Source: Bacteroidales bacterium | GTDB lineage: Bacteria; Bacteroidota; Bacteroidia; Bacteroidales; UBA932 | Reading direction: 5' to 3' | DNA length: 47,414 bases | NCBI GenBank assembly: GCA_016290385.1 | Contig: JAEETO010000006.1 | Coordinates: 1 to 47,414, forward strand | Part shown: positions 1 through 47,414 of the stretch, piece after piece | Layout of the letters: every line of letters begins with the position of its first letter | How positions within the stretch are numbered: the stretch's first letter is position 1 | Made by a program: the position numbers and the translations under genes | Notes under the pieces: model-generated | Database searches by the model: none | Seen by the model: the letters and a program-made list of their open reading frames with translations, nothing else | What the model was told of the DNA's origin: nothing

Positions 1-173
1 GCCGCGCCGCCGCCCTCAAGCGATGGCTGGCCAAGAAGCACGGCATCCTTATCCGTGACGCATCCAATTTCGAAGGCCTGGATGCCGGACATTTTCGCAT
101 TGCCACCCAGACGCCCGAAGAAAACGACCTGCTGGCGGCGGCTATCCGGCACTATCTGGAGGAACAGCGATGA
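1..173 (+). CDS. cobD: Threonine-phosphate decarboxylase CobD, C-terminal end (partial)
   Basis: This is the last 56 codons of a gene that begins before the window; the reading frame starts at base 3 and ends with TGA at 171-173. The visible residues include the stretches ILIRDASNFEGL and HFRIATQT, which match the C-terminal small domain of the fold-type I aminotransferase family that makes (R)-1-amino-2-propanol O-2-phosphate for the nucleotide loop of B12. Its stop overlaps the start of cbiB (ATGA), the usual arrangement for consecutive cobamide genes. HisC-like aminotransferases have a similar C-terminus, so the assignment leans on the cbiB neighbour. The catalytic lysine is outside the window. 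Confidence 0.75.
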   Translation, partial: RAAALKRWLAKKHGILIRDASNFEGLDAGHFRIATQTPEENDLLAAAIRHYLEEQR

Positions 174-1129
174 GCCGTGTCTTCGCTTTGCTGGCCGGAT
201 GGGTCCTTGACCTGCTGCTGGGCGATCCCGCCTGGCTGCCCCATCCCGTCGTGGGTTTCGGAAAATTGATCGCTGCCGGCGAAAAGCGCTGGAACAAAGG
301 CGAAAAGCGTCGCCAGAAAGGCGTGATGCTGAGCCTCCTTCTTGTATTGGCCAGTTTCGGCATCACCCTGGCACTGCTCACCGGCCTCCGGGATCTCGGG
401 GCAATGACCGGATGCGGCGTATGGCCGGAACGCATCGCCGAAGCCATCCTGATCTTCTACTGCCTGGCCGGCACCACCCTTATCCGCGAAGTGCGCGAAG
501 TGTTCCGCGCCGTAGACCGTTCGCTGGAAGAAGGCCGCGCGCAGGTTGCCCGCATCGTGGGCCGCGACACGGCCCATCTCTCAGCGCAGGAAATCCGCAC
601 CGCCGCGCTGGAGACCCTTGCAGAAAACCTCAATGACGGCGTCATCGCACCCCTCTTCTGGCTGGCACTGCTCGGCGTGCCCGGCATGGTGGCCTACAAG
701 ATGATCAACACGCTGGACTCAATGATCGGCTACCGCAATGAAAGATATCGGGATTTCGGCCGTTTCGCTGCAAAACTGGATGACGTCGCGGGTTGGATTC
801 CCGCCCGTCTCACCGCCTTCCTGATGCTGCTGGTGGCCGGGAAAATAAACAGGACGGCCTGGGTCCATGAGAATGGCAGCAAGCACCTGAGCCCCAACTC
901 CGGCCATCCTGAGGCCGCCCTGGCAGCCATCCTCGACTGCCGCTTCGGCGGCCCCCACGACTATTTCGGCGAAGAAGTCTGGAAACCGTACATCGGAGAG
1001 AACGACCGTCCGCTGACGACCGCCGACATGCAGCGTGCCGTCCGCGTCAACCGCTGCGCTGAAATCACAATGGTTGTGCTCACCTGCGCCGTTCTTCTGC
1101 TCAAAACAGCGTGGCACCTAAGCTTCTGA
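170..1129 (+). CDS. cbiB: Adenosylcobinamide-phosphate synthase CbiB/CobD
   Basis: This 319-residue integral membrane protein attaches aminopropanol (phosphate) to adenosylcobyric acid late in cobamide synthesis. Family hallmarks are the N-terminal LLGDPAWLPHPVVGFGKLI, the central ETLAENLNDGVIAPLFW and the following MINTLDSMIGYRNERYRDFG. Several hydrophobic segments are visible, at roughly residues 50-75, 85-105, 155-175, 205-225 and 295-312. The length is normal for the family. The start overlaps the cobD stop by four bases, so the two are probably translationally coupled. The operon ends here and faces the convergent btu operon across a hairpin. Confidence 0.93.
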   Translation: MSRVFALLAGWVLDLLLGDPAWLPHPVVGFGKLIAAGEKRWNKGEKRRQKGVMLSLLLVLASFGITLALLTGLRDLGAMTGCGVWPERIAEAILIFYCLAGTTLIREVREVFRAVDRSLEEGRAQVARIVGRDTAHLSAQEIRTAALETLAENLNDGVIAPLFWLALLGVPGMVAYKMINTLDSMIGYRNERYRDFGRFAAKLDDVAGWIPARLTAFLMLLVAGKINRTAWVHENGSKHLSPNSGHPEAALAAILDCRFGGPHDYFGEEVWKPYIGENDRPLTTADMQRAVRVNRCAEITMVVLTCAVLLLKTAWHLSF

Positions 1130-1147
1130 CATTCAGCCAGAAAACGA

Positions 1148-1179
1148 AAATCGATTGCGTAAAATGACGCAACCGATTT
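1148..1179. terminator. Hairpin between convergent cbiB and btuD
   Basis: Thirteen-base arms (1148-1160 and 1167-1179) pair with one mismatch around a six-base loop, and the arms begin and end in A or T runs. It lies in the convergent gap and could stop transcription in both directions. Its 28-base core (1150-1177) recurs almost unchanged at 26224-26251, so it may instead be a dispersed palindromic element. Confidence 0.55.
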
Positions 1180-1222
1180 CATGCAAATCACTGATTATCA
1201 ACACTTTATGCGCCACGTGAAA

Positions 1223-1966
1223 TCACGGCCGAAAGTAGAAGCGTCCGGTTTCGGGGTCGATGACCAGGTTTTCAGGCGAGCCCGTCTGCAGCCGGCCCGG
1301 CTTGGACATGAGCCAGACCCGGTCGGCGACACGGAGGGTAAGTTCCAGGTCGTGCGTTGAAAGGAAGATGGTCTTGCCGAAATCCCGGGAGAGACGGCCC
1401 AGCAGACGCAGAATCTCCACCTTGCTGGGATAGTCGAGGAAGGCCGTGGGTTCGTCGAGGAAGATGATAGGCGTCTCTTGCGACAACGCTTTGGAAATCA
1501 TCACTTTCTGCCGTTCTCCGTCACTCAGGGTCTGAACCATGCGGCCGCGAAGGCCGGTGATGCCGACCATTTCCAGCGCCTTCCCCACCTTCGCCCGGTC
1601 TTCGGCAGACAAGCGACCCCAGAATCCGGTGTAGGGACTGCGGCCCATCCCTACCAGTTCTTCGACCGTCATGTTCTGCAAGTTGCTTTTTTCGGTCAGC
1701 ACTACGCTGATGACCGTGGCCAGTTCCTTCTCCCTGTAAACGGGCAGGGGCTTGTCCATAATAGTTATTTCGCCCGAAATCGGAGGCAGGAAGCCGGACA
1801 GCGTACGAAGCAGCGTCGATTTGCCCGCGCCGTTTTCGCCGATCAGGCAGGTCAGTTCTCCGCTGAAGACAGTCTCGGTAATGCCCGTGCAGACAGTTTT
1901 CACGCTATGCCGGGTCGTGTAGCCGATAGCGAGGTCGGCAAGGCGGATGGTCGGCTCGCGTTTCAT
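1223..1966 (-). CDS. btuD: Cobalamin/iron-type ABC transporter ATPase (BtuD-like)
   Basis: This 247-residue FecE/BtuD-family ATPase should power import through the BtuC-type permease encoded just upstream. The Walker A motif GENGAGKST lies near residue 45, the signature is LSDGERQ, Walker B is IIFLDEPT and the switch histidine is in LSTHD. The start overlaps the btuC stop by four bases. It is the last gene of the riboswitch-led operon. The family also serves haem and siderophores; the B12 assignment comes from the cobalamin riboswitch and the cbiA gene in the same operon. Confidence 0.88.
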   Translation of the reverse strand: MKREPTIRLADLAIGYTTRHSVKTVCTGITETVFSGELTCLIGENGAGKSTLLRTLSGFLPPISGEITIMDKPLPVYREKELATVISVVLTEKSNLQNMTVEELVGMGRSPYTGFWGRLSAEDRAKVGKALEMVGITGLRGRMVQTLSDGERQKVMISKALSQETPIIFLDEPTAFLDYPSKVEILRLLGRLSRDFGKTIFLSTHDLELTLRVADRVWLMSKPGRLQTGSPENLVIDPETGRFYFRP

Positions 1967-3000
1967 TCTCCCATATCCTCCTTTCTGCGTCTGAAAAGAA
2001 CGACGGCTACGACGGGCGCACCGATGAGCGCCGTCACGGAATTGACAGGAAGCGCGCCTTCAAAGCCCGGCATCCGGGCAATGAGGTTGCACAGGAGGGC
2101 CAGCGCAGCACCCGCCAGCAGCGTTGCCGGCATCAGGATACGATGGTCGGAGGTCCGGAAGATGCCCCGGCACAGGTGCGGGACAGCCAGGCCCAGGAAC
2201 GAGATCGGGCCGCAATAAGCGGTCACGATGGCTACCAGCACACCGGCAGAGACGATAACGGACATCCGCGCGCGACGGACGTTCAGGCCCAGGTTGCGGG
2301 CATAGCCATCGCCCAGCAGCAGAAGATTCAAAGTCTTGACCAGCAGGAAAGAAAGCGGCAGCAGGATGGCCATGATGATAACGAAGGTCATCACCTGGCC
2401 GCCAGAAACGCGGGCGAAACTGCCAAGACCCCATACCACATAGGCCCGGACGTCTTCCTCGGCGCTGAAAAACTTCAGCACGCCGATGATGGCCGTCGCC
2501 ACATAGCCGATCATTACACCGATAATCAGCAGCGTGACGTTGCCCCGTACCTTCTGCGCCACCCATACGATGAGCAGCATAATGGCCAGGGCGCCAACGA
2601 TAGCTGCAATCGTCATGGCGAACTCTCCCATGTAGCCCAGCCGGCTCAGGGCCACGCCGCCCAGGCGGCCCGACAAAAGCACGACGAAGGCCACGCCCAG
2701 GCTGGCACCCGAGCTGACACCCAGCACCGATGGACCGGCCAGCGGATTGCGGAAGACCGTCTGCATCTGCAGGCCGGCTACAGAAAGGCCCGCACCCGCC
2801 ACAAGCGCCGTAAGGGCCTGGGGGAAACGGGATTTCAGGATGATGTTCTGCCAGATTGTATTCTCCGCTTCCCCGCCCCAGAGGATTGTCCACACCTGCC
2901 CGGCCGGCACGGAGACCGAGCCCAGCAGCAGGTTGAGGAAAAACAGGACGAGAATGGACACGCCCAGCAGAATCATTCCGACGGCGACCGGGCGTTTCAT
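1963..3000 (-). CDS. btuC: Cobalamin/iron-type ABC transporter permease (BtuC-like)
   Basis: This 345-residue FecCD/BtuC-family permease has about ten hydrophobic segments. Recognisable family stretches are the early FRNPLAGPSVLGVSSGASLG and the later CGPISFLGLAVPHLCR. It should form the membrane channel with BtuD and accept ligand from BtuF. It overlaps both neighbours by four bases (ATGA), so btuF, btuC and btuD form one tightly coupled unit. Confidence 0.9.
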   Translation of the reverse strand: MKRPVAVGMILLGVSILVLFFLNLLLGSVSVPAGQVWTILWGGEAENTIWQNIILKSRFPQALTALVAGAGLSVAGLQMQTVFRNPLAGPSVLGVSSGASLGVAFVVLLSGRLGGVALSRLGYMGEFAMTIAAIVGALAIMLLIVWVAQKVRGNVTLLIIGVMIGYVATAIIGVLKFFSAEEDVRAYVVWGLGSFARVSGGQVMTFVIIMAILLPLSFLLVKTLNLLLLGDGYARNLGLNVRRARMSVIVSAGVLVAIVTAYCGPISFLGLAVPHLCRGIFRTSDHRILMPATLLAGAALALLCNLIARMPGFEGALPVNSVTALIGAPVVAVVLFRRRKEDMGE

Positions 3001-4148
3001 GGCAGCAGCTCGTAGAAGACCGGCTGGTAATCGGCCGGAAGAAGTTCCGGATGGAAGATATGGATCAGGTCGGCCAGCACCACGTCGGGCTGGACCGGCA
3101 TGCTCTCGTAGAAAGGTTTCTCCCGCATGTTGCAGTAGATCACCCCCTTGTTCTGGAAGGCACAGAGGTCGGCATAGCGCGCGTCCTCGGCCTTGAGTGC
3201 ATCGTAGCTGAAGTTGCCGTTGTAACTGTTGACGATCCGCCAGTATTTCGCGTCGGCCGTCTGGCTATAGACGGTCTCGAAATCGAGATTCAAGCCGCCG
3301 GCATTCGTGTCTTCGGGCAGGAAATATTCGCCGCCCGCATCGCGGAAAATCTGGGCCAGGAAGCTGCGTCCGCCACCCACGTACCAGTTTCCGCCATGCA
3401 ATTCGCCGCTCAGGACCACGGGCCGCTCCTGCACGTCGGCGGTAAGGGCTTTCAGATGGTTGTAGCGCGCTTCTATCTCATCGAAAATCCGGTTGGCCTT
3501 CTCCTCTTCACCGCAAAGCAAACCCACGAACTTGATCCATTCTGCCTGCCCCAGCGGGGTGGTTTCCTGATAGCCCAGGTGCGGAACCAGCGGAACATCC
3601 ACACCCCGGAGCGCCTCGTAACCGCCTCTTTTGAAAGGAGAGATGAGGATAACGTCAGGATTGAGGGCCAGGATCACTTCATTGTCGAAGTTGCCTTCGA
3701 TGCCGATCTGCCGGGTACGGCCATCGGCGAGCCTTTGCCGCATGTCAGGATTATGAAGATGGCGTGTACTCGTGATGCCGGCCACACGGTCCAGCTCCTC
3801 CAGACAGATGAAATTGGAGAGTTGCAGCGAAGTCATGCAGACCACGCGCTCAACCGGAACTTCCAGCACTGAATAACCGGATGGCACCCGCCCGTGATCC
3901 GAACCCCGCGGAACCAGCAGGAAGTGAAATGATTCGCCGGCTTCGCGAAGCGGGTCCCTGATATCCACCAGCACACCCGCATCCGTATAGCTGACGCTGA
4001 ACCCCCGGGCATGACGCGGGGTCACCAGACCCGCATTATCTTCCGCGACGGAATGCACGGCAACAGGCTTCTTCTCAGCCCCATTTTTACAAGAAACTGC
4101 CAGTAGCAGAATTGCAGCCAGCAGGAAGTATCTGTTGATGTGTCTCAT
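2997..4148 (-). CDS. btuF: Cobalamin/iron-type ABC transporter binding lipoprotein (BtuF-like)
   Basis: This is a class III periplasmic binding protein of 383 residues. The start at 4148 is chosen because it gives a clean lipoprotein signal (hydrophobic core followed by LLAVSC near residue 19) and lies two bases after the cbiA stop; a longer frame upstream runs inside cbiA and is not credible. Two ligand-binding lobes are visible. The first includes ERVVCMTSLQLSNFICLEEL, the second GELHGGNWYVGGGRSFLAQI. It should deliver corrinoid to BtuCD. Siderophore binding cannot be excluded from sequence alone. Confidence 0.85.
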   Translation of the reverse strand: MRHINRYFLLAAILLLAVSCKNGAEKKPVAVHSVAEDNAGLVTPRHARGFSVSYTDAGVLVDIRDPLREAGESFHFLLVPRGSDHGRVPSGYSVLEVPVERVVCMTSLQLSNFICLEELDRVAGITSTRHLHNPDMRQRLADGRTRQIGIEGNFDNEVILALNPDVILISPFKRGGYEALRGVDVPLVPHLGYQETTPLGQAEWIKFVGLLCGEEEKANRIFDEIEARYNHLKALTADVQERPVVLSGELHGGNWYVGGGRSFLAQIFRDAGGEYFLPEDTNAGGLNLDFETVYSQTADAKYWRIVNSYNGNFSYDALKAEDARYADLCAFQNKGVIYCNMREKPFYESMPVQPDVVLADLIHIFHPELLPADYQPVFYELLP

Positions 4149-4150
4149 AT

Positions 4151-5446
4151 TCAATCCCATAAACGCAAAACATCGGTTTCTCCCCAATAGAGATGCGTGT
4201 AACCGGCCATTACGTTCTTGTAGCGATACAAGGGAGTGGTTACCTTTTCTCCCCATGCATCGAATTGCTGCGCCACAGATGGCAGCACATCCGGACTCTG
4301 CAGCTTGGAATAGTGGAATTCGTGGCCGCGCCACTCCCTCCCCGCCGCATCTATCAGACGGCGGTAACCCAGCTGGAGCCGGGCTCCTTCCATCGTAGCG
4401 GTAAATGGCAGGACACCGCACATCCGGAAGGAGCCTTCTCCAACACACACTATAAATGAAGAAAGGTAAATCATGCCGCCGCATTCGGCCAGGATACGGC
4501 CGCCCGCTTCAGCATAAGCTGACAACTGCTCCATCGTACTCCGGCGCATCGACAGTTCGCGCGCAAAGAGTTCTGGATAGCCGCCCGGCAGATACACCAG
4601 ATCCGCGTCGGGCAGCGGATCGCCCGCCAGCGGACTGAAAAAAGTCAAAGGGCCCTTCTCCGCGAGCCGGTCGAGATTTTCCCGGTAAAGGAAATTGAAA
4701 GCGGCGTCGCGGGCGACGGCCACCCGCATCGTTCCCCGGACCGGAGGCAAGGACGCGGCCGGTGCCGCGAACGGACAGGTACTCGCTTCCATCAGACCCT
4801 GCAAATCCAGATGCTGTTCGACCAGGTCTGCGGCCCGGTCGATCCACAGATTCATCTGCTGCTCCGCGGCCAGGGTCAGGCCCAAGTGCCGTGACGGAAC
4901 TTCCAGTCCTTCCGACTTCGGCAGGAAACCGAAACAGCGCAGGCCGGCGTCATCGCAGGCCTGCTGCAACAGCCGGGCATGGCGTGGCGAACCCACCTGG
5001 TTGAATACCACGCCGGCCATCCGGAGCCCGGGAACGAAATCCCGTACGCCACGCAGCAGCGCAGCCACCGTATAGGCGGCGGAACGCGCACTGACCACCA
5101 GCAGGACCGGAATGTCGAGCAGCCGGGCAATATCCGCGCTGCTGCCTTTCATCCGGTCGTAGCCATCGAAAAGCCCCATCACACCCTCCACCACGCAGGC
5201 ATCGGCCTCTGCGCCATAACGGCCATATACTTCACGAACGTGCGTACCGGAAGCCAGCCAGGTATCCAGATTCACGGAATCGCGGACCGTGGCCACGGCA
5301 TGGAAGCGGGTGTCTATATAGTCGGGACCGCACTTGAACGGCTGCACCTGCAGGCCCTTGCGTACAAGGGCCCGCAGGATACCCATCGAGACCGTGGTCT
5401 TGCCACTTCCCGAATGCAGGGCGCCGATCAGCAGTTGCGGTTTCAT
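4151..5446 (-). CDS. cbiA: Cobyrinate a,c-diamide synthase CbiA/CobB
   Basis: This ATP-dependent glutamine amidotransferase of 431 residues amidates the a and c side chains of cobyrinate. An N-terminal dethiobiotin-synthetase-like fold carries the P-loop GALHSGSGKTT at residues 8-18 and GPDYIDTRFH; the C-terminal class I glutaminase domain carries the nucleophile in AECGGMIYL near residue 335 and a late histidine in GHEFHYS. The length is typical. It sits inside an uptake operon rather than a large cob/cbi cluster, which suggests salvage of incomplete corrinoids. The gap to the DUF4374 gene is 16 bases and to btuF two bases. Confidence 0.92.
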   Translation of the reverse strand: MKPQLLIGALHSGSGKTTVSMGILRALVRKGLQVQPFKCGPDYIDTRFHAVATVRDSVNLDTWLASGTHVREVYGRYGAEADACVVEGVMGLFDGYDRMKGSSADIARLLDIPVLLVVSARSAAYTVAALLRGVRDFVPGLRMAGVVFNQVGSPRHARLLQQACDDAGLRCFGFLPKSEGLEVPSRHLGLTLAAEQQMNLWIDRAADLVEQHLDLQGLMEASTCPFAAPAASLPPVRGTMRVAVARDAAFNFLYRENLDRLAEKGPLTFFSPLAGDPLPDADLVYLPGGYPELFARELSMRRSTMEQLSAYAEAGGRILAECGGMIYLSSFIVCVGEGSFRMCGVLPFTATMEGARLQLGYRRLIDAAGREWRGHEFHYSKLQSPDVLPSVAQQFDAWGEKVTTPLYRYKNVMAGYTHLYWGETDVLRLWD

Positions 5447-5462
5447 TCTGTTTCAGTGCAGG

Positions 5463-6782
5463 CTACTCGACATCCATCGCCCGGATGATGTCGAAGCAGA
5501 AGCCCTTGGAGAGCTCCACGCCCTTTTCCACCGCTCCGGTCTTGCAGTCATAAATGTAGATGGTCGGATAGGTGGCCTCGGCTTCGCCTTCCACCTCGCC
5601 GCCGACACCGATATAGGCCTTGTCGTTGACCACGACGCTGCGCTGCGAGAAGCGTCCGCCGCAGTACTGCAAGTCGGCTCCGTTGTACTTCACGCGCTCA
5701 CGGGAGCCGTTGGCCAGGTTGATGATGGAATAGAAGTGGCTCTTGCTGTCGATTTTCGTTCCAAGCGCTTCATCACGCGAATAGCTCAAAGCCTTGCCGT
5801 TGCCCAGATACTGGACGGTCAGGAGCTTGCCTTCCGGATTGGGGAAACCGTTCCAGGAAGAATCAAAGGTCTTGGAACCCGCGGGGATGCGGCGAAGGAT
5901 GCCCATCTCCTGATCGTTCACGGTAATCATGCCGGCCACGTACATATTGTCGGCCTCGTCGTACATGATCATGCTCTGCATCAGTTCGCCATAGGCGCTG
6001 CCGGCAGTCTCCTCCATCACGGCCGACGGGACGTCCGTGTCGGATTCCACCTTCATCGTCGCAGGATCGATGACGGCGATGTGCGTCACCGAAGTGGCGG
6101 CATCCGACTGGCCGGCTTCCCGCTTGGTCAGATAAAAATAGTACAGTTTCTTGTCGCTCTTGCGATAGGTCAGCAGGCCTGCTGTAGAGAACGCGTTAAA
6201 TCCTTCAGGAAGTTTGATGTCGAACGTACCTTCGGACTGGACAGCCAGGTTCGATTCGGAGAGCTTGGACCAGATGATCTTTGTGGCCTTGTCGGCCGTT
6301 CCCACGATGACGAGCGAGGTGCTGTCGCCGATCCAGGCGTGCGTATATTTGCGGGCAGAATATACGTTGTCCTTGAAAGGGACTTCTGCATCCTCGACGA
6401 TGCGCTCCTCTCCGGCGGCGTTACGCTCGATGTGGAATTTCACGAAGCCGCCCGTAGCACGCTGGGGCACCTGGTAGTAGTATTTGCCCCGGGTGATGCT
6501 TTCCAGCGTATAATCTTCTGTAATGTCGATGCCCTTGCCGGTGAATTCCACGCGCGGCTGGTCAGCCGTCAGCGCGGGGACGCTGCGCACGTACGTGCCG
6601 TTTTTGTTTTTCGACATGCCACCGTGCTTGACAGCGCACACGAACAGGTCAAAATTATAATCTTTCACCACCGGTTCCGGCTCCGGCTCGGGCTCCGGAA
6701 TGGGGTCAACACAGCATACAGTCATGGACATCATCGAGATCATCGCGATGGCCAGGACGAGAAGTTTTTTCAATTCTTTCAT
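5463..6782 (-). CDS. DUF4374-family surface lipoprotein
   Basis: This 439-residue protein has a lipoprotein signal with tandem cysteines in MTVCC near residues 22-24, then an acidic Pro-Glu tether (PEPEPEPEP), the kind of acidic sequence after the lipid anchor that favours surface exposure in Bacteroidota. The body contains repeated strand-rich units (for example KIIWSKLSES, HFYSIINLANGS, TIYIYDCKTGAVEKG) consistent with a beta-propeller, as expected for DUF4374. It lies 29 bases after btuB and before cbiA, all downstream of the cobalamin riboswitch. Other propeller lipoproteins (BtuG for B12, XusB for siderophores) help TonB receptors catch ligand, so a corrinoid-binding role is inferred. 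It is not a recognisable BtuG orthologue by eye. Confidence 0.72.
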   Translation of the reverse strand: MKELKKLLVLAIAMISMMSMTVCCVDPIPEPEPEPEPVVKDYNFDLFVCAVKHGGMSKNKNGTYVRSVPALTADQPRVEFTGKGIDITEDYTLESITRGKYYYQVPQRATGGFVKFHIERNAAGEERIVEDAEVPFKDNVYSARKYTHAWIGDSTSLVIVGTADKATKIIWSKLSESNLAVQSEGTFDIKLPEGFNAFSTAGLLTYRKSDKKLYYFYLTKREAGQSDAATSVTHIAVIDPATMKVESDTDVPSAVMEETAGSAYGELMQSMIMYDEADNMYVAGMITVNDQEMGILRRIPAGSKTFDSSWNGFPNPEGKLLTVQYLGNGKALSYSRDEALGTKIDSKSHFYSIINLANGSRERVKYNGADLQYCGGRFSQRSVVVNDKAYIGVGGEVEGEAEATYPTIYIYDCKTGAVEKGVELSKGFCFDIIRAMDVE

Positions 6783-6811
6783 ATCTTTATTTGATGTGTT
6801 AATTTAAATAA

Positions 6812-8968
6812 TTATAGGAATAGTCTGAATTTTAAAAAGAAAGCACGACCAGGCTTCTGCAGCCTGTAGTTATCGAAAGCAAGCGCGTTGAACAGGTTGG
6901 TACATTCCAGCGAAACATTGTAGCGTCCCCCGTGCCAGCTGTACAGCAGCGACGCATTGGTGATGTGCTGGGTCGGGACTTTCGATTTCGAGCTGGCGGA
7001 TCCGAAAGCCTCCCAGGTCAGGTAGAACCAGTGTACATACTGATAATCGGCCGACAGCCGCAGGCGGCTGTCCCGCAGGCCGACGTTGCGGAAGGTATAG
7101 GCGGCCTCCGCATTGGCGTAGGCCCAGGGACGGTTCGGAGTCCGGTTCCGGTAGGTTACAGACAGGTCGCCCGACTGGGTGTATTTCCGCATGTCGCGAT
7201 TATCATCGTAGCTGGCGTTGACAGCGACGTGGAGCTTCCCGGCCCAGTCGTAACGGATTTCACCGTCGACGCCCTTGATATGTACCGCCGCTTCGTTCAC
7301 ATACTGCATCATCCCCTCCGTCTCATAGATGGTCGCCCGGATGTAGTTGTCCACGAGCCGCACGAAGCCGTTCGCCTCATAGGAAATGGCATGCCCGCCC
7401 CCGAGGTCGAAGGTACCGAAGAGGCCCAGGTTGAAGTTGTCGCTGATTTCCGGCTTGAGGGCCACGTTCGCATAGATGGTGGAACCGTTGCCCAGCAACT
7501 CGCGTGAAATGGGAAGCCGGACGCTATGTTCATAAGAGCCCTTGACGGCCAGTTCTTCGAGGAAGAGAAAGCGGGAACCCAGGCCGCCGCCCAGGTAGTT
7601 GTTCGTGGAACTGCCCTTCGCCTGGTCGGAGCCGGTGATGCTGGAAAGTTCATCCTGGCCGATCTTCAGGTGGTTGATGTAATCCTTGACGAAGAACGTG
7701 TTGTTCAGGCGGCCGGACAGCAGGGACTGGTCGTAGGAAAGGCCGAGGACATGCTTGAACAGCACGTCGTCGGTCGGATTAAAATCCTTGTCCCAGGCAT
7801 CCTCCTGCCGGTTGCCGGCCCGGTTGAGCAGGTAGTTGAGCGCCAGTTCGTGACCCGGGGCCAGACGGTAGTCCAGGCTGGTACGCACGACCGTCATCGG
7901 CCGGTGGTAATGGCGCAGGGTCTTGCCGCGACCGCGGATCTCGCTCTTGCCGCCATCAATGTAACTGCCGTCCCAATAATACATACGGTAGGTTGTATCA
8001 CAGGTCTGCGAGTGGTCCCAGGTCTGGGATACGGAAGCCAGCAGATGCAGGCCTTCCGTGAGGAAACCGGCCTTCTCGTAACGCGCGGAGGCGCTGATCG
8101 ATTTCGTATGGCGATCCGCCATTCCGATTACATGGTCCTGGGTCGCACCTGTCTGGATGTCCTTGTCAATCTTCGAGACGGAAACCGACACGAAGAAATC
8201 GTCCGCCCAGCTGCGGTCCTGCACGCCGGCCTCCAGCTGGCCGAACAAGGACAGGTAATCGTCATGGAAGCGCGGCAGGTCCTTGATGACAAAGGCCGTC
8301 CGCTCTTCGTTGCGTACCTTCACGTCACGCATGATATAGTCATTCTTCGAGTAGCTGGCGCTGATGACGGGCTTGATGACCAGCCCGGTCTTCCTGCCGG
8401 TGTACTGCGCGCTGAAATCCGCCTTGTGCGTATGGAAGGAACCGATGCCGTAGGAAAAATCCAGATAGTTGCGGGTGCGCCGGTTGGTGACGATGTTGAC
8501 GGCGCCGCCCAGGGCGTCACTGCCGAAGCTGGCGGGAATCACACCTTTGTAAATCTCCACGCGCTCGATGATGTTGACGGGCAGGTTGGCCAGGGTCATG
8601 CCGCTGCCCTTGGCGTCGAGGGGCATGCCGTCCAGGAAATAACGGATCGAATTGCCGGACATGCCGTTGATCGACAGGTCGAAGTCGCTGCCCACGCCAC
8701 CCTCTTCCCGGATACGGATGCCGGCGGTCTTGTCGATGGCCTGGGTCAGCGACTGCAGGGTGCTGGCCTGCAGACGGATGTTGAGTGCTCCCACGGCGAA
8801 GGCTCCTTCGCGGAGTTTCTGCTCCCGGCTCCGGGCCGTCACGGTGGAGTGGCCGAGCATGAGGGTATCGCCCAGCGATCCCTTCACCGACAGGCTGTCC
8901 TGCCCGAGGAGCGGCGTACAACATCCCGCAAGGGATATCAATAGAACCCAAAAGCGTCTGAATCGCAT
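6812..8968 (-). CDS. btuB: TonB-dependent outer-membrane receptor, BtuB-like
   Basis: This 718-residue outer-membrane transporter is the first gene of the riboswitch operon. It has an N-terminal signal peptide ending near LLGQ, a plug domain (about residues 45-165) with GIRIREEGGVGSDFDLSINGM, FLDGMPLDAKG and SFGSDALGGAVNIVTNRR, then a 22-strand-type barrel ending in the aromatic C-terminus KFRLFL. No carboxypeptidase-like N-terminal extension of the SusC type is present. Corrinoid specificity is inferred from the riboswitch and the cbiA/btuFCD neighbours. Confidence 0.9.
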   Translation of the reverse strand: MRFRRFWVLLISLAGCCTPLLGQDSLSVKGSLGDTLMLGHSTVTARSREQKLREGAFAVGALNIRLQASTLQSLTQAIDKTAGIRIREEGGVGSDFDLSINGMSGNSIRYFLDGMPLDAKGSGMTLANLPVNIIERVEIYKGVIPASFGSDALGGAVNIVTNRRTRNYLDFSYGIGSFHTHKADFSAQYTGRKTGLVIKPVISASYSKNDYIMRDVKVRNEERTAFVIKDLPRFHDDYLSLFGQLEAGVQDRSWADDFFVSVSVSKIDKDIQTGATQDHVIGMADRHTKSISASARYEKAGFLTEGLHLLASVSQTWDHSQTCDTTYRMYYWDGSYIDGGKSEIRGRGKTLRHYHRPMTVVRTSLDYRLAPGHELALNYLLNRAGNRQEDAWDKDFNPTDDVLFKHVLGLSYDQSLLSGRLNNTFFVKDYINHLKIGQDELSSITGSDQAKGSSTNNYLGGGLGSRFLFLEELAVKGSYEHSVRLPISRELLGNGSTIYANVALKPEISDNFNLGLFGTFDLGGGHAISYEANGFVRLVDNYIRATIYETEGMMQYVNEAAVHIKGVDGEIRYDWAGKLHVAVNASYDDNRDMRKYTQSGDLSVTYRNRTPNRPWAYANAEAAYTFRNVGLRDSRLRLSADYQYVHWFYLTWEAFGSASSKSKVPTQHITNASLLYSWHGGRYNVSLECTNLFNALAFDNYRLQKPGRAFFLKFRLFL

Positions 8969-8976
8969 CTATTCCG

Positions 8977-9001
8977 GAAGCTTTTATTACCCGAAAGCTT
9001 C
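8977..9001 (-). promoter_or_regulatory. Hairpin between riboswitch and btuB start (probable expression platform)
   Basis: Eight-base perfect arms (8977-8984 and 8994-9001) enclose a nine-base loop. On the minus strand the hairpin ends eight bases before the btuB ATG and has no U-tract, so it more likely blocks ribosome access than terminates transcription. Confidence 0.5.
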
Positions 9002-9009
9002 AAAAACAC

Positions 9010-9186
9010 CCGTTTCCGGCAGGTCTTCTGGCTCGTCCCCGTTCCGGCGCCTTCCCGCTCTGGGCAGTGGCTCTTGAATGCCGAAACAAACGTGTGGGAC
9101 TTACAGCAGCGGTGTCTGCTCAGGTCTCTCACCTGATTCCCTTTTCATCCGGACCTCCGGCAGGAAGTCCAGGACACCGGAAACGG
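9010..9186 (-). promoter_or_regulatory. Cobalamin riboswitch
   Basis: Read on the minus strand, the leader contains the conserved core elements of the adenosylcobalamin/cobalamin riboswitch: AAAAGGGAATCAGGTGAGA, then GTAAGTCC, GCCACTG, CGGGAAGG and the B12 box GAGCCAGAAGACCTGCC (plus-strand positions 9018-9034). The two ends form a perfect ten-base-pair outer stem (9177-9186 with 9010-9019). It starts just after a promoter -7 box and lies 41 bases before btuB, so it should repress the six-gene uptake operon when cobalamin is plentiful. Confidence 0.95.
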
Positions 9187-9189
9187 CCG

Positions 9190-9197
9190 CAAATATA
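9190..9197 (-). promoter_or_regulatory. Promoter -7 box of the btu operon
   Basis: The minus strand reads TATATTTG followed by CGG, a match to the Bacteroidota consensus TAnnTTTG. Transcription would start within a few bases of the riboswitch outer stem. Confidence 0.75.
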
Positions 9198-9221
9198 GTA
9201 AAAAAAATAATAATGCAATTC

Positions 9222-9252
9222 TTGACAATTCATTGTGATTTTATTATATTTG
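9222..9252 (+). promoter_or_regulatory. Promoter of the oxidoreductase operon
   Basis: The -33 element TTG at 9222-9224 and the -7 box TATATTTG at 9245-9252 are separated by 20 bases, close to the Bacteroidota sigma-70 (sigma-ABfr) layout. The leader to the first gene is about 55 bases and shows no clear structure. Confidence 0.75.
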
Positions 9253-9313
9253 CAGGGAAAAAGCGATTATATCGTTCAAAAAATAACAAAAACAATTATA
9301 AATCTTAACAACT

Positions 9314-9535
9314 ATGGCAGTTAAAGGAACTATTGTCGTTGACACGGAGAGATGCAAGGGATGCAATGTCTGCGTGGTCAACTGTCCCTTCGGTGTCATT
9401 GCGCTCTCCCACGAGGTCAACAGCAAGGGCTACAATTTCTTGAACATGGTGGAACCCGACAAATGCACCGGCTGCGCAAGCTGCGCCACCGTATGCCCCG
9501 ACTCGGTCATCACCGTCTATCGTGTTAAAATTTAA
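9314..9535 (+). CDS. korD: 2-oxoacid:ferredoxin oxidoreductase, ferredoxin (delta) subunit
   Basis: This 73-residue protein has two 4Fe-4S binding motifs, CKGCNVCVVNCP and CTGCASCATVCP, each CxxCxxCxxxC followed by P. It carries electrons from the thiamine-dependent catalytic subunits to soluble ferredoxin. It is the first of four genes in the order delta-alpha-beta-gamma; the alpha gene starts 13 bases later. Bacteroidales databases label such clusters Kor or Vor, and the substrate (2-oxoglutarate or branched-chain 2-oxoacids) cannot be read from the sequence. Confidence 0.88.
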   Translation: MAVKGTIVVDTERCKGCNVCVVNCPFGVIALSHEVNSKGYNFLNMVEPDKCTGCASCATVCPDSVITVYRVKI

Positions 9536-9548
9536 ACTATCGAAAAAT

Positions 9549-10628
9549 ATGGCAGAAAAAGTTTTGATGAAGGGCAACGAAGCCATCGCCCATGCAGCCA
9601 TCAACTGTGGTGCGGACGGCTACTTCGGTTACCCGATCACTCCCCAGTCGGAAGTGATGGAGACCCTGATGAAGGAGAAGCCCTGGGAAACCACCGGCAT
9701 GGTCGTCCTTCAGGCAGAAAGTGAAACCGCCTCCATCAACATGGTCTACGGCGGTGCGGGCTGCGGAAAGAAAGTCATGACATCCTCCTCGAGCCCGGGC
9801 ATCAGTCTCATGTGCGAAGGTCTCACCTACCTGGCCGGCAGCGAACTCCCCTGCCTCGTGGTCAACGTGATGCGCGGCGGCCCGGGCCTGGGTACCATCC
9901 AGCCCAGCCAGGGCGACTACTTCCAGGCCACCAAGGGCGGCGGACACGGCGACTACCGGCTCATCGTGCTGGCGCCGGCCTCCGTACAGGATATGTATGA
10001 TTTCGTGGACCTGGCCTTCGAGCTCGCGTTCAAATACCGCAACCCGGCCATGATCCTCGCCGACGGCGTGATCGGCCAGATGATGGAGAAAGTGGAGTTC
10101 CGTCCCGCCAAGCCCCGCCGCACCGACGCCGAAGTGCATGCCCTCTGCGAGTCCTGGGCCACACTGGGCAAACCCAAGACCCGTGAACGCAACATCATCA
10201 CCTCACTGGCACTCGACCCGGTCGTGATGGAAAACTTCAACATCAAGCTCCAGAAGAAATACGCCGAGATCGAAGAAAAAGAAGTGCGCTACAGCACTTA
10301 CAATACCGAAGACGCCGAGCACCTCATCGTGGCCTTCGGCTGTATGTCGCGCATCTGCGAGAACGTGGTGGACATGGCCCGCGAACAAGGCATCAAACTC
10401 GGCCTGCTACGCCCCATCACCCTCTTCCCCTTCCCGAAGAAACCCATCGATGCCCTCGTGCCCCAGCTCAAGACCATCATGTCGGTCGAACTCAATGCCG
10501 GGCAGATGGTGGAAGACGTCCGCCTCGTGGCCAACGGCCGCGTCCCCGTAGGCTTCTACGGCCGCCAGGGCGGCGTGGTCCCCAACCCCGACGAGATCTA
10601 CGAAGCATTCCTCAAATTCATCAAATAA
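9549..10628 (+). CDS. vorB: 2-oxoacid:ferredoxin oxidoreductase alpha subunit (VorB/KorA type)
   Basis: This is the 359-residue alpha subunit, carrying the pyrimidine-binding domain (residues 1-190, with GNEAIAHAAINCGADGYFGYPITPQSE) and the C-terminal transketolase-like domain (LIVAFGCMSR and FPKKPIDALVPQLKTIMSVE). The ATG at 9549 is chosen over a start 27 bases upstream because the mature family begins MAEKxLMKGNEA and the upstream codons overlap korD. VorB is the usual Bacteroidales name. Substrate preference is uncertain. Confidence 0.9.
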   Translation: MAEKVLMKGNEAIAHAAINCGADGYFGYPITPQSEVMETLMKEKPWETTGMVVLQAESETASINMVYGGAGCGKKVMTSSSSPGISLMCEGLTYLAGSELPCLVVNVMRGGPGLGTIQPSQGDYFQATKGGGHGDYRLIVLAPASVQDMYDFVDLAFELAFKYRNPAMILADGVIGQMMEKVEFRPAKPRRTDAEVHALCESWATLGKPKTRERNIITSLALDPVVMENFNIKLQKKYAEIEEKEVRYSTYNTEDAEHLIVAFGCMSRICENVVDMAREQGIKLGLLRPITLFPFPKKPIDALVPQLKTIMSVELNAGQMVEDVRLVANGRVPVGFYGRQGGVVPNPDEIYEAFLKFIK

Positions 10629-10640
10629 GCAGGACGACCT

Positions 10641-11402
10641 ATGGACATCAAAGATATCATCAAGCCCGAAAACAAAGTTTACGGCAAATCGTCGGTGCTG
10701 ACCGACAACATCATGCACTACTGTCCGGGTTGCTCCCACGGCGTGGTCCACAAGCTCGTGGCCCAGGTCATCGAGGAGATGGACATCCAGGACAAGACCA
10801 TCGGCGTGAGCCCGGTGGGATGCTCAGTGTTTGCATATAACTATCTCGACATCGACTGGCAGGAAGCCGCCCACGGAAGGGCTCCGGCCCTGGCCACGGC
10901 CATCAAGCGCCTCAACCCCGACAAATACGTATTCACCTACCAGGGCGACGGCGACCTCGCATCGATCGGCACCGCCGAAACGATGCACGCCTGCAACCGT
11001 GGCGAGAACATCGTCATCATCTTCATCAACAATGCCATCTACGGCATGACCGGCGGCCAGATGGCCCCCACCACCCTGCTCGGGCAGGTGACCGCCACCA
11101 CGCCGTACGGCCGCAAGGCAGAGCTCAACGGCTATCCGCTCAAGATCACGGAGCTCCTGGCCCAGCTCGAAGGCACCTGCTACGTCACACGCCAGAGCGT
11201 GCAGAACCCGGCCGCCGTCCGCAAGACCAAGGCCGCGATCCGCAAGGCGTTCGAGAACTCCATGATGAAGAAAGGCACCTCCTTCGTGGAAGTGGTCGGT
11301 ACCTGCAACTCCGGCTGGAAAGTATCCCCCGTAGAAGCCAACAAGTGGATGGAAGAGAACATGTTCCCGTTCTATCCGCTGGGTGACATGAAAGACAGAT
11401 AA
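10641..11402 (+). CDS. vorA: 2-oxoacid:ferredoxin oxidoreductase beta (thiamine diphosphate) subunit
   Basis: This 253-residue protein binds thiamine diphosphate. The motif GDGDLASIGTAETMHACNRGENI gives the GDG...N signature for Mg and diphosphate binding, and CPGCSHG near residue 29 and SPVGCSVF are family-typical. It pairs with the alpha subunit to decarboxylate a 2-oxoacid and form acyl-CoA. Spacing is 12 bases from alpha and 15 bases to gamma. Confidence 0.9.
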   Translation: MDIKDIIKPENKVYGKSSVLTDNIMHYCPGCSHGVVHKLVAQVIEEMDIQDKTIGVSPVGCSVFAYNYLDIDWQEAAHGRAPALATAIKRLNPDKYVFTYQGDGDLASIGTAETMHACNRGENIVIIFINNAIYGMTGGQMAPTTLLGQVTATTPYGRKAELNGYPLKITELLAQLEGTCYVTRQSVQNPAAVRKTKAAIRKAFENSMMKKGTSFVEVVGTCNSGWKVSPVEANKWMEENMFPFYPLGDMKDR

Positions 11403-11417
11403 AAAACAGCGACAAAC

Positions 11418-11963
11418 ATGAAAGAAGAAATCATCATAGCCGGATTCGGAGGACAGGGCGTCCTCTCGATGGGCAAGATCCTCGCCTATGGCGGCATCAT
11501 GCAGGACCAGGAAGTATCCTGGCTTCCCTCCTACGGCCCGGAGATGCGCGGCGGCACCTGCAACGTCAGCGTCGTCCTGAGCGACAAAAAGATCAGCTCC
11601 CCCGTCCTCAGCAAGTTCGACACGGCCATCATCCTCAACCAGCAGTCGATGGACAAGTTCGAGAAACAGGTGAAACCGGGCGGACTGCTCATCTACGACA
11701 CCAACGGCATCACCCGCCATCCCGAGCGCAGGGACATCACGATCTGCCGCCTCGACGCTGCCGAAGAAGCCATCAAGATGGGCAACGCCAAGGCCTACAA
11801 CATGGTGGTCCTGGGCGCCTACCTGAAAATGAAACCGGTGGTTACGATGGACAACGTGCTCAAGGGCCTCAAGAAGTCCCTGCCGCCGCGTCACCACAAG
11901 CTCATTCCGATGAACGAGCAGGCTATCACGGCCGGCATGAACGCCGTCGAAGTCGTCCGTTAG
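11418..11963 (+). CDS. vorC: 2-oxoacid:ferredoxin oxidoreductase gamma subunit
   Basis: This 181-residue gamma subunit has the glycine-rich start IIAGFGGQGVLSMGK and the SYGPEMRGGTCNVSVVLS stretch typical of this Rossmann-like, CoA-associated subunit. It completes the four-subunit enzyme. The operon ends here and converges on queF with only six bases between the two stops; a strong hairpin lies just inside the queF 3' end. Confidence 0.9.
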   Translation: MKEEIIIAGFGGQGVLSMGKILAYGGIMQDQEVSWLPSYGPEMRGGTCNVSVVLSDKKISSPVLSKFDTAIILNQQSMDKFEKQVKPGGLLIYDTNGITRHPERRDITICRLDAAEEAIKMGNAKAYNMVVLGAYLKMKPVVTMDNVLKGLKKSLPPRHHKLIPMNEQAITAGMNAVEVVR

Positions 11964-11969
11964 TCCTTC

Positions 11970-12431
11970 CTATTCGTGAGTTGCGAAGCGCTGGTCCGCC
12001 AGCGCTTCGTATTTTGTGCCGGGCCGTCCGTAATTGGCATACGGATAGATGGAAATGCCGCCGCGCGGCGTGAAGATGCCCGTCACTTCAATATATTTCG
12101 GATCCATGAGCTTGATCAGGTCGTTCAGGATCATGTTGACCGTATCTTCGTGGAAACCGCCGTGGTTGCGGAAGCTGAACAGATAGAGTTTCAGCGACTT
12201 GCTCTCCACCATCCGATGGTCGGGGATGTAGGAGATGCGGATCTCGGCGAAGTCGGGCTGTCCTGTGATCGGGCAGATGGTGGTGAATTCCGGGCAGTTG
12301 AAGCGTACCCAGTAATCGCGGTCGGCGTGCTTGTTGGAGAAGGTCTCCAGCACCTGAGGTGAATAATCGAAAACGTAGCCGGTCTTCCGGCCGAGGGACT
12401 GCAGGCCCTCATTCTTTCTATCGTCGCTCAT
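11970..12431 (-). CDS. queF: preQ0 reductase QueF (7-cyano-7-deazaguanine reductase)
   Basis: This 153-residue enzyme reduces preQ0 to preQ1 with NADPH for queuosine synthesis. It is the short, unimodular YkvM-like form. The catalytic cysteine and aspartate lie in [15 protein letters not shown] (about residues 50-64), and the QueF motif is [21 protein letters not shown]. The start overlaps the stop of the transporter gene by four bases, so the two are coupled. Confidence 0.95.
11984..12009 (+). terminator. Hairpin terminator of the oxidoreductase operon inside the queF 3' end
   Basis: Perfect 11-base arms (11984-11994 and 11999-12009) enclose the loop TCCG and are followed by TATTTTG on the plus strand. 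It lies within the last codons of the convergent queF gene, about 20 bases after the vorC stop. The U-tract is short, so terminator function is likely but not certain. Confidence 0.6.
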
Positions 12432-13144
12432 GATCGTTTCAGTCTGAACGGGTTGTATGAAACATTGTAGTCGTAGGTATCGATGCCTTCCTTCTCTTTC
12501 AGCTTGCGGGAAAGCAGTGAGGTAACCGGCAGGATCACAATCTCATAGAGCGTCTTGACGGTCACCTGCGTCAGGATGATGCCGGCAATGGCCCTGGCAG
12601 GCAGCACGCCGGCGAAGGCCAGCGGGTAGAAGATCAGAGAATCGCCCAGCTCGCCCACGAGCGTGGAAGCGATGGCGCGCCAGCCGAAGCCCCGGCCTTT
12701 CGTAGCCACTTTCATCCATGACATTACCAGCGCATTCAGGTACGAGCCGATTACAAAAGCCAGCAGCGATGCGGCGGTGGTACGCGGCACCAGTCCGAAC
12801 AGCTGGTTGAAAGCGTCAGCGACAGGCTGGCTCTCCGGCGAAAGCGGCGCAGGAAGCCACGCCACGATCTGTGCGGCGACTGCGACGAAGGCACTCAGGA
12901 CAAAGCCCAGCCAGATGACGCGCATGGCCCGGCGATAGCCGTACACTTCCGTCAACAGGTCGTTGATGACGTAGGATATCGGAAAAATGATAACGGCACC
13001 GGACAATTGCAGGGGCAGTTTCCCCACTTGCCACAAGCGCGGAACGAACAGGTTGGAGGCAATCAGGCAGACACAGAATGTGGATGCCAGCGCCACATAG
13101 ACAAACGAAGGCCCACCGGGCCTGGAAACAGAATTTTCAGACAT
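12428..13144 (-). CDS. yhhQ: Queuosine-precursor transporter, VUT/YhhQ family
   Basis: This 238-residue membrane protein of the VUT (DUF165/YhhQ) family, known for uptake of preQ0/preQ1, has about six hydrophobic segments. The family-typical parts are [29 protein letters not shown] and the late [18 protein letters not shown]. Coupling to queF supports preQ0 or preQ1 as cargo. A 57-base leader with a candidate preQ1 aptamer precedes it. Confidence 0.9.
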
Positions 13145-13149
13145 GCATT

Positions 13150-13178
13150 CTTGTTTTTATAGTGGTACCAAGCACACT
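13150..13178 (-). promoter_or_regulatory. Candidate preQ1-I riboswitch
   Basis: On the minus strand AGTG (13175-13178) pairs with CACT (13161-13164). The loop holds CTTG (13169-13172), which can pair as a pseudoknot with CAAG (13150-13153) across the A-rich linker ATAAAAA (13154-13160). This is the preQ1-I layout: P1, short loop, P2 half, UAC-containing loop, P1, A-rich tail, P2 half. The tail matches the Bacillus aptamer closely. P1 has only four pairs and loop 2 is one or two bases short. The P2 tail lies five bases before the ATG, fitting translational control. Confidence 0.55.
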
Positions 13179-13207
13179 TGCTGCAGGACTGACCCGCAAC
13201 TCGGCGG

Positions 13208-13215
13208 CAAAGATA
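13208..13215 (-). promoter_or_regulatory. Promoter -7 box of yhhQ-queF
   Basis: The minus strand reads TATCTTTG followed by CCG. It gives a leader of roughly 57 bases that contains a small hairpin (13182-13198) and then the candidate preQ1 aptamer. Confidence 0.7.
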
Positions 13216-13245
13216 TAAAAAAAGTAATTATTAGCACGGAATAAT

Positions 13246-13253
13246 TATCTTTG
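13246..13253 (+). promoter_or_regulatory. Promoter -7 box of the exported-protein pair
   Basis: TATCTTTG followed by CAG lies 12 bases before the ATG at 13266, so the transcript would have almost no leader. It is divergent from the yhhQ promoter about 30 bases away. Confidence 0.7.
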
Positions 13254-13265
13254 CAGAATCATCTT

Positions 13266-13958
13266 ATGAAGAACATACTACTGATCTTGATAGCTTTTCT
13301 CCTGTCGGCTTTCAGCGTGACGGCTCAACAACCCTACTTCAATACGGAAGAGGGGCAGGTTCTCCATTACGAGCGTTTCAAGACAGGAGCGAAAAAGCCC
13401 TTCCAGACCACCCGGATTGAATTCGATTCGGTAAGAAACACCCCGGACGGGCAACGCATCTACCACGACATGCTGGTCAAGAAAGCCAATGGCCGCGCCA
13501 ACTACGGCGGCAACATAGCCATGATCTCGGACATCAATCGCCAGAACGACGTGTCGATGGACCTGGGCCAGACCATCACGATGATCATAAAAAACTACTT
13601 TCCCAACGCCAAGACCCGTTCGGAAGGAACGCAAGCCATCATGCCGGCACGGATGCAGCCCGGTGACGCCCTTCCGGAAGCACACGCCGTCGTCCGGGCA
13701 GGCAGCCTGAAATTTACCGTCGACGTCACGGAACGCACCGTCCTCCGCAACGAGACACTCACCACACCCGCAGGAACTTTCAACTGCGTGGTCATCCGCG
13801 AGCACAAAGTGGAGAAAGGGCCCATGTACATCAATGATAGATGGAGTCTGAACTGGTATGCCCGGGGCATCGGCTATATACGCCACGACAACCTGGACAA
13901 ACATATGGAAGTGGAAGAATCTGAAATTCTCGTCCGCATCGAACCATCCCTGAAATGA
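13266..13958 (+). CDS. Exported protein of the TapB/DUF3108-like type
   Basis: This 230-residue protein has a Sec signal peptide (cleavage near SVTAQ, residue 21) and no other membrane segment. The body has alternating strands and the pattern TLTTPAGTFNCVVIREHKV, then WYARGIGYIRHDN, which is typical of DUF3108-like/TapB lipocalin-like periplasmic proteins. The ATG is chosen because the upstream TTG overlaps the -7 box. Its stop overlaps the next start by four bases, so it is coupled to the larger protein at 13955. Function unknown. Confidence 0.7.
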   Translation: MKNILLILIAFLLSAFSVTAQQPYFNTEEGQVLHYERFKTGAKKPFQTTRIEFDSVRNTPDGQRIYHDMLVKKANGRANYGGNIAMISDINRQNDVSMDLGQTITMIIKNYFPNAKTRSEGTQAIMPARMQPGDALPEAHAVVRAGSLKFTVDVTERTVLRNETLTTPAGTFNCVVIREHKVEKGPMYINDRWSLNWYARGIGYIRHDNLDKHMEVEESEILVRIEPSLK

Positions 13959-15427
13959 ATTTTCCCCGATTTTTCCTGTGCCTGTTTCTTGCCGGCCTGG
14001 GACTGGCATGGCCCGTCACCGCACAGGAAATACTGGAAGGAAAACCGGAAAAAGCTCTTGCCATCGGCTGTCTGACTTACCGGGATACGTCAGGACAACT
14101 GTTGCGGGTCCGGGAATTCTCCTATGAACTGGATACGCTGACAGGCGAGGCTGTCGTCCGGGAACGCATCAGCGACACATCCGGGACGAAGGCCGTCATT
14201 GTCAACAGCTATGAAGGAACGCGGCTGGCACAGAAAGAAGAATATGACAAGGACGGGCAATTCCTGAAGCGGACCCGCTACAAGTTCGTCACCTTTGCGG
14301 AAGAAGCTTATCCTTCGCTCATGACGGTCGAGACCTTCCAACCCGATTCCCTCGTCAACGGCAGTCAGATACGCTATTCCGATACAGCGGGCTATCATTT
14401 CCCTTTGGAAATCATCCGCTGGACGAGCGGGAAGCCTGCCAACCGCATCCGGTACACCTACCCCTTCTGTCCCCCGGCCCATTACGGGCCCATGGCCGAT
14501 TCGCTGCTTGCACGCGGCATGCCCGGTGCCATCCTTTCCGTGACGCACTGGCGCGATTCCGTCCGAACCGACTCGACAGCCGTGGTTTATGGCCATTTCC
14601 CGGGAACAGACACATGCTATCTCCGCCCCGCCGCCCTGCTCTACGCCGAAGGAACCGATGTGCCGGACACTTGTGTCCGCTACATGGCTTACGATTCGCT
14701 GGGCTTGCAGCCCGTGCAGATTCATGACCGCCGGGGCACGGGATTCCGGTCCATGGACCCGCGGCAGTTCCGATGGATGGCTCCCGATCCGGCAACGGAA
14801 CGCATGCGCATCCTGCGCGCCTATGATTACTGTGCAGCAGACCCCTGGCTGCGCGTCGATGCAGCGAAGGGCGACAATTTCCTGTTCGACGAGACCGGAT
14901 CCTTTCTCTGCCGGGTCCAGTCTCCGCTCGTCAATAACCAGGTCATTTTCTGGCAGGGATACGGCCTTGAACCGCTGTCCGCCCGCTTCGCCGACCCCGT
15001 TCACGATCCCGGTTCCATCGGCATGGACACGCAAGTCAAACTGGTGACGCCGGAAATGATCCGGACCAGCCTTGACAAAGCCGGCGCTTTCGTTCCCGCC
15101 CATCACGGCCTGTTCAAGGGAAGCTGGTACATGTACCGCAACAGCAAATATGGCGGCCTGCTGGACTTTGCCGTCAACGGACAGCACGACATCATCGACC
15201 GGATCTTCTATATCACCCGGACCAGCGTCGAAGGCAACGTGGCGCACAACAACTACAACTACGGGAATTTCCTATGGGGAGCGACGGCCTGCGAACTGGG
15301 CATTCCGCTCTTCCTGTCGCGCCTCGGCGCCCATTTCAACAACTTTTTCCTCTCCCCTGACACCAAGGGAACCTTCGATGCCAAGGACGACCAGTTCTCC
15401 ATCCACGCAGGCTATCACTGGAAATAA
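13955..15427 (+). CDS. Exported protein with a possible toxin-44-like C-terminal domain
   Basis: This 490-residue protein has a signal peptide (cleavage near WPVTAQ, residue 24) and an N-terminal half of repeated strand-forming units such as LKRTRYKF, RYSDTAGYH and RYMAYDSLGL, loosely like YD/MORN repeats. The last 130 residues carry GSIGMDTQVKL, WYMYRNSKYGGLLDF, NYNYGNFLWGATACELGI and DAKDDQFSIHAGYHW. By eye these match the layout of polymorphic toxin type 44 domains, which end a long Rhs-type protein with FGNFxYGAxGxAxG and DDPxDQxxIxxGxxY. There is no obvious immunity gene or Rhs barrel, so a non-toxin envelope role is equally possible. Confidence 0.55.
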   Translation: MNFPRFFLCLFLAGLGLAWPVTAQEILEGKPEKALAIGCLTYRDTSGQLLRVREFSYELDTLTGEAVVRERISDTSGTKAVIVNSYEGTRLAQKEEYDKDGQFLKRTRYKFVTFAEEAYPSLMTVETFQPDSLVNGSQIRYSDTAGYHFPLEIIRWTSGKPANRIRYTYPFCPPAHYGPMADSLLARGMPGAILSVTHWRDSVRTDSTAVVYGHFPGTDTCYLRPAALLYAEGTDVPDTCVRYMAYDSLGLQPVQIHDRRGTGFRSMDPRQFRWMAPDPATERMRILRAYDYCAADPWLRVDAAKGDNFLFDETGSFLCRVQSPLVNNQVIFWQGYGLEPLSARFADPVHDPGSIGMDTQVKLVTPEMIRTSLDKAGAFVPAHHGLFKGSWYMYRNSKYGGLLDFAVNGQHDIIDRIFYITRTSVEGNVAHNNYNYGNFLWGATACELGIPLFLSRLGAHFNNFFLSPDTKGTFDAKDDQFSIHAGYHWK

Positions 15428-15466
15428 AATTTGGTAATAAATTGAAACAAGTTTGAAAAAAACCAC

Positions 15467-15474
15467 TATATTTG
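15467..15474 (+). promoter_or_regulatory. Promoter -7 box of the histidine operon
   Basis: TATATTTG followed by CAG. A possible -33 TTG lies at 15442-15444. The leader-peptide ATG begins five bases after the box, so the transcript may start at or next to that ATG. Confidence 0.75.
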
Positions 15475-15478
15475 CAGC

Positions 15479-15541
15479 ATGAGAAATCGCAGGAATAATA
15501 ACTGGCACCTCCATAATCACCACATCCGGCCGATGCGGTAA
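15479..15541 (+). CDS. hisL: His/Asn-rich leader peptide of the histidine operon
   Basis: A 20-codon open frame runs from an ATG right after the promoter to TAA at 15539-15541. It has four His codons (10, 12, 14, 15) and five Asn codons (3, 6, 7, 8, 13). It ends 86 bases before hisG. The codon content matches the two amino acids made by the operon, His from hisG-IE and Asn from asnA. Its last sense codon and stop lie in the antiterminator arm. It has no similarity to enterobacterial HisL beyond the His richness, and translation is inferred from the logic of the attenuator. Confidence 0.75.
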   Translation: MRNRRNNNWHLHNHHIRPMR

Positions 15542-15598
15542 GCCAGTTTATTTTATTGATTGACAATTAATTAATAATAAATAATACGGGACTTGCCG
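15536..15598 (+). promoter_or_regulatory. Antiterminator pairing of the his attenuator
   Basis: CGGTAAG (15536-15542, the last leader codon plus the stop) pairs with CTTGCCG (15592-15598), the 5' side of the terminator, in seven base pairs including one G-U. The pairing can extend by CC (15543-15544) with GG (15589-15590) across one bulged A. A ribosome that stalls at His or Asn codons leaves this arm free; one that reaches the stop covers it. Confidence 0.65.
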
Positions 15599-15619
15599 AA
15601 TACGCAGGTCCCTTTTTTT
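15588..15619 (+). terminator. Attenuator terminator before hisG
   Basis: Nine-base arms (15588-15596 and 15604-15612, one G-U pair) enclose a seven-base loop and are followed by seven T residues (15613-15619). It lies between the leader peptide and hisG, nine bases before the hisG ATG, so it is a premature terminator and not the end of the upstream gene. Confidence 0.85.
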
Positions 15620-15627
15620 GTGTTGCT

Positions 15628-16506
15628 ATGAATCTGTTACGAATGGCCATCCAGGCCAAAGGCCGCCTGAACGAAGACAGCGTGGCACTGCTGCGCGACA
15701 TCGGCATCAGGATCGACGACAGCAAACGGAAATTTCTCGCCCAGGCACCCGACTTTCCGCTCGAAGTGCTCTATCTGCGCGACGACGACATCCCTCAGGT
15801 CGTGGCGGCCGGAACGGCCGACCTGGGCATCGTCGGCCTCAACGAAGTAGCCGAGCACAGTCCGGACGGCACTCCGGAAGGATCCTCGCTGCAGATTGTC
15901 CGTCAACTGGGATTCGGCGAATGCCGTCTGTCCCTGGCCGTCCCCAAATCAGAAGACTGCGACGGTCCTGCCTGGTTCAGCGGCAAACGGATCGCCACCT
16001 CCTACCCGAACATCCTGCGCCGGTATCTGGCCGACCATCAGGTAGAGGCCATCATCGAAGTCATCGCCGGATCCGTCGAAGTCGCTCCGGCAGCCGGGAT
16101 CGCCGATGCCATCTTTGATATTGTATCATCCGGCGGAACCCTGATTTCCAATGGATTGAAAGAAGTCGAGCGGGTCTTCCCCTCCGAAGCCGTTTTGATT
16201 GCGGGCGCTTCGATGACGGCAGAAAAACAATCGCTGCTGAATGAGATCCTCTTCCGTATCGATTCGGCGGTCGTCAGCAGCAAAAAGAAATACCTGGTGA
16301 TGAACCTGCCCGAAAGCGCCATCGATGAGGCCGTGGTGATCCTGCCCGCCATGCGCAGCCCGACCATCATGCCTCTTGCTGCCAAAGGCTGGTACGCCAT
16401 GCACGCCGTCATCGAGGAATCGCTGCTCTGGCAGAAAGTCCGCCAGCTGAAGGCCATCGGGGCAGAAGGAATCCTGGTACTGAGCATTGACAAAATCATC
16501 CCGTAG
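15628..16506 (+). CDS. hisG: ATP phosphoribosyltransferase HisG (long form)
   Basis: This 292-residue enzyme catalyses the first step of histidine synthesis, joining ATP and PRPP. The N-terminal motifs are MAIQAKGRLNEDS and the substrate-loop AAGTADLGIVGLNEV. The PRPP-binding stretch is EVAPAAGIADAIFDIVSSGGTL near residues 150-172, and the C-terminal third is the ACT-like regulatory domain of the long form, so HisZ is not needed and feedback inhibition by histidine is expected. It is the first structural gene after the attenuator. Confidence 0.95.
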   Translation: MNLLRMAIQAKGRLNEDSVALLRDIGIRIDDSKRKFLAQAPDFPLEVLYLRDDDIPQVVAAGTADLGIVGLNEVAEHSPDGTPEGSSLQIVRQLGFGECRLSLAVPKSEDCDGPAWFSGKRIATSYPNILRRYLADHQVEAIIEVIAGSVEVAPAAGIADAIFDIVSSGGTLISNGLKEVERVFPSEAVLIAGASMTAEKQSLLNEILFRIDSAVVSSKKKYLVMNLPESAIDEAVVILPAMRSPTIMPLAAKGWYAMHAVIEESLLWQKVRQLKAIGAEGILVLSIDKIIP

Positions 16507-16508
16507 CC

Positions 16509-18863
16509 ATGGACATCCTGCTTTACCCTCCGCAATCACAATGGGCCTCGCTTTGCCGGCGGCCGCTCCAGGATGATCCGCAAGTGCGGACACGCGTCGC
16601 TTCCATTCTGGAACGCGTCCAACGCGAAGGCGACAGCGCTTTGCGGGCCCTGTCCGTCGAGATCGACGGGCGGGACGCAGCCCTGGAAGTCACTCCGGAG
16701 CAACTTCGTGCCACTGCCGCACAAGTCAGGCCGGCCGTGCAGGAAGCCATCCGGCAGGCCGCCGCCAATATCCGGGCTTTCCACCTGGCCCAACTTCCCC
16801 AGGAAATCCGGGTGGAGACCATGCCCGGTGTCTGCTGCATCCAGCGGCCGGTGCCTATCCGCCGCGTCGGCCTGTATATCCCCGGCGGTACGGCGCCGCT
16901 CTTCTCGACCGTATTGATGCTCGCCATTCCCGCCGCGCTGGCAGGCTGCCGCGAAGTCATCCTCTGTTCTCCCGCGGGGGATTCCGGAGAAATCGCCCCG
17001 GAAGTGCTTTATGCGGCACAGTATTGCGGCGTCCGGCGCATCTTCCGCGTCGGCGGCGCACAAGCCATCGCCGCCATGGCCTACGGGACAGAAACCATAC
17101 CTCAGGTCGACAAGATTTTCGGCCCCGGCAACCGCTATGTCACCACTGCCAAGCAACTGGTGGGCGAACAGGCCGTTGCCATCGACATGCCGGCCGGCCC
17201 CTCTGAAGTCATGGTCATCGCCGACGATGCCGCCTCCCCGTCATTCGTGGCGGCGGACCTCTTGTCCCAAGCCGAACACGGGCCCGACAGCCAGGTGATG
17301 CTGGCCTGCCTGTCGGAAGCTTTTGCACAGAAAGTACTTGCTGAAGTCGAACGGCAACGGCAGCTCCTTTCACGTGGAAAGATGGCTGCCAAGGCCCTGT
17401 CACACAGCTCCATCATCGTCTTCCACAAGCTGGAGGAAGCCGTAGGACTGGCCGAAGCCTATGCGCCCGAGCACCTGATCCTCGCCCTGGAAGATCCCTG
17501 GAAAGCAGCCGACGGCATCACGGCGGCCGGCAGCGTCTTCATCGGATCCTGGTCTCCGGAAAGCGCGGGAGACTATGCTTCAGGGACCAACCACACCCTC
17601 CCCACCAGCGGATGGGCCCGGTCCTACAGCGGTGTAAACGTCGAGAGTTTCATGCGCAGGATGACCCTGCAGGAAATTTCGCGGGCAGGATTGGAACGGC
17701 TGGCCCCCACCATCCGGAATATGGCGACGGCCGAAGGGCTCGACGCACATGCCCGTGCCGTCGACATCCGCATGGCTGCCGCTCCGGAACAATCCGGTCC
17801 GGACTGTTCCTCGTCCGGCGTGCAATCACTGATGCGAGCCAATATCCGGGCCCTGACGCCCTACTCTACCGCGCGGGACGACTGCTCCGGAGCGCCGGAA
17901 GTCTTTCTGGACGCCAACGAGAGCCCGTACAGCACAGGATGGAACCGCTATCCGGATCCCCGGCAGCGCATACTGAAACAAGCCATCTCCGCTTTCAAGG
18001 AAGTCCCTGTAGATAATATTTTCCTCGGCAATGGCAGCGATGAAGCCATCGACCTGCTGTACCGCGTTTTTTGCGAACCTGGAAGAGATCAGGCTCTCAT
18101 CGTCTCGCCCAGCTACGGCATGTACAGCGTAGCGGCACAGACCAATGACGTATCCGTGTGCCCGGTTCTTCTGGAGGAAGGCTATGCCCTGCCCGCAGCC
18201 GCCATCGCTGCCGCCACGACACCCCGCACCAAGCTCCTGTTCATCTGCAGTCCGAACAATCCCACCGGCAACGCATTTCCGCCCGAAGAGCTGGTCGCTG
18301 TCATCCGCGCCTTCCCGGGCATCACGGTATTGGACGAAGCCTACGCCGACTTCAGCGCAAAAGGGTCCCTGCTTCCCCGCCTGGCCGAATTCCCCCGCCT
18401 GGTCATCCTGCAGACCCTTTCCAAAGCCTGCGGGCTGGCTGGACTCCGGATCGGGATGGCCTTTGCCGCCCCGGAAATCATCCGCACTTTCGACCAGGTG
18501 AAATACCCTTACAATATCAACCAGCCTGCCCAGGAACTGGCTCTGGAAGCCCTCCGGCTAGGAGCCACCCGTCACGTAGCCGAAATCTGCGAACAACGGG
18601 AAATCCTTGCCCGCAAGCTTCCCGGATTCTCCTTTGTCCGGAAGGTATATCCCAGCGACGCCAATTTCCTGCTTGTGCGCGTAGACGATCCGAAACGGGT
18701 CTACGACCATCTGCTGGACGACGGCATCATCGTCCGCGACCGCAGCCGCGTTCAGCTGTGCGAAGGCGCACTCCGCATTACCGTAGGCACGCCGGCGGAA
18801 AACCGGCGCCTGCTCGATTCCCTTGCTGCTTTTGAAAACCTCAACCCCTCTGACCCCTCATGA
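16509..18863 (+). CDS. hisDC: Fused histidinol dehydrogenase - histidinol-phosphate aminotransferase
   Basis: One open frame of 784 residues covers two enzymes that are normally separate. Residues 1-420 are HisD, with GPGNRYVTTAKQLV, DMPAGPSEVMVI, the zinc ligands in SQAEHGPDSQV, the catalytic EHLIL pair and DYASGTNHTLPTSG. Residues 442-775 are HisC, with FLDANESPY, PNNPTGNAF, DEAYADFS and the PLP lysine in LQTLSKACGLAGLRIGM. A 20-residue Ser/Pro-rich linker joins them, and Met442 (17832) would be the start of a free HisC. All catalytic motifs are intact. HisC acts just before the phosphatase and HisD catalyses the last two oxidations, so they flank the HisB phosphatase step. Confidence 0.9.
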   Translation: MDILLYPPQSQWASLCRRPLQDDPQVRTRVASILERVQREGDSALRALSVEIDGRDAALEVTPEQLRATAAQVRPAVQEAIRQAAANIRAFHLAQLPQEIRVETMPGVCCIQRPVPIRRVGLYIPGGTAPLFSTVLMLAIPAALAGCREVILCSPAGDSGEIAPEVLYAAQYCGVRRIFRVGGAQAIAAMAYGTETIPQVDKIFGPGNRYVTTAKQLVGEQAVAIDMPAGPSEVMVIADDAASPSFVAADLLSQAEHGPDSQVMLACLSEAFAQKVLAEVERQRQLLSRGKMAAKALSHSSIIVFHKLEEAVGLAEAYAPEHLILALEDPWKAADGITAAGSVFIGSWSPESAGDYASGTNHTLPTSGWARSYSGVNVESFMRRMTLQEISRAGLERLAPTIRNMATAEGLDAHARAVDIRMAAAPEQSGPDCSSSGVQSLMRANIRALTPYSTARDDCSGAPEVFLDANESPYSTGWNRYPDPRQRILKQAISAFKEVPVDNIFLGNGSDEAIDLLYRVFCEPGRDQALIVSPSYGMYSVAAQTNDVSVCPVLLEEGYALPAAAIAAATTPRTKLLFICSPNNPTGNAFPPEELVAVIRAFPGITVLDEAYADFSAKGSLLPRLAEFPRLVILQTLSKACGLAGLRIGMAFAAPEIIRTFDQVKYPYNINQPAQELALEALRLGATRHVAEICEQREILARKLPGFSFVRKVYPSDANFLLVRVDDPKRVYDHLLDDGIIVRDRSRVQLCEGALRITVGTPAENRRLLDSLAAFENLNPSDPS
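17786..17810. repeat. 25-base palindrome in the hisD-hisC linker
   Basis: GGAACA-A-TCCGG and CCGGA-C-TGTTCC are mirror arms around base 17798; 11 of the 12 positions in each arm pair. It lies in the linker codons, where an intergenic element would be expected if hisD and hisC were once separate. Confidence 0.6.
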
Positions 18864-19918
18864 AAAAAGCACTCTTTATCGACCGGGACGGCACCTTGCT
18901 TGTCGAACCTGCAGACGAACAGATAGACGCACTGGAGAAATTCGCCTTCGTTCCGGGTGCCATTTCCGGCATGAAGGCCCTTTCCGGCCTGGGATACGAG
19001 CTGGTAATGGTCAGCAACCAGGACGGTCTCGGCACGCCGGCTTTTCCGGAAGAGACCTTCCTCCCCTGCCAGCAATTGCTGCTGGACACCCTGCGCGGAG
19101 AAGGCGTAGTCTTCGACAATATCTTGATAGACAAAAGCTTTCCGGAAGACAACGCACCCACCCGGAAACCCCGTACCGGCTTGCTGAAAGAATACATGGA
19201 CGGCAGTTACGACCTTTCTGCCTGCTATGTGATCGGAGACCGGGAGAGCGATGTGCGGCTGGCTGCGAACCTGGGTGCCGTCGGCCTGCAGCTGGGACCG
19301 CTCAGCTGGGAGGACATCGTCCGGCGCATTCGCGGCGGCGTCCGCCGTGTCACCGTCGCCCGCAAGACCGCCGAAACGGACATCAGCGTCACCGTCGACC
19401 TCGACGGCCAGGGTGACTCCCGGATCGAGACCGGCCTGCACTTTTTCGACCACATGCTCACGCAACTCGTCCACCACGGCGGCATCTCCCTGTCGCTGCG
19501 CTGCCAGGGAGATTTGGAAGTGGATGAGCACCACAGCGTCGAGGATACGGCCATCGTGCTGGGCGAAGCCCTGCGCAAGGCACTGGGCGACAAGCGGGGC
19601 ATCGGACGCTATGGCTTCGCCCTCCCGATGGACGAAAGCCGCGCCCTGGTCCTGCTCGATTTCGGCGGCCGGAGCGAACTGGTGTGGGACGTGAGCTTCA
19701 CCCGGGAATACGTCGGTGACATGCCGACGGAACTGTTCCGCCACTTTTTCAAATCGCTGTCCGATGCGATGCAGGCCAACCTGTACGTCCAGGCACGCGG
19801 CGAGAACAACCACCATCTGGCCGAAAGCATTTTCAAGGCCTTTGCCCGTTCCCTGCGGCAGGCCGTCTCGCGCAACGTCTTTTCCTATGAAATACCCACC
19901 AGCAAAGGTTTGTTATGA
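18860..19918 (+). CDS. hisB: Bifunctional histidinol-phosphatase / imidazoleglycerol-phosphate dehydratase HisB
   Basis: This 352-residue fused enzyme has an N-terminal HAD phosphatase with LFIDRDGTLL (residues 5-14) and GDRESDVRLA, and a C-terminal dehydratase with the metal-binding motifs HFFDHML, DEHHSVEDTA and GENNHHLAE. The fusion order is the enterobacterial one. The start overlaps the hisDC stop by four bases and the stop overlaps hisH, so translation is probably coupled along the operon. Confidence 0.95.
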   Translation: MKKALFIDRDGTLLVEPADEQIDALEKFAFVPGAISGMKALSGLGYELVMVSNQDGLGTPAFPEETFLPCQQLLLDTLRGEGVVFDNILIDKSFPEDNAPTRKPRTGLLKEYMDGSYDLSACYVIGDRESDVRLAANLGAVGLQLGPLSWEDIVRRIRGGVRRVTVARKTAETDISVTVDLDGQGDSRIETGLHFFDHMLTQLVHHGGISLSLRCQGDLEVDEHHSVEDTAIVLGEALRKALGDKRGIGRYGFALPMDESRALVLLDFGGRSELVWDVSFTREYVGDMPTELFRHFFKSLSDAMQANLYVQARGENNHHLAESIFKAFARSLRQAVSRNVFSYEIPTSKGLL

Positions 19919-20502
19919 TAGCCATCGTCGATTATGCAGCCGGAAACATCCGCTCGGTAGCCAACGCCCTCGAGCGACTGGGCGCCCATTATGAAGTGAC
20001 AGCCGACCCACAACGCCTGCGGTCCGCCGACCGGGTCATCCTGCCCGGTGTCGGCCACGCCGGCCGCGCCCTGGAAAGCCTGCAGGAGCAGGATCTCTTC
20101 CCCGTCATCCGCTCGCTCCGATGCCCCGTGCTGGGTATCTGCGTCGGCATGCAGGTGCTCTGCCGCGATTCCGAAGAAGGGCCCGTGCAGGGCATCGGCA
20201 TATTCGACGCCCATGTGCGTCGTTTCCCCGATGAGGCGGACATCCGCGTCCCGCACATGGGATGGAACGCGCTCGGCAACCTGGACGGCAAACTGTTCCG
20301 CAATATTCCCAGCGGTGCGCACGTCTATTTCGTCCACTCGTATTATCCGACCCTTTGCTCGGATACGACGGCCACCTGCCGGCATGGTTCCACCCTTTTC
20401 AGCGCCGCGCTCCGCTATGAGAATTTCTACGGAACACAGTTCCATCCGGAAAAGAGCGGAGCGGTCGGACAACAAATCCTCCAGAACTTCCTTGCCCTAT
20501 GA
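19915..20502 (+). CDS. hisH: Imidazole glycerol phosphate synthase glutaminase subunit HisH
   Basis: This 195-residue class I glutamine amidotransferase hydrolyses glutamine and channels ammonia to HisF. The nucleophile is in LGICVGMQVL near residue 76, and the His-Glu pair is in FYGTQFHPEKSG near residue 180. It overlaps hisB and hisA by four bases at each end. Confidence 0.95.
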   Translation: MIAIVDYAAGNIRSVANALERLGAHYEVTADPQRLRSADRVILPGVGHAGRALESLQEQDLFPVIRSLRCPVLGICVGMQVLCRDSEEGPVQGIGIFDAHVRRFPDEADIRVPHMGWNALGNLDGKLFRNIPSGAHVYFVHSYYPTLCSDTTATCRHGSTLFSAALRYENFYGTQFHPEKSGAVGQQILQNFLAL

Positions 20503-21269
20503 CCGAGATCGTTCCCGCCATCGACATCATCGACGGACGCTGCGTACGCCTGACCCGGGGTGACTATGCGGCGGTCAAGGTCTATGATGCCTCTCCCGTC
20601 GATTCGGCACGGCGTTTTGCCGACTGCGGCGTCCGCCGCATCCACCTGGTGGACCTGGACGGCGCCAAGGCTGGTACGCCCTGCAACCTGACGACGCTGG
20701 AGGCCATTGCGAAAGCGGTTTCCTGTGAACTGGAATGGGGCGGTGGCGTGGCGTCAGAAGCTGCCCTCCGGCAGCTTTTCGACGCCGGCGCCACCCACGC
20801 GATCATCGGCAGCATAGCCGCCCTTCAACCGGAACGTTTCGCCGAATGGCTGGCGTGCCATGGTTCCCGTATGATTCTGGGCGCCGACGTACGGAACGGC
20901 CGTGTCGCCGTGCGCGGCTGGCAGGAGGAGGCGCCGCTGACGCTCGACATGCTGCTCCGCCGCTTCACGGACGATGCCGGCACGCCACTGCGTGAGGCCA
21001 TTGTCACGGACATTGGCTGTGACGGAATGCTGCAAGGACCCTCCCTGGCCTTATACGGCACGCTCGTCCAAAACTTTCCCATGCTATCCTTCACAGCCAG
21101 CGGCGGTGTCTCCTCCATGGACGATATCCGCTCCCTGGCGGCCGCCGGCATACCGAAGGCCATTGTGGGGAAAGCCATCTATGAAAATCGTATCACACTG
21201 AAAGACATATCCTTATGGTCGCTAAACGCATCATCCCCTGCCTCGACGTCAAAGACGGAAAAGTCGTAA
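20499..21269 (+). CDS. hisA: ProFAR isomerase HisA, overlapping hisF
   Basis: This (beta/alpha)8 enzyme isomerises ProFAR to PRFAR. Motifs are [18 protein letters not shown] at the start, the phosphate loops [11 protein letters not shown] and TASGGVSS, and the second acid in [14 protein letters not shown]. The open frame is 256 residues, about 12-15 longer than usual, because it continues 55 bases into hisF in another frame and ends in a Ser/Ala/Thr-rich tail ([10 protein letters not shown]). The fold ends at about ITLKDI, so the tail is an added read-through segment. It may be natural or the result of a small frameshift near 21210. Confidence 0.92.
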
Positions 21270-21985
21270 AGGGCATTCATTTCGAAGGACTCCGCCAAGT
21301 CGGCGATCCCGTGGAACTGGGAGCGGCCTACGCCCGCGAAGGTGCCGATGAGCTGGTCTTTCTCGACATCAGCGCCACCTTCGAGGGCCGGAAGACTTTC
21401 GCTTCTCTGGTGGAACGCATCGCGCGGGAAATCGACATTCCTTTCACCGTAGGCGGAGGCATCGCTTCGCCCGACGATGCCGCCCGCCTGCTGGATGCCG
21501 GCGCAGACAAGATCTCGCTCAACTCCGCCGCGCTCGCCGACCCGTCGCTGGTCAGTCGCATCGCCGGCCAGTACGGCAGCCAGTTCGTGGTGGTGGCCAT
21601 CGATGCGCGGAAAACCGGCGGCGACGCCTCTCCGTTCTGGACCTGCACCACCCACGGCGGACGAATCGCCACGGACCGCGAGCTCTTCTCGTGGGCACGC
21701 GAGGCACAGGAGCGCGGTGCCGGCGAGATCCTTTTCACATCCATGGACCATGACGGCACCTGCCAGGGTTTTGCCTGTGAACTGTACGCCTGCCTGCACG
21801 AGAGCCTGTCCATTCCGGTCATCGCTTCCGGCGGTGCCGGATCCCTGCAGGACATCGTCGAAGTCCTGACCACCGGAAAAGCTGACGCCGCACTGGCCGC
21901 CAGCATTTTCCACTACGGAACCCTGCGCATCCGCCATGTCAAGGAGGCACTCCGGGATGCCGGCGTACCCGTACGTCTTTCCTGA
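21215..21985 (+). CDS. hisF: Imidazole glycerol phosphate synthase cyclase subunit HisF
   Basis: This 256-residue (beta/alpha)8 cyclase pairs with HisH to form IGP and AICAR. The motifs are [16 protein letters not shown] (catalytic Asp), [21 protein letters not shown], and the second catalytic Asp in [10 protein letters not shown], then ASGGAGS. The length is typical. The start lies inside hisA (55-base overlap); the hisIE gene follows after 18 bases. Confidence 0.95.
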
Positions 21986-22003
21986 CACATCATTGAACGA
22001 ACC

Positions 22004-22627
22004 ATGCAATACGACGATTTCAAACTCGACAAGAACGGCGGACTGCTTCCCGCCATCATCCAGGACGCCCGCACCGGCAAGGTGCTGATGCTCGGCTATA
22101 TGAACCGTGAGGCTTTCGAAAGAAGCCGTGCGGAAGGCCTGGTCACTTTCTGGTCCCGCTCACGCCAGTGCCTGTGGACCAAAGGGGAAACCAGCGGCAA
22201 CTTCCTGCACATCCGGGAAATGTACAAGGATTGCGACGACGACACGCTACTCGTGACCGTCATCCCGGACGGCCCGGTCTGCCACCGGGGTACACGCAGC
22301 TGCTTCGACACGCCCGATGCCGAAGGATTCCTGGGTGAACTCCAGGCGCTTATCCACAGCCGGCACGAAGAACTCCCCGAAGGCTCCTATACGACCCGTC
22401 TATTTATCAAAGGCGTCAAGGCCATCGCCAAGAAAGTCGGCGAAGAGGCCGCCGAGACGATCATCGAAGCCGTCGACGGCAACCGCGACCGCTTCATCTA
22501 TGAGATGGGCGACCTCTTCTACCACCAGCTGGTGCTGATGGAGCAGATGGGCGTCTCCCTCGCTGACATCGAACAAGAACTGGCCCTCCGTCACAGGGTC
22601 CCTTCCTCCCCGAAAGAAAACAATTAA
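22004..22627 (+). CDS. hisIE: Bifunctional PR-AMP cyclohydrolase / PR-ATP pyrophosphatase HisIE
   Basis: This 207-residue fusion catalyses steps two and three. The N-terminal HisI domain has MLGYMNREAFE, TFWSRSRQCLWTKGETSGN and the zinc cysteine in PVCHRGTRSCF. The C-terminal HisE domain has GSYTTRLF, KKVGEEAAETIIEA and EMGDLFYH, the all-alpha NTP-pyrophosphohydrolase pattern. It lies between hisF and asnA, with short gaps of 18 and 12 bases. Confidence 0.95.
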   Translation: MQYDDFKLDKNGGLLPAIIQDARTGKVLMLGYMNREAFERSRAEGLVTFWSRSRQCLWTKGETSGNFLHIREMYKDCDDDTLLVTVIPDGPVCHRGTRSCFDTPDAEGFLGELQALIHSRHEELPEGSYTTRLFIKGVKAIAKKVGEEAAETIIEAVDGNRDRFIYEMGDLFYHQLVLMEQMGVSLADIEQELALRHRVPSSPKENN

Positions 22628-22639
22628 AACATATCCATC

Positions 22640-23677
22640 ATGTCACTCATCATTCCCAAAGACTACCGCAACCTGCTCGGCGGACTCGAAAACACCGAGA
22701 AAGCCATCAAGGCCGTAAAAGACATGTTCCAAAGCAACCTGTCCGCCCAACTGGCGCTTCTGCGCGTCACCGCACCCATCGTGGTCCTTTCCGGAACCGG
22801 CATCAACGACGACCTGAACTCCGTGGAGCGGCCCGTCTCCTTCCCCATCAAGAGTCTGAACGAACAGAAAGCCGAAGTGGTGCATTCCCTCGCCAAATGG
22901 AAAAGGCTCAAGCTCGGCGAGCTCGGCACCCGACCCGGACGCGGCATCTACACCGACATGAACGCCCTCCGTCCTGACGAGGACCTGGACAACCTGCATT
23001 CCATCTATGTGGACCAGTGGGACTGGGAGAAGGTCATCCGCAAGAAGGACCGGAACCTGGCCTTCCTGAAGATGACGGTACGGCGGATCTACGAGGCCAT
23101 CAAGGTCACGGAGAACCGGCTCTATGTCGAATTCCCGGAGATCGAGCCGGAACTGCCTGAAGAGATTTTCTTCATCCATGCCGAAGAACTGCGCCGCCGC
23201 TACCCGGAGCTGACGCCCAAGGAAAGGGAGAACGCCATCGTCAAGGAGCACAAGGCGGTGTTCATCATCGGCATCGGAGGAGCGCTCGACGACGGCACCA
23301 TCCACGACGGACGTGCTGCCGACTACGATGACTGGAGTACGCCCAACGAAGACGGTTTTCTGGGCTTGAACGGCGACATCCTGCTGTGGAACAAACTCCT
23401 CGACTGCGCCTTCGAGGTATCCAGCATGGGCATCCGTGTCGACGAAACCGCCATGCTCCGCCAGCTTGATATCCGGGGGCAGTCGTGGAAGAAAGATCTC
23501 TATTTCCACCGGAAACTCCTCGCGGGGGAGCTTCCCTACACCATCGGCGGCGGCATCGGTCAGTCGCGCCTATGCATGTACCTGCTGCGCAAGGCCCACA
23601 TCGGAGAAATCCAGTCCGCCATCTGGCCGGAAGCCATGCGCGAAGCCTGCCTGCGCGCCGGCATCGAATTAGCCTGA
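22640..23677 (+). CDS. asnA: Aspartate-ammonia ligase AsnA
   Basis: This 345-residue ammonia-dependent asparagine synthetase is related to class II aspartyl-tRNA synthetases. Family stretches are FPIKSLNEQKAEVVHSLAKW near residue 70, DQWDWEKVI near 130, FLGLNGDILLWN near 240 and TIGGGIGQSRLCMYLL near 305. It follows hisIE after 12 bases with no promoter or terminator in between, so it is the last gene of the attenuated operon. The Asn codons of the leader peptide suggest that this placement is functional. Confidence 0.95.
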   Translation: MSLIIPKDYRNLLGGLENTEKAIKAVKDMFQSNLSAQLALLRVTAPIVVLSGTGINDDLNSVERPVSFPIKSLNEQKAEVVHSLAKWKRLKLGELGTRPGRGIYTDMNALRPDEDLDNLHSIYVDQWDWEKVIRKKDRNLAFLKMTVRRIYEAIKVTENRLYVEFPEIEPELPEEIFFIHAEELRRRYPELTPKERENAIVKEHKAVFIIGIGGALDDGTIHDGRAADYDDWSTPNEDGFLGLNGDILLWNKLLDCAFEVSSMGIRVDETAMLRQLDIRGQSWKKDLYFHRKLLAGELPYTIGGGIGQSRLCMYLLRKAHIGEIQSAIWPEAMREACLRAGIELA

Positions 23678-23692
23678 TAGCGCGGGGAACTG

Positions 23693-24451
23693 TCAGCTGC
23701 GGCAGATGACGCTGCCGCTGGCCTGGTGGGTGGCCAGGATCAGGACTTCGGAAATCTGGACGTGGGCCGGGGCCTGGGCGGCGTAGAGCGCCACGTCGGC
23801 AATGTCGTCGCCTGTCAACGGCTGAATGCCCTGGTAGACTTTGGCGGCACGCTCCGTGTCACCGTGGAAACGGACATTGCTGAAATTGGTTTCGACCAGG
23901 CCGGGCTTCAGGTTCGTCACGCGGACCGGTGTGTGCGCCAGGTCGATACGCAGTCCGTCGGACAGCGCTTTCACGGCCGCTTTGGTTGCACAATAGACGG
24001 CCCCGCCGGCATAAGCGGCGTCACCGGCCACCGATCCGATGTTGATGACATGGCCGCGCAGGCGCTCCACCATCCCGGGAACCACAAGCCGCGTCATGTA
24101 GAGCAGACCCTTGACATTGGTGTCGATCATGGTCTCCCAATCGTCAAAATCTCCGGCATATTCGGGCTCCAGGCCCAGCGCCAGGCCGGCATTGTTGACC
24201 AGGACATCGATCTCGCGCCAGGCAGCCGGCAGCGAATCGAGCGCCCTTTTCACCGCGTCGCGGTCACGCACGTCAAAACACAGCGTCAGCACTTCGACAC
24301 CGAATTCTTTTTCCAGTTCTCCGGCCATCACGGCCAGTTGTCCCGCGCGCCGTCCCGTCAGGATCACGCGGTATCCCGCACCGGCAAATTTCCGGGCGCA
24401 GGCGGCGCCGATCCCGCTGGTGGCGCCGGTTATCAAAGCGATTCTTTTCAT
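23693..24451 (-). CDS. Short-chain dehydrogenase/reductase
   Basis: This 252-residue classical SDR has the cofactor motif TGATSGIG at residues 8-15, the NNAG motif, the catalytic serine in INIGSVAGD, and the YxxxK pair in YCATK near residue 154. The Arg-rich TGRRAG after the second strand suggests NADP(H). It resembles the YdfG group (3-hydroxy acid or serine dehydrogenase), but the substrate is not determined. It converges on asnA with 15 bases between stops. The ATG lies a few bases from a weak -7-like TAACTTCG, so the mRNA may be nearly leaderless. Confidence 0.85.
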   Translation of the reverse strand: MKRIALITGATSGIGAACARKFAGAGYRVILTGRRAGQLAVMAGELEKEFGVEVLTLCFDVRDRDAVKRALDSLPAAWREIDVLVNNAGLALGLEPEYAGDFDDWETMIDTNVKGLLYMTRLVVPGMVERLRGHVINIGSVAGDAAYAGGAVYCATKAAVKALSDGLRIDLAHTPVRVTNLKPGLVETNFSNVRFHGDTERAAKVYQGIQPLTGDDIADVALYAAQAPAHVQISEVLILATHQASGSVICRS

Positions 24452-24484
24452 ATTGCGAAGTTAGCAATTTTCGAAAGAAATGTG

Positions 24485-24492
24485 TATATTTG
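24485..24492 (+). promoter_or_regulatory. Promoter -7 box of the barrel-protein gene
   Basis: TATATTTG. The first in-frame ATG at 24494 would be upstream of the expected transcript start, which supports the ATG at 24515. Confidence 0.6.
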
Positions 24493-24514
24493 TATGATTC
24501 ACGTACTTGCTACC

Positions 24515-25849
24515 ATGAAAAAGACCCTCTTCCTGGCATACGGACTGCTGTGCTGCCTGACGCTGGCGGCCCAGCCCGATACCCTCAAAGAGCCGCAGAA
24601 AAACCATCAGTTCAGCATCAACGCCTCACACTGGACGCGAGGTGAGCTGCGTGCCGGCGGACTGCCGAACAAGAAAGGCGATGACCTGGCCGTCTTCGTG
24701 ATGAGCAGCACCATGCTCCAGTTCGACTACCAGTACAAGGGACTGGAATTCATGTTCGCGCCCAAACATGTAGGTATCTGGGGATCTTCCGGCAGCGGCG
24801 GTATCATCCTGGAAGAAGGATGGTTCTCCCTCCGCCACAAGAACGGCTTGTTCCTCAAGCTGGGACGGCAGAAATTTGCCTACGACGACCAGCGCATCAT
24901 CGGTTCCGATGACTGGGTGATGGTTCCCGCCAGGCACGATGCGCTCAAGGCGGGCTGGGAATCCGGCAAGCACAAGCTTCACTTCCTGTTTGCCTACAAC
25001 CAGAACGATGAAAACGTCAACGGTGGCACCTATTACGTCGATGGTGACCAGCCCTACAAACTGATGCAGACGCTCTGGTATCATTTCGATCCCCTGCCGC
25101 AACTGGGCGCCTCCCTGCTGTTCAACAACACGGGCATGCAGTACGTCAACACAAAAACGACAGACCCGTCGTTGATCGTGGACCGTACCCTGTACCAGCA
25201 GTTGTTCGGTGTTTATATTGACTGGCATCCCGGCCCGTTCAGTATTCAGGGATCCTATTACCGGCAGGCAGGCCGCAGCGAGAATGATCTTCCGATCCAT
25301 GCATGGATGGCGAGCGGGGAAGCGGACTGGAATGTGAATGACAAGATACGCCTGAATACGGGCTACTTCTATATGAGCGGCGATCCCCAGTTCTACGTGC
25401 CTCCGGAGGGGCAGATCGGAATGGCGCAAAAGAAAGAAATTCGTGGTTTCAACCCCATCTTCGGTTCGCACCACAAGTTCTACGGCGCCATGGATTTCTT
25501 CTATGTGTCGACCTATTACGGCGGCAATACACCCGGCCTCCAGGACGCCCACGCCGGCATACGATGGACTCCCGTCAAGTCGCTGCAGATCGATGCCGGC
25601 TACCATTACCTGGCCACCTGCGTCGACCTCAACGTGGAAGGATACACCAGGTCGCTGGGCCATGAACTGGAATCCGCGATAACCTGGAACATCGTGAAAG
25701 ACGTGTCGCTCCAGGCCGGTTATACCTACATGCACGGAACAGAGACCATGAGCATCCTCAAGCGGACCAGCGACTTAAGCAATAACCGCCTCCACTGGGG
25801 CTGGATCATGATTTCCGTTACGCCGGAATTCTTCAAGTTCAAGTTCTGA
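24515..25849 (+). CDS. Outer-membrane beta-barrel protein, alginate-export-like family
   Basis: This 444-residue protein has a signal peptide ending near LTLAAQ (residue 20) and a body of alternating amphipathic strands ending in an aromatic-charged C-terminus (FFKFKF), as expected for a barrel. The stretch LGRQKFAYDDQRIIGSDDW, with PARHDALKAGWE, matches the AlgE-like/alginate-export family that is common in Bacteroidota. No alginate genes are nearby, so the cargo is unknown and it may be a general porin. Confidence 0.72.
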   Translation: MKKTLFLAYGLLCCLTLAAQPDTLKEPQKNHQFSINASHWTRGELRAGGLPNKKGDDLAVFVMSSTMLQFDYQYKGLEFMFAPKHVGIWGSSGSGGIILEEGWFSLRHKNGLFLKLGRQKFAYDDQRIIGSDDWVMVPARHDALKAGWESGKHKLHFLFAYNQNDENVNGGTYYVDGDQPYKLMQTLWYHFDPLPQLGASLLFNNTGMQYVNTKTTDPSLIVDRTLYQQLFGVYIDWHPGPFSIQGSYYRQAGRSENDLPIHAWMASGEADWNVNDKIRLNTGYFYMSGDPQFYVPPEGQIGMAQKKEIRGFNPIFGSHHKFYGAMDFFYVSTYYGGNTPGLQDAHAGIRWTPVKSLQIDAGYHYLATCVDLNVEGYTRSLGHELESAITWNIVKDVSLQAGYTYMHGTETMSILKRTSDLSNNRLHWGWIMISVTPEFFKFKF

Positions 25850-25869
25850 CCGCTTTTCGAAAAATAGTG

Positions 25870-25877
25870 TATCTTTG
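25870..25877 (+). promoter_or_regulatory. Promoter -7 box of tRNA-Leu copy 1
   Basis: TATCTTTG followed by CGG, 13 bases before the tRNA 5' end. The same box precedes copy 2. Confidence 0.65.
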
Positions 25878-25890
25878 CGGCAGATTACAA

Positions 25891-25972
25891 GCGGGTGTAT
25901 TGTAATTGGTCGCCAAGCCAGACTTAGGATCTGGTGCAGTGATGCGTGGGGGTTCGAGTCCCCCCACCCGTA
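25891..25972 (+). tRNA. tRNA-Leu (anticodon TAG), copy 1
   Basis: The cloverleaf has a seven-pair acceptor stem (GCGGGTG with CACCCGT, first pair G-U), the anticodon stem CCAGA/TCTGG with loop CTTAGGA giving anticodon TAG (25924-25926), a short variable arm, and the T-arm GGGGGTTCGAGTCCCCC. The discriminator base is A and CCA is not encoded. The D-arm and anticodon arm are the same as in copy 2; the variable and T arms differ. Confidence 0.93.
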
Positions 25973-25982
25973 CTCAGTCTAT

Positions 25983-26215
25983 TTTTCCAAAACCAGCAGG
26001 GCCTAGTCGTCGCGGGAGCGGCGGGAGACTTCATGCAAGCCCAGGGATGCGGCTTTTTCCAAGAGCAGCGGGATGTCGGCGGTATAGAAGCCGCTGAGCA
26101 TGGGTTCGGAGAACTGTTCTTTCGGGATGAAAGCATTCATGAAAGGCTCTTCGACGGTAAAACTGTCAAAACCCAGGTCCGCGATTTCGGCATTTAATCG
26201 TCCTGATATTGGCGA
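25983..26215 (-). pseudogene. prmA: Decayed inverted copy of prmA
   Basis: The minus strand encodes fragments nearly identical to the intact PrmA at 32715-33566: AEIADLGFDSFTVEEPF joined directly to SGFYTADIPLLLEKAASLGL and HEVSRRSRDD. The central 573 bases are lost exactly between two TGCTCA repeats (source positions 32872 and 33445; junction 26095-26100). A further 15 bases are lost between two GAAATCG repeats. The Trp codon near the end has become TAG (26003-26005). The methyltransferase core is absent, so no activity is possible. It follows tRNA-Leu copy 1 in inverted orientation. Confidence 0.85.
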
Positions 26216-26223
26216 AGCGTAAG

Positions 26224-26251
26224 ATCGATTACGTATTTTTGCGCAATCGAT
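26224..26251. repeat. 28-base palindrome followed by a T-run
   Basis: Arms ATCGATTACGT and GCGCAATCGAT surround a six-base centre and are followed by nine T residues, so it could act as a plus-strand terminator. Length and arms match the element at 1150-1177. It also contains the -7-like TATTTTTG at 26234-26241, so it may instead be the promoter/operator of the sigma-factor gene. Confidence 0.5.
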
Positions 26252-26304
26252 TTTTTTTTGAAGAAACTGCAACAAACGCTCCGCCCCATCGTTTTATAGA
26301 CAGC

Positions 26305-26811
26305 ATGACAAGAAAAGAGGCCACATCGTTTTACCAGGCACACAGCCGGCGGCTCTTCAACATGAGCTATCGCATCGTCTTCAATGCGGAAGACGCCGAG
26401 GAAGTGATGCAGGATACGATCCTCAAGTTCGTGACCATGCCCTGGCGGCCGATGAAAGAGGCCCAGGTGTCGGCCTGGCTGGCACGCACCTGCATCCGGG
26501 CCTCCATCGACAAGCTGCGGCAGCGCAGGCGCGAGTCCCTGTTTCTGGAGGAATATGCCCGCGAGGCTGCCACGGACAGGCCGGATGATCAGGAAATCCC
26601 CGCCGGCGTGTCCGCGGCCCGCATCCTCGCCGCCATGCAGCAGCTCCCAGAGCCCTGTCGCCTGGTCGTGTCGCTCGTGCTGGCAGAAGGCCTGGACTAC
26701 GAAGAGATTGCTCAGTATACCGGATTGAAACAAAATACTTTGCGCTCGCATTTCCTGCGCGGGAAACAGCGCCTGGTCAAAATATTGGAAGAAGATGGAA
26801 AACCAATTTGA
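26305..26811 (+). CDS. ECF-type RNA polymerase sigma factor
   Basis: This 168-residue protein has sigma region 2 (residues 5-75, with HSRRLFNMSYRIVFNAEDAEEVMQDTILKF) and region 4 (about 110-165, with LPEPCRLVVSLVLAEGLDYEEIAQYTGL, a helix-turn-helix). The ATG at 26305 is chosen because the family starts shortly before the YxxH/R region 2 helix; the frame upstream runs through the palindrome. It overlaps the anti-sigma gene by 17 bases. It probably controls its own operon. Confidence 0.88.
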   Translation: MTRKEATSFYQAHSRRLFNMSYRIVFNAEDAEEVMQDTILKFVTMPWRPMKEAQVSAWLARTCIRASIDKLRQRRRESLFLEEYAREAATDRPDDQEIPAGVSAARILAAMQQLPEPCRLVVSLVLAEGLDYEEIAQYTGLKQNTLRSHFLRGKQRLVKILEEDGKPI

Positions 26812-27238
26812 CATCTATGAACTGCCTGAGGGAAACGAGGATCGTTTCCTGGCGAAATGGGATGCCGCTGCCTCGCAGGGGCGCCGTAAACACTTGACGC
26901 TCCGATGGACGGCCCTGGCTGCCGCAGCAGCAGCCATCCTGCTCCTCTTCCTGGTCCCGGCCGGCAACCGGCACTTCTTCGGTGCACATACGCCGGAAGC
27001 TGTCTACTGCGCTTATCTCGACAAGGTCGGCCTTTATTACGAAAGGCTGGGGGAGACCGGTGCTACGGAAGCCGGCGAGTGGGAAGCTGCCCTCAAGGCC
27101 CTGACCAACGAGACGATTCCGCTCTTCGACCAGCTGCCGGACGAGATGCCCCCGCGCGAAAAGGTCAAGGTGCTGAAGCGGTATTATGGGGAATTGCTCG
27201 ACGGGGCGGCCCAGCTTTGCAAAGATTGGAATATATAA
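26795..27238 (+). CDS. Putative anti-sigma factor (single-pass membrane protein)
   Basis: This 147-residue protein has a cytoplasmic N-terminus of about 35 residues, one transmembrane segment (about residues 42-60, rich in Ala and Leu) and a helical extracytoplasmic domain. It has no recognised family motif. Its start lies inside the sigma gene and it precedes an exported DUF2807 protein, the standard position of an anti-sigma factor in Bacteroidota. The function is inferred from position and topology. Confidence 0.65.
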   Translation: MENQFDIYELPEGNEDRFLAKWDAAASQGRRKHLTLRWTALAAAAAAILLLFLVPAGNRHFFGAHTPEAVYCAYLDKVGLYYERLGETGATEAGEWEAALKALTNETIPLFDQLPDEMPPREKVKVLKRYYGELLDGAAQLCKDWNI

Positions 27239-27257
27239 CAAATAAACCATACAGATC

Positions 27258-28187
27258 ATGAAAAAGACATTCCTTCTGCTGACCATTGCCTTCTTGGCCG
27301 CCAGCATTGACCTTTCTGCCCATGAGACCGACGGTCCTGTCGAAACAGCCGCCGTGGAGACTTACGAGCAGCACTACGATTTCCGCGATTTCACAGCCCT
27401 GTCGGTTGCAAACGCTTTCCATGTGGATTTCGCTTTTGCTGACGACTGGTCGGTGGACATCTCCGTGCCGGATTTCATCGAGCCGTATCTGAAAGTCAAC
27501 TGCTCGGGCGACAAGGTGCGCATCGGACTGAACAAATTGCCGGTCGACATCCAGCGGAAACTGAGCAAGACCAGTGATGCGCTCCACGCTACGGTACGCA
27601 TGCCGAAACTGCTCTCGCTGTCGCTCTCCGGGGCCGTACACATGACGGCCGAAGGCAGCCAGGAACTGGAGGGTGAACCCATGTCCATCGAAATGAGCGG
27701 AGCAAGCAAGCTCGAATCGCTGGTCACTTCCGGGGACGGAATCCTTCATCTGGAACTCAGCGGCGCCTCCAAGGCCGGCCTGCAGGCTGATTTCAAACAA
27801 ATGAAGATCGGCGTGTCCGGCGCCTCCAAGCTCACGCTGGCCGGCCATGCGGACAAGGTCGATGTCGACTGCTCCGGCGCTTCCGGCTGTGTGCTGGATG
27901 GGGACTTCGCCAATGCGGACGTCGATGCGAGCGGATCTTCCAAGGTCACCATGAGCGGCAGCAACGGAAGCCTGACTGTCGAGTTGTCGGGCGCGACCAA
28001 GTTCGAATCGACCGGTGAGACGGCACGTGCTGACCTGGAACTCGCGGGTGCCTCCAAGGCCCGGCTGACCGTGACGGAAAAACTGCACTACGAACTCTCC
28101 GGTGCCTCCACCCTTCGCATCAACAATAAAGGCGCCAGGGTCACCGGCGAGCAGAGCCGCGGCTCGAAGGTCGAATACGAGCGCTAG
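27258..28187 (+). CDS. Exported DUF2807 (head GIN domain) protein
   Basis: This 309-residue protein has a signal peptide ending near IDLSAHE (residue 21) and then a right-handed parallel-helix-like domain. The unit xLSGASKL recurs about six to eight times (for example MSGASKLES, LSGASKAGL, VSGASKLTL, LAGASKARL), which is diagnostic of DUF2807. These proteins sit in the Bacteroidota envelope and their role is unclear. As the last gene of the sigma/anti-sigma operon it is a probable output or signal protein. Its TAG stop shares the palindrome CTAG with the stop of the convergent marC gene. Confidence 0.88.
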   Translation: MKKTFLLLTIAFLAASIDLSAHETDGPVETAAVETYEQHYDFRDFTALSVANAFHVDFAFADDWSVDISVPDFIEPYLKVNCSGDKVRIGLNKLPVDIQRKLSKTSDALHATVRMPKLLSLSLSGAVHMTAEGSQELEGEPMSIEMSGASKLESLVTSGDGILHLELSGASKAGLQADFKQMKIGVSGASKLTLAGHADKVDVDCSGASGCVLDGDFANADVDASGSSKVTMSGSNGSLTVELSGATKFESTGETARADLELAGASKARLTVTEKLHYELSGASTLRINNKGARVTGEQSRGSKVEYER

Positions 28188-28759
28188 ATCATCGAAGCCA
28201 GGTTGGTCGTGAAGAGTTTCACGGCTATGGCGATCAAGATGATACCGAATATCTTACGGAGAATATAAATGACGGTTGGGCCGAGCACACGCTCGACCCA
28301 ATCGACGTATTTGAGCACAAAGTACACCACCACCATATTGAGGGCGATGGCCACGATAATGTTCTGGATGGCATATTCCGCGCGCATCGAGATCAGGGTG
28401 GTCAGGACACCGGCGCCGGCGATGAGCGGAAAGATGATGGGAACGGCGTTGGCCGCGGAAGCAGGTCCGTCGTTGTTGATGATCTCCCGGCCGAGGATCA
28501 TCTCCATGCCGTAGATGAAGATGATGATGGCGCCCGCAACGGCGAATGAGTTGATCTCCACGCCGAACAGGGAAAGGAGCCCTTCGCCTGCATAGAGGAA
28601 GGCCACCAGGATGACAAACGAGATGAGCGAAACCCGCAGCGGACTGATCTTCGCCCCTTTGCTCCGCAGGTCGATAATGATGGGTATCGACCCCGTGATA
28701 TCGATGATGGCGAAAAGAACGATGAACGCGCTGATGATTTCCTTAAAACTGAAACTCAT
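28184..28759 (-). CDS. MarC-family integral membrane protein
   Basis: This 191-residue protein has six hydrophobic segments and the family stretches FAIIDITGSIPIII, FGVEINSFAVAGAIIIFIYGM, VPIIFPLIAGAGVLTTLIS and ALNMVVVYFVL. The MarC/NAAT family includes a proposed neutral amino-acid transporter, but the function of most members is unknown. The ATG at 28759 is used because a start 24 bases upstream lies inside the -7 box. Confidence 0.85.
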   Translation of the reverse strand: MSFSFKEIISAFIVLFAIIDITGSIPIIIDLRSKGAKISPLRVSLISFVILVAFLYAGEGLLSLFGVEINSFAVAGAIIIFIYGMEMILGREIINNDGPASAANAVPIIFPLIAGAGVLTTLISMRAEYAIQNIIVAIALNMVVVYFVLKYVDWVERVLGPTVIYILRKIFGIILIAIAVKLFTTNLASMI

Positions 28760-28779
28760 ATCCCTGACGATTTTGTGCC

Positions 28780-28787
28780 GCAAAAAT
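28780..28787 (-). promoter_or_regulatory. Promoter -7 box of the MarC gene
   Basis: The minus strand reads TATTTTTG followed by CGGC, about 20 bases before the chosen ATG. Confidence 0.6.
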
Positions 28788-28799
28788 ACAATAATTTTC

Positions 28800-28807
28800 T
28801 ATATTTG
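28800..28807 (+). promoter_or_regulatory. Promoter -7 box of tpiA
   Basis: TATATTTG followed by CAG, divergent from the marC box about 12 bases away. The leader to tpiA is about 60 bases. Confidence 0.7.
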
Positions 28808-28813
28808 CAGATT

Positions 28814-28838
28814 GTCATCCTGAGCTATGTGAAGGATT
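28814..28838. repeat. Dispersed-type repeat GTCATCCTGAGC...GAAGGATT in the tpiA leader
   Basis: The sequence has the form ATCCT...AGGAT with a spacer containing GAGC. Such units are common as intergenic repeats in some bacterial genomes. It sits in the 5' leader of tpiA. Only one copy is in the window, so the call rests on recognition of the type. Confidence 0.35.
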
Positions 28839-28872
28839 CACAAAAGGAAAAGTGTAACTAAATCCATACAAA

Positions 28873-29628
28873 ATGAGAAAGAAAATCGTTGCCGGCAACT
28901 GGAAGATGAACACCACCGTTGCCGAAGGTGTCGAACTGGCGAAGGGCATCGTCGCCAAAGTCAATGACATTTCCAAGGGCGTCTCGCTCATCGTCGCTCC
29001 GCCTTTCACCCATCTGGCATCCGTGGGAGAAGTCCTCAAGGGCAGCCCCGTCGCCCTCTCGGCCCAGGATTGCGCCGACCAGCCGAAAGGCGCCTTCACC
29101 GGCGAAGTTTCCGCTGCCATGCTGAAGGGCGTGGGCTGCGCCTACACCATCCTCGGCCATTCCGAGCGTCGCGAATACTACGGTGAGACATCGCCCAAAC
29201 TCGTCAAGAAGATGGCCATGGCCTTCGAGAACGGACTGAAAGTAATTTACTGCGTAGGCGAGAAACTCGATCAGCGCGAGATGGGCAATCATTTCGACGT
29301 GGTGAGCCAGCAAATCTCGGAAGTGCTCTTCGACCTGACCCCCGAGCAGATGAAAAACGTGGTGATTGCCTATGAGCCCGTCTGGGCCATCGGTACCGGC
29401 GTTACCGCCACCAGCGCCCAGGCGCAGGAAATCCACGCTTTCATCCGCGAGACGCTCCGTGTCCATTTCGGCGAGAAAGTAGCGGAAGAAACGACCATCC
29501 TCTACGGCGGCAGCTGCAAGCCCTCCAATGCGAAGGAACTCTTCGCCTGCCCCGACATCGACGGCGGCCTGATCGGCGGCGCTTCCCTGAAGGCCGACGA
29601 TTTTATCGCAATTGCACAAGCCTGGTAA
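28873..29628 (+). CDS. tpiA: Triosephosphate isomerase
   Basis: This 251-residue glycolytic enzyme interconverts DHAP and glyceraldehyde 3-phosphate. Active-site residues are visible: Asn and Lys in AGNWKMN (residues 8-14), the catalytic His in ILGHSERR near 98, the catalytic Glu in AYEPVWAIGTG near 170, and the phosphate loops ILYGGS and GLIGGASL. It is a single-gene unit closed by a strong terminator. Confidence 0.97.
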   Translation: MRKKIVAGNWKMNTTVAEGVELAKGIVAKVNDISKGVSLIVAPPFTHLASVGEVLKGSPVALSAQDCADQPKGAFTGEVSAAMLKGVGCAYTILGHSERREYYGETSPKLVKKMAMAFENGLKVIYCVGEKLDQREMGNHFDVVSQQISEVLFDLTPEQMKNVVIAYEPVWAIGTGVTATSAQAQEIHAFIRETLRVHFGEKVAEETTILYGGSCKPSNAKELFACPDIDGGLIGGASLKADDFIAIAQAW

Positions 29629-29642
29629 GCAAGACTGCTTCC

Positions 29643-29684
29643 ATAAAATAACAATCCCCTCTGCGGAGGGGATTGTTATTTTAT
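29643..29684. terminator. Bidirectional terminator between tpiA and the SpoIIE gene
   Basis: Perfect 19-base arms (29643-29661 and 29666-29684) enclose the loop TGCG. The stem is GC-rich inside and A/T-rich outside, so each strand has its own U-tract. It serves tpiA and the convergent phosphatase gene, whose stop codon lies in it. Confidence 0.93.
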
Positions 29685-31627
29685 GCCTGATTCTTCAGGA
29701 GCCGCAGGCAGAGGAGGGTGAGGTCGTCGTTGGGGATGACGCCGGCCCGGTGGTGTTCGACGGCCAGTTGCAGGTCGACGATGATGTCGTGTGCATTCTT
29801 TTGGGCCGATTCCGTCATGATCCGGAGAACCGCATCATTGCCCAGAAGATCCTTATGCTCGTTCTCGGCCTCGTTAAGACCGTCGGTGTAGAGCAGAAAT
29901 ACGCTATCCCGGATATCGGACAGGCTTTCGCCGGAGAATTCGCCGCCATCCCAGACGCCGAGCGGCATGTTGGCGTGTTTGAGCGGGAGGAATTCCGCCG
30001 GCTCGCCGGGCCGGACGATCACGGGCGGGTTGTGGCCGCAGTTGCAGAAACTCATGGCGCCCGTCTTCAGGTCGGCCCTGGCGATGAACATGGTGACGAA
30101 CATGCCCTGGTCGTTGTCCCGGGAGAGGACGGAATTGATCTGCGTGGCGATGTTCTCCGGCGTATGGCCCTGTTGGGCGATGATACGGAACAGATTGCGG
30201 GTCACGGCCATGAAGAGGCTGGCGGGAACGCCCTTGCCGCTTACGTCGCCGATGCAGAAATAGAGTTTCTCGTCCTGGATGAAGAAGTCGTACAGGTCGC
30301 CGCCGACCTCCTTGGCGGGCGTCATCGAGGCGAACAGGTCGATGTCGTCGCGGTTGGGGAAAGGCGGGAAGATACGGGGCACCATGCTCATCTGGATGTC
30401 GCTGGCCACCTTGAGCTCGTTCTCGATGGAGGCCTTCTGCGCCGTCGTATCCTTTAACTCGCAGACGTAGTTGACCAGGGACTGCTGCATCTCGGTGAAT
30501 GACTGGCTGAGCTGCCCGATCTCGTCGATGCGGCCCTCATCGGGCAATTCCTCGTAGAAATTGCCGCCGGCGATGGTCTTGGTCTGTTCCGTGAGCTTGC
30601 CCAGCGGCTGGAGCTCGTGGTTGATCACTCGGTTGATGAAGTCGAGCATCAGGATCAGTCCCAGGAAGAAGATGATCAGGACAGCTTTCAAGAGCCTTTT
30701 ATAGCCGCTCAGGATGTCGCGCTCCGGACAGACGATGGCTACGCTCCAGCTCGTTTCGCCAAGCGGCTTATAGAGGACGTAGCAGTTTTCCCCGTTGATC
30801 TTGAGCTGTTTCATGCCTTCCTCGCCGGCCTGCATGGCCTTGCCGAGGGCATAACGGTCTGGATCTTCGTGATCGAGCGTTTCCGTAAAAATGGTCTGGA
30901 AGAAAAGCTTCGTGGAGTCGGGGTGGACGAAGAAAGTGCCGCCCCGGCCGGTCATGATGCTGTAGGAGTTGGGGTAGGGCTTGACAGCGGAAATGGTGTT
31001 TGAGAGCCATTCCAGCGAGAGGTCCACGGAGATGGTGCCTATGTACGTTCCCTTGTTGTCCTTGATCGGCTTGCAGTAGGAAGCGATGATGTCCGTTGAA
31101 TAAATGTTATCGGGATTGTTATCGAAGAAAGGCTCGGTCCAGCAGGGACGGTCGAGCAGCTTGGCCAGCTGATACCAGTCGAAAGTGAAGTATTCGTAGT
31201 TCGGGCTTCCTTCCTGCGTGCTCAATATCTCGCCGTTTTCCCGGAGGCTGAAGGCGGAGAAATACTTGCCGCGTTCGGGGAAATAATAAGGCTCGAAGGA
31301 GATGGAACAGCCGTTGAGATCCGGGTTGTTCTCAAGAATCCGGCGACTGTAAACCATCATCGAGTCGGGTGCGTCCAAGTGGCGGGCGATCAGCCAGTCC
31401 GTATTGTTGGTGGCCACAACCACGCGGTCGAGGATGTTGGTGACGCGCTGGACGGTGTTGTCGAGCACCTGCTCGGCGCGGTTGATGGCTTCCGTCCGGA
31501 CGGATCTCCGGGACTGGGAGAACATGAAGCCCAGCGAAGCGAGGAAAACGAGGCCTGTAAGGATGGCGATCCAGAGGCTGATTTTGGCTGTCAGGGACTG
31601 CCGGAAGAAACGTAATAATCTTTTCAT
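29681..31627 (-). CDS. Membrane-bound sensor with Cache, HAMP and SpoIIE phosphatase domains
   Basis: This 648-residue protein has a transmembrane segment (about residues 16-36), an extracytoplasmic Cache-type sensor (about 40-310, with YIGTISVDLSLEWLSNTIS), a second membrane segment (about 318-336), a HAMP linker (LGKLTEQTKTIAGGNF), a short coiled coil, and a C-terminal PP2C/SpoIIE phosphatase (about 400-645). Metal-binding motifs are KEVGGDLYDFF, IGDVSGKGVPASLFM and FLLYTDGLNEAEN. Such RsbU-like enzymes dephosphorylate anti-sigma antagonist proteins; no partner is encoded in this window. It lies six bases after a solute-binding protein gene in the same operon. Confidence 0.9.
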   Translation of the reverse strand: MKRLLRFFRQSLTAKISLWIAILTGLVFLASLGFMFSQSRRSVRTEAINRAEQVLDNTVQRVTNILDRVVVATNNTDWLIARHLDAPDSMMVYSRRILENNPDLNGCSISFEPYYFPERGKYFSAFSLRENGEILSTQEGSPNYEYFTFDWYQLAKLLDRPCWTEPFFDNNPDNIYSTDIIASYCKPIKDNKGTYIGTISVDLSLEWLSNTISAVKPYPNSYSIMTGRGGTFFVHPDSTKLFFQTIFTETLDHEDPDRYALGKAMQAGEEGMKQLKINGENCYVLYKPLGETSWSVAIVCPERDILSGYKRLLKAVLIIFFLGLILMLDFINRVINHELQPLGKLTEQTKTIAGGNFYEELPDEGRIDEIGQLSQSFTEMQQSLVNYVCELKDTTAQKASIENELKVASDIQMSMVPRIFPPFPNRDDIDLFASMTPAKEVGGDLYDFFIQDEKLYFCIGDVSGKGVPASLFMAVTRNLFRIIAQQGHTPENIATQINSVLSRDNDQGMFVTMFIARADLKTGAMSFCNCGHNPPVIVRPGEPAEFLPLKHANMPLGVWDGGEFSGESLSDIRDSVFLLYTDGLNEAENEHKDLLGNDAVLRIMTESAQKNAHDIIVDLQLAVEHHRAGVIPNDDLTLLCLRLLKNQA

Positions 31628-31633
31628 GGCAGT

Positions 31634-32581
31634 CTATCGGGCAATAAGTTCATCATAAGGCACTCCCCGCAGCAGAAGTTGGTTTTCCAGCATCAGCGAG
31701 TTGGCCAGTTTGACCATGTCGGGGCGCAGGCGGTATTCGCGTTGACCGGATTCCCGGTCTACCAGCAGGCGAAGGATTTCTTCGAGCATCAACTTCTGCA
31801 TGACGCGGTTGGTGGCGATATGGTTCCGGGTTACGTAATCCATGACGATTTCCAGTGTCTCGTCGGGATGCTCGACGGCCCATTCCCAGCCGCGGCGGCT
31901 TGCTTCGGCAAACTTCCGGGCTTGCTCCTTGTGGCTCTCGTAATATTGTCGGGTCATGTAGACACCGTCTTCCTGCACGTTGTAGCCATGCTCGCAGAAA
32001 CGATAGGTGTTGCTGTCAGAGACCTTGAAACCTGCTTCCAGCAGTTGGTTGGCTTCATTGTAGCTCATGGCAAGGGTCGCATCGATGGCACCGGACAGAA
32101 AGAGATTGAGCCCGGAGTTGAAGGGGATCCATTGGTAGTCCAGTCCTTCCTTGAGGCTCATGCAGATGGCCATCTGATCGAAACCGATGGACCAGGTGCC
32201 GACCCGCATGCCTTTTTGCAAAAGCGGATCCTCGTCCTTGCGGGATACGATGACCAGCGAGTTGTTCATCGATGTCTGCAGGATGTTGACCAATGGGACC
32301 CCGCTGTCAATGATTTCCAGAGCCTGGCAGAGTTGCAGCGTAGTGGCCTGGCTTTCATTATCGCTGATGCGGCGCAGGGCAGTCTTCGAGAGGGAAGGGT
32401 GAACGATTTCGACATCGAGTCCGGCTTCCCGGTAGAAGCCCTGTTCATAGGCTACATAGTAACCCGCGAATTGCGCCTGGGCTGTCCACTGGGGTGTAAA
32501 AATGAATTTCTGGGCCTGTGCCGTCCATGCGCCTGCCAGCAATAGAAGGCAAGTGAGGGCCCGGATGAATCCGTTTTTCAT
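31634..32581 (-). CDS. NMT1/SsuA-like periplasmic binding protein
   Basis: This 315-residue protein has a signal peptide (cleavage near WTAQAQ, residue 23) and a type 2 periplasmic binding fold of the NMT1/THI5-like type, with WTAQAQFAGYYVAYEQGFYREAGLDVEI, a stretch typical of SsuA/ThiY. The start at 32581 gives the proper signal peptide. No permease or ATPase gene is adjacent; instead the next gene is a Cache-SpoIIE phosphatase. It is probably a ligand-binding partner of that sensor and not a transporter component. The ligand is unknown. Confidence 0.82.
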   Translation of the reverse strand: MKNGFIRALTCLLLLAGAWTAQAQKFIFTPQWTAQAQFAGYYVAYEQGFYREAGLDVEIVHPSLSKTALRRISDNESQATTLQLCQALEIIDSGVPLVNILQTSMNNSLVIVSRKDEDPLLQKGMRVGTWSIGFDQMAICMSLKEGLDYQWIPFNSGLNLFLSGAIDATLAMSYNEANQLLEAGFKVSDSNTYRFCEHGYNVQEDGVYMTRQYYESHKEQARKFAEASRRGWEWAVEHPDETLEIVMDYVTRNHIATNRVMQKLMLEEILRLLVDRESGQREYRLRPDMVKLANSLMLENQLLLRGVPYDELIAR

Positions 32582-32604
32582 AGGTGTGGAATGTAAGGGT
32601 TTTA

Positions 32605-32636
32605 CAAACGCTTGTCTGTGTTTGACACAACGTTTG
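32605..32636. promoter_or_regulatory. Nested inverted repeat upstream of the binding-protein gene
   Basis: CAAACG (32605-32610) pairs with CGTTTG (32631-32636), and inside it TGTGT (32617-32621) pairs with ACACA (32625-32629). It lies 23 bases before the minus-strand ATG and could be an operator or leader structure. It does not match a known riboswitch. Confidence 0.35.
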
Positions 32637-32714
32637 AGTTGTAAAAATAGTTTAAATTTGCTGATCTTCAAAAAATAATGCTATATTAGTGGATCATATG
32701 GTATTCGTATTATT

Positions 32715-33566
32715 ATGGATTATATAGCAGTACATATCAGGCTGACGCCTTTCCGGGAGGAATGGGCCGAAATCGTCGAAGCGGAAATCGCGGACCTGGG
32801 ATTCGACAGTTTTACTGTCGAAGAGCCTTTCCTGAATGCCTACATCCCGAAGGAACAGTTTTCCGAGCCCATGCTCAAGACGCTGCTCAGTGCCTTCGAT
32901 TCGGCAGAATTCCAGGTGTCCCATACCGTGGAGCTGGTAAAGGAGCAGAACTGGAACGCCGTGTGGGAAAGCAGCTTCGAGCCGGTCGTGGTAGGAGATG
33001 AAGTCACGGTCAAGGCCGTCTATCACAAAGACCTGCCGAAGACCCGCTACAATATCGTCATCGATCCGCAGATGAGTTTCGGCAGCGGGCATCACCAGAC
33101 CACTTCGATGATCATCGAGCAGTTGCTCGAAGACCGGAAAGCCTTGAAAGGGAAGGCGGTGCTGGACATGGGCACCGGCACCGGCATCCTGGCCATCCTG
33201 GCCGCCAAGCTGGGCGCCGCCGCTCCCGTCCATGCCGTCGACATCGATCCGCGCTGTGTGCTGTCCGCCAAGGCCAACGCCCGGCGCAACAGGGTCCCGC
33301 ACAAGATCATCACCGTACTGGGCGATGCTTCCGTGCTCATCCGCGGCCAGTACGACTGGATCCTGGCCAACATCAACCGCAACATCCTGCTGTCCGACAT
33401 GGAAACGTATGTCCGGGCGCTCAAGCCGCAGGGCGGCCGCATCCTGCTCAGCGGCTTCTATACCGCCGACATCCCGCTGCTCCTGGAAAAAGCCGCATCC
33501 CTGGGCCTGCATGAAGTCTCCCGCCGCTCCCGCGACGACTGGGCCCTGCTGGTTTTGGAAAAATAA
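32715..33566 (+). CDS. prmA: Ribosomal protein L11 methyltransferase PrmA
   Basis: This 283-residue SAM-dependent enzyme trimethylates L11. It has an N-terminal substrate-recognition domain (residues 1-100) and a class I methyltransferase domain with DPQMSFGSGHHQTT, motif I VLDMGTGTGILAILAAKLG, AVDIDPRCV and the catalytic-site stretch ILANINRNIL. The length is normal. A decayed inverted copy is at 25983-26215. tRNA-Leu copy 2 follows 23 bases after its stop. Confidence 0.95.
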   Translation: MDYIAVHIRLTPFREEWAEIVEAEIADLGFDSFTVEEPFLNAYIPKEQFSEPMLKTLLSAFDSAEFQVSHTVELVKEQNWNAVWESSFEPVVVGDEVTVKAVYHKDLPKTRYNIVIDPQMSFGSGHHQTTSMIIEQLLEDRKALKGKAVLDMGTGTGILAILAAKLGAAAPVHAVDIDPRCVLSAKANARRNRVPHKIITVLGDASVLIRGQYDWILANINRNILLSDMETYVRALKPQGGRILLSGFYTADIPLLLEKAASLGLHEVSRRSRDDWALLVLEK

Positions 33567-33568
33567 TG

Positions 33569-33576
33569 TATCTTTG
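33569..33576 (+). promoter_or_regulatory. Promoter -7 box of tRNA-Leu copy 2
   Basis: TATCTTTG followed by CAGC, beginning three bases after the prmA stop codon and 13 bases before the tRNA. Confidence 0.65.
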
Positions 33577-33589
33577 CAGCGGATTAACA

Positions 33590-33671
33590 GCGGGTGTGTT
33601 GTAATTGGTAGCCAAGCCAGACTTAGGATCTGGTGCCGAAAGGCGTATGGGTTCGAGTCCCATCACCCGTA
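33590..33671 (+). tRNA. tRNA-Leu (anticodon TAG), copy 2
   Basis: It has the same acceptor stem, D-arm and anticodon arm as copy 1 (loop CTTAGGA, anticodon TAG), but a longer paired variable arm (GCCGAAAGGC) and the T-arm ATGGGTTCGAGTCCCAT. This variable arm is closer to a normal type II leucine tRNA than that of copy 1. CCA is not encoded. Confidence 0.95.
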
Positions 33672-33721
33672 CAACGCCATTCAACTCATTATGGCTCTTA
33701 TTTGAGGTCGAAACGGGCGAA

Positions 33722-34552
33722 ATGGATGAAAGGGCCAGCGATGAACAAATCATGGAAACAAAGCCTCACTGGAGTCCGGACGCGGACTATGCATCGTGCC
33801 CTTTCCTTATCAGGAGAATGGACACGGTCGGGTATTACAAGCCGGCCGAGACGCCGGCGGCACAACTGCCGCTGATAGGCTTCATTTATGTCATCTCCGG
33901 TGAAGTGCTTGTGGATGTGGAAGGTACTCCGTTCTTGTGCCAGCCGGGGCAGCTTCTTCTGATTCCGCAGCAGCACCCTTTTGCCATTCGGTATTATCGG
34001 AGTGCCATCGGGTATACCGGCGGTTTTGCACCGTCCATCCTGCCGGATTCCAAGCCGCTCCGCTTTCTGTCCGCACCACTCCACCAAGGCTTCTGGTTCG
34101 ACGAAGGGGCCTTTATGTCTGAGCTGTTCAATATGCTCTCCATCGCCTATGAAAGAGGAGACAACAGTTTTGTAGGGAAAGGGCTGGACCTGCTCCTTTC
34201 GCGGATCAAGCCCAACCTTCCTGCAACCATCCCTCCGGCCGTCAGTTCTTTCCTGGAGGCCGTATTCGACCCGGGCAGCATGCCCGGGACCATCGCTTCC
34301 TATGCCGCCCGGGCCGGCATCAGCGAGAACTATCTGAGCCGGCTGGTGAAACAATCCACGGGCCGCAGCGTCGGCGCCTGGATTGACATTGTCCGCATCC
34401 AGCGCGCCAAGCGCCTGCTTTCATCCACAAACCTTTCCATCATCGACATCGCGGCTTCCGTCGGAGTGGAAGATCAGTCCTATTTTTCGCGCTTATTCAA
34501 GAAAGAGACGGGTGTGACACCATCCTCCTTCCGAAAAAAGATGCAAGGATAA
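33722..34552 (+). CDS. AraC-family transcriptional regulator
   Basis: This 276-residue protein has an N-terminal cupin-like effector domain (about residues 30-130, with LIGFIYVISGEVLVDVEG and PGQLLLIPQQHPFAI) and a C-terminal double helix-turn-helix (about 175-275, with AARAGISENYLSRLVKQ and AASVGVEDQSYFSRLFKKETG). The start is uncertain: the open frame extends into the tRNA, and ATGs at 33722 and 33752 are both plausible. The target genes are unknown; the neighbouring DUF4491 gene is a candidate. Confidence 0.85.
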   Translation: MDERASDEQIMETKPHWSPDADYASCPFLIRRMDTVGYYKPAETPAAQLPLIGFIYVISGEVLVDVEGTPFLCQPGQLLLIPQQHPFAIRYYRSAIGYTGGFAPSILPDSKPLRFLSAPLHQGFWFDEGAFMSELFNMLSIAYERGDNSFVGKGLDLLLSRIKPNLPATIPPAVSSFLEAVFDPGSMPGTIASYAARAGISENYLSRLVKQSTGRSVGAWIDIVRIQRAKRLLSSTNLSIIDIAASVGVEDQSYFSRLFKKETGVTPSSFRKKMQG

Positions 34553-34628
34553 TCCTAATTCCATCCAATATCAGCCTAAAATATCCCGCTGCTTATAGCG
34601 AACTTTGCGTCGCAAAAAAGCTGTGGCT

Positions 34629-34955
34629 ATGAACTTCAACGGAATCATTGTAGGGGCTGCCGTGTTCCTGAGCATCGGCATCTGCCACCCGGCCGTCATC
34701 AAGCTGGAATATCATTGGGGAAAACAGTGCTGGTGGATCTGGCTGGTCGCGGGCCTGGGGTTCTCGGCCCTGTCGCTGTTCGTGAAAAATAATATCCTGT
34801 CCACCATCATCGGCGGATTCGCCTTCTCCTGCCTCTGGGGCATCGGCGAAATGTTCCTGCAGGAAAAGCGTGTGTTGCGCGGCTGGTTCCCCGAGCACCC
34901 TGCCCGCCACGAATACTATGAGGCACGCCGAAAAGAAATGCAAGGGAAGTTATGA
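34629..34955 (+). CDS. DUF4491-family small membrane protein
   Basis: This 108-residue protein has three hydrophobic segments (about residues 5-22, 35-55 and 60-75) and the family-typical FNGIIVGAAVFLSIGICHPAVI start and GWFPEHPARHEYYEARR end. The function is unknown. The ATG at 34629 matches the family start. Its stop overlaps the start of the next small frame by four bases. Confidence 0.85.
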   Translation: MNFNGIIVGAAVFLSIGICHPAVIKLEYHWGKQCWWIWLVAGLGFSALSLFVKNNILSTIIGGFAFSCLWGIGEMFLQEKRVLRGWFPEHPARHEYYEARRKEMQGKL

Positions 34956-35116
34956 GAAGTATCGTCTTGACAATCATCTGCCTTGTGCTGGCAATGATTG
35001 CGTCGGCTCAGGAGAAGAAAATCCTGAACGGTTTTGACGGAGGTATGATGGTCCACACCGGCCTTGGAAGCCCTGCTCAGCCCGATCGCATGCTGTCGCA
35101 AAAACCGGACGATTAA
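34952..35116 (+). pseudogene. Truncated exported protein (54 codons)
   Basis: The frame encodes a complete signal peptide (cleavage near MIASAQ, residue 20) and then KKILNGFDGGMMVHTGLG, which looks like the start of a Bacteroidales outer-membrane barrel protein often found after DUF4491. It stops after 54 codons in TTAA, which also holds the stop of the convergent aminotransferase gene. The rest of the barrel is absent, so this is probably the 5' remnant left by a deletion. A functional short secreted peptide cannot be excluded. Confidence 0.6.
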
Positions 35117-36321
35117 ATGCCGAACTCGCGGGCGTGTTTCTCGTAGAGCTGCCGGATGGCCTTGGCCAGACGTTTCACGCCTTCGACAATCTGCTCGTCG
35201 GAGGCGAACGAGAAGTTCAGACGGGCCGTGTTCTTGCCGGAACCATCGCAATGGAAAGCTTCGCCGATGACGAAGGCCACGTTTTCCTTGATGGCTATGT
35301 TGAAGAGCTCGCGCGTATCATATTGCTTCGGCAACTTGAGGAAGAGGAACAGGCCGCCGTCGGGGTTCGTCCATTTCACGCCTTCCGGCATGTACTGTTC
35401 GAACGACTTGACCATCAGCTCTTTCTTGCGTTTGTAAAGGGCGCATGTCTTCTTCAGGTTCACGTCGTAGGCACCGGAGGCCAGGTACTTGGCGGCGACC
35501 AGCTGCGAGAAGGCCGGCGTGCAGAGGTCGGCCGACTGCTTGGCCACGATGAGCCGGTCGATGACGTTGTCGGGGGCGACGACCCAGCCCAGACGGAAGC
35601 CCGGGACAAAAGTCTTCGAGAAGGTGCCCAGCATGACGACACGCTCCGGGTCCATCGAATACATCGAAGGCACTCGTTCGCCGGAGAAACGGATGTTCTT
35701 GTAAGGCGTATCTTCTACGATGAGCAGATCGTATTTCTGGGCCACTTCCACTGCGTATTGGCGCTCTTCGATTGACATGGTCTCGCCCGACGGGTTCTGG
35801 AAGTCCGGGATCGAATAGAGGAATTTCGGCTTCTTGCCCGTAGCGCAGAGCACATTGCAGGCCTCGTCGAGGCCCAGGTTGTGCCGCAGGCCGTAAGGCT
35901 GGCCCTGATAGGACCAGAATGCCTGCAGGGCACCCAGATATGACGGCAGGCCGCAGACGATCACGTCGCCGGGATTGATGAAGACGCGGGAAATCAGGTC
36001 GAGGGCCTGCTGGGAAGCCGTCGTAATGAGGATATTCTTGACCGGGATGTCAAGCCCTTCCTCCCGCTTGTAGAGTTTTGAAATCTCTTGCCGAAGCGAC
36101 AGGACACCGTCGGTGGAGCCATACTGCAGCGCAGCGTTTCCTTCCTTGTCAAGCACTTCCTGCATGATGGCTTTCAGTTCTTCAAGCGGAAACGTCTCCG
36201 GGTTGGGGAAACCGCCGGCGAAAGAGATGATCTCAGGACGGGTCGCCACGCTCAGCAGATCGCGGATCTGGGAACGGCGCATGCTCAGGGCATTGTTGGA
36301 AAGAAGCGGTGTAATATCCAT
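35113..36321 (-). CDS. PLP-dependent aminotransferase, 2-aminoadipate/MocR-like class I
   Basis: This 402-residue fold-type I aminotransferase has FAGGFPNPETFPLEEL at the start, LQYGSTDGVLSLRQEI, the substrate-site IPDFQNPSGETMS, the Asp/Tyr pair in IVEDTPYKNIRF and the PLP lysine in GTFSKTFVPGFRLGW near residue 240. These fit the LysN/2-aminoadipate and kynurenine aminotransferase group, which takes aromatic or branched substrates. It is a single-gene unit with its own promoter. Confidence 0.88.
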   Translation of the reverse strand: MDITPLLSNNALSMRRSQIRDLLSVATRPEIISFAGGFPNPETFPLEELKAIMQEVLDKEGNAALQYGSTDGVLSLRQEISKLYKREEGLDIPVKNILITTASQQALDLISRVFINPGDVIVCGLPSYLGALQAFWSYQGQPYGLRHNLGLDEACNVLCATGKKPKFLYSIPDFQNPSGETMSIEERQYAVEVAQKYDLLIVEDTPYKNIRFSGERVPSMYSMDPERVVMLGTFSKTFVPGFRLGWVVAPDNVIDRLIVAKQSADLCTPAFSQLVAAKYLASGAYDVNLKKTCALYKRKKELMVKSFEQYMPEGVKWTNPDGGLFLFLKLPKQYDTRELFNIAIKENVAFVIGEAFHCDGSGKNTARLNFSFASDEQIVEGVKRLAKAIRQLYEKHAREFGI

Positions 36322-36351
36322 GATTTTAAAAGATTTATTTCATTTCTTTTG

Positions 36352-36359
36352 CAAATATA
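36352..36359 (-). promoter_or_regulatory. Promoter -7 box of the aminotransferase gene
   Basis: The minus strand reads TATATTTG followed by CAAAAG, about 30 bases before the ATG. Confidence 0.65.
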
Positions 36360-36439
36360 ACAAATCAAAAGCAAATACCCTAATATTTCATCATTATTTT
36401 AACTGAAATTTTTTATTCCGCCGCTTTATAAAAATTCGT

Positions 36440-36447
36440 TATATTTG
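36440..36447 (+). promoter_or_regulatory. Promoter -7 box of polA
   Basis: TATATTTG followed by CAG, only six bases before the polA ATG, so the transcript is probably leaderless or nearly so. Confidence 0.7.
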
Positions 36448-36453
36448 CAGGAT

Positions 36454-39006
36454 ATGAAAAACCTTTACTTGATCGACGGCCATTCCCTGATTTTCAGGAT
36501 GTACTACGCATTCCTGCGCAGGCCCATGATCAATTCAAAGGGAGAGGACACCTCCATCCTCTTCGGCTTTACCAAATATCTGCTCGAACTCATCGCCCGG
36601 GAGCAGCCCACACACCTGGCCGTCATGTTCGATCCCCCGGCCAAGACCTTCCGTCACGAACTCTATCCGGAATACAAGGCCACCCGCACCGCAACGCCCG
36701 AACTGGTCAAGGCGGCCCTGGAGCCCCTGACCGAAATCGTGCGCGCCCTCGACATCCCCGTGCTCATGAAGCCCGGCTTCGAGGCCGACGACGTGATCGG
36801 CACCCTCGCCCGGCGCTACGCCGCGCCGGACTGCGATGTCTTCATGGTAACGCCCGACAAGGACCTCGGCCAAATCGTGGACGACCACATCTACCAGTAC
36901 AAGCCCGGAAAAGGCGGCGGCGAGAACGAGATCGTCTCGAAGGAAGCCATCTGCACCCACTACGGCATCGACGACCCGATGCAGATTGTGGACATCCTGG
37001 CCATCTGGGGCGACGCCGCCGACAACGTGAAAGGCGTGGACGGCATCGGAGAAGTGGGCGCCCGCAAACTGGTTTCCAAATACGGCAGCCTGGAGGGCAT
37101 CGTGGACCATCTCGACGAGCTGTCGCCCAAACAGCAGGAAGCCTTCCGCGCCGCGCTCCCCCACCTGGGCCTGAGCAAGCTCCTGGTCACCATCAAGACC
37201 GACGTGGACATCGACACGGACGAAAACAGCCTGCAGCTCGGACAGCCCGACGCCCAGCAGGTCGCCGCCCTGTTTGACCACTATGAATTCAATTCCCTCC
37301 GCGGTCTCGTGCCGAAACTGGCACCGATTCCCGAAAAGAAACGGGAAACCCTGCACTGCCAGCCGGTATCCGCAGAAGCCATCCTGCAGGAGGCCCGCCG
37401 CAGCGGCCGCGTGGCCGTGCGCATGGGAGACCCGGTCATTCTGGCCTGCGGGGAGAACTATTGCAGCCTTCCGCTCGCCAAGGCCGCTCCCCTGCTGGCC
37501 GACACGGCCATCGAAAAGAGCGGTTTCGGACTCAAGCATACAGCACTCAAAGGCCCGCTCCATGACGTGGAAATCATGCACTACCTGCTCAATCCCGAGC
37601 GGAGCCACAAGCTCGATACCCTTGCCGCAACCTATCTCCATGCAGACCTGGCCGAAGCGGCGCAGGACGGACAGATGATGCTCTTCGACTTCGAAGACAA
37701 GTCCGCCGCCCGCGAATGCGTGGCGGCCGGACTGCTGGAGCCCCTGCTGCGCAAAGAGCTGCAGGAACAGAATCTCTGGAATCTCTACACCCGCATCGAG
37801 ATGCCGCTGATCGGCATCCTGGCCCAGATGGAGGCAGACGGCGTGAAGATCGACCCGCAGCTGCTGGGCGCGTACAGCCGCGTGCTATCGAAAGAACTGG
37901 TGCAGATCGAGCAGGAAGCCCGTGACCTGGCGGGCGAACCCACGCTCAACCTGTCGTCACCCCGCCAGATCGGCGTGGTGATCTACGAGAAACTCGGCCT
38001 GAACCCTCGCGCCAAGAAGAACCAGCGCGACAACTATCCGACCGACGAGGAGACCCTCACCGAGATGGCCGACCGCCATCCCATCATCGGCAAGATCCTG
38101 GAATTCAGGGCCGTCAAGAAGCTTCTCTCGACCTATATCGACCCGTTGCCGTCCCTGGTCGATCCCCGCGACGGAAAAGTTCACACTACTTATACCCAGG
38201 CCCTTACGGCCACGGGACGCCTCAGCAGCGTCAAGCCGAACCTGCAGAACATCCCCATCCGCACCGAACGCGGCATGAAGATCCGCGAGGCCTTCGTGCC
38301 CAGCGATCCGGACGGCTGGATCGTCTCGGCCGACTACTCGCAGATCGAACTGCGACTGATGGCACACCTGAGCGGCGACGAACACCTGGTAGCCGGTTTC
38401 TCCCACGGCGCCGACGTACACCGGGCCACGGCCGCCCGCATCTTCCATGTCTCTCCAGAAGCCGTGACAGCCGAGCAGCGCCGGCACGCCAAGGTGGCCA
38501 ATTTCGGCATCATCTACGGCATCTCCGCCTTCGGGCTGTCGCAGCGCATGGGTATCTCCCGCACCGAGGCCCGCGACTTCATCGCAGAATATTTCAAGAG
38601 CTATCCCGGCGTGAAGGCGTACATGGACCGCGTCATCGCAGAAGCCCGTGAGAAAGGCTATGTAGAGACCATTTTCGGGCGCAAGCGTTTCCTGCCCGAT
38701 ATTAACAGCAAAAACGCCATCGCCCGCGGCCTGGCCGAGCGCAACGCCATCAACGCCCCCATCCAGGGCAGCGCCGCCGACATCATCAAGCTGGCCATGA
38801 TTGCTGTCAGCCGCCGGCTTGAAGCCGAAGGGCTGCGCAGCCGGATGGTGCTCCAGGTCCACGACGAACTGGTGTTCGACGTGGTCGCCGAGGAGCGCGA
38901 CCGTATCGTAGAAATCGTCAAACAGGAGATGGAAGGTGTCTGCACCCTGAAAGTCCCCTTGATCACCGAATGCAACTATGGCAAAAACTGGAGAGAAGCC
39001 CACTAA
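36454..39006 (+). CDS. polA: DNA polymerase I, with degenerate proofreading domain
   Basis: This 850-residue enzyme has a 5'-3' exonuclease domain (1-290, with LYLIDGHSLIFRMYYAF, FEADDVIGTLA and GVDGIGEVGARKLVSKYG) and a family A polymerase domain (about 440-850, with motif A SADYSQIELRLMAHLSGD, motif B RRHAKVANFGIIYG and motif C VLQVHDELVF). The 3'-5' exonuclease region (about 300-430) lacks the DTE motif (here RVAVRMGDPVILACG) and has GFGLKHTAL where the second catalytic Asp is expected, so proofreading is probably lost. It is about 75 residues shorter than E. coli PolA. The ATG follows directly on the -7 box; the TTG upstream is inside that box. Confidence 0.95.
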   Translation: MKNLYLIDGHSLIFRMYYAFLRRPMINSKGEDTSILFGFTKYLLELIAREQPTHLAVMFDPPAKTFRHELYPEYKATRTATPELVKAALEPLTEIVRALDIPVLMKPGFEADDVIGTLARRYAAPDCDVFMVTPDKDLGQIVDDHIYQYKPGKGGGENEIVSKEAICTHYGIDDPMQIVDILAIWGDAADNVKGVDGIGEVGARKLVSKYGSLEGIVDHLDELSPKQQEAFRAALPHLGLSKLLVTIKTDVDIDTDENSLQLGQPDAQQVAALFDHYEFNSLRGLVPKLAPIPEKKRETLHCQPVSAEAILQEARRSGRVAVRMGDPVILACGENYCSLPLAKAAPLLADTAIEKSGFGLKHTALKGPLHDVEIMHYLLNPERSHKLDTLAATYLHADLAEAAQDGQMMLFDFEDKSAARECVAAGLLEPLLRKELQEQNLWNLYTRIEMPLIGILAQMEADGVKIDPQLLGAYSRVLSKELVQIEQEARDLAGEPTLNLSSPRQIGVVIYEKLGLNPRAKKNQRDNYPTDEETLTEMADRHPIIGKILEFRAVKKLLSTYIDPLPSLVDPRDGKVHTTYTQALTATGRLSSVKPNLQNIPIRTERGMKIREAFVPSDPDGWIVSADYSQIELRLMAHLSGDEHLVAGFSHGADVHRATAARIFHVSPEAVTAEQRRHAKVANFGIIYGISAFGLSQRMGISRTEARDFIAEYFKSYPGVKAYMDRVIAEAREKGYVETIFGRKRFLPDINSKNAIARGLAERNAINAPIQGSAADIIKLAMIAVSRRLEAEGLRSRMVLQVHDELVFDVVAEERDRIVEIVKQEMEGVCTLKVPLITECNYGKNWREAH

Positions 39007-39574
39007 GGTCCGGATGGAGGACCACGCCCTCGTGGAACTGGCGATCAAACGCGACCAGGGAGCCTTCTCCAAGCTGCTGGAGAAGTACCGCAGCTCGCTG
39101 ATGACCCATATCCTGAAATATGTGTCGGTCACGGAAGATGCCGAGGATATCTGCCAGCGCAGCTTCGAGAAGGCGTTCATGAACATCGAACGCTACAATC
39201 CCCAGTACGCCTTCTCCACCTGGCTCTACAACATCGCCCAGAACGAAGCCATCGACCATCTGCGCCGCAGCCGCGCTACCATCAATTCCGTTCCTATCTC
39301 GTCGGAACGCGAAGCGCTCGAAGTCCTCTCCGGCAGCACGCCCGAAGAAGACTTCATCGTGGTCCAGGCCGTCCGCGACCTGATCAACGGCATCCAGAAC
39401 CTGCCAGAAAGTTACCGCCAGGTCGCCGAGCTGCGTTTCATCAAGGACTACGCCTACGAAGACATCGCCCGGGAACTCAACCTCCCCCTGGGTACCGTCA
39501 AGACCCGTATCAACCGGGCCCGCAAACTGCTGGGAAAAATCGTGGAGAACCCTTCCGATGGAAGCGCTGACTAA
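38978..39574 (+). CDS. ECF-type sigma factor (RpoE-like)
   Basis: This 198-residue protein has sigma region 2 (about 28-95, with LLEKYRSSLMTHILKYVSVTEDAEDICQRSFEKAF and FSTWLYNIAQNEAIDHLRR) and region 4 (about 130-185, with LPESYRQVAELRFIKDYAYEDIARELNLPLGTVKTRINRAR). No anti-sigma gene follows. It overlaps polA by 29 bases; an ATG at 39014 (12 codons later) would avoid most of the overlap and is an equal candidate. It sits between replication and translation genes, as conserved RpoE-like sigma factors do in Bacteroidota. Confidence 0.88.
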   Translation: MAKTGEKPTKVRMEDHALVELAIKRDQGAFSKLLEKYRSSLMTHILKYVSVTEDAEDICQRSFEKAFMNIERYNPQYAFSTWLYNIAQNEAIDHLRRSRATINSVPISSEREALEVLSGSTPEEDFIVVQAVRDLINGIQNLPESYRQVAELRFIKDYAYEDIARELNLPLGTVKTRINRARKLLGKIVENPSDGSAD

Positions 39575-40175
39575 ATATTTCCCCCATCTGAGCGAGCGCC
39601 AGCAGGCGCAGTTCCTCACGATGGAAGAGCTCTACCGCGAGTGGAACGCGCGCATCAACGTGATCTCCCGCAAGGACATGGACAACCTGCTGACGCACCA
39701 TATTTTGCATTCTCTTGCCATCGCGAAGGTGGTTTCGTTCCCGGCCGGCAGCACGGTGCTCGACGTGGGCACGGGCGGCGGCTTTCCCGGCATTCCCCTG
39801 GCCGTCCTTTTCCCGGAGGCCCGCTTCACGCTCTGCGACTCCATCGGGAAGAAAGTGAAAGTGGCCCAGGCGGTTACAGACGGGCTGGAGCTCTCGAACG
39901 TACGCTGTGTGCAGGCTCGCGCCGAAAGCCTGCCAGGTTGCTTCGACTACGTGGTATCCCGCGCCGTGACCGATCTGTCCACCTTCTACCCCTGGGTGAA
40001 AGGCAAGTATTCGAAGGCCATCTGCTACCTCAAGGGCGGCGACCTGGACGCAGAGATCGCGGACTGCATCCGGCGCTGCCGCCTCGACCCCGGAAAGTTC
40101 TATGTGGCACCGATTTCCAACTGGTTTGACGATCCCTGGTTCGAAGAGAAGAAGATTGTGATAATCTCCCAATAA
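39558..40175 (+). CDS. rsmG: 16S rRNA (guanine-527-N7) methyltransferase RsmG
   Basis: This 205-residue class I methyltransferase has the SAM-binding motif [20 protein letters not shown] near residue 70, then [22 protein letters not shown] and VVSRAVTDL. The N-terminus has [20 protein letters not shown], typical of GidB/RsmG. It overlaps the sigma gene by 17 bases. Confidence 0.95.
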
Positions 40176-40201
40176 AAATTTGTAAATTAAAGGAAAAGCC
40201 T

Positions 40202-40209
40202 TATCTTTG
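40202..40209 (+). promoter_or_regulatory. Promoter -7 box of rpmH
   Basis: TATCTTTG followed by CGC, 34 bases before the rpmH ATG. Confidence 0.7.
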
Positions 40210-40243
40210 CGCTCCCAAATCAGAATACAAGAAATCTGCAGAT

Positions 40244-40396
40244 ATGAAACGTACATTTCAACCTTCCCAGCGCAAGCGCCGCAACAAACACGGTTTCCGT
40301 GAAAGAATGTCCACGCCCAACGGACGTCGCGTCCTTGCTGCACGCCGTCGTCACGGCCGCAAAAAACTGACCGTTTCTTCCGAGGACCTTTGGTAA
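40244..40396 (+). CDS. rpmH: 50S ribosomal protein L34
   Basis: This 50-residue basic protein starts [18 protein letters not shown] and continues [22 protein letters not shown], the near-universal L34 sequence. It has its own promoter and a short leader. The stop codon lies inside the start region of mqnE: the last codon TGG is out of frame with the TTG start of that gene. Confidence 0.97.
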
Positions 40397-41448
40397 GAAC
40401 GAGTCGGAAAGAACTGTTGGAGCTTTATGAGGCGCCCCTGCCCGAATTGCAGGCGGCGTCTTCTTTTGTACGCAAAAACCTGAACGGGGACCGTATCTGG
40501 TACAACCGCAACTTCCACCTCGAGCCCTCGAACATCTGCGCCCACCGCTGCAAGTTCTGCTCCTACCGGCGCGACAACGCATCGCAGCCCGGTGCCTGGA
40601 GCATGTCGCTCGACGAGGTCATCCCCTACTGCGAAAGCAAATTCGAGCCGGGCATGACCGAGATCCACATCGTGGGCAGCGTCCAGCCCGACAAGCCCTT
40701 TGACTATTACCGGCAGATAGTGGAAAGGGTGCACGGCTTCGCCCGCGAACACGGCACACCGCAACGCCCCGTCACCGTCAAGGCCTATACCGCCGTCGAG
40801 ATCGACGACATGTGCCGCTACAACCGTCTGACGGCCGAAGCCTGCCTGCAGCGTCTGCAGGAAGCCGGCCTGGAAACCATGCCGGGCGGCGGCGCCGAGA
40901 TCTTCGCGCCGGCCGTCCGCCGGCAGCTCTGCCCCGACAAGTGTGACGCGGAGCGCTGGCTCGACATTCACCGCACGGCCCACCGCATGGGCATCCCCAC
41001 CAACTGCACGATGCTCTTCGGCCACATCGAAAGCCGCGAAAACCGCGTCGACCACCTGCTCGCCCTGCGGGCGCTACAGGAAGAAACCGGCGGCTTCAAC
41101 GCCTTCATCCCCCTGAAGTTCCGTTCCCGCGACAACCAGCTCTCCAGCCTGGGCGAGGTATCGGACGAAGAAGTGCTGCGCACCTTCGCCATCGCGCGGC
41201 TGGCCCTCGACAACATCCCGCACATCAAGGCCTACTGGCCCATGCTTGGCAAAGACCTGGCTTTCGAAGCCATGGCCTGGGGCGCCGACGACCTGGACGG
41301 CACCATCAACGACTCCACCCGCATCTACTCCCTCGCAGGCGCCGAGGACCAGCGCCCCACCCTCACCGTCGCCGAACTCCAGGCCCGCGCCACCGCCGCC
41401 GGCTGGAAAGCGGTGGAAAGAGACAGTTTCTATCGGGTTCTTTCCTGA
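40390..41448 (+). CDS. mqnE: Aminofutalosine synthase MqnE (radical SAM)
   Basis: This 352-residue radical SAM enzyme of the futalosine menaquinone pathway has the 4Fe-4S motif CAHRCKFCS (CxxxCxxC) near residue 50, preceded by [47 protein letters not shown] and [18 protein letters not shown] are typical of MqnE and related CofH-family enzymes. MqnC is the main alternative. The only possible start near the front is TTG at 40390, which overlaps rpmH by seven bases; the next ATG lies beyond the iron-sulfur motif. Confidence 0.85.
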
Positions 41449-41467
41449 TTACGCGTGGTACACGCAC

Positions 41468-42178
41468 TCAGTATCGTATTGAGATTCCCGCGTGGAAGAC
41501 ATTCTGGTTGCCGGGAGCGATGCTGCGGTAGTGCCAACCGACAGTCAGGCCAAAGACCCTGTACCAGATGCCTGCACTGATGCCCATGCGCCATCCCGCG
41601 TTCGCATACATGTTGTCGGTATGACGCGTACCACCGACGGGCGTATAGTCTGTGCCGTCTTCCAGATAGAGCGGTGACCCTGCCAGATACCGGTTGTGCC
41701 GGATACCTATTCCGACACCTGGCGAAACAAAGACGCCGGCCTTCCAGTCGCCGAATTCATGCATATAGCCGATGTTCAGCGAAGTGACCGACTCGGCAGC
41801 ATGGGAACGAGCCCAGATCCAGGAAGCAGGTTTTCCGATAAAACTACCATCTTGGCCGTAAACCGTTCCTTTCGCAAGCCGCTGGACGTCAAAAGAACGA
41901 GATAGGCCCCATGAGAAGACATGGCCGTTGCGCCAGGGGCGGAGACGAAAATCCACCAGATCCAATTCTCCGTACAAGCCGGAAGACCGGATCGGCGATT
42001 CCACGTTCCGGTAACTGTAACCTGCCTGGATACCGCCGAATGCTACGACGGACCACTTGGGCTTGACATTCTTTTTGGTGACACCGAAGAGCGGTGCTTC
42101 GAAATTGAGTTTATCGTTTTGTGCACTGGCAGACAGCGCGATCAAGGCTGCCATCAGCGAAAGAAATACATTTTTCAT
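41468..42178 (-). CDS. Exported outer-membrane beta-barrel protein
   Basis: This 236-residue protein has a signal peptide ending near LSASAQ (residue 20) and a body of amphipathic strands ending in AGISIRY, a typical barrel C-terminus with a terminal aromatic residue. No family is recognised. It is the last gene of the second ECF sigma operon and follows the 147-residue exported protein after 17 bases, so it is a probable output of that sigma factor. It converges on mqnE with 19 bases between stops; a small GC hairpin there (41453-41465) lacks a U-tract. Confidence 0.7.
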   Translation of the reverse strand: MKNVFLSLMAALIALSASAQNDKLNFEAPLFGVTKKNVKPKWSVVAFGGIQAGYSYRNVESPIRSSGLYGELDLVDFRLRPWRNGHVFSWGLSRSFDVQRLAKGTVYGQDGSFIGKPASWIWARSHAAESVTSLNIGYMHEFGDWKAGVFVSPGVGIGIRHNRYLAGSPLYLEDGTDYTPVGGTRHTDNMYANAGWRMGISAGIWYRVFGLTVGWHYRSIAPGNQNVFHAGISIRY

Positions 42179-42195
42179 CTTCTTATCTTTTATTT

Positions 42196-42639
42196 TTATT
42201 GTTTTTCAAACATCGAATGCAGATCCTCCAGAGTGGCCGATCCCTCCAGGTAGAGGATGGTGATCTTCCAGACAAACCCTTCGGGCCGGGCCTGGTAGCA
42301 GAGGTAGCGGTTGATCTTCCGGTCCGGTTTGAGTACGATCAGCGCATAGGTCAGCAACGCGCCTTCCTTCTCTGTCTCGCACGAAACGGCGGTTTCGGCA
42401 TCGGCGGTCACCAATGCCGCCACCTTCAGGGCCGTGGCCGTATCTGCCCGGAAGGAAATCCCTCGGTAATAATCCAGTTTGTAAGTGGCCATACCGCCGC
42501 CACGAACCTCTGTCGTGACCATCCGCTCGGTAGGGACCACTTTCCCTCGGAAAACGGGGTAAGTGTTCAGGCCCCGCTGGGCGAAGGCCGTACCACCAAG
42601 CAGGAGCAGCATCGCAAAGCAAAGTACTGTTTTTTTCAT
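42196..42639 (-). CDS. Small exported protein (DUF6108-like)
   Basis: This 147-residue protein has a signal peptide ending near GTAFAQ (residue 21) and a mature part with strands such as VVPTERMVTTEVRG and TYKLDYYRGISF. It resembles small Bacteroidales periplasmic proteins annotated as DUF6108, but this is recognition only. The start overlaps the anti-sigma stop by four bases. Confidence 0.6.
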   Translation of the reverse strand: MKKTVLCFAMLLLLGGTAFAQRGLNTYPVFRGKVVPTERMVTTEVRGGGMATYKLDYYRGISFRADTATALKVAALVTADAETAVSCETEKEGALLTYALIVLKPDRKINRYLCYQARPEGFVWKITILYLEGSATLEDLHSMFEKQ

Positions 42640-43058
42640 CGCTGGAACATTTCAAATAATTGAACCTCTGCAGGTGTGTCACCCGCGAAGAAATCGGACA
42701 GCGAAGACGCCACGGACGCCATGATCGCCTCGCTGTCGTTGGATTGCACGCCATACGCATAGCTGACGCAGCGTTCATCGGTGCGCTGTGCCGAGCGGAA
42801 AAGGAGGCTCAGGCTGACGGCCAGTACTGCCACGATGCTCGCGGCCGCGGCCGTCCAGGAGTAGATACGCATGGTCCGCTGCTTGCGGGCCTTCCGCTCC
42901 CGGCCGACGGACAGGTAACCGAGCACGCCCCGGAGTTCCGTGAAAGCTGGATCATCCACCCGTGCCGCATACAGAGCCAGATCCCGCTCCTCTTCCGGCG
43001 TGGTCTCCGCCTCCCAGTAGCGTTGCAGTAGGATTGTATATTTTTCTTTATCGGTCAT
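42636..43058 (-). CDS. Putative anti-sigma factor
   Basis: This 140-residue protein has a helical cytoplasmic N-terminus starting YTILLQRYWEAETTPEEERDLALY, a layout typical of Bacteroidota anti-sigma factors, then one transmembrane segment (about residues 68-87) and a short extracytoplasmic part. The N-terminal domain would hold the sigma factor encoded just upstream. It overlaps the sigma gene by 11 bases. Confidence 0.75.
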   Translation of the reverse strand: MTDKEKYTILLQRYWEAETTPEEERDLALYAARVDDPAFTELRGVLGYLSVGRERKARKQRTMRIYSWTAAAASIVAVLAVSLSLLFRSAQRTDERCVSYAYGVQSNDSEAIMASVASSLSDFFAGDTPAEVQLFEMFQR

Positions 43059-43539
43059 CTTTCAAAGCGTTTTTCAGGGTTTCTCTCAGTGTTTTCCGGG
43101 CGCGGGAGAGTTGCATTCGCACAGCCGCTGGCTCCATCTTCAATTCTTTCGCAATATCGTCCAGGGTTCGCCCGCCATATTCTTTTTCCTCCAGTATATA
43201 TCGTTGTGTTTCTGTTAATTCTGTCTGGATTTTCCGGTTCATTTCGGCGTAGGCCTTTTCTCTGTCTGTGGGATCGGGGCTGTCATCCACGAAATCCTTC
43301 TCCAGAGGAACCGTTCGCGCTCGTCGCCGCTCGTTGAGACTTGCATTCCGGACTGTCCGGGCCAGCAGCGCTTCAGCCTCCTTCTCCGATCCGATCGGAT
43401 ACTGCCGTCGCCAGAGCCGCACGAAGCTGTCCTGCAGGACATCTTCCGCCCCGCCGGGATCCGGCAGCATCCCGCCGGAGATCCCTTTCAGCTTCTGCCG
43501 AAGCCGCACGAATGCATCAGTCAGATAATCTTTCGCCAT
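43048..43539 (-). CDS. ECF-type sigma factor
   Basis: This 163-residue protein has sigma region 2 (about 20-75, with AEDVLQDSFVRLWRRQ and LARTVRNASLNERRR) and region 4 (about 105-155, with LTETQRYILEEKEYGGRTLDDIAKELKM and VRMQLSRARKTLRE). It heads a four-gene minus-strand operon with an anti-sigma factor and two exported proteins. No standard TAnnTTTG box is clear upstream, which would fit autoregulation by this sigma factor. Confidence 0.85.
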   Translation of the reverse strand: MAKDYLTDAFVRLRQKLKGISGGMLPDPGGAEDVLQDSFVRLWRRQYPIGSEKEAEALLARTVRNASLNERRRARTVPLEKDFVDDSPDPTDREKAYAEMNRKIQTELTETQRYILEEKEYGGRTLDDIAKELKMEPAAVRMQLSRARKTLRETLKNALKDDR

Positions 43540-43807
43540 TCTACTTATATAACACGCGAAGGTTGGAAATGTAACAAGAAATCACCCATATGTAGATGCA
43601 AAACAAGGGATCATCGTTGCGTCGTAGCTGATCAACCCGAAATTCGTTGTCCGGGATCATTGTCGCTACATGTCATATGACGGTGTTCTGTCTGCTCAAC
43701 GGGGTCATGATGGCGGGGTTGTCCAGAGAGGCCGCTGCTACAAGTTATTGCAGCAGGTAATGGTATGGACAACTATTATCGGGTTGCCGTCGTCCACGCC
43801 GGAATCT
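43540..43807. other. Intergenic stretch with no supported feature
   Basis: This 268-base stretch lies between the ECF sigma gene and the toxin gene, both on the minus strand. It should hold the sigma-operon promoter near 43540-43600, but no standard -7 box is seen. Short frames here (for example the plus-strand frame from 43670) have no signal or motif. It may be decayed DNA. Confidence 0.4.
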
Positions 43808-44251
43808 CTATCCGATATTAATCTCCGGCTCTTGCTTCGCAAGAATATGAACCATTTCGCGGGGCGTTACCACGAATGGTTTCTTGGGAAAATGCTTCGT
43901 GTTGCCAGTCACCAGATAGGCATCGTCCTTGCTCATCTTGACTTCGTAAAAGACGAGATCTTTGGGATCGGGGAAAGATTCGTCGACGTCAGGCGTCCTT
44001 TCGAGGTTCAGGCCATAGTCAGTAATGGCCGATAACGCTGTATCGATATCTTGTGGATTCAAATGAAATTTCTCCCGGGAGAGTACTACCTGATACTCTT
44101 CGATGATTTCGTCGTTAAAGACTGGGGTGATGTCTCCAGAAAAGACATTTGCCAGCACTGTCAACGGAGCGGTACCCGGATGCTTGGAAATCAAAGCAGA
44201 TACGATGACATTCGTATCAATGACTGCGTAAATCTTAGTGCCCTTTTTCAT
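43808..44251 (-). CDS. PIN-domain toxin of a type II toxin-antitoxin pair
   Basis: This 147-residue PIN-fold nuclease of the COG1569 type has the first acidic residue in AVIDTNVIVSAL near residue 11, the middle acid in FNDEIIEEYQVVL, and the later pair in FPDPKDLVFYEVKMSKDDAYLVTGN. These are the metal-binding acidic positions of PIN RNases. It overlaps the antitoxin gene by 17 bases. Confidence 0.85.
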   Translation of the reverse strand: MKKGTKIYAVIDTNVIVSALISKHPGTAPLTVLANVFSGDITPVFNDEIIEEYQVVLSREKFHLNPQDIDTALSAITDYGLNLERTPDVDESFPDPKDLVFYEVKMSKDDAYLVTGNTKHFPKKPFVVTPREMVHILAKQEPEINIG

Positions 44252-44528
44252 CTCTCACCGCATTGATCTCCTCGTTAATCTCCTCCAAACTCATATCTGC
44301 GGCTTCAGATGCAAGCGCATTTTCCCGCATCCGCAAGAAGGCTGCCCAGCCCTGACGACGGATGTCAGCTTCAGAATCGGCCTTGATCTCAAAGGGAATC
44401 CTGCGTTCCCTGACCACGGCCTTCATGAACAGATTCAGGGCTGCGCTGTTGCTCAGCCCGAATTCATCGCATAGGATATCAAAACTCTTCTTGAGTTGTT
44501 CGTCCACTCGTATAGTCATAGAAGTCAT
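44235..44528 (-). CDS. RelB/DinJ-family antitoxin
   Basis: This 97-residue protein has an N-terminal ribbon-helix-helix DNA-binding region (MTIRVDEQLKKSFDILCDEFGLSNSAALNLFMK) and a helical C-terminus (about 55-95) that would bind the toxin. RelB/DinJ antitoxins classically pair with RelE/YafQ toxins; here the partner is a PIN protein. The start may be residue 1 or Met4 (44519). It should autoregulate the promoter at 44559-44566. Confidence 0.85.
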   Translation of the reverse strand: MTSMTIRVDEQLKKSFDILCDEFGLSNSAALNLFMKAVVRERRIPFEIKADSEADIRRQGWAAFLRMRENALASEAADMSLEEINEEINAVRDEKGH

Positions 44529-44558
44529 ATGGCGATCATAATTTCATAAAATGTATTG

Positions 44559-44566
44559 CAAATATA
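44559..44566 (-). promoter_or_regulatory. Promoter -7 box of the antitoxin-toxin operon
   Basis: The minus strand reads TATATTTG followed by CAA. It is framed by TGCA on both sides (minus-strand TGCATTATATTTGCA), a short partial symmetry that could serve the antitoxin as an operator. Confidence 0.55.
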
Positions 44567-44625
44567 ATGCAAAAATAAATACAATTGAAAATAATTTTTC
44601 AAACTTGTTTATCAAAATTATTTCG

Positions 44626-44633
44626 TAACTTTG
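44626..44633 (+). promoter_or_regulatory. Promoter -7 box of the PASTA-rluD operon
   Basis: TAACTTTG lies seven bases before the ATG, so the transcript is probably nearly leaderless. Confidence 0.65.
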
Positions 44634-44640
44634 TCGGGTT

Positions 44641-45438
44641 ATGGAAGTAGACCAGAACAATAAACCGACCGGACGCTGGATCCTTACGAATCTGGCGATG
44701 GCAGTGGCGCTATTCGCCGTGCTGCTGGTCATTACGCAAGTGAGCCTCAAGGTCATCACGCGGCACAATCAGGTCATCATCGTGCCCGATTTCACCGACC
44801 TTTCGGTGGCCGACGCCAAGATCGTGGCCAAACGCTACCACATCCGCACCGAAGTCACCGACTCCGTGTACGTGAAGCGGATGGAGAAGGGACACGTATT
44901 TTCGCAGAACCCCGCTCCGGGCAGCAAGGTGAAGAAAGACCGCAACATCAAGCTTACCATCAACGCGCACAGCACCAAGATGGTGAAGATGCCCAACCTG
45001 GTGGGCTATTCGCTGCGCCAGGCCAAGGCAGAGATCCTGGGCAGCGGCTTGACCATGGGCCGGCTGATGTATCGCGAAGACCTGGCCACCAACAACGTGC
45101 TCGACCAGTTCATCGCCGGCAAATATGTCGCCCCCGGCACCGAAGTGGAGGCTGAATCCCCCGTCGACCTGCTTCTCGGCCTCTCTCCCGACGAAAGCGA
45201 TACCTATATCCCCTACCTCGTCGGTTTCACCCTCCCTGTGGCCAAGGACAACCTCTTCGAGAATTCCCTCAACCTGGGCAACGTGAGCTACGACGAGACC
45301 GTCCAGACCTATCAGGACACCCTCAGCGCCGTAGTCTACCAACAGAATCCTACCTACAGCGCCGGTGCTCCCGTGCGCATGGGCACCACCATCAACCTCA
45401 AGCTGACCACCAGCCAGGCCAAGATCGCCGCCCGATGA
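44641..45438 (+). CDS. PASTA-domain membrane protein
   Basis: This 265-residue protein has a cytoplasmic N-terminus of about 12 residues, one transmembrane segment (about 16-38) and three PASTA repeats (about 45-110, 115-180 and 185-262), each with the P(D/N)(F/L)xxxSxxxAK type opening, for example VPDFTDLSVADAKIVAK and MPNLVGYSLRQAKAEIL. PASTA repeats bind peptidoglycan. There is no kinase or transpeptidase domain. It overlaps the pseudouridine synthase gene by four bases, a conserved pairing in Bacteroidales by my recollection. Confidence 0.88.
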   Translation: MEVDQNNKPTGRWILTNLAMAVALFAVLLVITQVSLKVITRHNQVIIVPDFTDLSVADAKIVAKRYHIRTEVTDSVYVKRMEKGHVFSQNPAPGSKVKKDRNIKLTINAHSTKMVKMPNLVGYSLRQAKAEILGSGLTMGRLMYREDLATNNVLDQFIAGKYVAPGTEVEAESPVDLLLGLSPDESDTYIPYLVGFTLPVAKDNLFENSLNLGNVSYDETVQTYQDTLSAVVYQQNPTYSAGAPVRMGTTINLKLTTSQAKIAAR

Positions 45439-46505
45439 GCGAAGACCTGCAGCCTGACCTCTCACCCGACATCCTGCCCGAAGACGAACAGCAGGAAATG
45501 TTCGAGCATTTCCGCATGGAGGTCGACAGCGGCCAAGCACCACTGCGCGTGGACAAGTATCTGTCTGAGCATATGCGCGACACCTCTCGGCACCGCGTGC
45601 AGCTTGCCATCGACGCTGAATACGTCCGCGTCAACGACCGTGTGGTCAAGGCCAACTACAAGGTCCGGCCGCTCGACGTCATCACCCTGATGATGCCCTA
45701 CCGGCGCCGCGGCATCGAGATCAAGCCTGAGCCCATCCCGCTCGACATCGTCTACGAAGACGACGACCTGATGGTCATCAACAAGCCCGCCGGCCTCGTG
45801 GTCCATCCGGGGCACGGCAATTATTCCGGAACGCTGGTCAACGCCCTGGCGTACTATCTGGGCGTCCATCCCGACCCCGAGGGGGACGAGCGCATGGGCA
45901 TGCTCGTGCACCGCATCGACAAGGACACCTCGGGACTGCTGGTCGTAGCCAAGGACGACGCGGCCCAGATTGAACTCGCCCGCCAGTTCTTCCACCACAC
46001 GATCGAGCGCCGCTACTGGGCTCTTGTCTGGGGCAACATCGCCGACGACGAGGGTACCATCGACGCCCCCATCGGGCGCGACCCCAACGACCGGCTGCGC
46101 TTCCGCGTCTGCGCCGATGAGAGCCAGGGCAAACACGCCGTCACGCATTTCCGCGTACTGGAACGCTTCGGTTACGTGACGTTGGTGGAATGTGTGCTGG
46201 AGACGGGCCGCACCCACCAGATCCGCGTCCACATGAACCACATCGGGCATCCCCTCTTCAACGACGCCCGCTACGGCGGAGACCGCATCCTCAAGGGGAC
46301 CCTCTATACCAAATACAAACAGTTTATCGACAACTGCTTCGCACTCTGCCCGCGCCAGGCCCTGCACGCCAAGACGCTGGGCTTCGTACACCCGCGCACA
46401 AAAAAAGAGATCTCGTTTGACAGCGAGATCCCTTCTGACATGTCCGCCCTTCTGGAGAAGTGGCGGCGATATGCGGGTTCCAATGTTCTCGAAGAAGAAG
46501 ATTGA
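45435..46505 (+). CDS. rluD: RluD-family 23S rRNA pseudouridine synthase
   Basis: This 356-residue enzyme has an N-terminal S4 RNA-binding domain (about 35-95, with RVDKYLSEHMRDTSRHRVQLAID and VKANYKVRPLDVITL) and an RluA/RluD catalytic domain. The catalytic Asp is in HRIDKDTSGLLVVAKDD near residue 160, and the RLD variant here reads RID. Later motifs are ECVLETGRTHQIRVHMNHIGHPLF and LHAKTLGFVHP. RluD-type enzymes modify helix 69 of 23S rRNA. Confidence 0.92.
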   Translation: MSEDLQPDLSPDILPEDEQQEMFEHFRMEVDSGQAPLRVDKYLSEHMRDTSRHRVQLAIDAEYVRVNDRVVKANYKVRPLDVITLMMPYRRRGIEIKPEPIPLDIVYEDDDLMVINKPAGLVVHPGHGNYSGTLVNALAYYLGVHPDPEGDERMGMLVHRIDKDTSGLLVVAKDDAAQIELARQFFHHTIERRYWALVWGNIADDEGTIDAPIGRDPNDRLRFRVCADESQGKHAVTHFRVLERFGYVTLVECVLETGRTHQIRVHMNHIGHPLFNDARYGGDRILKGTLYTKYKQFIDNCFALCPRQALHAKTLGFVHPRTKKEISFDSEIPSDMSALLEKWRRYAGSNVLEEED

Positions 46506-46506
46506 G

Positions 46507-46527
46507 ATTCCGGGTCAAGCCCGGAAT
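46507..46527. repeat. Small inverted repeat between rluD and the barrel-protein gene
   Basis: Eight-base arms ATTCCGGG (46507-46514) and CCCGGAAT (46520-46527) enclose TCAAG, followed by GACG. The sequence belongs to the CATTCCGGGCTTGACCCGGAAT type of dispersed intergenic repeat. It lies in a 27-base convergent gap and may also terminate transcription, though there is no U-tract. Confidence 0.5.
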
Positions 46528-46532
46528 GACGA

Positions 46533-47414
46533 TTAGAATCGACGGCCGGGACCGCCACCCCATCCGCCGGGACGTCCGCCGGGACCCGGGCCGCCAGGAC
46601 CGCGCATGCCACCGCGGTTGCCGCCGAAGGTACCAAATCGGTAGGTCAGGCTCAGCATGATGTAACGGCCAAGGGTATTATTACGGGTATCCTGTACGTA
46701 GTTGTTCTGGTTGCTACGATAGGTATTCTTGGACTGGTTCAAGATATCGTAGGCTTTGAGTGACAGCGTAAACTGATTCTTGAACAACTGTTTGCTGATT
46801 TCAGCATTCCAGACGAAAGTCGGATCGTTGAACTCGGAATTATAGCCGTCGTAACGGGTGTAGCGTGCATCGGTCGAGATGTTCAGCACGTTGGGGATCT
46901 TGGCAATGAACCGGGCTTCCGCATTGCTTGTCCATGTGGCCGGATGATTGTTCTCAGACACCGAATACCAGGACTGGGAGAAACGGGTGCCGCCACCGAT
47001 GGAAGTCTCGATGATGTCGTCACGATACGAGAAGCGGAGGTTCTCGGAAAAGCCGGCGGTCCGGGTCGTGTTCTGCGTATAGTTGGCCAGATTCAGATAG
47101 GAATGCTCGTCATATGCATCGATGTCGTCGTTGCCCACAAGAGAAACGCTGGTATTGTAGTTGGCATTGGTGAACGACATGATGGAGAAGCGGCTCTTGG
47201 CAATCGGCGTGTTGAACATGATGAAGGCACGGGTCGACCAGGATCCCTTATCGTTGTTCATCGGCACGGTGTAGTTGACACCTCTGTCGTCAATCCAGCT
47301 CGCATTCACGATGTTGTTGGTATTGTACGTAAAGTTCAAATTGGCGTTGAACGACGCGTAAGTCTTCATGTTCGTGCGGTTGAACATTACCATCATATTG
47401 TGCGAGATCGAGGG
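46533..47414 (-). CDS. Outer-membrane beta-barrel protein (TonB-receptor-like), C-terminal part
   Basis: This is the last 293 residues of a larger protein that continues beyond the window edge. It is built of amphipathic strands rich in Asn and Tyr, with RYIMLSLTYRFGTFG as the last barrel strand, typical of the outer-membrane beta-barrel family 3 / TonB-receptor group of Bacteroidota. After the barrel comes a 28-residue tail of Gly, Pro and Arg (for example RGPGGPGPGGRPGG). The N-terminal plug is not visible. Confidence 0.85.
   Translation of the reverse strand, partial: PSISHNMMVMFNRTNMKTYASFNANLNFTYNTNNIVNASWIDDRGVNYTVPMNNDKGSWSTRAFIMFNTPIAKSRFSIMSFTNANYNTSVSLVGNDDIDAYDEHSYLNLANYTQNTTRTAGFSENLRFSYRDDIIETSIGGGTRFSQSWYSVSENNHPATWTSNAEARFIAKIPNVLNISTDARYTRYDGYNSEFNDPTFVWNAEISKQLFKNQFTLSLKAYDILNQSKNTYRSNQNNYVQDTRNNTLGRYIMLSLTYRFGTFGGNRGGMRGPGGPGPGGRPGGWGGGPGRRF

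Follow-up and report, generated by a model that had tools for sequence, protein, structure and literature searches.

When asnA stands at the end of a histidine operon, does the leader in front of that operon answer to histidine alone, or to asparagine as well? The question is raised by the window analysed here (the whole stretch of 47,414 nt), in which hisG, a fused hisD-hisC, hisB, hisH, hisA, hisF, hisIE and asnA follow one another in one direction behind a leader rich in both His and Asn codons. The original prediction was that this leader may sense two amino acids.

The his-asnA operon and its leader region

All genes of the operon lie on the forward strand: hisG (nt 15,628–16,506; TIGR00070/TIGR03455), hisD-hisC fused in one ORF of 784 codons (nt 16,509–18,863; TIGR00069 and TIGR01141 in the same ORF), the bifunctional hisB (nt 18,860–19,918; NF003937), hisH (nt 19,915–20,502; TIGR01855), hisA (nt 20,499–21,269; TIGR00007), hisF (nt 21,215–21,985; TIGR00735), hisIE (nt 22,004–22,627; NF002747) and, as the last gene, asnA, encoding aspartate–ammonia ligase (nt 22,640–23,677; TIGR00669). 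Names follow NCBIfam models matched over their curated cut-offs, except for hisA, which falls just under (218.1 bits; cut-off 228.95), and the matches agree with the predicted operon of hisG to hisIE with asnA at its end. The gap between hisIE and asnA is 12 nt, and the promoter motif TAnnTTTG does not occur in nt 22,001–22,660, the span around this junction. Between hisIE and a porin gene, the window has asnA and, convergent to it, a short-chain dehydrogenase gene (together nt 22,640–24,451); the sister locus (L002) has the porin gene directly after hisIE. AsnB was considered as a second route to asparagine and set aside: among 10 same-genus genomes not one has a match above the cut-off, and neither the window's own genome nor the sister genome G035 has one. 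In another his-asnA operon (L021), the hisD and hisC parts match as separate stretches, unlike the fused ORF of the window. Elsewhere in the window, a cobalamin riboswitch (RF00174, 107 bits) lies on the reverse strand at nt 9,001–9,196.

The predicted leader ORF, MRNRRNNNWHLHNHHIRPMR, occupies nt 15,479–15,541 on the forward strand and has 20 codons, with an ATG at nt 15,479 and a TAA stop at nt 15,539–15,541; it was read from the sequence, and His leaders occur at the corresponding place in relatives. Its four His codons are numbers 10, 12, 14 and 15, and its five Asn codons are numbers 3, 6, 7, 8 and 13. Asn codons 6–8 form a run (nt 15,494–15,502), whereas Asn codon 13 is enclosed by the His-rich stretch of codons 10–15 (H L H N H H; nt 15,506–15,523). 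The −7 box of a probable promoter, TATATTTG (nt 15,467–15,474), ends 4 nt before the ATG and follows the Bacteroidota promoter motif. The spacing from box to ATG is the same in L002 and L003, and several relatives have a similarly short one. The box would leave room for a 5' UTR of no more than a few nt, and the leader mRNA is therefore probably leaderless or close to it.

Three helices are predicted downstream. In the 1:2 (protector) stem, found by folding, the 5' arm ACUGGC (nt 15,501–15,506), which opens with Asn codon 8, pairs with the 3' arm GCCAGU (nt 15,542–15,547). The arms in the sister are GCUGGC and GCCGGC, a compensatory change, and in a permutation test own pairs beat 10,000 swapped arrangements, by a gap too modest to carry weight here (−14.7 vs −12.8 kcal/mol). 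The intrinsic terminator (nt 15,588–15,619) consists of the hairpin GGGACUUGC(CGAAUAC)GCAGGUCCC (nt 15,588–15,612), with a stem of 9 bp, and a T7 tract (nt 15,613–15,619). Its 5' arm doubles as the partner of region 2, CGGUAAGCC (nt 15,536–15,544), which comprises the final leader codon, the stop codon and the next bases and serves as the antiterminator arm. The leader RNA folds better than 200 of 200 dinucleotide shuffles (z = −2.97). The leader with four His and five Asn codons, the terminator with its T7 tract and the rival pairing between nt 15,536–15,544 and the terminator's 5' arm had all been proposed beforehand and are present where they had been placed; the covariation of the rival pairing exceeds all 500 shuffles as well as the slid controls.

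A histidine attenuator across the Bacteroidales

The survey sample comprised 80 GTDB loci together with same-genus genomes, all of them assemblies and many metagenomic; no leader was found at 18 loci. His-rich leaders followed by terminators lie upstream of hisG in this sample, giving 61 distinct leader peptides. A table of 57 sets of leader and terminator was drawn from these, omitting the 18 leaderless loci, 9 duplicate peptides, 4 leaders lacking a downstream terminator and 3 repeats. Covariation was assessed in an alignment of 56 sequences, the window included. In the antiterminator helix, 90.3% of cells are paired, 36 cells are changed on both sides and the covariation score is 0.308; the corresponding values for the terminator helix are 90.2%, 87 and 0.403. 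By all three measures both helices exceed 500 of 500 shuffles, and their covariation scores also exceed all slid controls. Cruder measures are weak for the antiterminator: its number of pairs changed on both sides was matched by 68 of 500 shuffles and its number of pair types by 95 of 500.

A covariance model built from this alignment (R1) gave matches at E ≤ 0.01 in 171 of 198 genomes of the order, many of them partial matches to the terminator alone, for which reason full-length matches were used. The best 30 full-length loci, the window among them, come from 22 families, and all 30 have a His leader and terminator before hisG. Of 20 further loci, 15 have the same arrangement, four have no hisG match and one has hisG but lacks the unit. 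The window attenuator has no Rfam match at gathering score, and for the His_leader family (RF00514) in particular there was no covariance-model match either at that score or up to E 10. The absent Rfam match is the one observation that would fit a chance resemblance with no working attenuator behind it, a reading that we regard as extremely improbable in the face of the covariation in 56 sequences and the presence of the unit upstream of hisG throughout the order.

In five operons (L125, L128/L147, L130, L131 and L308), two leader and terminator units stand in tandem before hisG. The attenuator can also outlive its operon, as three same-genus genomes have lost most his genes: in G017 (L091/L137) a hisG fragment is fused into the end of hisIE behind the kept attenuator, in G015 (L141) hisIE is the sole his match behind it, and in G016 (L138) no his query matched and a hisIE-like 3' end appears to lie after it.

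Ribosome stalls were modelled along the window leader, with the ribosome's leading edge set at 10 or 13 nt beyond the A site (A+10, A+13) and a strong antiterminator taken as at least 70% of the maximum. It is obtained for stalls at codons 5–17 (A+10) or 4–16 (A+13), with 7–9 expected antiterminator pairs within this relief range; the pairs are lost further on, and there are none with the ribosome at the stop codon. The range includes His codons 10, 12, 14 and 15 and Asn codons 6, 7, 8 and 13, and excludes Asn codon 3; it also contains a few Trp, Leu, Ile and Arg codons, where a modelled stall would relieve termination too. For a truncated transcript free of ribosomes, the model expects 5.8 pairs in the antiterminator and 3.1 in the 1:2 stem, and thus makes the protector a weak helix. 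Pairing between the stop-codon region and the 5' arm of the terminator is possible in all 57 sets, over 6 bp or more, though weakly in some. The scan yields an antiterminator in 55 of them, the exceptions being L003 and L064; the modelled relief ranges cover 236 of 243 His codons, and in none of the 55 is there relief once the ribosome has reached the stop codon.

Taken together, the covariation of the rival helices, the stall scans and the order-wide occurrence before hisG bear out the reading as a His attenuator, and the window element is almost certainly a ribosome-mediated his attenuator of this order-wide kind. In the proposed mechanism, a ribosome supplied with plenty of His and Asn would run to the stop codon and cover region 2, the terminator would form and transcription would end. 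A ribosome stalled anywhere from about codon 4–5 to codon 16–17 would mask the 5' arm of the 1:2 stem and leave region 2 free to capture the terminator's 5' arm, and RNA polymerase would continue into hisG and on to asnA. Because four Asn codons lie in the relief range, asparagine shortage would relieve termination if the ribosome stalls there, and we infer that a shortage of charged Asn-tRNA would stall it. The device would thus follow an OR logic, in which a lack of either charged His-tRNA or charged Asn-tRNA opens the his-asnA operon.

Asparagine codons with and without asnA

His-asnA operons account for three of the 153 asnA loci read (the window, L021 and L147, the last from genome G542), a count into which the window and L021 entered via hisG and not via asnA, and in which short context can hide linkage (34 of the 140 fetched loci span less than 9 kb, 10 genus loci have flanks of 1.5 kb, and contigs break). 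Across the order, asnA is present in 158 of 393 genomes; 140 of 150 listed loci were fetched, to which the window and G542 were added, with 8 left out at that stage. The window's family has asnA in at least 190 of 398 genomes. Outside the genus, coordinates in 138 asnA genomes of the family were compared by eye, and asnA lies in the his operon in none of the 102 that also bear hisG; the nearest pair is 14 kb apart (G100). In the genus itself (40 genomes, 11 with asnA), asnA is linked to his genes in the window alone. No linkage was found in L226, where a hisF-like match lies on the other strand only.

The original prediction also held that Asn codons in related leaders should track the presence of asnA. 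L021 was set aside as evidence either way, as its hisG is directly preceded by a promoter-like box and has no attenuator. The remaining case, G542, belongs to a different family from the window and carries asnA between hisB and hisH; the his-asnA arrangement therefore probably arose separately in the two. Two tandem attenuators precede its hisG, with leaders MRNLYFNNNHHYLPENR and MRNYFNINHFNYHHPMEKVQR holding 5 and 4 Asn codons; both give an antiterminator, and the relief range takes in every His codon of the two leaders, together with 4 of the 5 Asn codons in the first and all 4 in the second. Its sole relative in a family represented by two genomes, G429, has no asnA match and a leader (MNYNTLHLHHHLFAQARR) with 2 Asn and 4 His codons. 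The window stands in a similar relation to its sister, represented by L002 and G035, which have an identical leader and are probably the same species. HisG of this sister is 94% identical to that of the window, asnA is absent, and its leader (MIARRNNSWHHHTHHIFPMR) has 2 Asn and 5 His codons vs 5 and 4 in the window.

Leader and asnA status are both known for 95 his operons, after 13 of unknown linkage were dropped and with three remnants of lost operons included; among operons at order level, the label 'unlinked' was assigned from asnA coordinates. The highest Asn counts in this set are those of the window and G542, with 5 each, and the other 93 range from 0 to 4. Asn codons outnumber His codons in the leaders of these two operons alone (Fisher test, 2.2e-4, on a measure chosen post hoc). 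With the window set aside, G542, which came to light after the tracking prediction had been made, ranks first of the remaining 94 operons (about 1 in 94). GC content was rejected as the cause of the Asn codons (z = 3.96 for the window, 3.53 and 2.58 for G542), although the leader of L091 (MYARNNNNHHHHHIFLR), from a same-genus genome without asnA, also has more Asn than its GC would predict (z = 2.91). We infer that selection raised the number of Asn codons after asnA had entered the his operon.

Against this stands the possibility of a His-only attenuator, in which the Asn codons owe their presence to an ancestral trait of the genus, their AAY triplets building the 5' strand of the 1:2 stem, and asnA simply rides along. 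It is suggested above all by same-genus genomes that have no asnA match and still have Asn runs before the His run (e.g., MYARNNNNHHHHHIFLR, MSQRINSNNHHHHPISDR and MSRTFNNKHHHHLVLER); among the genomes of the genus that have a leader, 2 or more Asn codons are found in it in 3 of 5 with asnA vs 6 of 7 without. In L085–L088, the Asn codons sit in helices of 7–9 bp of the AACAAC/GUUGUU type formed with the segment after the stop codon (shuffle p 0.000–0.030), and Asn codon 8 of the window likewise lies in the 1:2 stem (p 0.012), whereas the best helix overlaps just one of the three Asn codons of the window's run and neither of the two in the sister's, and no significant helix is found in L003 and L091. 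The model places the Asn run outside the relief range in L086 and L087 and within it in L002, L085 and L088. Asn codon 13 within the His stretch of the window speaks against a purely structural role, as does the top rank, among 95 operons, of both his-asnA leaders from different families. On balance the His-only alternative is a conceivable one to which we give the smaller share of our belief.

Some of what it proposes appears to hold for the ancestry of the codons. Asn makes up 9.5% of the non-His residues of his leaders vs 2.3% in the His enzymes of the window, and it occupies position −2 in 19 of 61 distinct his leaders. As asnA-less same-genus genomes have Asn runs, several of them in a stem, Asn codons 6–7 of the window probably predate the arrival of asnA, and placing Asn before the His run would be, in part, an ancestral and structural habit. 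On tracking, the evidence is divided: 2 of 2 his-asnA operons with an attenuator (the window and G542) show the expected high counts, a sample of two, while L021 lacks an attenuator and leaders of the same genus carry Asn runs in the absence of asnA.

Asn-rich leaders before asnA and the proposed two-input reading

Further evidence comes from asnA loci outside his operons. At 17 of 149 loci, in 8 families, asnA is preceded by a terminator and, ahead of that, by a leader in which 4 or more codons in a stretch of 8 are Asn (L167, L175, L182, L196, L206, L212, L222, L230, L231, L235, L255, L256, L261, L269, L279, L285 and L286); examples are MYNLNNNFNNNNFSP (L175), MTAINNNNLNNNALNNNPFRSTEVIMCKL (L182) and MARFFLNNNNNNCPP (L222). 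Under a stricter criterion of 5 codons in 8, such leaders are found for Asn at 16 of 149 loci and for no other amino acid. As a control for the 17, tiles from these loci yield no Asn case (0 of 4703). If the count is restricted to stretches that have a terminator-like site, Asn-rich ones number 17 of 26 before asnA vs 0 of 176 among the tiles. Stall scans of the 17 leaders give an antiterminator in 14 at a threshold of 3 expected pairs and in 13 at 4, the value applied to the his leaders; 101 of 101 Asn codons of the 14 lie within the relief range, a weak test, as most ranges begin at the start codon. Of 20 asnA loci lying in the family of the window but not in its genus, a single one (L322, MFKRTNNLLNNNLNNNPVQTGRLWH) shows an Asn leader plus terminator, and L321 has an Asn-rich ORF for which no terminator was detected; within the genus, no Asn leader is seen at any of the 10 asnA loci examined. 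A second terminator lies nearer to asnA in L167, L206, L255, L269 and L279, which may be tandem attenuators. By their sequence features, the leaders before asnA are candidate asparagine attenuators, and as such they suggest that asparagine is usable as an attenuation signal in this order, providing a context for hybrid his leaders.

These leaders bear on two of the alternatives. A His-only attenuator leaves them unexplained, and together with G542 they speak against the view, suggested by the comparison of genus and family by itself, that the Asn codons are purely structural and unrelated to asnA. They also bear on the idea that Asn codons slow the ribosome, as a matter of RNA polymerase timing, or join the Trp, Leu and Ile codons in a general starvation detector. 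Relief at any codon from about 4–5 to 16–17 in the stall model would allow for this, whereas enrichment for Asn alone before asnA argues for an amino-acid-specific use of these codons, and we consider the idea very unlikely.

The reading of the window leader as a sensor of two amino acids thus finds support in part: its Asn codons lie in the relief range and high Asn counts go with asnA, but Asn runs also occur without asnA and are often paired in a stem. L021, with no attenuator, and the Asn runs of asnA-less same-genus genomes limit confidence in it, and G542 and the Asn leaders before asnA add to it. From the sequence comparisons, we consider it reasonably likely that the window attenuator is an OR-type His/Asn sensor. 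For the broader proposal, that a his leader gains Asn codons when asnA joins its operon and so becomes a two-input sensor, that this happened at least twice independently and that asparagine attenuators stand before asnA itself, we lean slightly towards acceptance.

The his attenuator of Escherichia coli and Salmonella (RF00514) resembles that of the window in its leader ORF with His codons, its terminator, its antiterminator and the position of hisG as the first gene. The window differs in an antiterminator built on the stop codon, in its Asn codons, in the probably leaderless ORF and in the presence of asnA in the operon. Attenuators of E. coli can be multivalent, that of thr sensing Thr and Ile and that of ilvGMEDA sensing Leu, Val and Ile. 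As in the window, one leader there has codons of several amino acids and the operon serves several; however, the amino acids of thr and ilvGMEDA share one pathway, whereas His and Asn do not, and the Asn specificity would come with the added gene. In Firmicutes, asnA or his genes can be under the control of T-box RNAs that recognize uncharged Asn-tRNA or His-tRNA. Unlike the leader-peptide device of the window, T-boxes bind tRNA directly and have no leader peptide.

Of the published accounts, PMC1183508 lists thr and ilvGMEDA as attenuated operons. His attenuators of Firmicutes, according to PMC9413887, have three to five consecutive His codons with a terminator and antiterminator before his operons; this layout resembles that of the window, in another phylum and for His only. 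For Flavobacterium psychrophilum, which belongs to the same phylum as the window, the portion of PMC9723704 at hand reports clues to leader-peptide attenuation before amino-acid biosynthesis operons, the same kind of device, and names in that portion neither the amino acids nor a dual leader. PMC7366714 describes sORFs in B. thetaiotaomicron that are reminiscent of leader peptides, and PMC8305728, on Bacteroidota his genes, mentions attenuation once in the portion available, in its general introduction; the main text of PMC2965389 contains no Bacteroid- term. In the literature searched, some of it available in part (including PMC3766115 and PMC4833913), no description was found of a leader-peptide attenuator for Asn, of a leader for His and Asn together or of the his attenuator of Bacteroidales, and the survey of Lopatovskaya et al. 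(2010) may cover some of this. The original remark that no described His leader also senses Asn is in line with this literature, to the same extent.

The control of amino-acid synthesis in Bacteroidales is little described in the literature searched, and the present comparison adds an order-wide his attenuator, supported by covariation, for this major group of the gut and rumen. If the two-input reading is true, a regulatory leader would have picked up a second specificity, for the product of another pathway, as a gene belonging to that pathway entered its operon. Asparagine would then join the list of amino acids to which leader-peptide attenuators respond, and the codon content of a leader would follow the gene content of its operon.
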